From Candidatus Gracilibacteria bacterium (GTDB lineage: Bacteria > Patescibacteriota > Gracilibacteria > BD1-5 > UBA2023), in NCBI GenBank assembly GCA_028687475.1, contig JAQUAB010000002.1:62001-126000 (forward strand): a stretch of 64,000 bases of DNA, written 5' to 3'. The notes beneath the pieces are model-generated. The model made no database searches, was not told the DNA's origin, and saw only the letters and a list, made by a program, of their open reading frames with translations. This document shows, one piece after another, positions 1 to 64,000 of the stretch. The translations under genes and the position numbers were made by a program. The first letter of the stretch is position 1. Each line of letters opens with the position of its first letter.

Positions 1-522
1 ATTTTTCACTTGAAGATTTCCTGCAATAACCCGAGCCCTTCCTCCATCAATAGCCACTTCTGGGATCATATCGCGGGTTAATGACTGATAGTGCGGTGTG
101 GCCATCTTGTGTTCGCGAGGGAGATTCACCCAGAGTTGCACCACATGTTGTACGCCTCACATCCGAGCGAACTCTTCCGTCATGAACTCATTGTGCAGAA
201 GTCCACTCCCCGCAGTCATCCACTGCACCTCATCAGCGCCAATCACTCCTCCGTGACCCGCAGTATCCTGATGTTCGATCTGACCCGAGTAGACAATCGT
301 CACCGTCTCGAATCCTCGATGCGGATGATATCCCACCCCAGGACGATGCCCACCTGATTGTGGTTCGATCTTCCATGGAGCATTGTAGTCGAGCATGAGA
401 AATGGGCTCGTCTCGTTGCTCATCTCACGACCATATCCAGGAATATATTGTGAAACACGGAATCCATCACCCACCATATGATTTCTTCGAGGATGTTCGA
501 GTCTGATGTTTTTTTTGAGCAT
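1..522 (-). CDS. Pirin family protein, 3' end cut off by window edge
   Basis: Cupin-fold pirin. The N-terminal cupin is clear: a HPHRGFETV segment with the metal-binding histidines, then a GHGGVIGADEVQWMTAGSG stretch and a LLHNEF motif, all hallmarks of pirins, whose bacterial members include metal-dependent quercetinases and regulators. An in-frame TGA at 157-159 must be read as Gly (FARM-G-GVQHVVQLWVNLP), after which the family motif QLWVNLP continues to the window edge, so about 174 codons are present and the C-terminal cupin is missing. Start is an ATG at 520-522. No operon partner is visible; the next gene on this strand starts at 837. Substrate cannot be told. Confidence 0.88.
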
Positions 523-576
523 AAAAATAGGATAAGTTATAACTCTTATCCTATAGAGAAAATCTGATAAATCAAT

Positions 577-837
577 TTATTTTATAAAGTAATATACGAT
601 AAACACTGTCCAAAAAAGGAGAATAACAGGAATCCACACTCGAAAATTCCTCTTTCCTGCTTTGTGATAGAGTGGCGCTTGCATCCCGAGCCATATACCA
701 AAAACTCATCCGAGAATCGCAAAAATCCAGAGGGTTTTCTCTGATATTCTCCACCATTTGTAGATGGATTTCAGCTTATCTATCCACATGATAGCGTAGG
801 CAAGGAGGTTGATGAAGAGGAGGAGATAGGGGAACAT
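577..837 (-). CDS. DUF1294 family small membrane protein
   Basis: 86 aa. Starts with a hydrophobic helix (MFPYLLLFINLLAYAIMW), then a short basic segment with the WRISEKTLW motif, a second helix containing GGVFGIWLGM, a HKAGKRNFR motif and a third helix. This order (WRI-E-TL, GG-G--LGM, H-K--K-RF) is that of DUF1294 proteins, whose function is unknown. The first glycine of GGVFG's upstream pair is encoded by TGA, so in the standard code the gene would be split and missed. Divergent from the gene at 939. Confidence 0.72.
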
Positions 838-880
838 TCCATTTATGAATATAAGATAAAGAACTTTGAAATTCTGAAAT

Positions 881-909
881 TTGCAATTTACTGTTTAATA
901 GAGTATTAT
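881..909 (+). promoter_or_regulatory. Sigma70-type promoter, TTGCAA-17-TATTAT
   Basis: TTGCAA at 881-886 and TATTAT at 904-909 with a 17-bp spacer, 29 bp upstream of the ATG at 939. Same -35 variant as at several other genes in this window. Confidence 0.5.
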
Positions 910-938
910 TTTATTGCTGTTCTGTATTAATAAATATC

Positions 939-1334
939 ATGAGAAAATACATTCATATTGTTATACTAGCTTTACCATTGATACTATATCCATTTCTTTT
1001 TATAGCAAATATAATGGGATTGGCGGCGATTGGATCTATAAAATATATATGAATATCTGTGTTGATTCCAGTATTATTTATGGTTTGATCTCTCCTGTAC
1101 CCTATAGTATATCTTAATTATCTACTTATTGCTATCTTCTCCAAAAACTTAAGAAACATCGTACTAATAACAAAATTTACTTATTGGTACTTAATAATAC
1201 GTATTTTATTATTTATTTTCTGGTGAAGCACTAACAATTATAGTACATTAATTCAACATAGTGCCCCCTATAACATACATTCATTAGATTCTGATGTTGA
1301 AAAAGCATTGGAGGAGTTTCTTAAAAATAATTAA
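939..1334 (+). CDS. Hypothetical multi-pass membrane protein
   Basis: 131 aa. Not recognised. Four likely membrane helices (about residues 6-30, 34-62, 60-75 and 85-100), rich in Ile/Leu, followed by a short acidic tail ending in a predicted helix (LDSDVEKALEEFL). Three in-frame TGA codons are read as Gly (KYI-G-IS, MV-G-SL, FW-G-ST). Codon use is AT-rich (ATA, TTA) compared with dnaE or nrdA. Its TAA overlaps the end of the convergent gene at 1331 by 4 bp. No Shine-Dalgarno sequence; the start is the first ATG behind the promoter. Confidence 0.65.
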
Positions 1335-1804
1335 AAAGTTTTTCTTAGAATACTACTCTTCCATTTCTCCGTCTCATACCCACCTATTCTCACAAACTCG
1401 AGAGCAGGGAAGCACTCATGGATCTTCCCCTCAGGAACTCGCTGATCATAGCCAAAAGCGAGAATGTCTGGATGGAGCGTGCGAATCGGCGCAAACATGT
1501 CCACTTCATCTCCGAGAATCACATTCGCATCTGGAAAGGATTTCTGCACATTCGAGAGACGCACATTCTCATTATCGACCGGACTTCGTCATTTTCCCGA
1601 GAGAACTCGTGCATCACGAGCGATGACAACTGTCATTTTCTTCGCGAATTTTTGCGCTTCAGAAAGGTAAAAAACATGCCCAGGATGGAAAATATCAAAT
1701 GTACCGAAAGTCATCACATGGTCAAGCGTCTTTTCTCTATGGGCTTTAAGAGATTTTCAAGTACTATCTTCCGCATCAGAATCAGATAAACCAGTCAATG
1801 ACAT
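1331..1804 (-). CDS. Cytidylyltransferase-like nucleotidyltransferase
   Basis: 157 aa. HIGH-superfamily nucleotidyltransferase: TFGTFDIFHPGHVFYL near residue 31 gives the HxGH nucleotide-binding motif, VVIARDARV follows, and HPDILAFGYDQR matches the GYDQ motif of glycerol-3-phosphate cytidylyltransferase and archaeal FAD synthetase relatives. It should transfer a CMP or AMP group to a small phosphorylated alcohol, but the acceptor is unknown. A conserved ISxTxIR-like end is only loosely kept (KSSILRKTF). Two TGA codons encode Gly (DST-G-KS, SGK-G-RS). The N-terminal 30 residues before MTFGTFD are not typical; translation could instead begin at that internal Met. Confidence 0.75.
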
Positions 1805-1877
1805 AATGAGAGGATAAGTCAAATATGAGATACAACGCCTTTATGTACACAAAAGGTGCACAATTTTCAAAATTCTT

Positions 1878-1906
1878 TTGACAAGATATGGTGGAAAGAG
1901 TAGATT
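1878..1906 (+). promoter_or_regulatory. Candidate nrdA promoter, TTGACA-17-TAGATT
   Basis: TTGACA at 1878-1883 and TAGATT at 1901-1906, 17-bp spacer. It lies about 170 bp upstream of nrdA and is bracketed by the two NrdR-like boxes. The long leader (to 2077) holds no gene I can support; it is T-rich with a pyrimidine tract before the ATG. Confidence 0.5.
1881..1896 (+). promoter_or_regulatory. Weak NrdR-like box 1
   Basis: 16-bp site that keeps ACA at its left end, the central ATAT and a TG on the right; about 9 of 16 positions fit the NrdR box consensus. It overlaps the -35 element and its centre is exactly 31 bp from the stronger box at 1912-1927, the spacing usual for paired NrdR boxes. 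Confidence 0.45.
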
Positions 1907-1911
1907 CAATA

Positions 1912-1927
1912 ACACAATATCTTGTAT
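1912..1927 (+). promoter_or_regulatory. NrdR-like box 2
   Basis: ACACAATATCTTGTAT matches the NrdR box consensus (ACAC-ATAT--GTGT type palindrome) at all but about one position. It sits just downstream of the proposed -10, where repressor binding would block nrdA transcription. NrdR itself is not in the window. Confidence 0.65.
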
Positions 1928-2077
1928 ATCTATGTGATACTCTTTCTCATTTCTCATCTCCAATTTCGACCAGTAGTATATAGATTTTTGATAGGTCTAC
2001 AAATACAAATACGTGGTCGATTTTTTTGTTCTCGTTCCACAATTCTTCACTTTTAATTTTTCACCTTTAACTGAACT

Positions 2078-4708
2078 ATGTCCCTCGAAAAAGTCCGCAA
2101 ACGCAATGGTGATATCGTCGAATTCGACCGTATACGCATCGAAGAAGCTATCGAAATGGCTTGTAATGCTTGTGGTGAGAATGAGAAATCATTCATCCCT
2201 GTCGTTACTGATTTTATCGTCAAAGATCTCGAACATGTCTATAGTGAGATTTTCGTGAATCGTATCCCATCCGTGGAAGATGTTCAGGATATCGTCGAAC
2301 GAAATCTTGTGAAGTTCAACAAGTTCGAAGTCGCGAAACAATACATCATCTATCGTGCAGAACGCCAAGGAGAACGTGAAGAAGAAAACAAGAAACGTAT
2401 CAAGGAATTCGAAAAAAACAAACTCCAAGTGACAAAATCTGACGGACACAAAGAGCTTTTCGACGTTGCGAAAATCGAACGCCTCTTCAAACATGCAGCA
2501 AAAGGATATGAGAAAGAATGTACATTCGATGATCTCATGGAGGCATTCAAGAAAAATATCGTCGAAGATATCAAGACAGCCGACATCGCAAAACTCCTCA
2601 TCAAGACGTGTATCGACCTCGTGAGCGTCGAGAATATCGCTTGGGAACATGTCGCTGGACGCCTTGCACTGTTTGACCTCTACAAAAAAGCAGGGAAGAA
2701 CCGCAACATCGGACAAAAGGAAATCTACACACCAGAATCATATCTCACATTTTTCAAGGCCTACGTCGAAGAATGACTCTACTACAAAGACTTCATGAAG
2801 TACTACAGTGAAGCAGATATCCGGAAGGCTGGAGAAATCCTCGCAAAAGTCGGAAAACAGAATGATATGGGATATGGATACACGACTATCCTCTCTCTCG
2901 GAAAACGTTACCTCCTCAATCCGAACAAATTCGTCCGCGAGCTTCCACAGGAACTCTACATGTCCGTTGCGCTTTTTCTCGCGATTCCTGAGAAAGATGA
3001 GAACCGTCTCGAATTCGCATTCAAAATCTACGAGCAGTGTTCTGGACAGAAAATCTCTCTCCCAACTCCGACGCTTATCAATGCACGTACCAACTGGCAT
3101 CAGCTCACGAGCTGTTTCAAGCTCAATGTCGGTGATGATCTCCGTTCTATCTACCACGGTATCGAGGATATCGCTCAGATTTCGAAATATGGTGGAGGTG
3201 TAGGTGTCTATCTCGGACATATTCGCTCACAATGAGCATCTATCCGCGGGATCAAGGGTGCAGCTGGAGGTGTGAATCCATGGATCAAGGTCATCAATGA
3301 TACGGCTGTTGCCGTGAATCAGCTCGGAGCTCGTCTCGGTGCAGTCTCTGTGACGCTCGATGTGTGGCATCGCGATATCCATGATTTTCTCGACCTTCAG
3401 ACAGAGACAGGAGATATCCGAGGAAAAGCCTTCGATGTATTCCCAGCTATCTCTGTTCCCGATATTTTCATGCGTCGCGTCGAATCTGGTGATGATTGGA
3501 CACTTTTCGATCCATACGAAGTCGATAAGAAATACGGAAAGAAACTCGAAGATCACTTCGGAGCGGAGTTCGATGCTTTCTATGAAGCAATCGAAAAAGA
3601 TGAAACCCTCGAAATGAAGAAAGTCATCAAAGCAAAAGATCTCTTCAAACAGTTCCTCAAGGTAACCGTCGAAACGGGTATGCCATACGTATTCTACCGC
3701 GACACGGTGAATGCGATGAATCCGAACAAGCACGCAGGAAATGTCTATTCGAGCCAGCTCTGTACAGAGATTTGTCAGAACAGTTCACCAGCGAAGTTCA
3801 TCGAAGAAACCATCGAAGGGGGAAATATCGTTCTCCGCTATGAGCCAGGTGATACTGTCACTTGTAATCTCGCGTCTGTGAACATGGCGAAAGTCTACGA
3901 TGAGAAAACGATTGCCGAGACTATGGACGTCATCTGTCGTCTCCTCGACAATGTCATCACGATCACCAAGTTCCCGATCAAGAACGCAGAACTCACAGCG
4001 ATGAAGTACCGTTCTATCGGTATCGGGTACCTCGGTCTCGCCGAGTACCTCGCGACTCGTTCTATGGCGTACGACTCTGCTGAGGCACGAGCAAAGGTCG
4101 ATGAACTCTTCGAGCTCTACACCTACTACACCTATCGCGCTTCTGTGAACATCGCTCGCGAACGTGGAGCTTATCCACTCTTTCCAGGCAGTGAACACTC
4201 GAAGGGAATCGTTCTCGGACGAGATGCAGCGACTCTCACAGCAGAGACACACAACAAGCATCTCGACTGGACAGCACTTCTCGAAGACATGAAGAAAACG
4301 GGAACTCGATTTGGATATCACTCTGCTCCAGCACCAAATACCTCTACTGCAGGTATCGTCGGTACGACAGCAGCCCTCCTCCCGATCTACAAGAAGTATT
4401 TCGTCGAGACGAATCTCTCCTCTCCGACAATCCGTATCGCGCCGAAGCTCAATGCTGAGAACTTCTGGTTCTACAAGGAATACGTGAATATGGATATGAA
4501 CGACGTCATCGATATGATCTCCACTATCTACCGTTGGATTGATCAGTCTATCTCATTCGAGTGGATGATCGACCCATCGAAGGTATCTCCAGCTCAGCTC
4601 TACGGATACTATATGAAGAGTTGGAAGCAGGGTGTAAAGACCGTGTACTACGTCCGTTCACTCTCGAGTGAGGTAAGTAAAGAGAATTGTGTAAGTTGTT
4701 CATGATAA
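2078..4708 (+). CDS. nrdA: Class I ribonucleoside-diphosphate reductase, alpha (large) subunit
   Basis: 876 aa. Makes deoxynucleotides from ribonucleotides with a radical-supplying beta subunit. Two ATP-cone modules lie in tandem (about residues 5-95 and 117-210); the second aligns with the single cone of E. coli NrdA. Then the ten-stranded barrel: a Cys in LTSCFKL, the finger-loop Cys in QLCTEI near residue 562, the partner Cys in TCNLASVNM, the paired Tyr of TVYYVRS and a C-terminal CVSC redox pair. TGA at 2774, 3233 and 4703 is Gly; the second lies in the conserved HIRSQ-G-ASIRG loop. Position 560 is Gln where most NrdA proteins have the substrate-binding Asn. No nrdB is adjacent. Two NrdR-like boxes upstream suggest repression by NrdR. 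Confidence 0.96.
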
Positions 4709-4726
4709 TAATTAATAGGAGTTTTG

Positions 4727-4750
4727 TCATTCCTGCGAAGGCAGGAATCT
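4727..4750. repeat. REP-like palindromic half-element
   Basis: Inverted repeat with arms ATTCCTGC (4729-4736) and GCAGGAAT (4741-4748) around GAAG, preceded by GTC. The same motif forms the left half of the element at 47245-47311. It lies in the gap between nrdA and the next gene and could also act as a weak transcript end, though no T tract follows. Confidence 0.6.
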
Positions 4751-4777
4751 AGATTATGCACATTTAACTCAATGTAT

Positions 4778-5545
4778 ATGCCAGAAGAAGTTAAATTAAA
4801 CGAACATGAAAGAAGAATTATTCAAAGATTCAGTGATGGAATTAATGAACTGAAAATTTGAAATGACGACAAAATCTACTTAAGTTATTTTTCTAAATCA
4901 TTACTTGATAATAATTTTATCTCTGCAGCTCCAACATGATTCATATTTATAGAGAAATTTCTACGAAGTGAATTGATTTTCTGGAGAACTAAATCACGTA
5001 AAGAAGGTGAATTCCTTCTCTTGTTAGATGAAATAGAGGAGTTAATCGAAGAGTGAGACCGTTGAGGTGGAAAATGAAAAAACTATTCTGAGGCACTAAG
5101 AATGGCCGTTGAAGGTTATGGAATACAGGAAGATATAAAAAGAGAAGATATTTTTAGGAAACTTGAAGAATATATTGATTTTATTGATAAAAACTGACCT
5201 CTAGAGAAAAATAAATTCTCTTTTAATGATATATGTAAAGAATTGCACAAGGAGGACTTAATAACAAAAGAGCAGTTAAAGGAATTTAAATCATTTTATT
5301 CAAAATACAGAAACGTCGTTCAACATTGATTATTCAAGAGACTATTTGACTACTATTTCTCAAAAGAAACAATGCCTGTTGCAGTATTAAATTTATCATC
5401 TACTGAACCGAAGATGCTCCATCCAAAAAAAAGTAATCTACTATTTAGACAGTTTGCGCTCGAATGAATATTTAAGGATGTTTGTATAGAAGTATTTGAT
5501 GTATTACAGGAAGTTCTAGAGATTGCAAATAAAACTCATTCATAA
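4778..5545 (+). CDS. Hypothetical protein with HEPN-like motif
   Basis: 255 aa, mostly alpha-helical and charged. Not recognised as a named family. Near residue 180 it has SKYRNVVQHGLF, an R-x4-H arrangement inside a helix, as in HEPN-fold RNases and nucleotide-binding proteins; this is suggestive only. Ten or so TGA codons are read as Gly (for example in EEGDRGGGKGKNY), an unusually high density. Codon use is clearly AT-rich (TTA, AGA, ATA) and unlike nrdA before it, which points to recent acquisition or weak selection. No antitoxin-like partner lies next to it. Confidence 0.6.
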
Positions 5546-5610
5546 CTTTTCACTTTTAGCCTTAATTAACCTTGTCTCATTTCCACCACTGCAAACTTTT
5601 ACCCTAACTT

Positions 5611-6189
5611 ATGTCTCGCGCACTTATCCTCATCGACTTTATCAATGAATTCCTCCATCCAGAAGGAAAGATCGCTCCGCAAGGAATGGGAAAGTTCTGC
5701 GAAGAGCACTTAACTATCACGAATGTTGTGAAGCTTATCAAACACTTCCGACAAAATAGAGAAGAAATCATCTGGGTTCATCTCGGATTTCATGAAAACT
5801 ACGATAATTGTTCGAAGATTTCTCCTCGATTCCAGTCAGCGCCGAGCCTCGGGATTCTCCGAGAGAACACTTGGTCGACAGAATTCCTCGCGGAACTCGG
5901 ACATAATCAGAATGAGAAAACCATTACCAAGACTCGCGTTAGTCCATTTTACCAGACAGAACTTGAGGCATATCTCCGAGAGAAGGGAATAGATGAGGTC
6001 GTGGTTGCCGGGGTTGCTACCGAACTTGCGGTCTCCAGTGTTGCTCGCGACCTTCATGATAGGGATTTTCGCTTTAATGTCGTATCTGATGCCTGCGGAA
6101 CAGTCTCTCTCGAACACCATGAAGCAGCTCTGATTGGTATCGGAAAGCTCGGAAACATACAAACTACAGATGAAATCATAAACCCATAA
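5611..6189 (+). CDS. Isochorismatase/cysteine hydrolase-fold protein
   Basis: 192 aa, usual length for the family. The N-terminal ALILIDFINEF carries the catalytic Asp; TKTRVSPFYQT carries the Lys; VVVAGVATELAVSSVARDLHDR is the nucleophile loop. At the place where nicotinamidases and other cysteine hydrolases have Cys (GVxTxxCV), this protein has Ala, so it resembles isochorismatase-type members that work without the thiol, or is inactive. Substrate unknown. No internal TGA. The leader is pyrimidine-rich without a Shine-Dalgarno sequence. It ends in front of a shared terminator with dnaE. Confidence 0.82.
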   Translation: MSRALILIDFINEFLHPEGKIAPQGMGKFCEEHLTITNVVKLIKHFRQNREEIIWVHLGFHENYDNCSKISPRFQSAPSLGILRENTWSTEFLAELGHNQNEKTITKTRVSPFYQTELEAYLREKGIDEVVVAGVATELAVSSVARDLHDRDFRFNVVSDACGTVSLEHHEAALIGIGKLGNIQTTDEIINP

Positions 6190-6250
6190 TCCACCCTCCT
6201 CATTTGGATGAAGAAAGAGAGGATTAATGATATAATATTTCTCATTATAA

Positions 6251-6276
6251 AAGGAGTAATTACACTCCTTTTTTTT
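6251..6276. terminator. Bidirectional terminator between convergent genes
   Basis: GGAGT/ACTCC hairpin followed by eight T on the plus strand; on the minus strand the same stem is followed by TTTTATAA. It ends the gene at 5611 and overlaps the dnaE stop codon. Confidence 0.7.
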
Positions 6277-9200
6277 GTACCCATTCTTTGAGTCATTCTA
6301 TATCCTGGATAGTGAATTTCGTGTTTTTCTCCATACCATTCACACGAATCCAGACAGGCACAAGTCCGACATCTGCTTTCGTGAGATAGTCACGAAGATC
6401 CAACAAATCGTCTTTCGTCCAATATCATGGAACATCGATGAAATACCGATTATCCTCAAGAGCGACTCATGATGCATCGAGCTGGATAGTCCCGTCCTCA
6501 TTACGAGCCAATTGTTTCTCTTCTTGTTTTCCAGCAAATTGATGGAATTGCGATATCGAGAAGCTTTTGATAGAACCAGCGGAATCTCCTCGTTTTTTCC
6601 CGAATGCTGCACCTGGAGAGATAGATACCTCATCGCGTTCAGTATCGAATCGGAGACGACCATCAACGACCACAATCATATCTTCAACCACCTTGTTCTC
6701 GTACGTCTCATAGTCTCGTGGGAATATCACGAGCTTGAAGTCGAACCCGACACTCTCAACTGTCGCCATGAGCATCATACCACCTGATTTCGTCTGCATC
6801 TTACGGACATCATGTACGAGTCCAATAAGTGTCGCGAAAACATTCTCTTCTTTGGCTTTTTCTACTACAGGAGCCTCGATAATCTCGTCAGATTCAGGAA
6901 CAGGAGGAATATCAGAATCATCTGGTGTTGGTGATGGAATTTCTCATTCTTCGGATGGAGTTTTTACTTCTGGGGCAACCTCTATATCTACTATTTCTCA
7001 TCATTCCACTTCTACTCCATTTGCCTTCGACTCAATCCAATCATAGATGAGGTGAATATTTTTTGACTTTGCCTTCACGAACTCTTCGATACCATCGAGC
7101 GGATGACCCGATACTGGATATCCGATGATAGATTTTTCTCACTTCATACGTGCTTCGAACGTCATTGGTTCCGCTTTTTCGAGTTCAAAATGTACAACCG
7201 TCCCACCATCCTGAGCTCCCATATCGAAGAGTCCCATCTGAGAAGTTTGTTTTTTCGCTTCGATTTCTTTCTGATAAGCACTCATTTTTGTTATCGAAGC
7301 CATGAGCCGCGCACGGTCACCGAAAGCATCAAGTGCCCCAGAAAGAATAAGAGATTCGAGGGATTTCTTATTGATCACATCACCACCAGTACGCTCGATA
7401 AAATCATAAATAGAAGTGAATTTTTTCTCACGCACCGCGGCACGAATAGTCTCGATCGGACCTTCACCGAGACCCTTGATAGCCTGAAGCCCGAATCGAA
7501 TATGAGTAGCATCAATAAAGGTAAAATGCCGACGAGATTCATTCACATCAGGAGGAAGAATCTGGACTTTCTTAGCACGTGCTTCTTCGATTTCCATACG
7601 GATACGATCCGTATCTTCTTCGTCGGAGATCATGAGTGCTGTCATCGATTCTGTCGGATAGTAGGTCTTCATATATGCCGTCTGATAGGCAATCATCGAA
7701 TAACATGCCGCATGCGACTTATTGAAACCATAGCCCGCGAACGGCTCAATAATCTCATCGAAAATATATATAGCGAGTTCTTCAGGATGACCCTGAACTT
7801 TCGCAGCATCGATGAATTTCCCACGCTGTTCCATGAGGAGTTCATATTTCTTCTTACCAATGGCACGACGGAGAATATCTGCTTCACCGAGAGAAAAACC
7901 GGCAAACGCTTGCACCAGTTGCATGATCTGCTCCTGATAGACCGCGATACCATATGTCGGCTTCAGAATGGATTCGAGTGATGGGTGTGGATATTCTACC
8001 TTCTTGCGACCGAATTTTCGATCGATAAATTCTGGGATATATTGGAGCGGTCCAGGACGATAGAGGGATACCATCGCGATGAGGTCTTCGAATGACGACG
8101 GTTTCAGGTCTTTCAGATACCGACGCATTCCAGATGACTCGAATTGGAACACCCCTGTCATATCTCCTTCACCAAAAAGCGCCAGCACTTTCGGATCTTC
8201 ATAATCAATCTTCAGAAGATCTATCTTCACTCCATGAACTTCTTCCACAATCTCGACGGCACGAGAAAGGATAGAGAGATTGCGAAGCCCGAGAAAGTCC
8301 ATCTTCAGAAGCCCGAGATCTTCGAGTGGATGAGCCGAGAATTGTGTCACAGTGGAAGTTGGATCTTTCGGTGGTGGCTGCAACGGACAAAAATGTGTCA
8401 TCGGTTCTGGTGCGATGATTACCGCACAGGCATGAACTCCGAGCTGACGGACAGAACCCTCGAGTTTGAGCGCCGCATCGACCACTTTCCGATATTTATC
8501 TTCAGTATCATACGCCTCCTTGAATTCTACTGCTTCTTCGAGTGCTTCCTTGAGTGTGATTCCTGGACGCGCAGGAATGAGCTTCGCGAAATCATTCATC
8601 TCCTGGAAGGGAATACCAAGAGCACGACCAGAGTCCTTCACGGCCGCACGAGCCGCAAGCGTACCGAATGTACACACTTGAGCCACATGATCTTTTCCAT
8701 ACTTCTCACGCACATAGGCAAGTACCTTATCACGTCCTCCATCCGAGAAATCCACATCGATATCTGGCATCGATACACGAGATGGATTCAGAAAACGTTC
8801 AAAGAGCAATCCATAACGAAGTGGATCAATATCCGTGATTCCTGAGAGATAGGCAAGAATCGCTCCCGCTGCAGAACCACGACCTGGCCCAACTGGAACT
8901 CCATTATTTTTTCCATATCGGATAAAATCCGCCACAATACAGAAATATCCATTGAACCCCATAATATCCACCACTGCAAGCTCATATTCCAGACGTCGGA
9001 GAATTGATTTTTTCTCATCAGGAAGGGAAGATACGATTTCTTTTTTTGAGTCGGAATAGTATGATTCTGCAAGTGTATACAATTCTTCTACAGACATCGC
9101 CGAGAGTTTCTTCTCTGGTTTCGGTATTGCGATTTTATGCAAAAGTATACTTTTCTGACTTTCAGAGAGTCCGAATTCATAGCGAAAATTGAGACCATCA

Positions 9201-10186
9201 ATACACATGGTGCGGAGGAGCCACTCTTCTTCAGAAAGTGCTTGAAACTTTAGATCATTTCTCTCATTTTCACTCGAAATGAATAATCCATACTTTTCAT
9301 ACTTTTCTTTCTCTTCGATTGAGAGTGGAAATTTCGGGATTTTATATGAACCATACTCGATCTGGATATCGATCATATCCGCAATCTTCTGAGCATTCTC
9401 ATACGCTCGTGGAGTATAGACAAAAAGCTCTTCCATCTCACGAGAAGGACGAATAGAATAATCACCATTCATGAGCGTATTGCGATCCGGATCATCGAGA
9501 GAACGTCCATCAGAGACGGCCATCATCATATCCTGAACATCAGCATCATCAGGACTCATATAATAGGTATTGTTTGTTCCGACATATTCATATCCATACT
9601 TCTTCGAGAGTGCAATGATAGTTTCATTGATTTTCGGCTGCATCGGCTTATCAGGATGCTCCTCAATCTCGAGAAAATAGTTCTCCTTCCCAAAAAGGTT
9701 CTGATAATACGCTATCCTCTCACAAATAAATGACTCATCTTTCCCAGTGATAATCATCTGCCCAATCTCACCATACATAGAACCAGACAATGCGATAATA
9801 TCACTCGCATATTCCTCGAGAAGTTCGAAATCAATCCGTGGTCGACCATTATAGTATCATTCCATCTGTGAACGTGTCACGAGACTGATAAGATTGAGGT
9901 ATCCGGCATGATTTTTTGCGAGCAATACGATCTCATAGAGTTCATTATCCTTATCACGATTCGCTCGTCATTTTTTCGATATCTGGAATTCCACACCAAT
10001 AATCGGCTTCACTCCGAGATCCTGACACGCCCGATAGAATTCGAATGCACCATAGAGATTCCCCGCATCAGTGATAGCAATAGCATTCTGTTCCAGTTCT
10101 TTCGCACGTTTCGCGAGCTTCACAGGATCACCCAGTGCTCGCTGGAAAGTATAATGTGTGTGCGTATGAAGATGAACAAAAGACAT
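6260..10186 (-). CDS. dnaE: DNA polymerase III alpha subunit
   Basis: 1308 aa, the replicative polymerase. An N-terminal PHP domain opens with FVHLHTHTHYTF; the palm has GPGRGSAAG, the catalytic pair in MPDIDVDFSDGG and the third aspartate in KMDFLGLRNL; YGFNKSHAACYSMIAYQTAYM is the family signature in the fingers; HhH and a C-terminal OB fold follow. PHP metal ligands look degraded (Gln in place of the Asp after the first histidines, TDAGN in place of TDHGN), so proofreading by PHP is unlikely. A Pro/Glu-rich linker of about 65 residues precedes the OB fold. At least eight TGA codons are Gly. Start at 10186 is chosen because an upstream ATG at 10207 lies inside the -10 box. Confidence 0.96.
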
Positions 10187-10205
10187 AAGGAAAAAGGTTT
10201 TCGGC

Positions 10206-10233
10206 ATTATAGGAAAAAAGATTTCTGTATCAA
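10206..10233 (-). promoter_or_regulatory. dnaE promoter, TTGATA-16-TATAAT
   Basis: On the minus strand TTGATA (10228-10233) and a perfect TATAAT (10206-10211) are 16 bp apart. The -10 ends 19 bp before the ATG at 10186, so the leader is only about 10-12 nt, without a ribosome binding site. Confidence 0.65.
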
Positions 10234-10297
10234 TTTATATTTGCATTTTCTTTCTCTTTCCTTATATTCAATTTAGTTTATTTTATAAAGTAATTGT

Positions 10298-11065
10298 ATG
10301 ATAAGTATTCATATAGATCATGGGAATCCGATGAATACACTTCTGGATAATCCATTTACTCAGGCCATGAAGACACTCTGAATGAGTATGAAGAAGCCGA
10401 AAAAAATTATTATACTATCCGCACATTGGCTCACAGAAGGGGAATGAGTAGAAATATGAAGTCATCCAGAACCACCGATGATATACGATATGCATGGTTT
10501 CCCTCCTGAACTGTATGAGGTTCAATACGGGGTGAACACAGATTCTGAAGATATGAGTAAACTTTCAGAAATCCTCTCAAAAAATGGAATACAAAATATA
10601 TTCAATGAAAAAAGAGGGATTGATCATGGTGTTTGGAGTGTTCTCATACACCTTTTCCCAAATGCCGAAGTTCCCATTATTCCTATTTCTGTGAATTATG
10701 ATGCAAATCCGGAATTTCACTTCGAGCTTGGAAAGATTCTTGCAGAGCATTTTGATGATAATACACTCTTCATATCAAGTGGAAATATCGTTCATAACCT
10801 TTCTCGGATTGATTGGGATGGTTCCAGAACCCCACAATGGGCAGGAGAGTTCGATACGAAAGTAGAAGAAATCGCAAAAAATAGAGATCGAAAAAAGATT
10901 ATTGATTACAAAAATATCCCTGGATCATCTATATCTGTACCCACTCCAGACCATTTCTATCCGTTTATAAGCTTCATCGGTGCAAGCGAAGAAAGAGCTA
11001 TAGAATCATTATACAATGGCTTTGAACTTGGCAGTATTTCTACTCGAATCTACAAAAACTTCTAA
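10298..11065 (+). CDS. LigB/DODA-type extradiol dioxygenase-like protein
   Basis: 255 aa. Matches the 4,5-DOPA-dioxygenase (YgiD) branch of class III extradiol dioxygenases: an N-terminal HIDHGNPM (the family has SHGSPM), ILSAHWLT, YDMHGFPPELYEV, RGIDHGVWSVLIHLFP, SSGNIVHNLS and TPDHFYPFI, in the right order, with His residues of the iron/zinc site present. Three TGA codons near the N terminus are Gly, so a standard-code reading would start only at residue 61. Physiological substrate unknown; several members of this family act as cleavage enzymes of catechols. Shares a short divergent promoter region with dnaE. Confidence 0.85.
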
Positions 11066-11068
11066 AAT

Positions 11069-11097
11069 TTGCATTTTCAAAAAAAGAATGCTAGAGT
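11069..11097 (+). promoter_or_regulatory. Promoter, TTGCAT-17-TAGAGT
   Basis: TTGCAT at 11069-11074 and TAGAGT at 11092-11097, 17-bp spacer, 27 bp before the ATG at 11125. Downstream TATTAT-like bases could also serve as -10. Confidence 0.4.
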
Positions 11098-11124
11098 ATA
11101 TGAGTATTATTTAATTTTATTCAT

Positions 11125-12069
11125 ATGGGACTCTTTGATGACATCCTGAAAAAACCTCAGGAAACAACACCTTCTGATACTACTGAACAGGGAAGTACAA
11201 CATCGGGAACTGGAGGAAATCCACCAACTGATGACACAAGTATCACCGGTATGCCAGAATTTATGATCGAGAAAACGGAGGAAAAATCTCTGTTCGAGAA
11301 TCCTGTAAATGAAAGTATGCCAACAGAATCTGCTAGTATTTCTCCAGAAACGCCTGCAGTATCTCCAATCATAAATAAAGTCGAAGAATCATCTCCGATT
11401 GTTCCCATAGAAACAGGAACTGACTCAATCGTTATCAATACAATAGAGGTAGAACCTACGATAACTGTAGAGGAAAATATGATTTCTCCAGAAACACCTG
11501 CACCTGTGGTAACTCCCCTCGAGTCGACTGAAACATCAAATAATGATATTTTTGCTTTCGGGAACACAGAAGAATCAACAGAAAAACTTACTGAAAACAC
11601 TGTAAAACTAAGTTCAGATATGGAAGACGTGCTTCATCTTCGGGAATTTCTCTCGAAATCTATCGAGAATGTCGATACAATGGTTGCAGATATTGATACG
11701 ACTCATGCTGCCAAAGTTCAAGAAGCCGAATGATACAAGAAAGAAAAAGAACGTTTTGCAGAGCTCGAAGAAAATACATATGCAGAAATAGCTCGTCTCG
11801 ACTCTGAGAAATCACAAACCCTTCATGTACGTGAACTTCTTGAAGCAGAACTCTCAGGAAATCCAAAAATGAAGACCGATTCCGACTCGGAAAAGTCACA
11901 AAACACTGTAGAAACAACTCTCACCAATATTGCTGTACAAAATACCGTCACAGAAACAATAAAGAAAAAAACCGAGAATGATTCAGAAGATGAGAAAGCT
12001 GCTGCAAAAAAAACAAAGAAAGAAAAAGCTTCATCGGAAGATGCCTCTCCTATTCCATCTCTTGTATAA
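11125..12069 (+). CDS. Acidic Ser/Thr/Glu-rich protein with N-terminal MGLFDDIL
   Basis: 314 aa. Not a known family. After a short amphipathic start (MGLFDDILKK) come about 150 residues of low-complexity Thr/Ser/Pro/Glu sequence, then a predicted coiled coil (about 175-255: repeated LREFLSKSIENVD, KEKERFAELEENTYAEIARL), and a Lys/Ala/Glu-rich tail. No signal peptide or membrane helix, so likely cytoplasmic and extended. The protein at 39325-40035 has the same layout and begins MGLFDNLF. One TGA (EAE-G-YKK) is Gly. Could be a scaffold or partner-binding protein; function unknown. Confidence 0.7.
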
Positions 12070-12082
12070 ACATCTCCTCACG

Positions 12083-12117
12083 AAAATACTCCCCAGAAAT
12101 TCTGAGGAGTATTTTTT
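12083..12117. terminator. Bidirectional terminator
   Basis: AATACTCC ... GGAGTATT stem followed by TTTTTT on the plus strand, between the stop of the gene at 11125 and the convergent rpoD stop, which it overlaps. Confidence 0.7.
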
Positions 12118-13537
12118 AGTTAAAGAATCTGATACGATCAGCACTTGGATGGGTACGAAGCTTATCGAGAGTTTTTGCTTCGATCTGACGTACGCGTTCA
12201 CGTGTCACTCAGAATTCTTTCCCAACTTCTTCCAGTGTATGCATCTCACCACCATCGAGCCCGAATCGCATGACGATAATCTTTTTCTCACGAGGAGTGA
12301 GAAAGTCGAGCATCTCATAGAGATTTTCCTTGAGAATAGAAAGGTTTGTTGCTTTTTCTGGAGTGAGGTATTTGTCATCTTCAACGAAATCCCCGAGAGT
12401 TGTGTCTTCCTCACCACCAACTGGAGAATCGAGAGAAAGAATATCTTGAGAGATACGCATAATCTGACGGACTTTGCGAACATCCATCTCAAGCTCGAGT
12501 GCGAGCTCCTCCATGAGTGGCTCACGTGCGAGCTCTTGTGTGAGGCGACGATAGGTGTGGTTGAATTTGTTGATCGTCTCCACCATATGCACTGGAACAC
12601 GGATAGTACGAGCCTGATCAGCAATAGCACGAGTGACTCATTGACGGATCCACCATGTTGCATACGTCGAGAACTTGAATCCACGATCTGGATCGAACTT
12701 ATCTACCGCACGAAAGAGTCCAACATTTCCTTCCTGAACCAGATCGAGCAGACCCAGTCCACGACCCATATACTTTTTCGCAATCGAGACAACGAGACGA
12801 AGATTCGCTTCAGCGAGACGTTTTCTTGCTTCCTGATCTCACTTCTGAATGAGACGACCAAGACGAACTTCTTCTTCCGCATCGATGAGAGGAAAGCGGC
12901 CAATCTCATTCAGATACATTCGGATAGAATCATCCGAAATCTCTGAGAGATCCACTTCTTCTTTTTTCTTTCCTGCATCCTTGAACATCTCATCATGATC
13001 CAGAGAATCAACGAGTTCGATACCGAGTTTTGCGAGCCGAGCAAATACTTCATCCATGAGTTCGATATCGTCTCCGAGTGGAAGTGCACTCATAACCTCA
13101 TCATAGACAAGTTTTCCTTCTACTTTTCCTTTCTTGAAAAGGAGCTGAATATCTTCCGTCATGCCATCAAGAAATTCTTGAGGAACCGTCACATCGAGAA
13201 ATTTTTTGAGGTTTTTCTTTCTACGTTTGTCAGTGAAGAAATCTTTCGGACCGACATAGCCATCCTCATCAGCATCTTCTCCCTCCTCAATCAGAGAATC
13301 CTCTTCTTCAAAATCATCATCGAATGCATCATCGAATGTATGTTCTTCTGTCGCAATGGAATCGTCCATTCATGGATGATCATGATCAGAAAAATCACTC
13401 TTTTGTTTTTTTGATTTTTCCACTGGAGGTTGAGCCATATTTTCTCCAGGAAGCGGGAAATCCAGAGCGCTGATATCTATACTTGTGAGATCTACCTCTT
13501 CTGCAGCACCATCCTGTTGTTGTTTTTTTGAAGCCAT
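12116..13537 (-). CDS. rpoD: RNA polymerase primary sigma factor (sigma-70)
   Basis: 473 aa. Regions 1.2 to 4.2 are all visible: region 1.2 ([17 protein letters not shown]), region 2 ([58 protein letters not shown]), region 3 ([16 protein letters not shown]) and region 4 ([42 protein letters not shown]). The N-terminal 160 residues are very acidic and low in complexity, as region 1.1 often is. TGA gives Gly at WIRQ-G-VTRA, LIQK-G-DQ and others. It follows dnaG by 15 bp, the classical dnaG-rpoD pairing. Confidence 0.97.
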
Positions 13538-13552
13538 AATAAAAATACAATA

Positions 13553-15268
13553 CTATTGAAATATACTTTGAGAAAGTCAAAGAGATCGAGCCTTAAGAAT
13601 GAACGACAAATTTTGGCGTCGGTATTCCTCCTCTACAGGATTTAGGTTTTCGAGAACTCTTTGTCGTTCCTGGATAAGCAAAGTGGTATGAAGTTGTTTT
13701 ATGAGATCGATACATGCCTTTTCGATAAAGGTTCGATCATCATCAGGATGTGATTGTTCGATAGAGAGAGTGATGATTTTGAGTCGCTCTTGAATATCTG
13801 GTTCAAGTGTCTTGTTGGATAAGACATCAAAAAGTAGCGAAAAATTCCTCTCTCTTGAAAGGTCGTCAGTAGTATATCGAAATTCACGAAAAAACAAGTC
13901 AAAAAGTGAATAATGTGAAATATATCCTGCAAGAAGCTCGAAAGGAGTAAATGGTTCTGGTTTTTCTATGATTTGTTCCTCGGAAACAGAATCATATTTT
14001 TCTGTTTTTTTCATGCGAGCCGATTGCATTGCTTTTTTATATTCAGCAAAAATGGCTTCTTTGCCCACTTTGAGCATTTCGGAAATCTCATGAATATGCA
14101 TATCGATCTCGATCTGGGAACGAAGTGGCAGGAGAAATTCGAGACACTTTTCGATCAGTTTTTTCTTGCCAATAGTAGTCGAAATATCAAACTGACGTTT
14201 TCCTTCAAGCAAATAGAATGCAATAGGGGAGAGGGCACCATCCTTGAGATCGAGATAATTGTTTCCTGATTTTATATATCCGTCTGGGTCTTTCCCATTC
14301 GGAATGCGAATGACGCGGATTTCCATGTCTTCATTCACGAGATTTTCTATAGAAGAAAATGTTGCCTTTACACCAGCATCATCAGAATCAAGGGAAAGAT
14401 AAATAACTTTCGCGAAACGTTTCAGTGCACGAATATGATCCTTCGTCAATGCAGTACCACTGATTCCGACTACATTATCGACTCCTGCTTGATGAAGTGC
14501 AATTGTATCCATCTGTCATTCGACAATAAATACTTCTCCTGATTTTGCGATGGATTGTTTCGCAAGATGCATGCCATAGAGAATAGCACTTTTGTCGAAA
14601 ATATTCGAGGCAGGGGAGTTCAGATATTTCGGAAGAGCATTATCGAGAACACGACCGGTGAAAGCCACTACATGTCCCATACTATTCGCAATCGGAAAAG
14701 TGATTCGGCCAAAGAATTTATCCCGTCATTCTGAGACGAAAAGTCCAGAATCAATGATAAAATTCGGCATATATTCCTTTTCCTTCAGATAAAACCAGAG
14801 ATCTCGCGGACTCGTCGAACATCCGAGTTGGAATTTCTTGATAGTTTCGAGTGAGATAGAACGATCCAAGAGATAGTTCAGATATTTCTCATTTTCTTTC
14901 TGAAACAATGCTTCGTGATACCAGAGTGCTGCATCACGATAGAGTGCATATATATCTTCTCATTTTTCTTGTCGTTCCTTCATGAAGTCGGTCTTGAACT
15001 CGATTCCTGCTTCTTTCGCGAGAATCCCAACTGCTTCCCGGAAATCAATTTTCTCCATCTCCATCAGAAAACGAATGGGCCCACCTCATTTTCCACACGA
15101 GAAACAATGACAGATATTCTTGCTCGGAGAAATAACGAATGACGGAGTTTTTTCACTGTGAAAAGGACACAGTCATTTATAATTCACTCCAGCCTTTTTC
15201 GTCTGGACATACCGATTCACCACATCAAGAATATTGATACGGGATTCTATGTCTTGGGAAAGTGACAT
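13553..15268 (-). CDS. dnaG: DNA primase
   Basis: 571 aa. N-terminal CHC2 zinc finger (CPFHSEKTPS, then CHCFSCGKGG), RNA polymerase domain, and a TOPRIM core with VEGQMDT and the SLDSDDAG acidic motif; a helical C-terminal region for helicase contact follows. Makes RNA primers at the fork. TGA encodes Gly in both the zinc ribbon (CGK-G-GG) and the TOPRIM motif (VE-G-QMD), so a standard reading would break the gene into three pieces. The ATG directly follows the TAA of the upstream gene (TAAATG), so the two are translationally linked. Confidence 0.96.
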
Positions 15269-16909
15269 TTATTCGTTTTTAATAATAAATTCTATATTAT
15301 CCATATTCGACGAAACATGTGACATCCAGAATGGAGAAAAACGGATACTGACCTCACGAACATGTCATTCATTGATAAGCCGAGTGATAGCTTCATTCTC
15401 AGGAAGTCCAGCGATGATTACCTTCATTCTTCGGGTCATTTCATTACTCGCATTTTCGAGATCATACGTGATAGTAGCATTCATTTCCATGGTTGCCTTG
15501 ATACTTGAATCATCGTCTGCACGACTGACAATATTCGTTAATCGCAGAGTATCATCATGTATTCCGAGTTCCTTATCTGTTCCGTAGAGAAGTTTTTCTC
15601 GAAAAATAGATGTGAGATAATCTACAGTAGCTTTTCGATCATAGACGAGCGCCGTAACATTCAGTGTTCATTTGAGCTCAATATCATCGGCAAGATCTCC
15701 GATTTTTTTGCCTCATTGGATATCGATCAATTCTCCACTCAGTGTCACAGTATCACCCATGAGAAGCGCATACTGTTCGCCTCATTTTGTATTGGACTCA
15801 TCGATCCATGTCTGAAGTTTTGTGCGAGCAACACGGGAAAGTTGCTCATGCATGATGCCCTTGAATTTTTGCACTTCAGCCTCAGTAACAACATGAATCT
15901 TCGGGTCTGTTCCACCATTGAAAGCTTCCTTTGCTTTTGCATATACTTTATCACGATTGAATTTGAGTCCTGGAATAGAAAAAATCGTATCAATAGGTAC
16001 ATTCCCTCGGGATCATATAACTTTTCCTGATTCATCAGAAGGGTCTGCACGGAGAAGAACATCGACAGTACCAATTTGTGTAATACCATTTTCGGTTCGT
16101 GATTTCGGAACATTCACCCACGAATCAGTACGAAATACAATTCCGTCTTCCGTGATAAAACGAGTATTTGGCTTCAGTGCCTGATCTGTTGTGAGCTCAT
16201 TATAAATAGTCACTGTTCATTGTGCACTGGTTGCAGAATTTGCATCGATAGTATCGAGCGAAAACTTCATAACATGCTCAATCGGAAGTGTTAATTTCTT
16301 CATGCTCATGGTATTTTTTGATTGTACCAAAGATCCTGTATTCTGAGAAAAAACAATATTCGCGCTGATAGGACGAACAGAAATCTGTGGCGTCACATAT
16401 ACATACGTCTTCGAAACAGTAAAATAGAAAATAAATAACAGGAGCGAAAGTGACATAATCAATCCACTCACAATGAGAAACATATTTGGAGAAGCCTTCT
16501 TCATCTTATAGAGCGGGATTTTTTCTTTTTTGCGAATAAAAAGAAACTTCATATAGGAAACTCATCTTTTGAGTTCATATACGAAATATTCCCACATAGT
16601 GAAGTTGTGTTTCAGGAGATTATTCGCTCCAAATTCTCGATCGAATTCGGCAGAAATCCCAGAAACAATAGCGTTAATAGAAGCGGAACGAGCCATTTCT
16701 ACTTGGTGTTCGTGTCGGAGAATCAGTTTGAATTGATCGACTTTAAAACGTTTCGCAAGGACAAAAAAAACATCGCGCGTCAATGGAAAAGATACTTCAC
16801 TCATATCTACCGTGAGAGGAAGTGGTTTTTCTTTGATTCCTGTCTGAATCAATTTTATGGATTCGAAAAGAGAAGCAGTTTTTGGAATGATGATTTTACT
16901 CGTTTGCAT
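15269..16909 (-). CDS. Single-pass membrane protein, CPR 'baseplate J-like' type
   Basis: 546 aa. Read as one gene through TGA: a cytoplasmic N-terminal domain of about 115 residues (VDMSEVSFPLTRDVFFVLAK), a basic stretch, one membrane helix (about 142-165) and a large extracytoplasmic part. The latter has GTVTIYNEL, RFITEDGIVF and NVPIDTIFSIPG segments that resemble CPR proteins annotated as baseplate J-like. The role is unknown; it may be an envelope or pilus-associated structural protein. It sits between the ftsA-like gene (12-bp gap) and dnaG (0-bp gap), clearly one operon. Start is ATG at 16907-16909. Confidence 0.65.
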
Positions 16910-16921
16910 AGAAAAGATATT

Positions 16922-18121
16922 TTATTCGTAATTATAGAGAACGTATCGAAGAATTCGTATCAATGGATCTTTTTTCGTCACGAGAAGTTCCTCTGCGAGT
17001 ATTCCCAATGCGTAACACATGATAAAATCAGAATCAACTTTTCTTTCAGGAACTTTTGCGAGTTCGAGTCATTTTATATCAGTTTTGTATGTAGTATGAA
17101 ATGTATCATAAAACATACTTCTATATTTCTCATTCCGAAATATTCATCCAGAGAGAAAAATATTTTTCATATTGATTACTTCTTTTTCTTTCGAAAGCAG
17201 TGCCAAAGTAACATCCGCTACATACTGAAAGAATTCCGAAATAATCGTATTTCTTATCTTCATATTCTCATCATTTTCACTACAAAGTATATTTTCTATT
17301 TCGAGGTATGTTTTATCTTCGAACGCCTGAGACAGCATTTCGAGAAGCATTTTTGTACCAAACGGAAACGTCTCAAAAGAAAGGATTTCATTTTTCGCTT
17401 CAAAGACAATCGTTGTATGCATCAACCCAATATCGAGATATATATTTCCTTCAGAAGAATAGTTACTTCGTTCGACGATTTTCGAGAAAAGAAGGGGAGT
17501 CGGAACAACAGAAATCGTACGCTTCCCAAGACTGGATATAATCGAACGCATAATATTGAACTCGCTCGATGGAACAAAAACATTCAGAACCTTAATTCGC
17601 ACATTTCCTCCGGAAAAACCAAGAGGATTCATCACCTTCTTGCCATCGATAGTGATCGACGTGAGTGTACTCGATACCAATCGTACATCATCATGAATAA
17701 TTCCATATTGTTTTTTTGATTTTTCTTTTGCCCGTTCCAGAGATTCGTGTTCTATTTTCTTAATCATGGAATCGATCTCTTCCATAGTAATCGTCGAATC
17801 TTTATCTGATCGAATATATTGTGTCGTGATAGCATCGAAAATTGTCACCTCTGGAGAAAATGCAAGAATAATATCATCAGGAATGGTATCAATCTTCGCT
17901 GCAGCTTCTACAATAGCACGTTCGATTGTCAGAGCAACTCCTTGCAAATCTGTAATAGAACCGTCGAGAAAATTTTTCCGATTCTGCCGAACGCTCGCTT
18001 TCCCTTTGAGAATGAGTTCTCATGATTCCAGTTCATATATAGCAGCACGAACACGATATGAACCGAGATCGATAGCAATGAATCGATTGTATTCGTGAAT
18101 ATGTGCAAAACGGAAACTCAT
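16922..18121 (-). CDS. ftsA: FtsA-like actin-fold ATPase
   Basis: 399 aa. Actin-like phosphate 1 motif IAIDLGSYRVRA near the N terminus, the FtsA-specific 1C (SHS2) subdomain recognisable by KVMNPLGFSGGNVRIKVLNVFV (FtsA has KNPVGLSG), phosphate 2 NIYLDIGLMHTTIVF and adenosine motif IFLSGGIFRN. FtsA tethers FtsZ to the membrane; here the C-terminal end (IRILRYVLYNYE) could be a weak amphipathic anchor. PilM, a relative, lacks a 1C domain of this sort, so FtsA is preferred, but no ftsZ is near. First gene of the operon leading to dnaG and rpoD. Start ATG at 18121; longer in-frame sequence upstream has no better start. Confidence 0.7.
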
Positions 18122-18262
18122 GAAATACAAAAAATTACAAAAAAGATGCGATATATTTTTCTCTATTTTCGCTCTACGAGCATACTGAAATAATAAAAAA
18201 TGCAAGAATTTCCTCGAATATCTACGAATTCTTTTTCGTCATCTGCAATCGTGTTCCAAAAA

Positions 18263-18291
18263 TTGCAAAAAGAAAAAGAATATGCTACATT
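18263..18291 (+). promoter_or_regulatory. Promoter, TTGCAA-17-TACATT
   Basis: TTGCAA at 18263-18268 and TACATT at 18286-18291, 17-bp spacer, upstream of the channel gene at 18351. Confidence 0.45.
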
Positions 18292-18350
18292 ATGAAGAGT
18301 TGACAGATATATCATCTATATACTTAATACCAAATTCTTGCACTTATTTT

Positions 18351-19208
18351 ATGAAAACTCGTATATCTCATCTCTGGTATCTCTTGTCATGGATACTCTC
18401 AACCGCCTTCATAGTTGTAGTATATCATATGATTACAGAATCGGATATATTTCGATTCGGACCAAATGTATGGACATATATCGATCAGGGATATATTGCA
18501 CTCCTCGGTTTCTTTATTATCCTTATCATCACCAATATTGTAAGCCTCATATTCCATGAAGTTCAGTATGCTTTTTCCATGAATTATCTCATGATTCGGA
18601 AATTTCTCCCAATTATTCGTTTTCTCGTGATTCTTGTTATTTGGATTATCTGAAGTTTGATCGTACTGCAAACCATTGGATTCAACACGAATGGACTTCT
18701 CGCTGGAGCTGGAATCGGATGAGTCATGTTCGCACTCGCGAGCAAAGATCTCGTAGCCAATCTTCTCGGAAGTCTCTCCATCATCATGAGTAAAACATTC
18801 GAAATCGGGGAAACGATTCGAGTCAAAAATCTCGAAGGAATCGTCGAAGAAATCAATCTCAACTATACAAAAATCATGAGCACAGATGGAAAAGTTGTGT
18901 TTATGCCAAATAAAGTGCTCAATACAGAACAATTAGAAAATCTTTCACGAAGAAGATTTTATGTGTATACATTCAAAATTCCGTTCAAGAAAAACTCAGG
19001 GAATTCAGAAAAAGTGAAAGATGCTTTGATGCTCATCGAGGGAAAAATCGCGGAATATTCACCCATAAAAGTAACCATAACTACAGAAATCCCGAATGCG
19101 AATGATCTCCTCTATGTCATCAGTGTGAATGTTCCCGAAGAAAATGAAGAATTCGAAAAAGATATACAGAATTTTCTCATTCCTTATATTTTCTCACCAG
19201 AAAAATAG
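18351..19208 (+). CDS. Small-conductance mechanosensitive channel (MscS family)
   Basis: 285 aa. Three N-terminal helices, then the pore-lining TM3 region TNGLLAGAGIGGVMFALASKDLVANLLGS, followed by the beta domain motifs MSKTFEIGETIRV, GIVEEINLNYTKI and VFMPNKVL-TEQLENLS typical of MscS. It should open under membrane tension to release solutes. TGA gives Gly at WII-G-SL and GIG-G-VM, the second in the glycine-rich pore helix. Starting at 18351 (MKTRIS) places the first helix correctly; the longer reading from 18282 would add a non-hydrophobic extension across the promoter. Confidence 0.9.
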
Positions 19209-19211
19209 TTC

Positions 19212-20267
19212 CTAACGAATCAGTCAAAACGTCAGTGCCACTACCGCGAGGATCATCCCTATAAGCCATAATCGCATAACAATAGTCTCTTCTTTCCAGC
19301 CAATTGCCTCCAGATGATGATGAAATGGCGCAATTCGGAACACTTTTTTTCCATTTCTGAATTTCTTCGAGAGAAGTTGGATGATGACAGAAAGTGCTTC
19401 GAAAATAAAAATTCCACTCGCAATCACGAGAACGAGAAGTGTATCAGTCATGAATGCAATCACAGCAAGTGTTGCACCGAGAGAAAGAGATCAGACGTCA
19501 CCCATAAATACTTGTGCTGGACGTATATTGAACCACAGAAAAGCAATCAGTGCTCCAACAATGATAAGACAAAATGCTGTAAGAATGAACAGTCATTTCG
19601 AATATGAAATAAATCCATATATCGTGTAAGAGAAGAGAAGAAGTCATCCTGCGAGCCCATCCAGTCCGTCAGTAAAATTCACACTATTTGCAGTGGCAAC
19701 CAGGACAAAAACAAAAAGTGGAATATAAAACCATCCAATATCAACTCATCCGAGAAATGGAATATGGACAGTGGAGTATCCGAGTTTGACATAGAACCAA
19801 TATGCACCAACCAATCCAAAAATGATCAAGAGAGTCATTTTTACTCGCGCTGAGAGTCATTTTGTTCTTCCGATTTCACGAACATTCAGATAGTCATCCA
19901 CAAGCCCAATAATACCAACACTAAAAAAGGTAAATAATACAATATATGTCTCATTACGATTCCAGAGACTATATTTGAAACTGAATCCCAATATTGAATC
20001 CATCCATGGAGCTAGGTTCTGGGCAAGAATCGAGAGCAGTACAAGCACCAAAACAGATAGAAGAATCATAATAGCCCCCATAGTAGGCGTTCCTGTTTTT
20101 GCTCCATGGAGCAAAAAAAACTCTTTTGCTTTTCCAATAAGTGCCTCTTCTCGAATCTGTTTTCCTATTTTGTATTTCTTCAGCAGCATGATCCCGTGAG
20201 GCATCATGAGAAAGGTAATAGCAAAAGATAGAACCAATGAACCAAGAATAAATATTTGATCTACCAT
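19212..20267 (-). CDS. mraY: Phospho-N-acetylmuramoyl-pentapeptide transferase
   Basis: 351 aa, about ten membrane helices. Moves phospho-MurNAc-pentapeptide onto undecaprenyl phosphate to make lipid I. Family motifs: [16 protein letters not shown] with the paired catalytic Asp, [26 protein letters not shown] and PFHHHLE. No other mur gene is next to it, unlike the dcw cluster of most bacteria. TGA at 19857 gives Gly in RTK-G-LSAR, the loop that is KKQ-GL in relatives, and another ends just before the TAG stop. Start ATG at 20267. Confidence 0.95.
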
Positions 20268-20362
20268 AAAAATACGTAAAAAGATAGTCGAAGTATATGA
20301 AAATCTATTTTTTTGCAAGACAGGAATCTTGCATATATTTTGTATACAGTACATATTGATTA

Positions 20363-20399
20363 TTTCCGCATCCAGAAGCGGTTTCCGCATCCAGAAGCG
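20363..20399. repeat. 19-bp tandem duplication
   Basis: TTTCCGCATCCAGAAGCG occurs twice in a row (20363-20380 and 20382-20399), separated by one G, upstream of mraY. No larger array. Confidence 0.8.
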
Positions 20400-20488
20400 A
20401 AAACAAGAAATAGTGATATTTTAGCTCTACAAAGCGCAAAAAAATAGTATTGACAGAAGGGGAATCGAGAAAAAAGGGAAAAAAAATT

Positions 20489-20516
20489 TTGCAATTCTAA
20501 AAGTCTTTCTTATAAT
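20489..20516 (+). promoter_or_regulatory. HU gene promoter, TTGCAA-16-TATAAT
   Basis: TTGCAA at 20489-20494 and a perfect TATAAT at 20511-20516, 16-bp spacer. The leader of about 28 nt ends in TTAACTTTTTCACCT before the ATG; no Shine-Dalgarno sequence despite this being a gene expected to be highly expressed. Confidence 0.65.
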
Positions 20517-20550
20517 CGGTCTTGTCCTTTATTTCTTAACTTTTTCACCT

Positions 20551-20823
20551 ATGAAAAAGCAGGACTTTATCAAGTCAGTAGCAGCTAAGGCTGGTCTCAG
20601 TCAGGATGCTGTTGCAAAATCTCTCGGTGCTATGATCGAGGTTATTACTAAGTCACTCAAGAAGGGTGAGGAAGTAAATGTTACAGGTTTCGGTGCATGG
20701 AAGGTATCTCAGCGTGCTGCTCGTAACGGTGTAAACCCAAAGACAGGTGCTAAGATTAAGATTCCTGCTATGAAGACTCCTGTCTTCCGTGCTGGTAAGA
20801 CTCTCAAGGAAGCTGTTAGATAG
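20551..20823 (+). CDS. HU/IHF family DNA-binding protein
   Basis: 90 aa, standard length. Histone-like protein that bends and compacts DNA as a dimer. MKKQDFIKSVAAKAGLSQDAV opens the helical dimer part, EEVNVTGFGAWKVSQRAARNGVNPKTGAKI is the HU signature at the base of the DNA-binding arm, and VFRAGKTLKEAV closes it. It lacks internal TGA and uses more GGT, GCT and AAG codons than its neighbours, as strongly expressed genes do. Followed by two terminator hairpins. Confidence 0.95.
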   Translation: MKKQDFIKSVAAKAGLSQDAVAKSLGAMIEVITKSLKKGEEVNVTGFGAWKVSQRAARNGVNPKTGAKIKIPAMKTPVFRAGKTLKEAVR

Positions 20824-20830
20824 TTTCTCA

Positions 20831-20857
20831 AAAACATCCCCAAGGGGATGTTTTTTT
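20831..20857 (+). terminator. Terminator of the HU gene
   Basis: ACATCCCC/GGGGATGT stem with a two-base loop followed by a run of seven T. Confidence 0.85.
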
Positions 20858-20858
20858 G

Positions 20859-20886
20859 TCCTAGGAAAATATCCTAGGATTTTTTT
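20859..20886 (+). terminator. Second hairpin behind HU
   Basis: Two copies of the palindrome TCCTAGGA (20859-20866 and 20872-20879) form an 8-bp stem followed by seven T; a tandem back-up terminator. Confidence 0.65.
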
Positions 20887-20977
20887 GAAAAAATATTCAA
20901 TAAAACTCATCATTTTTTGTCTTTTTCAGGAAAAAGGTATATATTGAAACCAGTATATTTTTCTCTTTTGCTTTTTC

Positions 20978-21505
20978 ATGGCTGAGCTCAATATCGCGCA
21001 TAAAGATTATAATGAGGCAATGAAATATATTCTCTCAAACATTGAAGATATTACTCATGTTCATTGTAATATATATTTCTGAGTCGACTATAGCCAGTCA
21101 AAAATTATTCGGGATTTTGTCGGGAAAATTTTCGATGCACACCACATTCATACACGCTGGAGATGACGTTTTATTCTGATTACTGATGAACTTATCAATA
21201 ATGCTATCGAACATGGAAGTGCAAAAAATGATCTCGATGTATGTGTTATCCATGCGGAAAAATGAGATGATAAGCGCTTTCATATTTCCCTAGAAGTCCA
21301 AGATACAGGAAATGGAAAAGATTCAGGTAGAGTACAAGATATATGAAAAATCATGGAGACACACACACGACATAAATGAGTCTATATGGGAAAGCGTGGT
21401 CGTTGACTGTTTCATATCACAGAAAAACTTGTTGATAGTCTCACTTTTTCAAAAAGCCCTATAGGATGACTGGCGGTTCGAATCGAAAAAACTATCAATG
21501 TGTAA
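20978..21505 (+). CDS. RsbW-like GHKL ATPase / anti-sigma regulatory factor domain
   Basis: 175 aa. GHKL ATPase with an N box (ITDELINNAIEHGS), a G1 box (LEVQDTGNGKDS) and a G2-like box (GKRGRGLFHITEKLVDSL). Stand-alone domains of this size act as serine kinases or anti-sigma factors in partner-switching systems. No anti-anti-sigma (STAS) or PP2C gene lies beside it; the primary sigma gene is 7 kb away. Eight TGA codons are Gly, including two in the nucleotide-binding G2 region, which argues strongly for the recoding. Target not known. Confidence 0.75.
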
Positions 21506-21550
21506 AGAAATCACAAGAAAGAGTTCTTATTGTCTTGAAAATCTGAGAAA

Positions 21551-22534
21551 ATGAGTATCATAGCCACTATGATACCATTTCATATTATCTATTCTTGGCT
21601 TTTTAAGTCATTTCGCATATCTGGAGAAACTGAACTGATAGACCGCCTCATCGAGGAATGATACCAGAAACTCATGATCGTAAAGCGATCGTGGATTTTT
21701 GCACTGTTCGTGATATGGCTTCCACTCTTGATACTCATTCTTTCTGGTATCAGTGTATATATAGCCTATGCGAGTATTAGTGTTGCTTATATCCAGTATA
21801 CTATCATAGGAGGAAATATCCTCATGGGATGCATACTGATTGTATCATCCTGGAATTATATTCGTCATTTCCGAGAGATTCAGAGTACGGCTATCATATC
21901 AGAAAATCTCACAGAACTGAGAAACAACCTCCAAAAATGAGATAATTATTTTATCCATTTCTTCAATGCATCTATCACCAATCAGGTTATTCTCGTCCTT
22001 ACTATGATTTGAGAAATAGTTCTCATTATTCTTTATCAAGAACAACTCGGAAGTCATTTTTGGATCCTCACGACTGATACACTCGTCATGATTATGGAAA
22101 TCGTTTTTCTCAAGATGTATCGCAAACGCATGATGGATCTCGAGATGGACTATAATGTGATTGTTCCCGGAAAGATTTACTTTGTGAATCAGTCAGGAGT
22201 CCTATCGAGCATTCAAACAATAGAAAGTACCAAAATAAAAACCGTACGATCGAGCTTTCCGAGTAAAATAGCAAGCTTCTTCAACTATGGTACCGTCGAT
22301 GTTCTCACAGAAGGTGATACGCAGGCGATGATGGGCACAATGAGCATGTACTATGTCACTGATCCTGATGGGGTTGTCGCAGGAATCCAATCCCTACTCG
22401 ATGAAGATGAACAAATACAGAAACCAAGAGAGCAAGATATTCCGAAAAGCACAGAAACAATGACAGGAAAACCATTGTGAACGAAAGAACATTCATATGA
22501 TACTCGCAGCAAAATTCGTGATGTTCTCCAATAA
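21551..22534 (+). CDS. Membrane protein with C-terminal PH-like domain
   Basis: 327 aa. Two pairs of membrane helices (about 45-105 and 145-190), then a soluble beta-rich part (VIVPGKIYFVNQSGVLSSIQTIE, SFFNYGTVDVLTEGDTQ) that looks like a bacterial PH domain of the DUF304/bPH2 type, then an acidic, Gln-rich tail. Three TGA codons are Gly. A smaller protein with a similar PH-like segment is at 27043. Function unknown; such proteins are thought to sit at the inner face of the membrane. Confidence 0.55.
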
Positions 22535-22563
22535 AAAAGAAGGATAAGAATCCTTCTTTTTTT
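22535..22563 (+). terminator. Bidirectional terminator
   Basis: AGAAGGAT/ATCCTTCT hairpin followed by seven T, between convergent genes ending at 22534 and 22567. Confidence 0.8.
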
Positions 22564-22566
22564 GAT

Positions 22567-23727
22567 TTAAACAATCCAGTTGCCGTTTTCGAATACTTTA
22601 ACATCACCCACATACATACTCTCGAGGGCGATAAATATATCAATATGAAATCGTTGAACTTCCGTTTTTGGAAGCTTTTTTCCATAGAGCCCATGTTTTT
22701 TCCCGATTGAGAGGTGAATCCCGATTTTCCGCTCATGGAAATTGATATCTGATAGGGGAGTCTCTGTGGTTGGAGCTGGATTGAGTCCAAGCCCAAGCTC
22801 ACGCACAAGCACTTCACCATTCTCATTATCGCGGATCATATTATAGAGCTTCTGGAATTCAGGAGGAAAATCTAGAGAGGGGAGTACTCGTCCATTCTCA
22901 ACAACCATTTCGAATGGATCACAGATACGAATATTGAAATCATCACCAGGATACGTATCGATGAGGCATTTCCCATTTACGTTTTTCAAGTCCAGGGCTT
23001 CCGTGAGAACTTCACCAACCGGAAGCGTTCCTCATTTGTGTTCCATTTTGGAATAATCTCCAGTATTTCCAAGAACTCGATCTACAGGACCAAAAACAAG
23101 TTTAGAACCATCAGTCGAGATAAGTCGAGTTTCTTTTGCCTTCGCGAAGAGATCAGTAAACACCTCAAGCAATCGAACATATTCTGGTGTACGATACTGG
23201 ATGCAGTCGATAAAAGTATCGAATTCTGACTCTTTGATATACGCGAGATGATTGTGTTCGATCACATGAATACCGCGGTGAAAAAGCTCGAGACGAATAC
23301 GAAATGTCGAGAGACGAAAATTCGAAGACTGCACGAGAATCACAATCGAACCTTTTGGAAGATTCATAAGCTCATCTTTGATAGATTCCACTTGTGGATC
23401 AAGTGGTTCGACCTCGGATTTTACTTCGAGAACCTTATGATGATCGAGTCCTACACGTTCATTTTCTGCCATATTATGAAGAGTAATAACACGATTTTGT
23501 TGATGAATATGAGGATTATCAGGATTGATGAGCCCGCCACGATACAGTGGCTGTGGTGGATTGATGAATTCCCGTGATTTTCCTCACTTTGGCAATACCG
23601 AGAGATACGCATCAGAAAGCAGTTTTGCAAGGGGAGACTCAGTATCATAGAGAAAATACAACGTCTCATCCGTATAGCTCATGCTCTTATAGATGACATC
23701 ATGACAAGCTTGTTCGAGTTGGTTCAT
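22567..23727 (-). CDS. Putative M29-type aminopeptidase-like protein
   Basis: 386 aa. The C-terminal half resembles M29 (aminopeptidase T) metallopeptidases: GTLPVGEVLTEAL, an RELGLGLNPAP motif, GIHLSIGKKHG and a final FHIDIFIAL with the His-x-Asp pair. These fit the order of the Glu, Glu, His and His-x-Asp ligands of that family. The N-terminal half (about 1-190) is less typical. TGA codons at two places are Gly. A 19-bp Fur-box-like palindrome lies about 60 bp upstream of the start. Alternative: a related but non-peptidase member of the fold. Confidence 0.5.
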
Positions 23728-23785
23728 AAATAGAAAAAAGAATACGAAAAGTGTACAGATAATCCCAAAAAATCAACTTCCATTT

Positions 23786-23804
23786 AATGAGAATAATTCT
23801 CATT
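23786..23804. promoter_or_regulatory. Fur/PerR-box-like palindrome
   Basis: AATGAGAAT-A-ATTCTCATT, a perfect 9-1-9 inverted repeat that contains the 7-1-7 core TGAGAAT-A-ATTCTCA. Fur-family operators have this geometry (TGATAAT-n-ATTATCA). It lies 60 bp upstream of the minus-strand gene at 22567-23727. The rest of the 23728-24109 gap shows no gene I can support. Confidence 0.55.
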
Positions 23805-24027
23805 TTATATATTCATTATTCTAATAGTAGTAATGTATGAGATATCAAATGTCTTCAGATTTTGCGTTTTCTGAGGTTTTTATATTTTTTCTGAACATTC
23901 TATCGTCGAGAGAATTATATTTGGAGAAATATTTTTGAGATTTTTCATTTCCAGAAAAACAAACCAAGATATCAGAATAAGTATCCAAAGTATAACAAAT
24001 CAGAAATAATGAAATGTCTGACAAATA

Positions 24028-24083
24028 TTTGCATTTCCTATAAAAATAGTATAATCACTTCACATAAGTTACATTATGTGAAG
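24028..24083 (+). promoter_or_regulatory. Promoter-like element with an operator-like palindrome
   Basis: TTTGCA (24028-24033), 16 bp, TATAAT (24050-24055), then a 10-bp inverted repeat CTTCACATAA (24058-24067) / TTATGTGAAG (24074-24083) with a 6-base loop. As an operator it would cover the start site. As RNA it would be a hairpin downstream of the minus-strand gene ending at 24110, though without a T run. No plus-strand gene follows directly. Confidence 0.4.
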
Positions 24084-24109
24084 GGATTGAGAAATCGAGA
24101 ATGAATGTT

Positions 24110-24607
24110 TTATATATCAGTATTTACTCTTATCTTCTCGAGTACGAACGAACTCGACTCTCACACTATTCTTATGGATAACCGCAAATTATAATCCTTA
24201 CCCATATGAACACTCTTCTTTTCTGCGATCATTCGGTGAAAAAATCACATCCAATCAGCAATAAGCTGATTATGCTCATTGTCACTCAATAATATTCCAT
24301 CAAGTAATACGAATCCAACTGCCTTATCTCGTTTCATCAATAACTCACTAATAATATCTATTCCTTGAATATAGATTTTATCCATTCTACACATTCGCTC
24401 TTCGTCCCTCAATTCTCCTAGCTTCCTAAATACTGAAGAATTTTGTATACGAAAAGCACTTCTAGAAAGATCTACTGTATCCATTCCTGCAATTCCCTCA
24501 TCTATCTTCTTTGCAATATGAGAAATACACTCCAAACAAGCACAAGCTTCTGCACAACCTCATTTTTCCGCGCCCACCTCGGATGTATTCTGTATCTCTT
24601 GTGTCAT
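24110..24607 (-). CDS. Hypothetical protein, Cys-rich N terminus
   Basis: 165 aa. Not recognised. After 15 residues comes a cysteine cluster (GGCAEACACLEC), which could bind a metal, then amphipathic helical and mixed segments (SELLMKRDKAVGFVLLDGILLS). Four TGA codons are Gly; with the standard code only 96 residues would be seen. No signal peptide. Divergent from the recombinase gene at 24657. An operator-like palindrome lies just past its 3' end. Confidence 0.55.
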
Positions 24608-24656
24608 AAGTGTGAATATATACTCTATTAGGAGAAAGTCAATTAACAATTATAAA

Positions 24657-25670
24657 ATGTCCATTATTACTTCCCTCGACAACTTCCTCATCTATCTCCG
24701 CCTCCACAAGGGTCGGTCCATGAGAACATTGGAGCAATATGCCTTTCATATATGGCGTTTTATCAAGTGGCTCGAACCAAAAACGGTAAAAAATCTCCCA
24801 GAATGAGTCAACCATTTTACTTTCCTTCCCCAAAGTAGCGAGAAAAATCTCGAACGTCGTGCAATGATACGAGAACTCCAGGTATTCTTCCCTATCGAGA
24901 TTGAATCAATAAAAAAAGATGATATCGATGCTTGGCGACTGGATCTTGCAGATTCTGGACTCTCGGTAAAAACCGTAAATGCTCACATCATCACTATGAG
25001 AAGTTGGTTCAAGTACCTGAAAAAAGAATGAATCCAATCTATCGACCCGACAAGCCTCGATCTCATGAAGGCAGCAGATAGAGAAGTAACTTTTCTTACC
25101 AATGAAGAAATCGAGAGATTTTTTGCTATCATCGACCAGGAAGATATCCAGTGAGTTCGGGATTTTGCCATCTGTGAATGTATCTATTCCACTGGTCTTC
25201 GTATCTCAGAACTCACGAATCTGAATCGAAATGATGTCAATCTCGAGACTATGGAATTCGCCGTTCGTGGGAAATGAAACAAACTCCGAACCGTTTATCT
25301 CACCGAAACTGCCCGCGATGCGATACGAAAATACCTCGATAAGCGAGATGATTTCTTTTCTCCGCTTTTTATCCGTCACAATTTCTCGATAGAAAATATC
25401 AATTCTTCCCTTCTCGATGATGAGAAAGTGCGCCTTACAAGATTTTTTATTACAAACATGGTGAAAGACTACGGACTCAAGGCTGGAATCCTCAAGAATC
25501 TACATGCACATACGCTTCGTCATAGTTTTGCGACAACTTTATTGACAAATGGTGCTGATATACGTATAATACAGGAACTTCTCGGTCATGCCTCGATCAC
25601 CACGACACAAGTCTATACTCATGTCACGAATCCGAAACTCAAAGAGGCACATCAGAAGTTCCATAAATAG
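24657..25670 (+). CDS. Tyrosine recombinase, XerC/XerD type
   Basis: 337 aa, close to normal Xer length. An N-terminal SAM-like core-binding domain ([22 protein letters not shown]) is followed by a catalytic domain with all active residues: Arg in [11 protein letters not shown], Lys in [21 protein letters not shown] (His-x-x-Arg), [10 protein letters not shown] (His) and the nucleophile Tyr in QVYTHV. As the only such gene in the window, with no phage or transposon genes around, it may be the chromosome dimer resolvase. Four TGA codons are Gly, one beside the catalytic Lys. An AGGAGAAAG sequence about 20 nt upstream is the nearest thing to a Shine-Dalgarno site here. Confidence 0.92.
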
Positions 25671-25694
25671 TTTTTACTTTCTTACTCTTCAGAT

Positions 25695-25892
25695 ATGGAA
25701 TGAATATCTATGGAATCAGTTGCCAAGACTGCAGGACTTGTAGTAGGTGTGGATGTGTGGCGAGATGTGACTAGACATCCTGCTTCTCTACACTTTGGCA
25801 GCACAGATGCACTAAGACGTTATCAAAATGCTTACCGAAAATTAACAACAGAGATAGACATGCCTCCAAAAAATCCAAAAAAATCCGCTTAA
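25695..25892 (+). CDS. Small hypothetical protein
   Basis: 65 aa, begins MEGISMESVAK, basic C terminus (PPKNPKKSA). Not recognised. It runs without interruption from just behind the recombinase gene into the shared terminator, where its TAA is part of the hairpin and overlaps the stop of the convergent gene. One TGA near the start is Gly; if the second Met is used there is none. It could be chance, but the position and length suit a real small gene. Confidence 0.4.
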
Positions 25893-25905
25893 GCGGATGT
25901 TTTTT
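25878..25905. terminator. Bidirectional terminator
   Basis: ATCCGC-TTAA-GCGGAT stem flanked by A7 on the left and GTTTTTT on the right; contains the stop codons of both convergent genes. Confidence 0.75.
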
Positions 25906-26683
25906 CTCATTCGACGATACTATTGATTCTCTCAAAAAGACTTCTTCGCTCAGACTCTGTGAATCGCTTCCATTCCCCTTCTCCGAGATCCCCGAGCATG
26001 ATATTCTCGACGCGAATGCGCTTCAGCTTCTTCACATCATAACCAACAACTTCCACCATACGACGGATTTGTCGGTTTTTTCATTCACGAATCGTGATAG
26101 AAAACTTGGAAGAGGAAAGACGAGTAATCTCACACGGTTTGGTAGTGTATTTCTTGGTGATAACCGTATCTTCCCCGCCAATTCGACGTACAATCTTGCG
26201 TGTTCCATTATCCTTGAGTTCTATGCGCACTCCCCTTCTCATTTTTTCGAGTGCTTCATCTTCGATCTTTCCATATACTTCCACGATATATTCCTTCTCG
26301 TGCTCATAGCGCGGATGCATGAGATAGTTCGAGAGTCGTCCATCATTCGTGAGGATGATGAGTCCTGTTGTTTCCTTATCTAGTCTCCCTATTGGGAATA
26401 CCCGCTCGGGTATGTTCACGATATCAAGGATTCACTTCTCATCATCTTTTCCAGAGAGACAAGTGGTCACTACTCCACGAGGCTTATTGAAGGTATAGTA
26501 CACGAGATTTTCCTGATCCTCGATAATGGTCTCGGACATTTTCACGATGTCCTTCTCTGGATCAATAACCTGCCCGATATGGGCAACTACATCATTCACA
26601 GTGACCATTCATTTTTCGATATATTCTTCAGCCTTCCGGCGAGAACAGATACCAGCATGTGCGAGATATTTTTGGAGTTTCAT
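25889..26683 (-). CDS. rRNA pseudouridine synthase, RsuA/RluB family
   Basis: 264 aa. N-terminal S4 RNA-binding domain (MKLQKYLAHAGICSRRKAEE), then the RsuA/RluB core: YYTFNKPRGVV, PIGRLDKETTGLIILTNDG with the catalytic Asp, MHPRYEHEKEYIVEV and EGKNRQIRRMVEVVGYDVKKLKR. It would modify a uridine in 16S or 23S rRNA; RluB and RsuA cannot be separated by eye. TGA in the EGKNRQIRRM motif is Gly, exactly the residue conserved in the family. Confidence 0.92.
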
Positions 26684-26726
26684 AGATACGGAGAATATAC
26701 AAAAATCAGAAAAAGACAAAATATTA

Positions 26727-26754
26727 TTGCAAAGAATCTCATTGTCGGTAAAAT
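26727..26754 (+). promoter_or_regulatory. Promoter, TTGCAA-16-TAAAAT
   Basis: TTGCAA at 26727-26732 and TAAAAT at 26749-26754, 16-bp spacer, 31 bp before the ATG at 26785. Confidence 0.45.
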
Positions 26755-26784
26755 GCGAACCTATAGAATCTATAAAAAACTCCT

Positions 26785-27021
26785 ATGCTTTTCTCGTTTC
26801 TCTTGGTAATCATCGGATATACTGTTATTTGGTTCGGTGGAATGTATTTTATCCTGCGAAGGCTCTACATAATACGTCAGAGAACGGAGCGAAGAATGCA
26901 AGATTATGATAGCGCCTATATTATGCCTGTATACAAGAAGCCGTGGGTGCTTTCAATCACATTTTGACTCATTGCCTATGCTACATCCATTTTTGTGATT
27001 CTTCTATTTATCAAGCAATAG
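26785..27021 (+). CDS. Small membrane protein, two helices
   Basis: 78 aa. One hydrophobic helix at the N terminus (LLVIIGYTVIWFGGMYFILR), a basic hydrophilic middle (RQRTERRMQDYDSAY) and a second helix at the C terminus (YATSIFVILLFI). Not recognised. TGA at 26965 is Gly and joins the two helices in one gene. Lies 21 bp upstream of the PH-domain membrane protein at 27043 and is probably co-transcribed with it. Confidence 0.6.
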
Positions 27022-27042
27022 AAAATAATCTTTTTTCTCAAT

Positions 27043-27540
27043 ATGGACAACAACTATCAATCAATTCGTCGCCATGGAGTTCTTCTTTTCTTCATGATTT
27101 CAAAATTCATATTTTTTCTTATTCCACTCGGACTTCTTATTTGGATTTTTGCCCAGTATCGCTGAGTCTTCCCAGCGGATTTTAGCAATTTCATCGTACT
27201 TCCTATTCTTCTTCTGACTATCAATTATATTTTTCTTCAGCTCATTCTGAATGCTATTGATTATTATGGACGAATCATGCTCGTGGGTGATCATTCGATT
27301 ATTTTTATCCATACGAGCCTCCTCTTGGTCGATGACATCGAATTCATGGATATGAAAAGCATCATAAAAGTTGATGTGGAACGTCATGGAATCATCGCAA
27401 ATATACTGAACTATGGACATCTCATACTCGAACAACGAAATGATGTCAGAAAAGTGCACTATATTCCTCATGCACATTCTATTTATCAAGTAATCAAGAA
27501 TAGAATTCCAAAAAGACAGGAAATCGAAAATATCATCTAA
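27043..27540 (+). CDS. Membrane protein with bacterial PH-like (DUF304-type) domain
   Basis: 165 aa. Two membrane helices (about 13-38 and 51-72), then a soluble domain: GRIMLVGDHSIIFIHTSLLLVDDIEFMDMKSI then VDVERHGIIANILNYGHLILEQ. The pattern of an opening strand, a lipid-facing IEFMDMKSI turn and GIIANILNYGHL-LE is that of bPH2/DUF304 proteins. Function unknown. Its TAA overlaps the TAG of the convergent AbiEi-like gene. Confidence 0.65.
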
Positions 27541-28322
27541 AAAGAAACGAAACATCCTCCACCCTCTTTTTTGATAATGTCGAGACACACTTGGTATATT
27601 CGAGAAAAACCTTGTGCCTTCGCGAGACTTCGAAGACGATTGATAGCGCGGATATACCGAAGTGAGACCAGTTTCGCGAGGAATATTTGGTCAATCTCTG
27701 ATTCATAACGTTTGAGAAAACGAATCACATTGTATTCTCAGACTCATTCATCATGTCGACGAATCGTGAGCGCTTCGAGAAGGGAGAATTCTCGCGATGG
27801 AAGAGAAATATTGGCAATTTCCGAGAGAAATTCTTGGTGTTCTGAGATTACGGTAAAAAGATTCTTTTTGCGTGTCTTTTCTCAGGAAACCAGTGTACGA
27901 AAATGAATAAGTTTCCCATCAGAAAGCATAATCCGAAGATTGGTATTCCGTGTATAAAGAATCAATACATCTGGAATCCCAAAATCTCGAAGATGCAATT
28001 CAAGTGCTTTTTCTCCACCAATTATTGCCCCAGCAGGAGCATGAATAGTGATGAGTTTCCGGATGATTTCCCAATAATTTTCATCGAGAAAATGAGAATT
28101 ATTTATTTTTCATTCGTTATTTCTGATTCTATAGAGATTGTTGGCTATTCTATCTATCAATTCTCTTCCCGAAAGGATGCTCATGGCATATGATGTCCTC
28201 GATTTTGAGCCACCAGATCGTAACCAGAGCTCGATAATATCCTCCTTTGTGAGGATTTTTCACATCTTTTCACATATCTTCTTCACGAAAATGTCAGAAA
28301 CGCTATTCTCTATTTTTCACAT
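27537..28322 (-). CDS. AbiEi-like regulator/antitoxin-fold protein
   Basis: 261 aa. N-terminal winged helix (ILTKEDIIELWLRSGGS, then a basic turn and LIDRIANNLYRIR), then AGAIIGGEKALELHLRDFG and a late SLPSREFSLLEALTIRRHDE, which fit AbiEi antitoxins/regulators (wHTH, G-sAL-LHG, ERALLDLL). No AbiEii nucleotidyltransferase toxin is adjacent, so it may be a solitary regulator. Five TGA codons are Gly; the start codon is followed directly by one (MGKIEN). A TTGCAA-16-TATACT promoter ends 6 bp before the ATG, so the transcript is probably leaderless. Assignment by pattern only. Confidence 0.5.
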
Positions 28323-28328
28323 ACAGGA

Positions 28329-28356
28329 AGTATAATCATACTATATATTTTTGCAA
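28329..28356 (-). promoter_or_regulatory. Promoter of the AbiEi-like gene, probably leaderless
   Basis: On the minus strand TTGCAA (28351-28356), 16 bp, TATACT (28329-28334), then ATG at 28322. The predicted start of transcription falls on or next to the start codon. Confidence 0.55.
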
Positions 28357-28629
28357 ACTTTTACTATATATTTCTGATGAAAATACTGTTGTAATAAGAT
28401 GGTTGTTTTCAACTTCTTTTAAACACTTATTGTTATACTTGCCACGTACTCTGATAAAAAAGGTCATTCATACAAATCGCGAACAAGAATTAAAATTAAC
28501 CTTCGCGTATTGAAGTCCAACACGTATCGAGTCACATACGAGGAGCGATAGAATTTGGATATATGGATTCCGGGTCTCTATATTCACTATCTCCGAGTTT
28601 CTTATCTTTATCCTTATCTTTAAACATAT
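28357..28629. other. Intergenic region without a supported gene
   Basis: Together with the promoter above this is a gap of about 300 bp. A possible promoter for the plus-strand gene at 28630 is TTGGAT-18-TATATT at about 28555-28584. I see no RNA gene, repeat or terminator here. Confidence 0.4.
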
Positions 28630-29274
28630 ATGAAAAAATCACTTATTATTGGTGTAGCAACTCTTACTATCACCGGATCTGCCCTTCTCTGAACGGGAAT
28701 ATACGCAGCTACATCCACATCAACAACGAATACTACAACTCAACATTCTCAGAGAATGGAGAGATGAAATCCTGAAGACATGGTACAATCTCTTTCTGGA
28801 AAGGTTTCTACCGAGGCACTCACGGCGTTCGAGACACTCATGACAAAACATAAAACAGAAATGGACGCAGAAAGAAATAGTACAACAACTGTAGATGAAG
28901 CAACACGAAAGGCAAATATGGAGGCATTCAAAACAGAAATGGACGCCCTCATGACTCAGTATCCTGAACTCAAGACAGCACTTCCACAAGGTGGAGAAAT
29001 GGGAAAACGTGGTGAACGAAGACAATGAAATCCTATGAATTCCATCCTCTCAGCACTTCCGACTGATGCTCAAACAGAAATAAAGACAATTCGAGAGAGT
29101 TATAAAACAAAAATGGAAGCACTTCGAACAGAAGAAGAGACGGCTACAGAAGCAGTCATCTCGAAATATCCAGAAGTGAAGACAAAATATGATGCAGCAA
29201 AAGCAAGTCGTCGGACTCACAATGATCGACAGCCTCCTGAAGAAGATGATACAAGCGCAACTACAAGTGCATAA
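28630..29274 (+). CDS. Small exported helical protein, possibly Spy/CpxP-like
   Basis: 214 aa. Signal peptide (basic MKKS, hydrophobic core, cleavage near GIYAATS), then a soluble helical protein made of two related halves: EALTAFETLMTKHKTEMDAERN and DAQTEIKTIRESYKTKMEALRTEEE, rich in Glu, Thr, Lys. Small periplasmic helical proteins next to a two-component system are often Spy/CpxP-type chaperone-sensors, which suggests but does not prove the role. Three TGA codons are Gly. Ends in front of a strong terminator, with the regulator gene 150 bp further on. Confidence 0.6.
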
Positions 29275-29294
29275 TTCTCCGAGTTACTCATAAC

Positions 29295-29326
29295 AGAAAA
29301 TACCTGCATAAAAGCAGGTATTTTCT
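29295..29326 (+). terminator. Strong terminator
   Basis: 13-bp stem AGAAAATACCTGC / GCAGGTATTTTCT with a 6-base loop. Confidence 0.8.
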
Positions 29327-29379
29327 ATGGAAACTTTAAGTTTATTTAAAGAGGATGGCTAGTATATTTTCTATAAATT

Positions 29380-29407
29380 TTGTCGAAAATTGTTTTCTCT
29401 ATATACT
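29380..29407 (+). promoter_or_regulatory. Promoter, TTGTCG-16-TATACT
   Basis: TTGTCG at 29380-29385 and TATACT at 29402-29407, 19 bp before the response regulator ATG. Confidence 0.4.
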
Positions 29408-29426
29408 TTTCTTAACTTTTCTTCTT

Positions 29427-30086
29427 ATGAAAATCCTTATTATCGAAGATCATCCGAAAATCCGTGATAATATCATCACTTACCTTGAGCTCAAAGGTTA
29501 TACCGTTGAAGGGGCAATTCATGGAGCAGAAGCACTCGAGAAACTCTACATGAATTATGATATTATCATTCTCGATATGAATATGCCGGTGATGAATGGA
29601 ACTGAATTTATCCAGAAAATCCGTGAACAGAAAAACTATATTCCTGTTATGGTGCTCACATCCAACTCTATGATGGAAGATAAGCTCGAAATGTTTTCTC
29701 TCGGCGCAGATGATTACCTGACAAAACCATTTGATCTTCGAGAACTTGAAGCACGTATCATCGCTCTTTCTCGAAGAAAAGAAAAAACAATTGAGAATGT
29801 TATCTTTTTCGGAGAATACGAACTCGAAGTCGGGAAACGAGTTCTCAGAAAGTGAGAAGAAGTCATCGAAATATCCAATAAGGAATACGGAATACTCGAA
29901 TATCTCGGACGTAATAAGTGATACCCAAAGAGCAAATCAGATATACTCGAAGCAGTATGGTGAATCCGCGAGCGTGATCTCGGATTCGATAGTGTCACTC
30001 TCGAAGCACACATCTCCACCATTCGCAAGAAACTCAGTAAAGACATAATCCAAACCATAAAATGAGTATGATACATAATACCATAA
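29427..30086 (+). CDS. OmpR-family response regulator
   Basis: 219 aa. Receiver domain: acidic pair in LIIEDHPK, phospho-acceptor Asp in IIILDMNMPVMNG (about residue 53), Thr/Ser in VMVLTSNS and Lys in YLTKPFDLRE. The C-terminal winged helix ends in the usual SVTLEAHISTIRKKLSKD and TIKGVGYIIP. Four TGA codons are Gly, among them IK-G-V-G-Y, the invariant glycine pair of OmpR regulators. The stop overlaps the kinase gene by 25 bp. Targets unknown; the exported protein upstream is a likely one. Confidence 0.94.
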
Positions 30087-31309
30087 AATCCATCACCAAT
30101 CAATTCAGATGAATTTCTGAAGAAAAGAAACTCGCACTCAAAATCAGTGGAGTCTCTTTTTTGGTTCTGATAGGTATTCTCTCGAGCATAATCGCAACAA
30201 GTTATTATGCCCAAAGAGAAAAAATGTATCGTGAATTCCGTGATGAAATCAAGATATTCGAGGGAGGAAAAGTCGGAAAAAACGTTCGGGAAGTTCTCTG
30301 AGATTCATGACGACTTTTTCCAGATATTATACAACCTCCCAATTCTGACGGAGAAAAAGATTCGCGATGACCTCGAGATATACTGATTTTTGATAAGAAT
30401 CATTCCATTATAAAGAATGATTATCTCGATCTGGATATGAATGAGATTGGTAGCCTCTATGAATTGGATAATAATACAAAAAATATCGTAGAAATCGATG
30501 AGCATTATTATATCATCTACAAAAAAGATTTCGGTGATTATACAATATTTCTCACGCGTGACCTCACACAACTCATCGAATTCCATAAATGGCTCATTGC
30601 TCTAGCAGTTATCGGAAGTCTTATGGGATTTATAGTGATTTACTATTTCTCGATTTCTCTCGCCCGAATGGTCATCGAGCCAATCCGCGAACACAATGCA
30701 TCGCTCGCATCATATAGCCACAATGTTGCTCATGAGCTCAAGACTCCACTTGCTGTCATGCGATCCAATATGGAACTCCTGAAGCTCTCAAAGTCAGAAA
30801 AACTCATTGATTCAACCAATGAAGAAGTTATCTCTATGGAACGAACTATTGATACGCTGCTTCTCATGGCAAATCCAAAAAAGCACTTCCATACTTCTGA
30901 AAAAATCGATATCAATACCTTGACCGAAGATATAGCATCGAGTTACGAAAATGAGGAAATCCATTTTTCTCAAGACAAAAAGAAAAACATCATCGAATGA
31001 AATCCTGAACTCTACAGACGTGTGGTCATGAATCTCATCGAAAATGCACTCAAATATAAATCCGAATGAATCATCAATGTCATAATAAAATCTGGAATCC
31101 TCACAATATCCAATACCGTAGATTGCGAGATGGATACAGAAACAATCCAGAAACTCACGGAAGCCTTCTATCAGGCGGATGTCTCACGCAATACTCAAGG
31201 GCAATGACTCGGGCTCGCACTTGTGAAAAAAATCGTCGATATTTCGGGATGGCGGATGAGTATTGATTGTGAAAATAAAGTCTTCAAAGTAGAAATCCAT
31301 TTCGTATAA
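30062..31309 (+). CDS. Sensor histidine kinase
   Basis: 415 aa. Two membrane helices (about 24-46 and 178-203) bracket an extracytoplasmic sensor of about 130 residues; then the dimerisation box SHNVAHELKTPLAVMRSNME with the phospho-His, N box VVMNLIENALKYKS, and G2 box TQGQGLGLALVKKIV. G1 (DxGxG) is weak, replaced by ISNTVDCEMD. Seven TGA codons are Gly, including one in the G2 box. Overlaps the end of the response regulator gene, so they form one operon; an alternative start is the Met at 30068. Confidence 0.92.
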
Positions 31310-31318
31310 AAGATTTTG

Positions 31319-31358
31319 AAAAAATACTCCTTTCCGATACACTGAGGGAGTATTTTTT
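31319..31358 (+). terminator. Terminator of the two-component operon
   Basis: AAAATACTCC ... GGAGTATTTTTT stem with an 18-base loop. Confidence 0.7.
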
Positions 31359-31370
31359 AATTTCTCTCAT

Positions 31371-32480
31371 ATGGCTGATACTCAAGTCCAAACCCAGGAT
31401 CCAGAAATCAAGCTCCCTCAAGCATCTGCAGTCGTAAAACCTCTCTCTGCCACAGAACAAGCAGAAGTAGAGAAAACCTTTGCTGAAGCGACAGATTTTC
31501 GTTCTCTCGGAGAAAAAATCACTGCGCCTCTCGATTCTATCATCGCCGAAACGGCAACTGTTATCGATAGTGATCCTATCATGAATGTCTCTGATGAACT
31601 CTCGAAGATGAATACAGAAGTACAATCCGTCTACAAAGAGATCATCAACAATGATGGTACACTCATGCGTGTAGCGAAATCTGTTCCCCTTCTCGGTTCT
31701 CTCATGAAATCTCTCGATTCGAAGTGGGACGAAGCGAAGTTCAACATCCAGACACTTCAGGGAAAAATCGAGATGATTTTCTCAGGATTCGATCAGGCAT
31801 ACATCTCTCTCAACACAAGCGTCGACATGCAGAAAAAATTCCTCGAAGGTATCGATGAAAATCTCGGAAAAGTAATCGCCTATCGTGATTTTCTCTCAAG
31901 CAAGATCGAAGAATTCAAGACGAAATCCGCAGAAACAACGGATGAGAATACGAAAATGAAGCTCGATATGTTCATTCGCCAGGTAGAGTACTTCCAAAGT
32001 AATCTCAATGTCCTCATCGGAAATCTCGATATGGCTCGTAAGCGCCTCCTCATGCGTCTCGATGCCGCATCGAAGCTCTCGCTCTCTATGAGCTCTAGTC
32101 GTCCGATTTTTAAGACACTTCTCTCGACGGCTCTCATCGAGACCAGTTCACAGAAAGCCCTCGACGCCAGCATGAAAGCGATTGGTGTTATGGGTGAAAC
32201 TATCGACAAGATGTCAACTGAACTCACAGACAAAGCCATCGAATCATCTCGCAAGAGCGAAGAACTCGCATCGAAGCCAGTTCTCTCATCTCAAGTCTTC
32301 GTCGAAAATGTCACAAAACTCAAGACTCACTTCGAAACGATCGAAGCATACCGCGCCCAGGTAAAAATCGAAGCTGATGCAGAAAAGAAGGCTTTCGACG
32401 ATGCATCTGAACAGCTCAAACAAGTCAAAGTTCTCAATGCAAAAGATCAAGAAGAGCTCGCGAAAGAACTGAATCAGTAA
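31371..32480 (+). CDS. TelA/KlaA-like (toxic anion resistance) coiled-coil protein
   Basis: 369 aa, no membrane helix, almost entirely helical. The layout fits TelA: a short acidic N terminus, a PLLGSLMKSLD loop, long coiled coils (FDQAYISLNTSVDMQKKFLEGIDENLGKVIAYRDFL), then a ARKRLLMRLDAASKLSLSMSSSR region and a final regular helix. TelA proteins are linked with tellurite and colicin resistance and envelope stress; the molecular role is not settled. No internal TGA. Codon use is like that of housekeeping genes here (CTC, CGT, ATC), suggesting good expression. Ends in copy 1 of the hairpin repeat. Confidence 0.72.
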   Translation: MADTQVQTQDPEIKLPQASAVVKPLSATEQAEVEKTFAEATDFRSLGEKITAPLDSIIAETATVIDSDPIMNVSDELSKMNTEVQSVYKEIINNDGTLMRVAKSVPLLGSLMKSLDSKWDEAKFNIQTLQGKIEMIFSGFDQAYISLNTSVDMQKKFLEGIDENLGKVIAYRDFLSSKIEEFKTKSAETTDENTKMKLDMFIRQVEYFQSNLNVLIGNLDMARKRLLMRLDAASKLSLSMSSSRPIFKTLLSTALIETSSQKALDASMKAIGVMGETIDKMSTELTDKAIESSRKSEELASKPVLSSQVFVENVTKLKTHFETIEAYRAQVKIEADAEKKAFDDASEQLKQVKVLNAKDQEELAKELNQ

Positions 32481-32482
32481 TG

Positions 32483-32532
32483 TTGCAAAAATTGATAAGA
32501 AAAGCTGTGATAGAAATATCATGGTTTTTTAT
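32483..32532 (+). repeat. Promoter/terminator hairpin repeat, copy 1
   Basis: TTGCAA (32483-32488), 17 bp, TGTGAT, inside an inverted repeat AAAGCTGTGATA-GAAA-TATCATGGTTTTTT. Copies 2 and 3 are at 41593 and 43440. Here it most likely terminates the TelA-like gene, since no start codon follows. Confidence 0.65.
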
Positions 32533-32599
32533 TTTCAGTAAGGATTGAGGGAAATATCGGAAAGCTCGAAGGGATAATCAGGAAGATAGAGTAATTTCT

Positions 32600-32735
32600 T
32601 TTTGCTTTTTCCTTATTTCTCTATATAGTGCGCACACGAAATCCTTTTCCCGAGGAGCCATATAGATAATCTGTATATCGCTTCTCCCCTATTTGAAGCG
32701 ATAATCTTGTTCTTTTTTGCCACAGGTCTGGCATA
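32600..32735 (+). ncRNA. Possible small RNA in the 32533-32847 gap
   Basis: TTGCTT-16-TATAGT at about 32600-32628 is promoter-like; downstream is an 8-bp hairpin ATCGCTTC ... GAAGCGAT (about 32675-32702) followed by a T-rich stretch, then a second small stem GCCA/TGGC before ATATATATTTTT. No ORF. It does not match tmRNA, SRP RNA or RNase P by eye. The remainder of the gap up to 32847 is T-rich leader of the helicase gene. Confidence 0.25.
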
Positions 32736-32847
32736 TATATTTTTGAGAGCATTTTGCTTTTTCTCGAAGGATTGACGTGTTTTTATTTTTTGGACGAAGA
32801 CTTTCTGATTATTTTTTGATGTCTTCTCTCATTATCTTTTTTATACT

Positions 32848-34413
32848 ATGAGTTTTGCAACTCTCGAACTCCGCCCGGAGATTCTCCAGGCACTTACCGA
32901 TCTCGGATATCACGAGCCAACTGCTGTCCAGTCACAGGTAATTCCTCTTGCTATAGCAGGGAAAAATATCATCGTCCAGTCACAGACTGGAAGTGGAAAA
33001 ACTGCTGCTTTCTGTATCCCAGCACTCAATACGATCGATTCCAAAAAGCGTACTCCACAAGTACTCATCCTCGAACCAACTCGTGAACTCGCTTGTCAGA
33101 CTCGTGATGAAGTATTCAACCTTTCTCGCCACATGCGTATGGGTTCACTCGCTGTGTTCGGTGGTTCACCCATCTGGAAACAAAAAGAAGGACTTCGCGC
33201 AGGTCCACAGGTAATTATCGCCACTCCAGGACGTCTCATCGACCTCATGGAACGTGGATGGATCAATCTCGATGATGTCACGACTCTCGTTCTCGATGAA
33301 GTAGATCAGATGATGGATATGGGATTCGCTCCTGCCGTGACAGAAATCTGGGAATCACTCAAGTCCCTCAAACAAGTGATGACTTTTTCTGCAACATACA
33401 CCCCAGTGATCAAGAGACTTCTCGATACACATATCCAAGGTGAAACAGAGACTCTCACACTCTCTACTTCTGTGACTGTTGATACCATCAATCACGTTTT
33501 CATGAGAGTAGGTATTCGCGATAAATATCCTGTCTTGAAGCGTATTCTCGAAAAATATCCAGAGGATAAAGTCATGATCTTCACGGCAAAGAAACACGAA
33601 ACAGAAGAACTCGAACGCTATCTTTTCCGAGATGGATTCCAGGCTGCATTTATCCATGGAGATATGCACCAACGCGATCGTATGAAGGCGCTCAAGGACT
33701 ACAAGGAGGGAAAGGTTCGCATCTTCATCGGGACTGACGTTGCTTCTCGTGGTCTCAACATGAACAATATCAATCTCGTGATCAACTACCATGTTCCTCA
33801 CGATCCAGAGTCATATATTCACCGTATCGGTCGTACTGGTCGTGCTGGGGCTGATGGTCGCGCGATTATGTTCGTCTCGACTGAAGAAATGCGCCCATTC
33901 CAACGCATCGAACGTATGCATAAGATAGAAATCACTGAGCTCGATATCGAAGGAAATGTGGTTCCTCGTGTAAAAGAAGAACGTCGTTCATTCGGTGGTG
34001 GAGGCGGAGGCGGTTATCGTGGGCGATCTGGTGGAGGTTATCGTGGAGGTTCTTCATCTGGTGGAGGAGGATACCGAGGTAGATCATCAGGGGGAAATAG
34101 TTATCGCGGAGGTTCTTCATCTGGTGGAGGTTATCGTGGAGGTTCTTCTAGCGGTTCATCTTCCGAATGAGGATATCGTGGACGAAGTGAGGGTGGTTCA
34201 GAAGGTGGATACCGTGGTTCATCATCAGGAGGATCTTCTGGTGGAGGTTATCGTGGACGAAGTGAAGGTGGTTCAGAAGGTGGATACCGTGGAGGTTCTT
34301 CTGGTGGAGGCTACCGAGGAAGCTCGTCTGGCGGATACCGATCATATGATCATGATCATCATACGAGCCGACCTCCTCGTCGAGATGAGAATGGTGGACA
34401 TCGCGGTGAATAA
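32848..34413 (+). CDS. DEAD-box family RNA helicase with RGG-rich tail
   Basis: 521 aa. All helicase motifs in order: Q motif (EPTAVQSQVIPLA), I (SQTGSGKT, about 45-52), Ia (EPTRELA), Ib (TPGRL), II (LVLDEVDQMM), III (FSATY), IV (VMIFTAKK), V (GTDVASRGLN) and VI (HRIGRTGRAG). Motif II reads DEVD rather than DEAD. From about residue 385 a Gly/Arg/Ser repeat tail (GGGYRGRS, GGSEGGYRGS) runs to a His/Arg end; such tails bind RNA and promote condensates. TGA inside the tail (SSE-G-GYRG) is Gly and would otherwise remove its last 80 residues. Probably acts in ribosome assembly or RNA decay. Confidence 0.95.
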
Positions 34414-34420
34414 TTCCGAA

Positions 34421-34446
34421 AGAGGGCTCTCAGAGTCCTCTTTTTC
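34421..34446 (+). terminator. Helicase gene terminator
   Basis: AGAGGGCTCT / AGAGTCCTCT stem (one G-U pair) with a tiny loop, followed by TTTTTC. Confidence 0.7.
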
Positions 34447-34481
34447 TTGCTTTGGAGAGGAATTTTTCTATACTCATTCTG

Positions 34482-35471
34482 ATGAACTTCCAGTATTCAT
34501 TCATGCTTTTCGCATCAATCCCCTTTTTGATCTTCTGGTGGATTTTTTGGCGTGAAAAAGTCGGATACAGTTTCCCGAATTCACTCGCGAAAAGATATTC
34601 GAGAACGTCACCAAATTTCATGATTCTCTGGATAGTACGATGTAGTATTATTTTTTTGACTTTTCTTATACTCTCGGTGCCAAGCTATACAAAAACCGAA
34701 AAGAAACCTCTCTATTCGAATAAAAGTATCACGCTCGTACTCGATATATCGAAATCCATGCTCGCGGATGATATCTCTCCGAGCCGTCTCGAATGAGCGA
34801 AAAAAGTACTCATTTCCTTTCTCGAGCATGAGAGTAGCAATCAGTTTGGACTGGTGATTTTTGCAGGAAAAGCATTCACACTTTCTCCCCTCTCATATGA
34901 TAGATCTGCTATCATCAATATCATACAAAATATCACAACTGACACTATCAAACAACAACTTCCATGACTCTCTGGAACGAATATCGGAGATGCACTCCTC
35001 GCTGCGGATAAACTCGTGAGAAATGAATCAGGAAACAACACTGTCATACTCATCACTGACGGACGAGCGAATATCGGAATCAATCCGATCACTTCAGCCG
35101 AATATCTCCACAATCACAAAACTCCCATATACACTATCGGCATAGGCGAATCGTCTGGAGCTATCCTTTCGTATCTCGATAACGATGGGAAACGCCAGTA
35201 TTTTTTCGATGAGAAATGAGAAAAGCTCCGTGCCGACATCGATAATGTCATGCTCGAAAATATTGCAAAAACCACTGGTGGGCACTTTTTCCAAGCAAAT
35301 GACACGCACCTTTTCGAGAAAATATTCGACAACCTCAGCACTGAACTCATCACCAAACCTGAATATTACACAGAAAAAAGAGAAATACACCTCTCATTTC
35401 CTCTATTCATCAGCCTCATTATACTTATCGGATTCCATACGCTTCTCCTCTTCTGGATGAAGAAAATATAG
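34482..35471 (+). CDS. Membrane-anchored VWA-domain protein (BatA/BatB-like)
   Basis: 329 aa. N-terminal hydrophobic hairpin (about 5-20 and 45-65), a von Willebrand A domain with the metal site DISKSM (DxSxS), the Thr in LSGTNIGDALLAA and the Asp in LITDGRANIG, then a final membrane helix (FPLFISLIILIGFHTLLLF). This layout is that of Bat aerotolerance proteins, which usually neighbour a MoxR ATPase; none is here. Three TGA codons are Gly, one in the QLP-G-LSGTN loop. Start set at 34482 (MNFQYSF); an ATG at 34452 falls next to the preceding terminator. Confidence 0.85.
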
Positions 35472-35531
35472 TTTTTTCACGAAAAAATTTGATTTTTCGG
35501 AAGAATTCACTATATTCCACACACATTTCAT

Positions 35532-35607
35532 GGATCGGTAGCTCAGTTGGTAGAGCGGAGGACTCTTAATCCTTAGGTCGCGGGTTCGAGCCCCGCCCGG
35601 TCCACCA
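35532..35607 (+). tRNA. tRNA-Lys(CUU)
   Basis: 76 nt with encoded CCA. Acceptor stem GGATCGG (35532-35538) pairs with CCGGTCC (35597-35603), discriminator A, CCA at 35605-35607. D stem GCTC/GAGC, anticodon loop CTCTTAA with anticodon CTT, T arm with GGTTCGAGCCC. All four arms fold. It is followed by a direct repeat and a terminator. Confidence 0.95.
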
Positions 35608-35631
35608 TACATGCAAATCAAGAAAAATCCC
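35607..35631. repeat. 25-bp direct repeat, copy 1 (tRNA-proximal)
   Basis: Identical to 37241-37265. It starts on the last base of the tRNA CCA end and runs into the left arm of the following terminator. The pair brackets the methyltransferase gene. Confidence 0.8.
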
Positions 35632-35651
35632 CCATTACTGGAGGGATTTTC
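35623..35651 (+). terminator. tRNA terminator
   Basis: AAAAATCCC ... GGGATTTT stem with about ten bases in the loop, followed by CTAATTC; on either strand it has A/T flanks. Confidence 0.65.
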
Positions 35652-35704
35652 TAATTCATTTATCATAGAATAACTATAATTCAAGATTGATCAGAGTATG
35701 CAAA

Positions 35705-37156
35705 TTAAAGGAGAGGGGCAATAGAAATGTTTCTCTGACGACTTCCAGCCTTATAAGAAACTTTATATTTTTCTCATTTTTTCAAATGTAGAAGTTTTGG
35801 ATCTCCATTTTCTTCTTGGACTGATTGGGGCATAGTAATAAGAGCTTCATATTCTCGGAGCTGAAAATCTCCTAGGTCCACAGTACTTGTTAATATGAGT
35901 AGATAATGTCCATCTTCAGGAGTAGTAACTTCAAATTCTATATCTTCTTCCGGCTTCCGTGTATTGAGTGTAAATCTGGATGGGAGCCTCCTTTCGAAAT
36001 AATGATGAGGATTCCTTCCAACTTTTACGACTTTTTTACTAGCAAAGAATTCTTGTATGGATACTAAATCACCACGCACATCTACATTTCGAGGAAGTAT
36101 AAGTCAAGTACTTAATACTTTTTTGCTCAAGTTCGCAAAAATCTGCGCCATTGGCTCCTCGGTTAATCCGCTATGCATTGTTTCAGAGACAAGATAATTA
36201 AATCATGATTCAGGTTGATACGTTATTGCATTTCATTGTAGAACATTAATTCTATCAGACAGTCAAAATGAATCAACTATAGCACGAGCGACTGGAATAG
36301 CATCCTGATTAAGTTCTAAACATGTACATCGAACCTTCGGAGAACATAAGCAGGCATAGATCGCAAGAATTGGTACTGACCCACATCATGCATCACACAT
36401 AGATATTTCTCAGTCTATTTGACCATCAAGCTTAGTAATATCTCAAGCAATAGCTTGCAAAAATTTCTTAGTCCGTACCAAATCCCTCATACATACCATA
36501 CTTTCTAATACTCATAAACTTCAAGCATTTTTATTCTCCCGTGACCATTGAAATTGTGTATTTCAGAGTTTTGATATCATAAATAACTCAAAATCCGAAG
36601 GGTCATTCTTAGCTTTCATGGCTTCCTCCATGGTTTGAGTTTTCGGTAATTCAACAGCATTGATAAATTTATCAAGTAAACTCTTTGGGTCTTGATTGCC
36701 CCATCATTCTTGTAATGACCGCAATTTGGCAACAGTAGCCAAGTAATACCATTCATCAATGGTACCATTTTGATTTTGCTGGTTAATAGTTACCACAGGT
36801 TCCCTATCGCCAGGATTATTTTCAAGAATACCCATTGTTTTATTTCGGCTAGCATAAATCGCAGCTCGTATTTTTCTAAGCTCCTCTCGCTCATCGTCTG
36901 AAATCATTCATACTCAAACACTTGTAAGATATTCTTTTCATAAAAGCTCTCGTGCTCTGGGATTATCTGGATGAGCAAATAACCCACGGAGTTCAGCCTC
37001 TTGTTGGGGAGTTCTATCAGGCACTTTTTGTAAATCTTGTAATCTTTGGTCTAACATACAATGCATGATACCATAAATTATGTTTCCATGCAAATTCTGG
37101 AACGAATATATCTCTGTACTCTTTACAACTGTAATATTCTCAATACACTGTTCCAC
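35705..37156 (-). CDS. SAM-dependent methyltransferase, PRMT-like
   Basis: 483 aa. About 190 residues of unassigned helical N terminus are followed by a Rossmann methyltransferase: motif I MCDAGCGSVPILAIYA, acidic loop CTCLELNQDAI, then INVLQGNAITYQP, and NYLVSETMHSGLTEEPMAQIF, which resembles the double-E loop region of protein arginine methyltransferases; a beta-rich C-terminal domain follows. Substrate unknown. More than ten TGA codons are Gly, including one in motif I (DA-G-CGS). Starts with GTG; a stop lies just upstream. AT-rich codon use (TTA, AGA, ATA) differs from its neighbours and fits transfer. Flanked by 25-bp direct repeats. Confidence 0.75.
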
Positions 37157-37240
37157 ACTTACTTATTTCATTATTTTTCTACTCATAAAATCAAAAATTT
37201 CTGAGTCTCAGAAGAATTTGATAGAGTTGATTTGACTACT

Positions 37241-37265
37241 ATACATGCAAATCAAGAAAAATCCC
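37241..37265. repeat. 25-bp direct repeat, copy 2
   Basis: Exact copy of 35607-35631 at the other side of the methyltransferase gene; again it leads into a terminator stem with AAAAATCCC. Confidence 0.8.
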
Positions 37266-37283
37266 ACAAAAGTGGGATTTTTT
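37256..37283. terminator. Bidirectional terminator
   Basis: AAAAATCCCAC-AAAA-GTGGGATTTTTT. On the minus strand it ends the operon that finishes at 37293. Confidence 0.8.
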
Positions 37284-37292
37284 AGAAATTTT

Positions 37293-37766
37293 TTATACAT
37301 CTATCTTGTGTCTCAATTCCTTCAGACAATCAAGTACTCGGACTTGTTCTTCCTTATTCAATCTTGTATTTCTATATTCTGCCTGTTCCAACATGATGAG
37401 AATAGCAAGAATCTCATGATCAGACAGATATTCTTCTATATCCTTTGCCGTATGTGCCTGACTCGGATGAGGCAGATAAATATGTTGTATATACTTTCGT
37501 AATAACACCGCTGCTTGTTGTTCGAAGTTTTTCTCTTCCAGAATCGGGAGAACTCCGAGAATTTCTTTCTGGATTTTTCTTTTTCTCTTCTGTTTTTGGA
37601 ATAGTTGTAATACAGAGAAAACGACGAAAATGAGAACAATAATCATGAAAGTATATATCCCATCAATGAAAGAAAAATTCCCTATCCATCGAATTGGTGC
37701 AACCTGAATGAGAAGAGTATCTGGAATCATAAAAAAGAGTATATTTCCTATAATATAGAAAAACAT
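37293..37766 (-). CDS. Hypothetical membrane protein with helical cytoplasmic domain
   Basis: 157 aa. Two N-terminal helices (about 2-22 and 36-57), then a strongly basic segment (QKQKRKRKIQKE) and a helical soluble domain (LEEKNFEQQAAVLLRKYIQHI, KDIEEYLSDHEILAILIMLEQAEYRNTR). The last part recalls DUF4381-type domains found beside VWA/MoxR genes, but this is weak. Start at the ATG 37766, 25 bp behind the preceding gene; a longer reading would start with TTG inside it. Last gene of the operon from 39283. Confidence 0.55.
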   Translation of the reverse strand: MFFYIIGNILFFMIPDTLLIQVAPIRWIGNFSFIDGIYTFMIIVLIFVVFSVLQLFQKQKRKRKIQKEILGVLPILEEKNFEQQAAVLLRKYIQHIYLPHPSQAHTAKDIEEYLSDHEILAILIMLEQAEYRNTRLNKEEQVRVLDCLKELRHKIDV

Positions 37767-37791
37767 ACTCTTTCCAAGAAAATCGCAAAAT

Positions 37792-38382
37792 CTAAGAAGT
37801 GAAGACCCAAGGAGCCAGTGCCGTAAGGATATAGCTGAAGAGAAAAAGGAGAACAAGTCCAATCACAATATTCACTCACCAGTGTTTGAGTGTTGTTTTC
37901 ATTTTCACATCATCACCTCCAGCGAATGCCCACGCAATACCAAGTCCAACAATTCCGAGAACACCGAGAAGAAGAACAATATAGATGAAATAGCGAATAA
38001 TCTGTGCAAAAACTTTTTGAAAACCTGACAATCACTGAGGAACAGTACACTCATATTTCCGATTTTCTGGTGTACCACATGCAGCCTCTCACTGTGTCTT
38101 CGCACCTTCTGCGATACACGTACAATCTCCACCAGGAACTCTTTCTGTGACAATGATTTTGGTGGGATCAGACGATGTTGAAGATGCTGTAGTAGCACTA
38201 TCGACAGCTTCGGCAGCCATAGTACTTGTACCATTGATATCAAAAGTTCCATTAGGAATGGAATCTGAACCGATTGCTGAATCAGTACTCACCGAAGCTT
38301 CAGCAGAAAATACATAATTTCCAACCATCAGCAGACTACCTATGTAAAGAAAAAGGATTCCTTGTTTTATTATTTTCTTCAT
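37792..38382 (-). CDS. Exported VirB2/TrbC-like membrane protein
   Basis: 196 aa. Signal peptide (MKKIIKQGILFLYIGSLLM), a Ser/Thr-rich extracytoplasmic stretch of about 60 residues, a four-Cys segment (GGDCTCIAEGAKTQGEAACG), then two membrane helices (FIYIVLLLGVLGIVGLGIAWAF; VNIVIGLVLLFLFSYILTAL) separated by the short basic loop GGDDVKMKTTLKHW. Two helices with a small charged loop are the layout of VirB2/TrbC pilins. Two TGA codons are Gly. Starts 4 bp after the stop of the gene before it. Confidence 0.6.
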
Positions 38383-38386
38383 AGTT

Positions 38387-39283
38387 CTAAAAAGTAAAAT
38401 TGATAAGATCCGCGAGGAAACTATATGAGGCAAGCAGGATAAGTGTAGCGATGAATGTATTCACGATAATATTTTTTCCTTTTTTTGTGCGTTCTTCATC
38501 ACCACCAGAAGTGATATAATAGTATCCGCCCCAGATGAGAAAGAATACTGCAACTGGACCAGCAAAGTAGAGTGCCAAAACAAAGAATTTTCCTGCTACT
38601 GTGGTTACATCTCTCACAAAATTGTATGATGTAATCATCGTCCCCCACAGACGCACAAAACTCAAGAAAAGAAGCCCAAGAGTTCCGTAGAGAATACGGT
38701 TTTTTGCTTTTTTGAGTTGCTCTTCATTGCCAGCAGAAGTGATCAGAGCAAAGAGTCACCAAGTAAACGTCATAACCGCAGCACCAAATATGAATACCTG
38801 GAAAAAGAGAATAAGATTCCTCAAGAATCCATCGGTAATAGTCGTATCCCAGAAAAATCCTCCGACCGTCGAAGACCAACTAATAGGTGTATCACCGATA
38901 ACCTCAACACTTCGTGGAGTAGAAAAAAATATTTGGTAAATAATCCCTGGAATATTGATAAAAACAAAACCGATAAGCGCGAGCATAATCTGTTTTCTTT
39001 GAGCTTTTATACGTTCTTCATTTTCTGAAAACACCACCATATACACACCAATCATCACTAGATAAATGAGCGCAAATCCTGATATGATAATTTTCGCAAG
39101 TGACAAAATCCTGAATCCAACACTCTGAGTCTGATCGATCAGATCTCAAGTTGATGAATCTATTCCTATAGAAACATCGCCAACAACGCTGAGCTCAGAT
39201 GGGAGAGTCGCCCAAGCCCCAGAAAAAATTCCCAAAGAAGCTATGGTAAATAAAGAAAGGAGAATGATATTTTTGAACCGCAT
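38387..39283 (-). CDS. Fused VirB2/TrbC-like membrane protein, three helix pairs
   Basis: 298 aa. Signal peptide (ATG at 39283; MRFKNIILLSLF), then three units, each a membrane helix, a short charged loop and a second helix: loops SENEERIKAQRKQ, SAGNEEQLKKAKNR and SGGDEERTKKGKN. The third (IWGGYYYITSGGDEERTKKGKNIIVNTFIATLILLASY) is the pattern seen in CPR proteins annotated as VirB2/TrbC-like pilins. Here three such units are joined in one chain. TGA codons are Gly at two joints, so in the standard code it would look like separate small pilins. First gene of a three-gene operon. Confidence 0.65.
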
Positions 39284-39324
39284 ATTGCGTATAGTAAAGG
39301 GAAAGTAGAAAAAATCAAGAGTTG

Positions 39325-40035
39325 TTAGGATGAGACCGTGCCAAGTTCACGCTCGAATTTATCTGCTACTTGCTGAATATATCTTCGTTTTTCTCATATG
39401 GATGCCATTTGTTCGTGTATTTTCTCTTTCTTCCGTTCGATTTCTTGAACTTCCTTCATATGTTTTTCTTCGAGTTGCCTGATCTGAAATTCACACAATT
39501 CGATTTCTTTTTGTTTCTTGGCTTTTGCCAATTCAGCATTTTCATCATTACTCAGCTCTTTGAGACCAGAGACAAGTTCTGCGAGCTTCTTACGTAGACG
39601 AGAAGAATACTTTGCTTTCTCTGAATTATTCATCGACTGAATTGGTACATCATTTATCATATTCTCATCTGTGGTACCATCAGTCTTGTCCATCATTGGA
39701 ACAAATGGTTCGACAGGAATTTCTTTTGGCTCGAGAACTTCTGAAGCCGGAGAAGCAATATCTGAGACAGATGAATCATTCGAGAAATCCAATCCTCCAA
39801 TATCAAATGATAGAGGAATATCAGGAAAAGAAGCAGAAGGAATAGAAACAGTTTTCCCATCATTACTTGGATTTTTTGTATCGTTTTCTACGACCGAAAG
39901 AACCTCTGGAACTGGATCTGCAGGATGAACCGCCTCTTCTGAGACCGCCTTCACTGAATCATCCATTTTTGTGCCATTGGTATTGATTGCCATCGGTGTA
40001 TTCGTATCGAGAAAAAGATTATCAAAAAGTCACAT
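39325..40035 (-). CDS. MGLFD-type acidic coiled-coil protein, second copy
   Basis: 236 aa. Begins MGLFDNLFLDTNTP (its second codon is TGA = Gly), then about 100 acidic Ser/Pro/Asp residues, then a long coiled coil (about 135-205: LRKKLAELVSGLKELS, EIELCEFQIRQLEEKHMKEVQEIERKKEKI). Same order of parts and same first five residues as the protein at 11125. No membrane helix. Divergent from the gene at 40176. Function unknown; the shared start may be a membrane- or partner-binding peptide. Confidence 0.65.
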
Positions 40036-40175
40036 AGAAAAGGGTTTACGAATGAGTCTAGTCTAACATACTCCATGGAAAAATGCAAAAATCAAGAAAC
40101 TCTTTTTCGAAAAAAGAAAAAAGTACATATAATCAGGGCAAATACGAAAAATAAAAAATCCTAACCTCACTTCTT

Positions 40176-40517
40176 ATGTACTATCTTTTCCAATTTCTCA
40201 TCTCGGCTTGAGCCATCTACTTTGTTGCACAGTCTGGGTATGTTTCTGGTATAGAAATCCAGAATGGATATACTTCCATTCTCATTTTTGCAGTCATACT
40301 TGGACTCGTGAATCTGTTCCTTGGAACACTATTGCGAATTATTGCTTTTCCGATTCGACTCATTACTCTCGGACTTTTTTCATTCGTTATCAGTCTGATT
40401 GTCGTGAAAGTTGCTGATGAACTGGTGCCAGGCATCACTCTGAATGGTATTGTTCCCATCATTGTGATTGCACTGGTATCAGGAATTACTTCTTTCATTC
40501 TCAAACTTTTCAAATAA
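40176..40517 (+). CDS. Four-helix membrane protein, phage-holin-4-like (PF04020 type)
   Basis: 113 aa with four membrane helices. ILGLVNLFLGTLLRIIAFPIRLITLGLFSFVI and VVKVADELVPGITLNGI are the typical stretches of the widespread holin-4 superfamily proteins, which despite the name are mostly chromosomal and of unknown function. One TGA (ISA-G-AIY) is Gly. Its TAA (40515-40517) is immediately followed by the next ATG, so the two genes are co-translated. Confidence 0.82.
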
Positions 40518-41588
40518 ATGCCTCCTTTTCTCACCACATCGCATCCAATCATAGAGAGCATTCTCTCCGGACTTTCTATCTATCGCTGGAATACTTTTCC
40601 GAGACTCCGAGAAATCACAGCACTCGATCATCTGACGTTTGTTGCTCATATTTCCCTTCTGCTTGCCTTCACTCGAGAGGAGGAAGAGTGAGTCCAGTAC
40701 GACATTTCTCTCTTATTGCGAAAAATCTTGTTTTCTGGTTTTTTCACTTTCACCTACTCTGATATCAGTTCTGACGTGAAGTCTCGACTCCGAAATAAAA
40801 ATCCAGAAATATATACAGAACTCGAGAATGCACTTTATGAACATATGAATTCTTGGGATCTGGATGCACGCATTCGGGAAGATATCTCTGCGATTCAAGA
40901 GAAATCCAAGGAAGATGAGCTCATCGCTTTCGCGAAACTCTGGGCATCATACTATGAAGTCTATAATAATTCTGTCGTCTATCCAGATGCTTATGGGAAA
41001 GTCATACGAAATATGATAGAACGGTCGAAAAATCCTGATTTCGCACCATTTCTCCCGTATCTCGACTTCGAGCCACACAATCAGAATGACCTCGAACGGT
41101 ATCTCCTCGTGATTCATCGGTTGGCATCGAGCTTCCGCTGGAATCGTTCGGTGCGAAAGTATCCTATTTCTGTTCTTTCTCACACCTATATCATCACATT
41201 TTTCACCTACTTCATCGCACGAAGAGAAGAATTCGATGAAGACACACTCGTCGATATGCTCTTGACAGCGCTCTATCATGATGTGCCTGAAGCTATCACG
41301 GGTGATATCATCACTCCGACCAAGAAGGCGGTTCCAGGACTCGAAGAGGCTATCGAACACATCGAACACGATATGGTCGAGGATTATCTTCTCTCATATC
41401 TCGATGGACATAGCTTCCGCGAACTCATCAAGAAGAAAATGCTGAAGCCTTGGCAAGAAAAGCATGGGAATCTCGTGAAGCAGGCGGATATCCTCTCTGC
41501 GTATCACGAAGCTCGTATGGAGGCGCCTTATAGTGAAGATTTCCAGACGGTGACAGAAAATCTGAGGAAAAAAGTCACCATCGAATAG
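40518..41588 (+). CDS. HD-domain hydrolase, YfbR-like
   Basis: 356 aa. Two HD-like halves. The first has RWNTFPRLREITALDHLTFVAHISLLL; the second has HRLASSFRWNRSVRKYPISVLSHTYIITF and ALYHDVPEAITGDIITPTKK, which is the HD/HDxPE signature of YfbR-type 5'-deoxynucleotidases. It may dephosphorylate dNMPs, or another small phosphate ester. One TGA (EEE-G-VQY) is Gly. The doubled arrangement makes it longer than YfbR (about 200 aa). Confidence 0.75.
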
Positions 41589-41592
41589 ATTC

Positions 41593-41644
41593 TTGCAAAA
41601 ATTCACAAGAAAAGCTATGATAGAAATATCGTAGCTTTTTGTTT
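41593..41644 (+). repeat. Promoter/terminator hairpin repeat, copy 2
   Basis: TTGCAA (41593-41598), 17 bp, TATGAT (41616-41621). The -10 lies in the left arm of the hairpin AAAGCTATGATA-GAAA-TATCGTAGCTTT followed by T. The ATG of the next gene is at 41645. It can end the HD gene transcript and start the next one. Confidence 0.7.
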
Positions 41645-42655
41645 ATGGAAAGTATTTTCTTAATTCCTGAAGAAAGAGAATCTTTGAATCACAGAGGTTT
41701 TTTGATAAAATCTACAAATTCGATAAAGAGTATTTTCAAGATTTGGCTAAGAATATGATCGAATTTTGGTATAATGGTTATTTTTTCATGTCTTGCCTAC
41801 ATTGGTATTACAGGAATTATTTATTGATTACTTGGAATAAATGCATGAAACATTGAACTCTCTGTTTTAAAATATGGAGTTATTCCAGTCACGGGAATTA
41901 TATCCATATTTATGGTTGCAAGAAGTTGGTTTACAGTACTTTTCAATAAAAAGCGTTTCTTATACGAGGAAAGTAGCAATTATTACACAATATGAATGAA
42001 TGGAAAAACGGAAATCGCCACATATCCAGATATTATAAATACTAACTTTTCTCAAGCAGAATCATCTTCTATATTTATAATATATAGTATCTTCCCATTT
42101 GTTGTCTTTCCTCAAGAAAGCTGATTATTCCTTATATTCGTAGTCCTTCTGACATTCATTGTTCAGATCGTTATTCAATATTCACATCCCCTCTACGCCT
42201 TCTGAAACATCTGAGAAAAGATTCAGAAGCTCACTCCAGAAATAGAATCACAGAGTAAGTTGATTCAGTTGGAATTTCAGAAAGATCAGAATTTCTCAGT
42301 ATTGCATTCTGGATTCGAGAAGCTTTCTGAGACATTTTCTCGGATTGGAGAACTCGTATTGAAGCTCGAGGGAATTGAGAAGAAGGCAAATAAAGGAAAT
42401 CTTTTTGATTCTGAGAAGTATATTGGTTCTCTTCGTACAGATATTGTGACACCACTGGTGGAACTGAAGAAGTTTCTGGAATCGCAAAGAGAAGAGCTTC
42501 TCCAATCACAGAAAGAACTCTCGAAAGTCATAGTCGGAGAATCGAGTGAATTCAGTGGAAATAGAGACCTCGCGACAAAACGAGGAGAAGAGATATTGAG
42601 AGAATTGGATGGAAATATCTCCAAACTCGGAGAAATGATCGGGAAGATAGGGTAA
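41645..42655 (+). CDS. Modular membrane/coiled-coil protein, paralog A
   Basis: 336 aa. N-terminal half with four membrane helices (about 40-65, 73-92, 135-155, 158-178) in AT-rich codons and six or more TGA glycines. From about residue 183 (PLYAFGNIGEKIQKLTPEIE) a coiled-coil C-terminal half follows that is nearly the same as in paralog B at 43492, with segments DQNFSVLHSGFEKLS, NLFDSEKYI-SLRTDIVTPLVELKKFLE and ELL-QSQKEL-KVIVGESSE. The two N-terminal halves differ. No known family. Likely anchored with the coiled coil in the cytoplasm. Confidence 0.65.
42187..42652. repeat. C-terminal module repeat, copy in paralog A
   Basis: About 466 bp that closely match 44103-44568 base by base with scattered substitutions and no obvious indels; similarity fades just upstream, at the end of the last membrane helix. 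Confidence 0.75.
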
Positions 42656-42697
42656 GAAGATATTTTGTATTTTTCCAATTCCCTATATAATACCAAC

Positions 42698-43438
42698 ATG
42701 CAATTCCCTCCCATTACTGAACTTCTCGCGAAAATCGATGTCCTCATGGAAGATATCCATTCTATGAAGCCTCTTTCGACATGAGAACTCAGAGAGCTCC
42801 AGAAGAGTCTCCGTGTGATGGAAGTCTATAATTCGAATGCCATAGAAGGAAATACTCTCACACTCGGAGAAACGAAGCTCGTTATCGAGGATGGGATCAC
42901 TATCGGAGGGAAATCTATACGAGAAATGCATGAAGCAGAGAACCTCGCAAAAGCTATTGATGAGATAATCACTCACCATGGAAATATCACAGAAAAAACG
43001 ATTCTGACACTTCATGAACTTATCATGAAGAATATCGATGATGAGAATGCTGGGGTATATAGGAAAATCCAAGTATTCATATCATGAGACGAATCAAAAC
43101 CTCCAAAATCGGACGAAGTTCAGAGACTTATGGATGAACTTCTTGATTGGTACAATACTCACGGAGATATTCATCCTGCACTCCTTGCGAGTGAATTCCA
43201 CTACCGCTTCGTGAAGATTCATCCATTTGTCGATGGGAATGGTCGAACCGCACGACTTCTTGCGAACATGATTCTCATGAGTCGCGGATATCCGATGATA
43301 GTACTTCCCGTTGTTCGTCGTATGGACTATATCACTTCCCTTCATTCTCTCACAGGAAGCCTTGAGATATTCCAGAATTTCTATGCAGATATTGTGCATG
43401 AGAATCTCAGAGACTACATGCGGATGATACAATCCTAA
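42698..43438 (+). CDS. fic: Fic family protein
   Basis: 246 aa. Fic core motif HPFVDGNGRTARLL near residue 178 is complete, with the catalytic His and the nucleotide-binding Asn/Arg. N-terminal SNAIEGNTLTLGET holds an inhibitory (S/T)xxxE(G/N) helix motif, so it is a self-inhibited (class II-like) enzyme. It should transfer AMP or a related group to a protein hydroxyl; target unknown. Two TGA codons are Gly. It lies 42 bp behind paralog A and directly in front of hairpin copy 3 and paralog B, so it interrupts a duplicated pair. Confidence 0.93.
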
Positions 43439-43439
43439 T

Positions 43440-43491
43440 TTGCAAAAATTCACAAGAAAAGCTATGATAGAAATATTATAGCTTTTTGTTT
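43440..43491 (+). repeat. Promoter/terminator hairpin repeat, copy 3
   Basis: TTGCAA (43440-43445), 17 bp, TATGAT (43463-43468) and the hairpin AAAGCTATGATA-GAAA-TATTATAGCTTT. Nearly the same as copy 2 and again right before an ATG (43492). It starts 2 bp after the Fic stop codon. Confidence 0.7.
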
Positions 43492-44571
43492 ATGGAAAAT
43501 ACGGAACTGACATCTGAGGAGAGACAAGAATTGGAAAAAAGAGGATTCCTCACTAAAAAGAGAATGGATTTGATGTGCGTCTTTTCCAGTATAATAATAC
43601 TTACTGAATTTATATTTATAATATGTGCAGCTGGTATTTCTTTTTGATCATTTATTGCACCACTGCTATGGATCTGAAAAGAGGTGTCCTATACTAATCC
43701 CATGGTCAATATATTTCTATCAATCTTGTTTTGAATTATTCTAATATTTTTGACATACCAATTGTTTCCATCTATAAAAAGCGAATTCCAAAAAATAATA
43801 AACTCACTCCTCGTTGGAAGGCTATTTTATACTGCAGATGGATTAATTGCCTTTCATAATAAATATAAAATAAATAATCCATTGATTATGAAAAGAATAA
43901 AGAACACCTGTTCAAATAATGATGATATACGACGTAATGTGGTTACTATTTTAACATTCATCTTCATATTCTTCATTGCACTACTATCACTTTTTCTTTA
44001 TCTTAACTGAATATATAGTCAATATTATTTAGTTTTTCTAATAGTTTTAGTGGTACCCTACCTTCTCATTGCAATAGTATTAATTAGCTCATCATACTTC
44101 AATCCCCTCTACGCTTTCTGAAACATCTGAGAGAAAATCCAGAAATTCACTCCAGAAATAGAATCACAGAGTAAAATTATCCAATCAGAATTCGAGAAAG
44201 ATCAGAATTTCTCCGTTTTACATTCTGGATTCGAGAAGCTTTCTACGACATTTTCGGAGATTGGAGAACTCGTATTGAAGCTCGAAAGAGTCGAGAAGAA
44301 AGCAAATAAAGGAAATCTTTTCGATTCTGAGAAGTATATTAGTTCTCTTCGTACAGATATTGTGACACCACTGGTGGAACTGAAGAAGTTTCTCGAAGAA
44401 CAGAGAGAAGAGCTTCTCCAATCACAAAAAGAACTCACAAAAGTTATAGTCGGAGAATCAAGTGAACTTACAGGAAATAGAGAACTCGCTACCAGACGAG
44501 GAGAAGAGGTATTGAGAGAATTGGATGGAAATATTGAAAGATTGGATATAATGATCACCAAAATAGTATAA
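43492..44571 (+). CDS. Modular membrane/coiled-coil protein, paralog B
   Basis: 359 aa. N-terminal part with four membrane helices (about 27-58, 70-90, 155-180, 183-200) quite different in sequence from paralog A and very AT-rich (ATA, TTA, AAT codons), with five TGA glycines. From about residue 204 (NPLYAFGNIGEKIQKFTPEIE) the C-terminal module almost repeats that of paralog A and uses CTC, GAG and CGA codons. The switch in base composition at the junction suggests exchange of the front module. Function unknown. Confidence 0.65.
44103..44568. repeat. C-terminal module repeat, copy in paralog B
   Basis: Second copy of the 466-bp module at 42187-42652. Confidence 0.75.
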
Positions 44572-44575
44572 ATCT

Positions 44576-45100
44576 ATGATGACTCAATACTTCGCTTCTC
44601 TCTATGCACAACTTCTCCGCAGGAAACTCCAGAAGATGCGACTGCATTTTTCCCGAGAATTTGATACATTCCAGACGGTATTTCAGAGAGAATGATTTTC
44701 ACGAAATACCGAAAAACACCTTGATACTATTTCTATAATATTTTCCCAAATCTTCTCTAGAGCCCAAAAAATCGAGAAACTCGAAACGAAAATAGGAAAA
44801 GAAAGTGCTACCGAGGAGAATGATTATATTCTATCTTTATATCGTGATATTTTTTCACTTCTCACAACAATTCGCTGAGTTCTCACAGAGAGATATAATT
44901 CCCTTCGCAAAGGAGAGTATTCACTCAATGCTATCAAAAAATCAACTGTATCAGGAAAAGATCTCATCGATCTCGAACGAGTAATTAACTACACACTCGA
45001 AGAAAACATAAAACGTGCTCTCGATAAGACAGAGAAAAACATTTCTATCCTTCAGGAGGAATGTCAGAAATATGGGTTAGATTTTTTGGTGTCTCCGTAG
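44576..45100 (+). CDS. Hypothetical coiled-coil protein
   Basis: 174 aa, all helical, no membrane segment or signal peptide. Segments such as SLYRDIFSLLTTIRGVLTERYNSL and DLERVINYTLEENIKRALDKTEKNISILQEE are amphipathic. Two TGA codons are Gly. Starts 4 bp after paralog B, so it is in the same transcript and could bind its coiled-coil part. Start may be the first or second of two adjacent Met codons. Confidence 0.55.
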
Positions 45101-45167
45101 CAAGTACTGATTTGTATTTCTCTTATTTTTCATATAATCAAGGGAATATCTCTTCCCTACTATTCCC

Positions 45168-46373
45168 ATGTTGACACGAACCCAGGAACGAACAACACAG
45201 AAAAATACAGAAATCATAGAACAAAAAGTGAACGAACGTGGCTTTTATCTCTATGAATGGATTTCCCAGGAAGAACTCCGCATGACACTTGATAGTGATT
45301 ATCTCAAAACCGTCAGAGTTTCTAGCATTCCTCTGGCTATTATAGTGGCAATTGTGGGATTCATTGGATTTGCTGGTGGGATTCTCGGAACAATTCTCGC
45401 TGTTCTTGGAGTACTTGGGATTTTCTACCTGATTGTCTCTGTAATACTCTTTATTCGATTCATCGGAAAATCTTATCTCTATACTCGCGGTGCGAATGTC
45501 GTCATCACCGATAATCACTATATCCAATGAGGAAAAATCCTCGAAAAAAACGATATAGAAAATATTCGCAATAGCTTCACACGATACGAAGATACCTTCC
45601 ATGAGAAGTTTCTAGGAGAGTCTGGACTTGCAGAAAAGAAGGAGCTCGAGAAAAAGGCACTTTTCGATAATCTCAAAGAAGTTGCCATGGGTGGAGGAAA
45701 AATACTTGAAAATGTCGGACGTTCTCGTGATTCTGGTGGGATAGTTCTCGTGATTCTTGTTGCTGGATTCTTGTATAGTTTCATGATGGGTGCTGTCTAT
45801 TTTATCGGTATTTTCTTTATCGCGATATTTGGCAATATATTTTCTTGGCTTGCTAATAAGTATCTCCTGGCAACGAGCAATACGGAACATACGATTCAGA
45901 CGCTTTTCGGAGAAATCGATGAGAGTGCACAGAAAATCGAAATAGAAAAAGAAAATACCATCAATCTCCTCGATGAGGCTTCACAGAATGCATGGCAAGA
46001 AAATCTTCTCGGGAAGATAAATGAGTCTACGAAACTCCTCGGAGAAATCGCGGGCGATGCCACGAGCGATACTGTGAAACTTCGCAATATACTCGAACAA
46101 TCAAAATACAAGGATATTTTCAACTTCGTGAAATATGGAAACTGGGTAAAGAGACAAATCCTCGAACCAATCGAATCGATACTTTTGCTTCTTGAGACCA
46201 ATCATGCTACAATCGAGAAAACCATTATTTCTCTCGATGCTCAGATCTCTGAGACATCAGATCCATCACTCCAGAAACCACTCGAACTGCAAAAAGAAAG
46301 ACTTATACTCCAGAAAGAAAGTTTCGAACGAGTAATAGGAATGCTCGAGGGATATAAAGGGAAACTCATCTAA
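45168..46373 (+). CDS. Membrane protein with long C-terminal coiled coil
   Basis: 401 aa. Two membrane helices at about 54-100 with a Gly-rich turn (AIVGFIGFAGGILGTILAVLGVLGIF), a soluble loop containing a PH-like ANVVITDNHYIQGGKILEKNDIENI strand pair, a second helix pair (about 188-222), then a coiled coil to the end. The part KYKDIFNFVKYGNWVKRQILEPIESILLLLE is similar in pattern to the LFDSEKYI-SLRTDIVTPLVELKKFLE stretch of paralogs A and B, so it may be a distant member. One TGA is Gly. Confidence 0.6.
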
Positions 46374-46379
46374 CACTCT

Positions 46380-46802
46380 ATGTGAATTATTTCTTGGTAC
46401 ATATTCGTGATTTGGTTTTTCTGAGGATTATGAATTTCAGTGAGTATACTATTTCTTGGTGTATTCGGATTCTATTCGCTTTGATGGAATATTCCGATTT
46501 GATGGATTTGTCTTATACTCATTCCGATGACATTTCCATGAATATACATAACTTGGAAATCATTGAACTTTGCTCGTACACTTCTTTTAGAAGAAATGAA
46601 AAAATCACCTAAAGATATATTTTTCATCAATATTGGATTTATAGGGAGTGCCGTAATACTCTATAAGCTTGTTGTTGATTTCATACCAACAATACAGACT
46701 CTTCCATTTGTAGATACAATATTTATTGGCGGAATTATAGTTCTGTTAATGTTTAAGATTCTTTTTTCTTTGTTTATTTCAAAATACAAACTTAATCAAT
46801 AA
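46380..46802 (+). CDS. Hypothetical four-helix membrane protein
   Basis: 140 aa. MGIISWYIFVIWFFGGLGISV opens with TGA as codon 2; four membrane helices follow at about 5-30, 35-55, 75-97 and 105-130, with a short basic end. Eight TGA glycines in the first 60 residues. AT-rich. Sits between the coiled-coil membrane protein (7-bp gap) and the AAA+ gene (4-bp gap), so all three are co-transcribed. Not recognised. Confidence 0.55.
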
Positions 46803-46806
46803 AAAC

Positions 46807-48117
46807 ATGCCTTCAAAAGACACCGGTTTCGACGCTTTCTTCGAAGCAATCACTACTTCCCCAGAATTCAAATCCGCAGTCACAAAAGACTGGAAATGAG
46901 ATTCCATGGAAGCCCTTGAAGCCTCACTTCGTAGTATGCAATCATGAGTTGACAAGGCTGCTGATATGATGAAGGAATTTGAAGCAACATACAACACTCC
47001 AGAAGCGCAAGCCGCAGCGATGAATTCAGCACAAAATCCACCAAAAACTGGAAATCCGAAAGATGACGAACAAGTCTCAGCTATAGAGGTTCAGCACTTT
47101 GTGAAAAAAGAAGGAAAACCATGGGGATTCGAAGCAGTTGCTGGGATGGATAACCTAAAGGAAGAACTCAAGAATAGCTTCATCAAACCACTGAAATTCA
47201 AGTTTCTCATAGAGAAACTACGAAAAGAGGAGGATGCTCGTGATGTCATTCCTGCGAATGCAGGAATCCAGAAAACAGAAATACTAGATTCCGTGACAAG
47301 CACGGAATGACAGAAACAACAAGAACTCCTCCTCAAGCTCTACACCGAATATGAGAAATTCAAGATTTCCATCCCGACAGGAATGCTTTTTTATGGACCT
47401 CCAGGAACAGGAAAAACCTTCATCACCAAAAAACTCGCTGAAGAACTCGGATGCGGATTCGTCGCGAAAAATATGGGAGAATTCGGTTCATCATATCTCC
47501 ATCAGACAACCAAGAATATCAAAGATTTCTTCGCGGGAGCCAAGAAAGCGGCAGAAAATGAACCGATTATTCTTTTTCTTGACGAGATTGATTCGCTCGT
47601 ATCTGCACGTACCGACCGCGTCGATGCGAACAAAGCGGAAGAGATTTCACAATTTCTCCAGGAATTCAATGCACTCGAAACAGCACCGAATCTGATTGTA
47701 ATAGCCGCAACCAATCGTCCTGACCATCTCGATCCCGCAATTCTCCGATCTGGTCGCCTCGATAAAAAAATCTATATCGGACCTCCTGATGAAATCGCGA
47801 GAAAAGAGCTCTTCAAAATGTATATAGAGAGAATGGGTCGCCCGCATGAGAAGCTCGACTATGATGAGCTCGCAAAAATCTCTGATGGATACGTCTCAGC
47901 GGATATCGAAGCCATCTGTGACGAAGTTGCTCGTGATGCATCGAGAAATCTCCTCGATCTCGTCGATGAAGCAGAAAATGGAAAACTCACTAATGAGCTC
48001 CTCGAATGAAATAAAATCACCATGAATTCTCTCCGAAAAACACTTGCAGAAACTCCATCTTCACTCAAGATGGTGGATATGAGTGTGTATGAGAGTTGGC
48101 TCGAGAAAACAAGGTAA
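46807..48117 (+). CDS. AAA+ ATPase, Cdc48/FtsH-like single module
   Basis: 436 aa. A helical N-terminal region of about 110 residues (FDAFFEAITTSPEFKSAV, MQSGVDKAADMMKEFEATY) precedes WGFEAVAGMDNLKEELKNSFI, the usual entry to a classic AAA domain. Walker A FYGPPGTGKTFITK, Walker B IILFLDEIDSL, sensor 1 VIAATNRPDHLDPA, arginine fingers in LRSGRLDKKIYIGPPD and a C-terminal helical lid. No protease or second ATPase domain. It likely remodels or extracts a protein, maybe one of the membrane neighbours. Residues about 147-168 come from a palindromic repeat inserted in frame. Four TGA codons are Gly. Confidence 0.9.
47245..47311. mobile_element. REP/MITE-like palindromic element inside the AAA+ gene
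   Basis: 67 bp starting GTCATTCC and ending GGAATGAC, with two internal stems (ATTCCTGC/GCAGGAAT and ATTCCGTG/CACGGAAT). It is translated as VIPANAGIQ ... LDSVTSTEG without breaking the frame, in a loop before the Walker A motif. Its left half is like 4727-4750. No transposase is present. Confidence 0.75.
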
Positions 48118-48124
48118 ATAAAAT

Positions 48125-48811
48125 ATGCTACAAAATTATAACATTCAAAAACATATTCAAGATATCAAAAGTGATATTGCTGCACAAGTGAACATCGAGA
48201 TGCCACGATCTTTTATGGAATCATTTTTCATAGTAACCTTATCAGAAATAGTTCTTACTTTTGCTTATTATACTACCATATATGAAGACCCTTTCTCTAT
48301 CATGAGCCCCACAATGATAGTTATAATTATTACTGGAATCATGCTTTTGAATATCATGATGATAACATGTTATAGATTTCTCAAAGGGAAAATACTCTCT
48401 TTACCTGATAGACTCAATCGAGAAATAGAGAATGTTACAAAAGATCTTGAAGCCATATAGACAATAAATGAAATATTGATACGTAATTATGTCATATACG
48501 CTACTATTAAGAAAATTATACTCTATAAGAAGTTGCTAAAACTTGCTTCAAATACACATATTCAGAAATCTTTCATACATTTATCAACCGAAATCAATAA
48601 GCTCCAACTCTCATCGCTTATAAACCTCCGTTCCGACCTCCAGCTTCGCCTCGAAGAACAGCAGAAAACTCTCGAACAAGCCAAGTCTGAAGTCGAGCAA
48701 AATATTCACTGAACTATTGAACTCGAACAAATTTCTGAACTTCAACAGGCTCGGCTTGATAAGCAGATAGAACAGTTCGAGGAATTACAGAGAGTGCTCG
48801 TGAAGGTGTAA
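48125..48811 (+). pseudogene. Membrane/coiled-coil protein gene interrupted by TAG
   Basis: The first reading segment (48125-48460) encodes 111 aa with two membrane helices (FFIVTLSEIVLTFAYYTTIY, TMIVIIITGIMLLNIMMITCY) and ends in TAG. The same frame then continues, open, to TAA at 48811 (NEILIRNYVIYAT ... LRSDLQLRLEEQQKTLEQAK), giving the same layout as the intact gene at 49381, with which it shares a 179-bp identical 3' end. So one nonsense codon splits an otherwise complete 228-codon gene. Alternatives: TAG read-through, a sequencing error, or use of the 111-aa part alone. Confidence 0.6.
48626..48804. repeat. 179-bp direct repeat, copy 1
   Basis: Identical by eye to 49903-50081. It encodes the last part of the coiled-coil module (RSDLQLRLEEQQKTLEQ ... 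ELQRVLVK) and includes one TGA glycine codon. Confidence 0.85.
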
Positions 48812-48844
48812 TTGACTTTCTAAAAATAGAGATATAATTCCATC

Positions 48845-49039
48845 ATGACTAGCGTAATTATCGATAACATTCCTGAAACGAAGAAAGCAGAATATCAAGA
48901 TTTCTTTCGTACACTTGTACGTGAATACAATCTAGATGAACTCGAAGACCATCTGTTTGGTCTTCATATCGCGAAAAATGGAGAAACCTCTTATCCAATT
49001 TCTGAGCTCAAGGCAAAATATGAAAGTCAGATATCATAG
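48845..49039 (+). CDS. Small protein, likely antitoxin of a RelE/ParE-type pair
   Basis: 64 aa, acidic, MTSVIIDNIPETKKAEYQ then FRTLVREYNLDELEDHLFGLHI and a C-terminal ISELKAKYE motif. Size, acidity and position directly before a RelE-like reading frame fit a RelB/ParD-type antitoxin, although no DNA-binding motif is clear. No internal TGA. Ends with TAG; the toxin frame starts within the next few bases. Confidence 0.5.
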   Translation: MTSVIIDNIPETKKAEYQDFFRTLVREYNLDELEDHLFGLHIAKNGETSYPISELKAKYESQIS

Positions 49040-49043
49040 GTAA

Positions 49044-49289
49044 TTCGAGAAAGATATCAAAAAATATGCATCTCCTGAACAAATTCGGGAGATTTTTGAA
49101 TTTATCGACTTACTAGAGAAAACTAATTCACTCCAAGATATTGCAAATATCAAGAAACTTTCTGGGTTCAAGGAGTTTTATAGAATAAGGCTTGGAGAAT
49201 ATCGATTAGGCTTTCGTATAATCTGAGATACATATATTCAACTCGACAGATTCCTTCATCGGAAAGATATTTATCGGAAATACCCGTAA
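49044..49289 (+). pseudogene. RelE/ParE-like toxin reading frame lacking a start codon
   Basis: 81 codons from a TAA to a TAA: FEKDIKKYASPEQIREIFEF near the front, then IKKLSGFKEFYRIRLGEYRLGFRIIG and a final FLHRKDIYRKYP. The LxGxxxxYRIRxGxYRxxF pattern and the HRKDIYR end are those of RelE/ParE mRNA interferases and gyrase poisons. A stop codon stands just before the first helix and no ATG, GTG or TTG is in frame, so the usual first strand is missing. Likely a 5'-truncated or frameshifted toxin, or one started at an unusual codon. Confidence 0.65.
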
Positions 49290-49380
49290 TTCGGTTGGGG
49301 ATTTTGTATTTCTATGAAATTTCTGGTAGAATCATCATATAATCTCATCAGAGTTGGTTCGAGAAAGTAAAATAGGAAAT

Positions 49381-50091
49381 ATGCAAAATTCTACAAATAT
49401 CACAATGCCCCGATTTTTAAACCGATATAATCGATTTCTAAGTGAATTGGAAAAGAAATCTCACTATGATGCAAGTGTATATGCATCATTCATGAGTATT
49501 ATATGGTTTATAATATTACCATTTCTTATTATGTCGATTTGAACAAAAGTCGGAGGTAGTGGAGATGTTGGTGTAGAATATTTATTTATATTTTACCCAA
49601 TATTATGATTCTATTGAACAAAATTATTCTTTCGTATAACACGGTATCATTTTAGTCAATATTGAAAAATAAGATTGAAAGAAATATTCCGAAATATAAG
49701 GAGTCTATATACAATTATCAATTCAAAATTAGAGCTTATACAATCAATAGATGAAATTCTCGGTAAAATCGATGAAATAAATGAATTTCGCGGAGAATTG
49801 AGTAAGTTAGATGAAAAGATAAAACAACAGAAAACTCTTAATAAGAGATACTGAAGATTAATAAGAGATACAATAGAATGGATACTTCATGTCCTTTCTA
49901 ATCTCCGTTCCGACCTCCAGCTTCGCCTCGAAGAACAGCAGAAAACTCTCGAACAAGCCAAGTCTGAAGTCGAGCAAAATATTCACTGAACTATTGAACT
50001 CGAACAAATTTCTGAACTTCAACAGGCTCGGCTTGATAAGCAGATAGAACAGTTCGAGGAATTACAGAGAGTGCTCGTGAAAGTACAATAA
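49381..50091 (+). CDS. Modular membrane/coiled-coil protein, intact paralog of 48125
   Basis: 236 aa. Basic N terminus, two membrane helices (about 34-53 and 66-84), then coiled coil (SLYTIINSKLELIQSIDEILGKIDEI, SKLDEKIKQQKTLNKR) and the shared end module LRSDLQLRLEEQQKTLEQ. The front is AT-rich with ATA/TTA/AGA codons and five TGA glycines; the last 180 bp use CTC, CTT, GAA and CGT. The identical 3' module in the copy at 48125 with an unrelated front shows module exchange like that of paralogs A and B. Start ATG at 49381; a TTG at 49354 is possible. Confidence 0.6.
49903..50081. repeat. 179-bp direct repeat, copy 2
   Basis: Second copy of 48626-48804, in the same reading frame relative to its gene. 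Confidence 0.85.
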
Positions 50092-50200
50092 GAAAGAATA
50101 AAATATCTATAAGTCAACAGGATTTTCTAAAAATAACAACTGTATCTTTGTGTTGATAGAAAATATCTGCTACAATTACCATATCTCTAATCTTTTTTTT

Positions 50201-51259
50201 ATGATTCTCGACAATATCTTCGCTGAATGTAGCGAACGTGGATGATCTGATATCCATCTCAAAGAAGGACAACCAATGATTCTCCGCATCGAATGAGAGC
50301 TTTTGAGGAGTAATGATATGAGCATCCCGACACAACCATTTATGCTGGAAGTGCTGAGCGAATTGCTCTACAAAAAAAAGGAACGTATAGAATTCTTCGA
50401 GAAAAATCTCGAAATTGATTTTGGATATATCCATAGTGATGGGAGCTCTTATCGTGGAAATGCATATATATATCTCGGAAGGGTTGCTATTGCACTCAGA
50501 AGAATCTCGGAGAATGTGAAGAATCTCGGAGAGCTCGGAATTCCAAAAAGTATCAAGAAGGTACTCCAAGCAAAACAAGGATTATTCCTCGTGACTGGAC
50601 CAACAGGAAGTGGAAAATCAACATCAATGGCATCCATTCTCGAAACGATCAATGAAACACGTTCGAGTCATATTCTCACGATCGAAGATCCGATCGAATA
50701 CGTCTTCAAGAACAAGAAATCTATTTTCGCACAACGAGAAGTCGGACGAGATACACATTCATTCGGAAATGCGATCAAATCCGCGATGCGTGAAGATTCT
50801 GATATCATCATGATCGGGGAAATCCGCGATGCAGAAACTATGGAAACAGCACTCAGCCTCTCCGAAACAGGACACCTTGTATTCTCGACACTCCATACAT
50901 CTGGAAGCGTCCAGACGATCAATCGTATGACACAATTCTTTCCGACAACAGTTGAGCCTCAGATTCGTGCACGTATCGGAGAATCGCTCATCGGAGTACT
51001 CTCTCAGAGACTCATTCCGACAAAAGATAAAAAGAGTCGTGTCGCAATACGTGAAATGATGTACGTAAACTCTGGAATCAAAAACCTCATCATAAAAGGA
51101 GATCTCGCACAGATAAACAACACTATCGAAATAGGAAATCAAGATGGTATGATTTCTATGCGAAAATATGCAGATATGCTCCGTGATCAAGGATTGGTCG
51201 ATGAGAAAGACTATATCTGATATTTTATGAACGATATCGACACTCCGACAGGATTCTAG
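50201..51259 (+). CDS. pilT: Type IV pilus retraction ATPase PilT
   Basis: 352 aa, usual PilT length. N-terminal PAS-like part (ERGGSDIHLKEGQPMILRIEGEL), then the hexameric ATPase: Walker A VTGPTGSGKSTSMAS, Asp box (LTIEDPIEYVF), Walker B SDIIMIGEIRDAETM, His box HLVFSTLHTSGSVQTINRM, and an AIREMMYVNSGIKNLI segment like the AIRNLI region that marks PilT. It would power pilus retraction, used for twitching, DNA uptake or host attachment. Three TGA codons are Gly, including the GGSDIHL motif. Other pilus genes are not in the window. Confidence 0.92.
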
Positions 51260-51263
51260 TTTT

Positions 51264-52058
51264 CTAGATGTGATAAAGTCTTCGGGAATTCAGATATACT
51301 GTATTCTCGATTTCTTCTCTTGACTCTGTACGCAATGTACAGAGTTTTTCGAATGTGAGAAGTGTATTCGCGGGCTCATTCACCGTGCCACGGACTTCTT
51401 GTGGTGCGAGAAATGGAGCATCCGTCTCAAGAAGAATTCGATTCAAGGGAATTTTTGATGCAGCTTCTTGAATCTTGGAAGCATTTTTGTATGTGAGAAT
51501 TCCTGAGAAAGAGAAATAAATATCTTCAGAAAACCGAAGAAGTTCATCGGCAAAATCCCAATCTTCAGAAAAACAATGCATCACGCATCGATGGATATCA
51601 TTTTCCTGGATGAATGCGAGAGTATCATCGCGCGCATCTCGTGTATGAATCACAAGTGGTAAGTCATATTTCTGAGCGAGTTCCCACTGGAATATCCACC
51701 AAGCCCGTTGATTCGCTTTTTGTATTTCTTCCTTCCCTTCCGTCAAATAATGATAATCCAATCCCGTCTCCCCTATCCCGACGATAACATCACGATTTTC
51801 GATGATAAGTTCCTCGAGTTCTTGCATTTCTTTTCCTCCGATTTCTTGATTTTGTGATTCTTCTGGATGATAGCCGACGGTTGCGAAAAAAATTCACGGA
51901 AAACGACGTGCAAGAACAATAGCTTTTTCGGAAGTCAGAACGTCGCAGCCAATCTGAATCGCCTGTGTGATTCCATTTTTTCTCATATTCGAAACTACCT
52001 CGTCGATGCGAGGTTCAAGCGTTTCCCAATAGCAATGTGCATGTGTGTCGATAATCAT
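51264..52058 (-). CDS. tatD: TatD family metal-dependent DNase/hydrolase
   Basis: 264 aa, typical length. TIM-barrel metal hydrolase: IIDTHAHCYW (first metal His pair), AIQIGCD, ATVGYHPEE, IGETGLDYHY (bridging Glu), PLVIHTRDA, CVMHCFSED and RILLETDAPFLAPQ (last Asp) are all there in order. TatD proteins act as 3'-5' nucleases in DNA repair or degradation. One TGA (RFP-G-IF) and others are Gly. Its start is 7 bp downstream of the stop of the gene at 52066-53085, which precedes it on the minus strand. Confidence 0.92.
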
Positions 52059-52065
52059 AGTGAAT

Positions 52066-53085
52066 TTAGTCTTGAATCTGCATCTCATTCACGCGTCATT
52101 CTGTATCGAGAAATGCGGGTGAACCATCGTGGAAGAGAAATCCCTGAATATTCATGCCTGTCTTGAGAACTTTCGAAATTCCCGTATTTCTCTCTAGAGA
52201 AATAATATACGATGTATTTTCTTTCAGATTCTGGAGTGAGAGTTTGGCTGAATCTGATGTGTCGATATATCCGATACGAAGAGAAGGTGAGATATCTATA
52301 TAATCCGTAAATCGTGGATTTTTCTGCCAATTTCCATACTCGAAACCATATACACCATTTTTCGTCTTGATCTTCCATGAATTCGTATTATCAACCAACT
52401 CAATACTATCATCATATGGAAATGCGGTCGATTCATGGCCATCCAGTGAAATAATGTATTGGTCAGCAGATCAACGCTGGAGGACAATATATTGTCGCGA
52501 AATATCGAGAGCAATCGATTCTGGCTGGAATGGAAGCGAAGAAATGCTCACAAATCTATCAGCAGTAAGAATTCCAATTTCTGAAATACGATCCAATGTA
52601 CGAAGTACGAAATATTTCCCTCATTTCCCTGTTCCGATAGATTGGAATGATCAGGAAAAAGAATTCATCGCATTCGCAAGAAGTGATGATTCAAGTGTAG
52701 TATCAATATTTTCTCCAGTAATAGGAGAATAGACAAAAGCATTGGTAAAATCAGCACGATAATTTTGTTTTTGTCCGATCGTCATGGTGATATTATCTGA
52801 AATATTTTCTTTACCAGATGCTGTGAGCGAGAACGTATATCTTGCGGGAGGAATCACGATAGTACAAGTTTCCTGACATGTCTGATGGAAAACCAAAACT
52901 TTGTCCGCAAGTGGTAGATATGTATATTCGAGCTTTCCTTCGAGAGAAACATCGAAAGTGAGTCACTTTTCAGTCGACTGAAAAGTGATCGAACTCGTAT
53001 TCGCATAGAAAAAATACCAGTACGCTATTCATGGAAGAACAACGAGGAGAAAAAGGATAATGATGGCAAGAAGTCTTGAACGCAT
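52066..53085 (-). CDS. Membrane-anchored beta-rich protein
   Basis: 339 aa. One N-terminal membrane helix (LLAIIILFLLVVLPGIAYWYFF), the rest extracytoplasmic and beta-rich: repeated strands such as QYIVLQRGSADQYIISLDG, IGILTADRFVSISS and YIISLERNTGISKVL suggest a beta-propeller or similar fold. Two Cys pairs (QTCQETC) could form a disulfide. A PEGA-like segment is possible at about 60-110 (VIPPARYTFSLTASGK). Four TGA codons are Gly. In one operon with tatD. Similar in style to the protein at 61344. Confidence 0.5.
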
Positions 53086-53163
53086 AGAAATATTTGCAAT
53101 TAGGAAGATTATAGAGAAAATCAGGAAAATACAAATTCTCCTCTATTTCGCAACCGAAAAACT

Positions 53164-53841
53164 ATGCTCCAATATTTTCTCTCATCTTTTTCCCAAGAAT
53201 GACCGCATATTCCTGTGATTCTCGATGAGAACAGTGCACTCGAATGTATGAAGCACTTCACAGGACATCATATCACTTCACTCGAAGAATGTAGAACAGG
53301 AAATATGGAGAATGTATTTCTCTATGAGAAAAGTGATGAGAAAAAACATATGAGTATTCTCGATGTGCGTGGATTCATGAATGAAGTTTCCCTTCAACCG
53401 TATGGGAAGAAGGCAATCTACATTCTCAATAATTTCGATGAGGCAACACCAGAAGCGATGAATGCTGTATTGAAAATATTGGAAGAACCGCCAGAATATG
53501 CAATAATATTGCTCGTTGTTCGGAATCCTTCCAGTATTATTGAGACGATTCATTCGCGGACGATTACGCTTTTTCATACACAATCTCGGAAATCTATTCC
53601 AGAAGAAATGCGGGAAATGATTCGTGGATATTTTGCTGGAAGTCCGATCGAACTCGTACAGTTCCTCTACGGAAGTAAATATGATGAAGATACTGCGCTC
53701 GGCATTCTCGTCGAGAGTCTCTGATATGCCGAAGGAGAAATAATTTCTCAAATTGAAGAAGCAATGATTCAGATATTCCAAGTGAATGAGAATCCGAGAA
53801 ATATCCTGGATCGAATATTCTTGTGTAAAAATCCAGAGTAA
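53164..53841 (+). CDS. holB: DNA polymerase III delta-prime-like clamp loader subunit
   Basis: 225 aa. Core sequence ILDVRGFMNEVSLQPYGKKAIYILNNFDEATPEAMNAVLKILEEPPEYAIILLVVRNPSSIIETIHSRTITL follows the delta-prime pattern (KV-IIDDAD-M---A-NALLKTLEEPP, then SRC-----). There is no Walker A motif, as expected for delta-prime, and the protein is short at both ends. It would be the ATP-less subunit of the clamp loader. Two TGA codons are Gly. ATG at 53164, with a pyrimidine-rich leader. Confidence 0.75.
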
Positions 53842-53965
53842 ATATACCTCATATAGTATGCATAGAGTCATAATGTAGAAAAGAAATCTACAATATTTTA
53901 CAGAGAGAAATTATGTATGGATACCATTTTTCACAAAAAACGCTACTAGAAATATAGGAGTTTCT

Positions 53966-53993
53966 TTGACTATAGAGCGGTTTTTTTTATGAT
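53966..53993 (+). promoter_or_regulatory. Promoter, TTGACT-16-TATGAT
   Basis: TTGACT at 53966-53971 and TATGAT at 53988-53993, 16-bp spacer with a T8 tract, 24 bp before the ATG at 54018. Confidence 0.5.
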
Positions 53994-54017
53994 ACTATGG
54001 TCATCAAAAAAACACTT

Positions 54018-54812
54018 ATGAATCCACGTCCAAAAAAAACTCCATCTCCCAAAAAAACATCCAATCCAAAGACTATCAACTCACCTATCGTTCCATCAGC
54101 TCAGAATGTGTTCTTTTCTACAGAAGAACGTCCGTGAACACTCATCATTGTTGAGGGTTCGGATGGAAGTGGAAAATCCACACAACTCCTCATTGCCAAG
54201 AATCTTCTTGAATCGAATGGATTTTTCTGCGTTCACAGTGTATGGAATTCATCTGAGAAGATTCATGACATGCAGAAGAAACTCAAGAAAACAGATTTGC
54301 ATATGCCAGCAGCGGTATTCGATACCATTTATGCAGCGGACTTCATGGAACGTTATCTGACAGAAATGCGCGGAGCTCTCCGTGCTGGTATGGTGGTTCT
54401 CTGCGATCGATATATGTACACGGCGCTAGCTCGTGGATATGCTCGTGGACTCAAGATGGAACATTTGAAGCCATTCTATGACTCATTTTTCCCTATTCCA
54501 GATCTTGCTTTCTACTTCCGTATCCCTGTAGATATTGCTGCCCAGCGTGCTATCGGACGCAATCCACTGAAACACTACGAAGCCGGTATGGATGTTCGTT
54601 ATTCTGAGAATATTATCGAGAGCTTCAAAAAATTCCAAACGAAAGTCATCGAAGGATATGATACACTCGCCGAAAGATGTGGTATGCATATTATTGATGG
54701 TACGGCTCCAGTATACAAGACTACTCCTCTTTTTATCGAAAAAATTGCTGAATATTTCGAGAAAAAATATGACGTCCGACTCATGGGTATTCATTATTCA
54801 GAAAAAAAATAA
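54018..54812 (+). CDS. tmk: Thymidylate kinase-like protein, copy 1
   Basis: 264 aa. A Lys/Pro/Ser-rich N-terminal extension of about 38 residues comes before the kinase fold. P-loop LIIVEGSDGSGKST, DR motif MVVLCDRYMYTALARGYARGL and a RNPLKHYEAGMDVRYS segment (part of the lid or substrate site) fit dTMP kinase and related nucleoside monophosphate kinases. It would phosphorylate dTMP to dTDP. One TGA (RP-G-TL) is Gly. A second, diverged relative follows directly. Confidence 0.78.
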
Positions 54813-54872
54813 TAACATGAATTATATTCCTGTGTTCATAACTTATTATTCATAACTCGTAATTTCCTCAAC

Positions 54873-55646
54873 ATGCGTCCAAATATCAGTAATTGTCATG
54901 CCCTTCCTGGAACCCTTATTATATTCGAGGGGGCTGATGGATCTGGCAAAACTACAGAAATCAAAATTCTCAAAAGACTCCTCGAAGACGAAGGACACAG
55001 AGTGATTGTATCAGAATGGAAACGTTCCCCTATCATCGGTAACTTCTTGCGAAAAAATGAAGCACTTCCAAAAATTGACGAAAGAGTTCTTCCCGAAACA
55101 AATCTTTTTTTCCAGACGGCTGATCTCCTCTATCGAATAGAAAGAGAGGTTATTCCGGCACTGAAAAAAAACTACATTGTTATAATGGATCGGAGTATGG
55201 AGACTCTCATTGTGCGAGGACTTATGATTGGTATGAATATAGACCAATTGGAAAAATGACTTCTCTGGTGGAGAAATACCATCTACAAAGAACTTTTTGA
55301 TAAAGCTATTACTGTTGGTATTACTATCGAACTGGAAGAATCTCTCAACCGCTTACAGAAAAGAGCATGGAAAGAACATAAATCTCTGACAAGAAGCGGG
55401 AAAAAGGCTGAGGGTACACTTCTTGCATTGGAATTTATCAATAATCTTGTCTATTCTCCAGAAGGGAAAAAGATGACTCGAAATGATAAAAAGGCTTTTA
55501 TACGAAAAACTCAAGGAAATATTATTGAGACCTACAAGTCTGTTTTCGCTTCCAGAACACCAAAAATCATCACTATCAACGGTGAAGCACCCCTTGTGAA
55601 CGTAGAGTCAGAATTGCGAAAGAAAGTAATGGATGCCATCATCTAG
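54873..55646 (+). CDS. Thymidylate kinase-like protein, copy 2
   Basis: 257 aa. P-loop LIIFEGADGSGKTT, then FFQTADLLYRIEREVIPALKKNYIVIMDRSMETLIVRGLMIG, the usual place of the DR motif, here DRS rather than DRY. The rest (KRAWKEHKSLTRSGKKAEG) is basic and lacks a clear lid, so the substrate could differ from dTMP. One TGA (LEK-G-LLWW) is Gly. Tandem with copy 1 with a 60-bp gap; sequence similarity between them is limited to the kinase motifs. Confidence 0.7.
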
Positions 55647-55666
55647 TATCAAAATAATACACAACA

Positions 55667-55704
55667 AAGTAAATAACTATATAGCTCTATATGGTTATTT
55701 ACTT
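55667..55704. terminator. Long AT-rich hairpin behind the kinase pair
   Basis: AAGTAAATAAC(T)ATATA and TATAT(G)GTTATTTACTT form an approximately 17-bp stem with a short loop. No T run follows, so it may end or stabilise the transcript. Confidence 0.5.
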
Positions 55705-55731
55705 ATTATATAACTAATTCATAAAATAATT

Positions 55732-55760
55732 TTGACATATGGACATTTATATGCTATCTT
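55732..55760 (+). promoter_or_regulatory. Promoter, TTGACA-17-TATCTT
   Basis: Consensus TTGACA at 55732-55737 and TATCTT at 55755-55760 with a 17-bp spacer, 33 bp before the ATG at 55794. Confidence 0.6.
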
Positions 55761-55793
55761 ATACAAGCATATTATCCTATAACAAATACACAT

Positions 55794-56465
55794 ATGCTCA
55801 CAAATTCTAAGAAACTCCTTTCTGGAGTACTTGCAGCTGGTATGATGGTTTCTGCGGCAACATCATTCGGTGCCACAACTATTGGAAGTGGTTCTGTCGT
55901 TGGAAGTGGTGCTCTCACTACAGATGTAGTCTGGGATGACAATTTCCCAGGTATGGCAACTGGTGCAGTCGATGGTATTGCTATCCAAGCAAAAATTCTT
56001 CCTGTTCTCAATATGATTATTGACGGGGATGGTGTTATCGATCTCGGAACCCTTTCGAGTGATATCTACTCTTCAGGGAGTGTCGACGTCGAACTCGGAA
56101 CCAATGCTGTCAACGGAGCCACTATAACAGTACGTTCCACAAAGGGAGGACTCCAGAATGCTGCAAACCCATGAGTATATGTGAATAGTTCTACTGATGA
56201 TGAGATTGCTGATAGTTACAAATTCTCTGGAATCCTTGGTAATGATGATTCGAGCTACACATCTTTCAATCAAACATCACCTATTGCATCTGGTGTAGAA
56301 GTAGCAGATAATACAACAAGTCATATTCTCTACACATCTAATAAGCCTCAAAAAATAGAAGGAATTGACGATGTGACATTTGTTGTCGCTGCAAAACCAG
56401 GACTCGAAACTCCAGCAGGATCATATAGTGATGTAGTTGTCGTGACTGTCTCTGGAAATTTCTAG
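55794..56465 (+). CDS. Secreted WxL-like surface protein 1
   Basis: 223 aa. Signal peptide with likely cleavage after TSFGA, then a Gly/Ser/Thr/Val-rich beta protein: IGSGSVVGSGALTTDVVW, VELGTNAVNGATITVRSTKGGLQN and a C-terminal AAKPGLETPAGSYSDVVVVTVSGNF. The closing TPAGSY-D-V-VTVSG strand resembles the end of WxL and fimbrial/coat-U-type domains. No WxL tripeptide pair is present, so the family link is only by pattern and context. One TGA (NP-G-VYV) is Gly. A paralog follows at 56594. Confidence 0.6.
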
Positions 56466-56490
56466 AAATATATAATACGATATAATACGG

Positions 56491-56520
56491 AAAAATCCTG
56501 TCAAAATGACAGGATTTTTT
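56491..56520 (+). terminator. Terminator
   Basis: AAAATCCTGTCA-AAA-TGACAGGATTTTTT, a 12-bp stem followed by T. Confidence 0.85.
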
Positions 56521-56593
56521 GTAGGTGAAATTGCATTATATGAGAATATATGGGAGACTTGAGGTATACTTTTCTGATATAACCCTTGTCAAT

Positions 56594-57268
56594 ATGAAAC
56601 CCTTATCTCTTTTTCGCACTGTTTTCATATTTGGACTCTCCGTGATTCTTTCTATGAGTGAGATTTCTCCGAGATTATATGCTTCTGTAATTGGTAATGG
56701 TACTGTGACTGGAAGCGGTGCCCTCACGACGAATATCAATTGGAACGATACTTTCGTCGGATCGAGTGCGAGTGGGACCATCAATGGTATCGTCGTCACT
56801 GGACGTGTTCTCCCTACTTTGAATATGACTATTTCCGGATCAGGAACTCTCACATTAGGAAATCTTTCTAGTACTACATATTCTACAGGAACCGTAGATA
56901 TAGAAATCGGAACCAATGCTGTCAATGGTGCTTCTGTCAGCGCGCAATCGACAAATGGCGGACTCCAAAATACGAGCAATAGTTCTATAATCATCAATTC
57001 TCTCTCTACAGATGGTGCTGCAGATAGCTACAAATTCGTCAGTGTTCTGGGAACAACAGATTCCACTGCCCTCTGATTCACACAATCTGGTGCTATAGAT
57101 GTAGAAATTAACTCTACATCTGCTACAACTATATATAGTTCCAATAAACCACAACCACTTACTAATATTGATGATTTTACTTTTTCTGTGGTAGCTAAGC
57201 CAAATGGGCAAACACCTGCAGGAGACTATAGAGATGTCATAAAAATCACCGTTTCTGGAAATTTCTAG
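56594..57268 (+). CDS. Secreted WxL-like surface protein 2
   Basis: 224 aa. Signal peptide (MKPLSLFRTVFIFGLSVILSM, cleavage near LYAS), then the same arrangement as the protein at 55794: VIGNGTVTGSGALTTNINW, VDIEIGTNAVNGASVSAQSTNGGLQN and NGQTPAGDYRDVIKITVSGNF. The two are clearly paralogs with conserved opening, middle and end. One TGA (TAL-G-FTQ) is Gly. Start at 56594 gives a proper signal peptide; an earlier ATG at 56525 lies just behind the terminator. Confidence 0.6.
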
Positions 57269-57297
57269 ACGAAAATATTAATAACACATAATCTCAG

Positions 57298-57333
57298 AAA
57301 AAAGTCCTTATGTTTCTCAGGAAGGACTTTTTG
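57298..57333 (+). terminator. Terminator
   Basis: AAAAAAGTCCTT ... AAGGACTTTTT hairpin. An ATG at 57310 lies in its loop and is therefore not taken as the start of the next gene. Confidence 0.75.
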
Positions 57334-57384
57334 CTTTTTGGAAGAGTTTTTCTATTATGGGTGATATTCTTACTCTTCATCATT

Positions 57385-58998
57385 ATGAGATTTTTTCGAT
57401 TATTCTTCGTATTTCTCCTCACTCAGATTATCCTTCCTGCAGGAGTTTTTGCTGTCGGACTCACCGCTGAGATAGGTATTTCCCCACCTCGCAATGAATT
57501 CTCTATGGATCCATGACAAACCGTAACGAGAGAGATTATTGTATTCAATAACTCAAACACCGAAACATACACTCTCAATCTCAGTGGTGGCGATTGTATA
57601 GCTGACGTGCACCAATGAGCACCAATTTGTCATACATACAAGGGCAATGGTATGGATAGAAAAAGTCTTTCGAGTTGGATGTCGTTTGGTGAGTATCAAC
57701 ATTTTACTCTCAAGCCAAGGCAACAAAAAAAGATACAAATCACATTTTCTGCACCAACAAATGCACTTCCTGGATGACATTATGGTATCGTATACTTCAC
57801 TCCAGAAGTACCGAGTACAAATGGTGGTTCCGCAGTGACCATGATTTATCAGCTCAGTACTCTTTTTCAGGTGACGGTTTCTGGAGATATCATTTATGAC
57901 GTTGAATTTGAAGGAGTGAACGTTGAGACATCTTTTTCGAGTGCTCCAGAAGTTCATCCAATAAGTGAATTCATAAAAGCACCAACAGATACCAAAACAT
58001 GGTCATGAGCCCTGAATTTCTTGAAAGATTCACTTGATCCTCTCTGGAGTGCTCCAACACTCGAAAAAGAAAATACGGATTTTAATGTCAAATTCAGTAT
58101 TCCCGTCACCAATTCTGGAAATATCGATGTTCGTCCTATTGGGCAAATTGAGCTCTATGATGAGAATGGAAATCTCCTAAAAAAAGTAGGAAAAGAGTCA
58201 ATAAAAACTGCCGAAGGACTCTATGTCGGTGAGAGAGTTGTAGACTATCTTCCGATTAATGACGAAGGTGGGAGTGTACTTCCAGACGGAGATAGGAGAC
58301 GTATATATAGTGTGGACTGGAAGGGATTTGCATACGAATGATACGAAGATGGAAAAGTGATAGTGAAATACCAAGATCCTGGAGATTACTATTCTGAGCT
58401 CACTATGAAGGATGCTGCGATGATTTTTCCATGGGAGAAACTCGAGATACGAACCGGGAAAAAGCTCATAAAAGCTAGAGTTTCTCTGGAATATATCGGT
58501 AAAGATAACAAGGTTGTTCCTGTAGAATTCGAGAAGGATATAATGATTCAGTACAAATATATAGCAAAAACGCTCAATATTGGTGGTATTTTGCTTGCAT
58601 TATTCATCATAGTTCTTATCTGGATTCTCTTTCGCAAAAAGTCTCGTATCGAGGAACTCGAGGAAGAAAATGAAGATCTCGAAGAAGAAGTAGATGAACT
58701 CGAAGATGAGATAAATGAACTCGAGAAAGCAAAAATCAATGCTCAGAAAATTCTCGAACAGAAAAAACGTACTACAATAAAAAAAGCTTCATTAACTCCT
58801 GTGAAGACAAAATCAAGTACAAAGAAAGAAACTCCTACAAAGAATTCTGACTCAAAAAAAGAAACTCCAAAACCTCAAACGACAAAGAAAGTATCTCCTC
58901 CGAAAAAACCAACAGAAAAGAAACCTATCACAAGAAAAGCTACCACACCAAGAAAACCTAGCACTAAGAAAGAAGCTCCAACCAATCCTGAAGCATAA
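57385..58998 (+). CDS. DUF916-like membrane-anchored surface protein with basic cytoplasmic tail
   Basis: 537 aa. Signal peptide (MRFFRLFFVFLLTQIILPAGVFA), then AEIGISPPRNEFSMDPGQTVTREIIVFNNSNTETYTLNL, the start of a DUF916-like (WxL-binding) domain; an Ig-like region with VKFSIPVTNSGNIDVRPIGQIELYD, as in DUF3324; a membrane helix (IGGILLALFIIVLIWILF, about 400-425); a Glu-rich coiled coil; and a 75-residue Lys/Pro/Thr tail like a histone H1 end (KKPTEKKPITRKATTPRKPS). It would hold the small WxL-like proteins upstream at the surface. Five TGA codons are Gly. Confidence 0.65.
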
Positions 58999-59001
58999 TA
59001 C

Positions 59002-59032
59002 AAAAACCTCTCAAATTCTTGAGAGGTTTTTT
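59002..59032. terminator. Bidirectional terminator
   Basis: AAAAACCTCTCAA-ATTC-TTGAGAGGTTTTTT between convergent genes ending at 58998 and 59045. Confidence 0.85.
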
Positions 59033-59044
59033 CGAAACCAATAT

Positions 59045-60367
59045 CTAAATCAACCCTTCCAACTCTGCTATCTTTCCGATTTTTACCACTTCGATTCCTG
59101 AAGGAATATTGCCTGTATATTGCGCTGGAATGATAATGCGAGTGAATCCAAGTTTTATCGCTTCTGTGATACGTTTCTCGAGGAAATATACATTCTTCAC
59201 CACTCCTGTAAGTGATACTTCTCCGAGAAAAATCGAACGCCCAAGAGATTTGCCAGATCGAGAACTCATCATCGCAGCGATACATGCGAGATCTACACCA
59301 GGCTCCGTGAGAGAAAGCCCCCTTCCAACATTCAGATACACATCATAATCTTCGAGTTTTATTTTTGTGAATTTACTCATCACTGCGATCAAAAGATCGA
59401 TTTTCCCTTGAGAGACTCCACGAGAAGATCGTTTCGGATAACCGAACTTCGTATAGGTTGTGAGTGATTCTATCTCGACCAATATAGGACGATTCCCTTC
59501 TATCGTGAATGTGAGTGCCGAACCTGATAGTTTGGTATTTTCTGGATCGATGAATTCGAGTCCTGGATTCGGAATATCGATCAGTCCAGATTCTTCCATA
59601 CGAAAAAGCCCAACATTATCCGTAGAACCGAATCGATTCTTGAACGCGCGGAGGATACGATAATTCTCGGTACGAACTCATTCGAGAAATAATACTACGT
59701 CCACAAGATGTTCGAGAGATTTCGGACCTGAGATAGATCCATCTTTGGTCACATGACCAATGAGAAGTATCGATTTGTTCGTTTTCTTCGCGAGATTCAT
59801 GAACAGTTCCGTCATAATACGTATCTGTGAGATACTTCCAGGACTTCCATCGATCCGATCGCTCGAAAGCACAGAAATAGAGTCAACAATAATAATCTCT
59901 GCAGGATGAAGTTCGAGTGTTGCGATGATATCATCGAAGTTCGACTCTGAAATCAGAGAAATATTTTCGCTCGCGACACCGAGCCTTTTTGCTCGCATCG
60001 ATATCTGACCTATATGTTCTTCTCAGCTCACATAGAGAACCTGTTCTCACTGAGATGCATACCACTCGCTCATCTGGAGAGCAAGTGTCGATTTCCCGAT
60101 TCCTGGCTCACCTGAGAGAAGGACGAGACTTCCTGGAGTTATACCACCACCGAGGACGCTATCGAGCTCACTACTTGAACTTTTCATCTTCTCAAGAATC
60201 GAGTCAGTTCAGAGTTGGATTTTTCATACTTCTATTTTCTTTCCTGATATACTCTTCCCTTTTTTGGTATCGAGCTTGGATTCCTCGAGAGTATTCCAAT
60301 CGCCACAAGTAGGACATTTTCATACCCATTTTGGTGTGGATGCATGACATGATGAACAGATAAACAT
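59045..60367 (-). CDS. radA: DNA repair protein RadA (RecA-like, Lon-like)
   Basis: 440 aa, standard. N-terminal zinc finger ([26 protein letters not shown]), RecA-type ATPase with Walker [17 protein letters not shown] and [10 protein letters not shown], the RadA-specific KNRFG motif ([14 protein letters not shown]) and a C-terminal Lon-protease-like domain ([29 protein letters not shown]; catalytic Ser not expected). It drives branch migration in recombination. TGA gives Gly in the zinc finger, in YASQ-G-EQ and elsewhere. Follows recX with an 11-bp gap. Confidence 0.95.
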
Positions 60368-60378
60368 AGATTTTTATG

Positions 60379-60939
60379 TTATGATAATTCCCTTTTTATA
60401 TCACTATACGAAAACCCTTTCCGCAAAAATGCAGCAATGATTTTCTCACGATGCTTTGGATCAGTCATAGTATATCGATTTTTATACTTTTGCACTTCTT
60501 TTTTCAGAGAATCCATATCACTCATTTCAGAGATGATATTGTTGATTTCATCACGAAAGTAAGGATATTTTTGGATGAGCGTCATCGAGACTATCCGACA
60601 GGATTTTCCACGGTTCAGAAGAGTGTCAATCTGACGAAAGATAGATGATTTTTGGTATTCCCAATCTTCAATCTCAGTCATATTTTCTTCGATTTTCGCA
60701 CGAATCAGTTCTCGAGCAAATCATTTTTTGAGAAGTTTCATTTCCATTTCTTTTCTCCCTTTTCCGAGTGATAGAAATGTCCGCATCCACAGAGCAATCA
60801 TCAGTTCTTCATCATATCCAATATCTGTGAGAAATTTTTCTATATTCTGACATTTCTTTTTCGAGAGATATTCACGAATCCGTAGCCCCGATGGAGCATA
60901 TCGACTCATATAGTTGGCAACCCGAAGTTCGAGATTCAT
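60379..60939 (-). CDS. recX: RecX-like regulatory protein
   Basis: 186 aa of tandem three-helix repeats, as RecX. MSRYAPSGLRIREYLSKKKCQN matches the first repeat (R-rSe-ELr--L-kkg), FLTDIGYDEELMIALWMRTFLSLGKGRKEMEMKLLKKG the second (lxx-gylDD--yA---v------G---i---L--kG), and IIAAFLRKGFSYSDIKRELS the last. RecX limits RecA filaments; recA is not in the window, but radA follows in the same operon. TGA (KK-G-FARE) is Gly and joins the two halves. Confidence 0.7.
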
Positions 60940-60947
60940 ACAAATAA

Positions 60948-60976
60948 TTGACGGAGAGAAAGTATTGTGCTACAAT
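60948..60976 (+). promoter_or_regulatory. Promoter, TTGACG-17-TACAAT
   Basis: TTGACG at 60948-60953 and TACAAT at 60971-60976, 17-bp spacer, 27 bp before the ATG at 61004. Confidence 0.6.
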
Positions 60977-61003
60977 CTACACATATCTCATAAAAATACA
61001 AAT

Positions 61004-61222
61004 ATGACATCAGATATTGTACATATGGGCCCTCACGCCCTCGCAGTACATGCCTCACGTCTCCAGGCATTGAAGGCATATGGTATATCCGAACATTCCC
61101 TTGCACTGAATGAAGAATCGAGACTTCCTGTGCCCGATTCCAAGACAAAATCCATTGCGAAAATCAGCAAAGCAAATCGTGCGCTTGCAGTGCAATCAGA
61201 ACATGAGCTCATGGTTATCTAG
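61004..61222 (+). CDS. Small hypothetical protein
   Basis: 72 aa. Ala/Ser/His/Leu-rich, helical (HALAVHASRLQALKAYGIS, KSIAKISKANRALAVQSEHEL), no membrane segment, no internal TGA. Not recognised. It has its own good promoter and terminator and GC-richer, frequent codons (CTC, GCA, CGT), which points to a well-expressed real gene. Confidence 0.6.
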   Translation: MTSDIVHMGPHALAVHASRLQALKAYGISEHSLALNEESRLPVPDSKTKSIAKISKANRALAVQSEHELMVI

Positions 61223-61249
61223 ATACACCACGAAATACACTCAATAACT

Positions 61250-61284
61250 CAATCTGAAGTACGAAATAAGCTTCAGATTTTTTC
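61250..61284 (+). terminator. Terminator
   Basis: AATCTGAAG ... CTTCAGATTTTTT stem with an 11-base loop. Confidence 0.75.
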
Positions 61285-61343
61285 TTGCATTCCACAGAAA
61301 ATCGGTACAATGTCCATTGACTCTATCAGATATACTTTCCTCT

Positions 61344-63035
61344 ATGTGAATCTCTCGCTTACATATCGCACTCTTGTCCATCATGAGTATTTTTACTGGG
61401 ATCATCGCACCTGGAACAAGCGTCATGGGGAATCATATAGCATACCCAATGACTGATGCGCGAATATTGAGCTACATGCTCTTATTTTTTCTTATTATAG
61501 GTTTTTATACAGCATCGATTCATGCATGGAAAATATTTCGTTATAATGGTATCCTGATACTTGGAATGATTGGTGTTCTTTTTTTTCTGACACTCTCTGG
61601 ACAAGTCATGGAAACAAAAACAGGGATCGAAACAAGTGGTTTTTCTTGGGGATGGATATTTCTTCTTATTGGGGTGATTATTCTCTTTCGCATATATACA
61701 CAGAAAGATGAAGATGAAAATGCATCTGACTTCAAACAAACTATAGATACACTTCTCGGAATTGTTGGGAGTTTTACTCTAGCTTGTATTGCTGGAGTAA
61801 TTATTCTTATCTCACTCTCTTTCACAGATAAGAGTCACAAGACAAGTGTTCTCGAAGAAGTGTTCGGAAGAGAGAATATTACATACATGAGTGGTGGAAT
61901 CATTCTCTCAGCACCATATATGGAAATATCCGAACTACACTATGATAGAAAGACTGAGACTTTTCTTCTCACGACCAAGGATCAGAGTGGAAGTATCATC
62001 CGTCTCAAGAATCCTCGTTGAGTAAAAGTTCTGACTGGAAGTATTGGGAAACCTGTATATATCAATAGCCAACTCTACACGACCGATGCCGAACAGCGTG
62101 CATATTCTGGAGGTATTCTCCTCCCAAACGCCAGTATAATTGGGAAAGATACCCTACTTCTCCATAGTGGAAGTGACTGGAATATACGATCGACGAAATC
62201 TTCTTGGTCGTTTGATTATTCCGGGAGTATATCGAATCCTATACTCTCATGAGACAAAAAAGTAATTGCATGGACTGAGAAAACTGCATCTGGAAAAACA
62301 ATCATAAAAAAGATAAAATGACAAGAATGATGAGAGTATGAAAAAGTATACTCGATGAATTTATCGACTTGATGATATGATCTCATGTCTCTCGTGATGT
62401 CGAGTTGAAGTCTCCAAATAGTGAAGAATGGAGAAACGCTCTGGAAAGTAGAATCATGATACCAGACAGGAACATATATTTCCAATGGTTCCCACAGTAT
62501 TTATATTATCTCTCAAGATAGAGAAAAAAAGATTGTCTACGATGGGCAGATACTCTCTCCTGGATATGATGATATTCGAGAATTATTCCTCGAGAACAAT
62601 GGAGGATATTATGCATATTTCGCGAAACCAATGGGAGGAATGAAGTATTGTCTCTTTACGAAATATCGTGGAAATCTCTGTGGATTCGATGGATATATGA
62701 ATCCAACTCTGAGTGCCGATGGTTCTTCTCTGATTTATGCAGGTCTCATGAATGGCACATGGAACATATACCGAAATACGGAAGTTCTAGTACAAAATAC
62801 ACATTATCAGAATGCAGATATTTCGCATGATTATGTGTTTTTCGATGTGACGAATCCTCGTACGTATCTCTTCGTGAGAAGAGATGACCAGATAGGAAAA
62901 TATTCCTTGATAAAAAATGGAGTAGTCCTTCCTGGATTATGGGATGACTTTGGAACAGAAGTGTCATTCGGATATGACAATCACATCATCCTGAAGCTGA
63001 AGGATCAAAATGGGTGGAGAATTGCGGAATTATAA
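61344..63035 (+). CDS. Membrane protein with large beta-propeller-like domain
   Basis: 563 aa. Start ATG followed directly by TGA = Gly (MGISRLHIALL). Four or five membrane helices in the first 170 residues, then an extracytoplasmic part of about 390 residues with repeated short beta units (GSIIRLKNPRGVKVLTGS, LQIVKNGETLWKVES, MNPTLSADGSSLIYAGLMNGTWNIYRN, YSLIKNGVVLPG) as in TolB/WD-type propellers. More than ten TGA codons are Gly. Not assigned to a named family. Its use of the SADGSSLIY motif recalls TolB-like repeats. Confidence 0.6.
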
Positions 63036-63041
63036 TCAAAA

Positions 63042-63632
63042 TTACTTATCAAAGAAGATCTTTCTGAGTTCTTCTTTTTTTGTAGGATCAAGACGGGCTT
63101 CATACAGAATCGGGATAATTGGCCAATGATGATGGAATCGTGGATTACTCGAGAGTTCTATGAATTCATCAAAAGTGACGGAAAAAACTCGAATTTTTTC
63201 TCCAGGATCTGGTTGTACCTCTTGGATTTTTCGTACATTTCGTGCTATATAGAAATATGTATATGTCGCAATATTTCCTGTTCCGTTGAAGGTATGCCAC
63301 GGAAGCCATTCATCACTCACATATCCTGTCTCTTCGAGTAGTTCACGCTGGGCACAGAGAAGTGGATCTTCATCTGGAACATCGAATGAACCACCCGGAA
63401 GCCCGAGAAATGGTGCAATTTTTGCGGGCTGTTCTTGGTCAGTGATGAGGATATTTCCTTCAGGAGTGATAGCAACAGAGAAAGATCCATCCAGGAAACG
63501 AAGCATCTCAAAAACCTGATATGATCCATCATACATTTCTTGATTCCACTGATACACATCGGAACGAACTCCAGAAAAAACACATTCTGCCTGATTTGGA
63601 ATTCGAGGGTGTTTTGGAAATTGTGATTGCAT
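63042..63632 (-). CDS. Nudix hydrolase
   Basis: 196 aa. Nudix box LPGGSFDVPDEDPLLCAQRELLEETGYVSDEW carries the RELLEETG metal-binding core, with one extra residue between the first Gly and the Glu. GNIATYTYFYIARNVRKIQE and EKIRVFSVTFDEFIELSS fit the ADP-ribose pyrophosphatase/NudF-like branch. It would cleave a nucleoside diphosphate linked to another group. No internal TGA. Next to metG on the same strand but separated by about 30 bp after the metG stop. Confidence 0.88.
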   Translation of the reverse strand: MQSQFPKHPRIPNQAECVFSGVRSDVYQWNQEMYDGSYQVFEMLRFLDGSFSVAITPEGNILITDQEQPAKIAPFLGLPGGSFDVPDEDPLLCAQRELLEETGYVSDEWLPWHTFNGTGNIATYTYFYIARNVRKIQEVQPDPGEKIRVFSVTFDEFIELSSNPRFHHHWPIIPILYEARLDPTKKEELRKIFFDK

Positions 63633-63662
63633 ATATTAGTTTCTGAAAATAGGTTTATATCT

Positions 63663-64000
63663 TTATCTGTTCGTATCGATTCGCATATACAATGGATTCC
63701 CTTTCTCCGCGACAAAGAATCTCACTGGATCAATCTCCATATTCTCACGAAAGGAGATAGTATCATCATAATTCACACTAATTCTCTGAAGCAACTCACG
63801 CATTTTGGAATCAAAAAATGGAAGTAACATGAGTGCTATTTTTCTGAGATTTGATATAAGTATGAAAAGTATGTTTTCTAGTTTTTCTTTTTCTTCTTGT
63901 GTCTCGATTGCGATTTTCCATGGAGTCATATCATCGACATATTTGTTGATCTCACTTGCATATTCGAATGCGAATTCGAGTGCACTTTTCAGATCATGAT
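63663..64000 (-). CDS. metG: Methionyl-tRNA synthetase, C-terminal part (5' end beyond window)
   Basis: 112 codons at the right edge. DLKSALEFAFEYASEINKYVDDMTPWKIA is the anticodon-binding helical domain of class I MetRS (A-----------N-Y------W), continued by LENILFILISNLRKIALMLLPFFDSKMRELLQRI, the typical I-LLSPFMP---- helix. The catalytic Rossmann fold lies outside. There is no appended tRNA-binding EMAP domain: the protein stops soon after. Reading begins in mid-codon at 64000. Confidence 0.82.
   Translation of the reverse strand, partial: HDLKSALEFAFEYASEINKYVDDMTPWKIAIETQEEKEKLENILFILISNLRKIALMLLPFFDSKMRELLQRISVNYDDTISFRENMEIDPVRFFVAEKGNPLYMRIDTNR

What the first reader, a model, noticed from the sequence alone, without database searches (positions are those of the whole stretch)
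41645..44571. Duplicated membrane proteins with swapped fronts around a Fic gene
Paralogs A and B share a roughly 466-bp 3' module nearly base for base but have unrelated, AT-rich, TGA-dense membrane fronts; a Fic gene with an inhibitory motif sits between them. The codon-use break falls at the module joint. This looks like front-module exchange on a constant cytoplasmic domain, as in systems that vary what is recognised at the surface. The Fic enzyme could modify or be controlled by these proteins.
Basis: partly seen in the sequence, partly recalled or inferred. Interest (0 to 1): 0.75.

Follow-up and report, generated by a model that had tools for sequence, protein, structure and literature searches.

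The report
Tandem membrane paralogs with homogenised tails
Two neighbouring membrane-protein genes in a Gracilibacteria genome look like fast-diverged copies of one gene family whose 3' ends have been kept alike by recombination, so the "swapped fronts" are related, buried membrane segments and probably not interchangeable surface sensors.

Summary
A (41645-42655) and B (43492-44571), read with TGA=Gly, share a 468-nt 3' part (85.9% nt, 86% aa) and a near-identical 62-nt 5' flank. Their fronts are saturated at the DNA level. The fronts are not unrelated: they are homologous (31% aa, significant against local shuffles), share an N-terminal motif and a four-TM layout, and belong to the same family as neighbour D. 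Synonymous divergence is 0.79 in the front and 0.34 in the tail. It is also 0.70-0.84 between these tails and the tail in another genus. So one old duplication plus drift is excluded and the genes are mosaic. The simplest mechanism is gene conversion of the tail between tandem paralogs; front replacement is not excluded. A sharper second case lies 4 kb away (K1/K2: 185 nt at 98.9%, fronts unalignable). Lineage-limited copies occur in 4 more genomes of the family, beside a conserved TelA-like/D/AAA gene core. A scar of a third copy follows the TelA-like gene. Predicted external loops are tiny (1-28 aa), and the genome holds no donor copies, so surface-recognition switching is unsupported. Fic is an ordinary class II Fic with no such neighbours in the sampled relatives.

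The parts
41593..41644 (+). 5' flank copy P2 of A: TTGCAA-N17-TATGAT promoter-like element overlapping a 13-bp stem-loop
   Evidence: 95% identical to P3 over 62 nt; all stem pairs kept in 4 copies
41645..42187 (+). front of A: N-terminal ERxxLxxRGF motif, two TM hairpins, central cytoplasmic loop
42188..42655 (+). tail of A: conserved helical cytoplasmic domain
42698..43438 (+). class II Fic protein (inhibitory motif SNAIEGN, active site HPFVDGNGRTAR)
   Evidence: PF02661 E 9e-26; FICD-type relatives in PDB
43440..43491 (+). 5' flank copy P3 of B
43492..44103 (+). front of B, homologous to front of A and to fronts in relatives
44104..44571 (+). tail of B
44576..45100 (+). C: tail-only paralog without a front
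   Evidence: weak hit E 6e-6; hhalign probability 96% with the A family
45168..46373 (+). D: conserved four-TM plus helical-bundle paralog
   Evidence: hhalign full length, probability 97%; model pLDDT 82
46807..48117 (+). AAA ATPase of the conserved core
   Evidence: PF00004 E 1e-35; conserved neighbour of D
31320..32480 (+). T: TelA-like cytoplasmic protein of the conserved core
   Evidence: orthologs next to A/D in relatives; sub-threshold PF05816 in four orthologs
32483..32594 (+). scar of a third A/B copy: P1 (32483-32534) joined to the last ~50 nt of a tail (32541-32594)
   Evidence: E 1e-12 and 4e-5; 0 of 2000 shuffles reach the score
48125..48811 (+). K1: second-family membrane protein, in-frame TAG at 48458
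49381..50091 (+). K2: partner of K1, tail 98.9% identical over 185 nt, front unalignable

Best explanation
A and B are tandem, fast-evolving paralogs of the conserved membrane protein D, in a variable slot of a TelA-like (T)-D-AAA gene cluster of one Gracilibacteria family. Each copy carries its own promoter. The fronts have diverged to saturation; the tails were homogenised by intragenomic gene conversion (concerted evolution) plus purifying selection. Inferred function: four-TM inner-membrane subunits whose cytoplasmic helical-bundle tail docks on a shared partner (T, the AAA ATPase or other tails) in an envelope-maintenance or stress complex, while the buried front is free to change. Shown by computation: homology, mosaic divergence, cluster conservation, third-copy scar. 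Inferred: conversion as the mechanism, topology, docking, envelope role. Fic is a separate neighbour with an apparent promoter of its own.
For: Fronts homologous, controls near zero; A family, C and D homologous. Synonymous difference 0.79 front against 0.34 tail (p 1e-11), while the same tail sites are saturated against G023 (0.70-0.84), so they are not under DNA-level constraint. Within the tail the synonymous difference is uneven (0.60 in the first 40 codons, 0.19-0.24 in the next 80, p 0.002), which suits conversion tracts better than one clean cassette swap. G023 tandem pair: tails 0.46 over the shared 37 codons, against 0.72-0.79 across genera. K1/K2 shows the same pattern more recently (tail 0.07-0.08 within the genome, 0.61-0.91 across). 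T-P-A order in G021 and G013 and the scar after T in the window. TelA in Listeria contributes to tolerance of cell-wall-acting agents and is paired with a membrane protein XpaC (PMC12791056): a lead only.
Against: No strain-level data, so conversion was not seen in action. The front tree neither supports nor rejects A+B as sisters (AU p 0.40) and the tail tree supports them only at 80/72. The front alignment is weak. The other K pairs (G023, G005) show saturated or nearly saturated tails, so conversion is sporadic. T does not pass the TelA cut-off. The docking partner is a guess.
Confidence: 0.66

Rival explanations
1. Front exchange: homologous recombination between the shared 5' flank and the shared tail replaces whole fronts, between strains or loci, giving new membrane fronts on a constant tail.
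For: Shared sequence on both sides of the front; the front of A is no closer to that of B (SW 80) than to fronts of other genera (82-83); very sharp boundary in K1/K2.
Against: Fronts are homologous with one topology; no donor copies in the genome; synonymous divergence is uneven inside the tail; exposed loops are minimal.
Confidence: 0.2
2. Plain tandem duplication followed by fast drift of the fronts and purifying selection on the tail protein.
For: Tandem order; tail dN well below dS; fronts differ widely in all relatives.
Against: Synonymous sites differ by 0.79 in the front but 0.34 in the tail, and tail synonymous sites are free to vary across genera.
Confidence: 0.07
3. Insertion by single crossover: incoming DNA bearing a toxin-type gene and a new front recombined at the tail, leaving tail repeats around Fic (A/B) and around a ParE-like gene (K1/K2).
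For: Both tail-sharing pairs flank a toxin-type gene; an integration would give exactly this repeat layout.
Against: A/B also share the 5' flank; the G023 pair and K arrays have nothing comparable between copies; the two cases differ in age; n=2.
Confidence: 0.05
4. Assembly artefact joining tails of different genes.
For: Contigs of G021 and G023 end inside tails, showing that the repeats trouble assemblers.
Against: In the window A/B tails differ at 66 sites and lie inside a 144-kb contig of a genome in five contigs.
Confidence: 0.02

Closest known systems
Concerted evolution of tandem paralogs by ectopic gene conversion
   Same: One part of the gene alike within a genome and different between genomes, other parts diverged
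   Different: Here limited to a 3' cytoplasmic domain in an undescribed membrane family of a code-25 bacterium; no strain series yet
TelA/XpaC-type envelope-resistance operons (Listeria, Bacillus)
   Same: Cytoplasmic helical TelA-like protein beside TM-plus-helical membrane proteins
   Different: T is below the Pfam cut-off, D has no XpaC match; AAA ATPase and A/B/C/K paralogs added
Class II Fic proteins (FICD-like, inhibitory helix N-terminal)
   Same: Inhibitory motif SNAIEGN and HPFVDGNGRTAR active site; sequence relatives in PDB
   Different: Short stand-alone protein without TM or TPR region; target unknown
Cassette-exchange systems (shufflons, hsdS inversion)
   Same: Constant part joined to differing part
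   Different: No inverted repeats, recombinase or silent cassettes seen; fronts homologous

Membership tests
Concerted evolution by gene conversion | Part of the gene shows lower synonymous divergence than the rest of the same pair | tested here: met
   0.79 front, 0.34 tail, p 1e-11
Concerted evolution by gene conversion | Paralogs within a genome closer than to copies in other genomes in the converted part | tested here: met
   A/B 0.20 and the G023 pair 0.46 against 0.72-0.79 across genera over 37 codons; K1/K2 0.07 against 0.61-0.91
Concerted evolution by gene conversion | Conversion tracts segregating among strains | not testable with these tools
   one genome per species held
Cassette exchange for surface variation | Silent donor cassettes in the genome | tested here: not met
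   only two tails plus the diverged tail of C in the whole genome; donors lacking a tail are not excluded
Cassette exchange for surface variation | Variable part exposed outside the cell | tested here: inconclusive
   predicted external loops of 1-28 aa in A, B, D and four relatives; hydropathy only
Cassette exchange for surface variation | Exchanged segments unrelated | tested here: not met
   A/B front z 4.5 against locally shuffled sequence, controls near 0
TelA family (PF05816) | Match over the Pfam cut-off | tested here: inconclusive
   no match in the window genome; E 3e-4 to 5e-3, below the cut-off, in four T orthologs
Class II Fic | (S/T)xxxE(G/N) before the Fic core and HPFx(D/E)GNGRxxR | tested here: met
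   SNAIEGN and HPFVDGNGRTAR in 42698-43438
Class II Fic | AMP transfer activity | not testable with these tools
   needs assay

The most novel reading that the evidence does not exclude
Recombination between conserved tails repeatedly builds new front-tail combinations in two membrane families of one gene cluster, and a toxin-type gene held between the repeats (Fic; ParE-like) stabilises the pairs against loss: an addiction-stabilised module-shuffling array.
Probability: 0.06. Interest if true: 0.75.

Novelty: new member of a known kind. Interest (0 to 1): 0.36.

Why it matters
It shows a reduced, code-25 CPR genome keeping a recombining array of membrane paralogs next to a conserved TelA-like/AAA core that turns up across Gracilibacteria without a described role. 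That core, rather than the front swap, is the part most worth a biochemical look. The case also shows how conversion of one domain can mimic module exchange.

Tried and rejected
Unrelated fronts: rejected. More tail copies as donors: none. Phage origin: no relative in viral contigs by this search. AlphaFold model of A: pLDDT 53, not used for fold search. PDB hits of the A family are influenza HA2 coiled coils at E 0.01 or more, taken as chance. Foldseek of D: nothing at E<0.001; the second look gives syntaxin-like helical bundles at Z 15.6, just above the range the tool warns is common for helical bundles, so no function was read from it. Tree of fronts: unresolved. PADLOC: only general Fic/AAA-type matches and one weak LeoB-like coiled-coil hit (E 0.004) for A. 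Rfam: only a tRNA. Promoter and terminator scans: no excess over shuffles, so the promoter reading of P rests on its TTGCAA-N17-TATNAT form in G013, where hairpin and promoter are separate.

Full report
What is there. The window is part of a 1.06-Mb genome that reads open with TGA=Gly; two relatives that hold the same genes carry the title Candidatus Gracilibacteria, a group known for this code (PMC4032931). With that code A (41645-42655, 336 aa), Fic (42698-43438), B (43492-44571, 359 aa), C (44576-45100) and D (45168-46373) are consecutive genes on the + strand. A and B share 468 nt at their 3' ends, 85.9% identical, and 62 nt around their starts, 95% identical. In the whole window only three groups of direct repeats reach E<1e-8: this tail, a tail shared by K1 and K2 four kb downstream, and the 5' flank.

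The fronts are related. In alignments with homologs from four other genomes (G023, G021, G013, G014) the fronts keep a similar N-terminal stretch ending in GF (ExxxLxxRGF in most), two TM hairpins, a basic central loop and the joint motif PLYAFGN. Smith-Waterman scores of A against B, G023 and G021, and of B against all, stand about 4 to 14 standard deviations above shuffles, while unrelated membrane proteins of the window give about zero. A is not significantly similar to G013 or G014 one-to-one. Profile comparison places the A family and D as homologs over nearly their full length, and C as a tail without a front.

The genes are nonetheless mosaic. Synonymous differences are 0.79 per site in the front and 0.34 in the tail (p 1e-11). 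The tail's synonymous sites are not held by DNA-level constraint, because the same tails differ at 0.70-0.84 of them from G023. One duplication followed by drift cannot give this. Within the tail the difference runs 0.60, 0.19, 0.24, 0.39 in successive quarters; the first 40 codons against the next 80 give p 0.002 (the split was chosen after seeing the profile, so the p-value flatters). A front cassette swapped in one step would leave the tail uniform; conversion tracts would not. The tandem pair of G023 has tails closer to each other (0.46 over 37 codons) than to other genera (0.72-0.79). K1/K2, a second membrane family, has tails with three synonymous changes in 186 nt and fronts at chance level, while its tails are 0.61-0.91 from other genomes. 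In G023 and G005 the K tails are mostly saturated between copies, so events are sporadic. I favour gene conversion of tails; the data do not exclude replacement of fronts, since both leave the same joint, and the front tree is unresolved.

History and setting. Across the order a core of T (cytoplasmic, TelA-like), D and an AAA ATPase stays together in many genomes, and the A family appears only in five genomes of the window's family. In G021 and G013 the A-family gene follows T directly. In the window T is followed by a copy of the 5' flank joined to the last 50 nt of a tail: the scar of a third copy. The flank holds TTGCAA-N17-TATGAT overlapping a 13-bp stem whose five substitutions all keep pairing (only four sequences, all one-sided changes). 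In G013 a hairpin after T and a hairpin-free TTGCAA-N17-TATTAT before A are separate, so I read the flank as the terminator of T fused to the promoter of A. That is inference.

How it may work. The hydropathy and charge pattern puts N terminus, central loop and tail inside, with external loops of 1-28 aa. The D model, good at pLDDT 82, gives an up-down helical bundle for the tail. The simplest working model is an inner-membrane subunit whose tail docks on a shared partner, which would explain why tails are constrained and fronts are not. T orthologs give sub-threshold TelA matches, and TelA with XpaC is linked to tolerance of cell-wall-acting agents in Listeria (PMC12791056). An envelope role is thus a lead, not a result.

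Fic. It is a class II Fic by motif, closest in the PDB to FICD-type enzymes. It has a possible TATAAT promoter in the gap after A (by eye), occurs in 28 of 118 sampled genomes, and in the 11 relative loci checked, which extend only about 1.5 kb on either side, has no A-, C-, D- or K-type neighbour. I see no evidence that it acts on A or B. Both tail-sharing pairs flank a toxin-type gene (Fic, and a ParE-like remnant); with two cases this may be chance.

Noticed in passing
48125-50091: K1 and K2: second pair with a 185-nt tail at 98.9% identity and unalignable fronts; K1 front has an in-frame TAG.
   Followed up: yes
48845-49290: Between K1 and K2: a 64-aa ORF and a ParE/RelE-like (PF05016, E 1e-5) reading frame without a clear start codon.
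   Followed up: partly
32483-32594: Scar of a third A/B copy after the TelA-like gene T.
   Followed up: yes
L027:5839-6691: A-family homolog of G021 has an in-frame TAA in its front; contigs of G021 and G023 end inside tails, as if repeats broke the assembly.
   Followed up: partly
L058:5000-7700: G023 carries three K genes in a row with conserved tails and different fronts.
   Followed up: partly
44576-45100: C is a tail-only relative of A/B; its counterpart sits at the same place in G013 (L031:9275-9841).
   Followed up: yes
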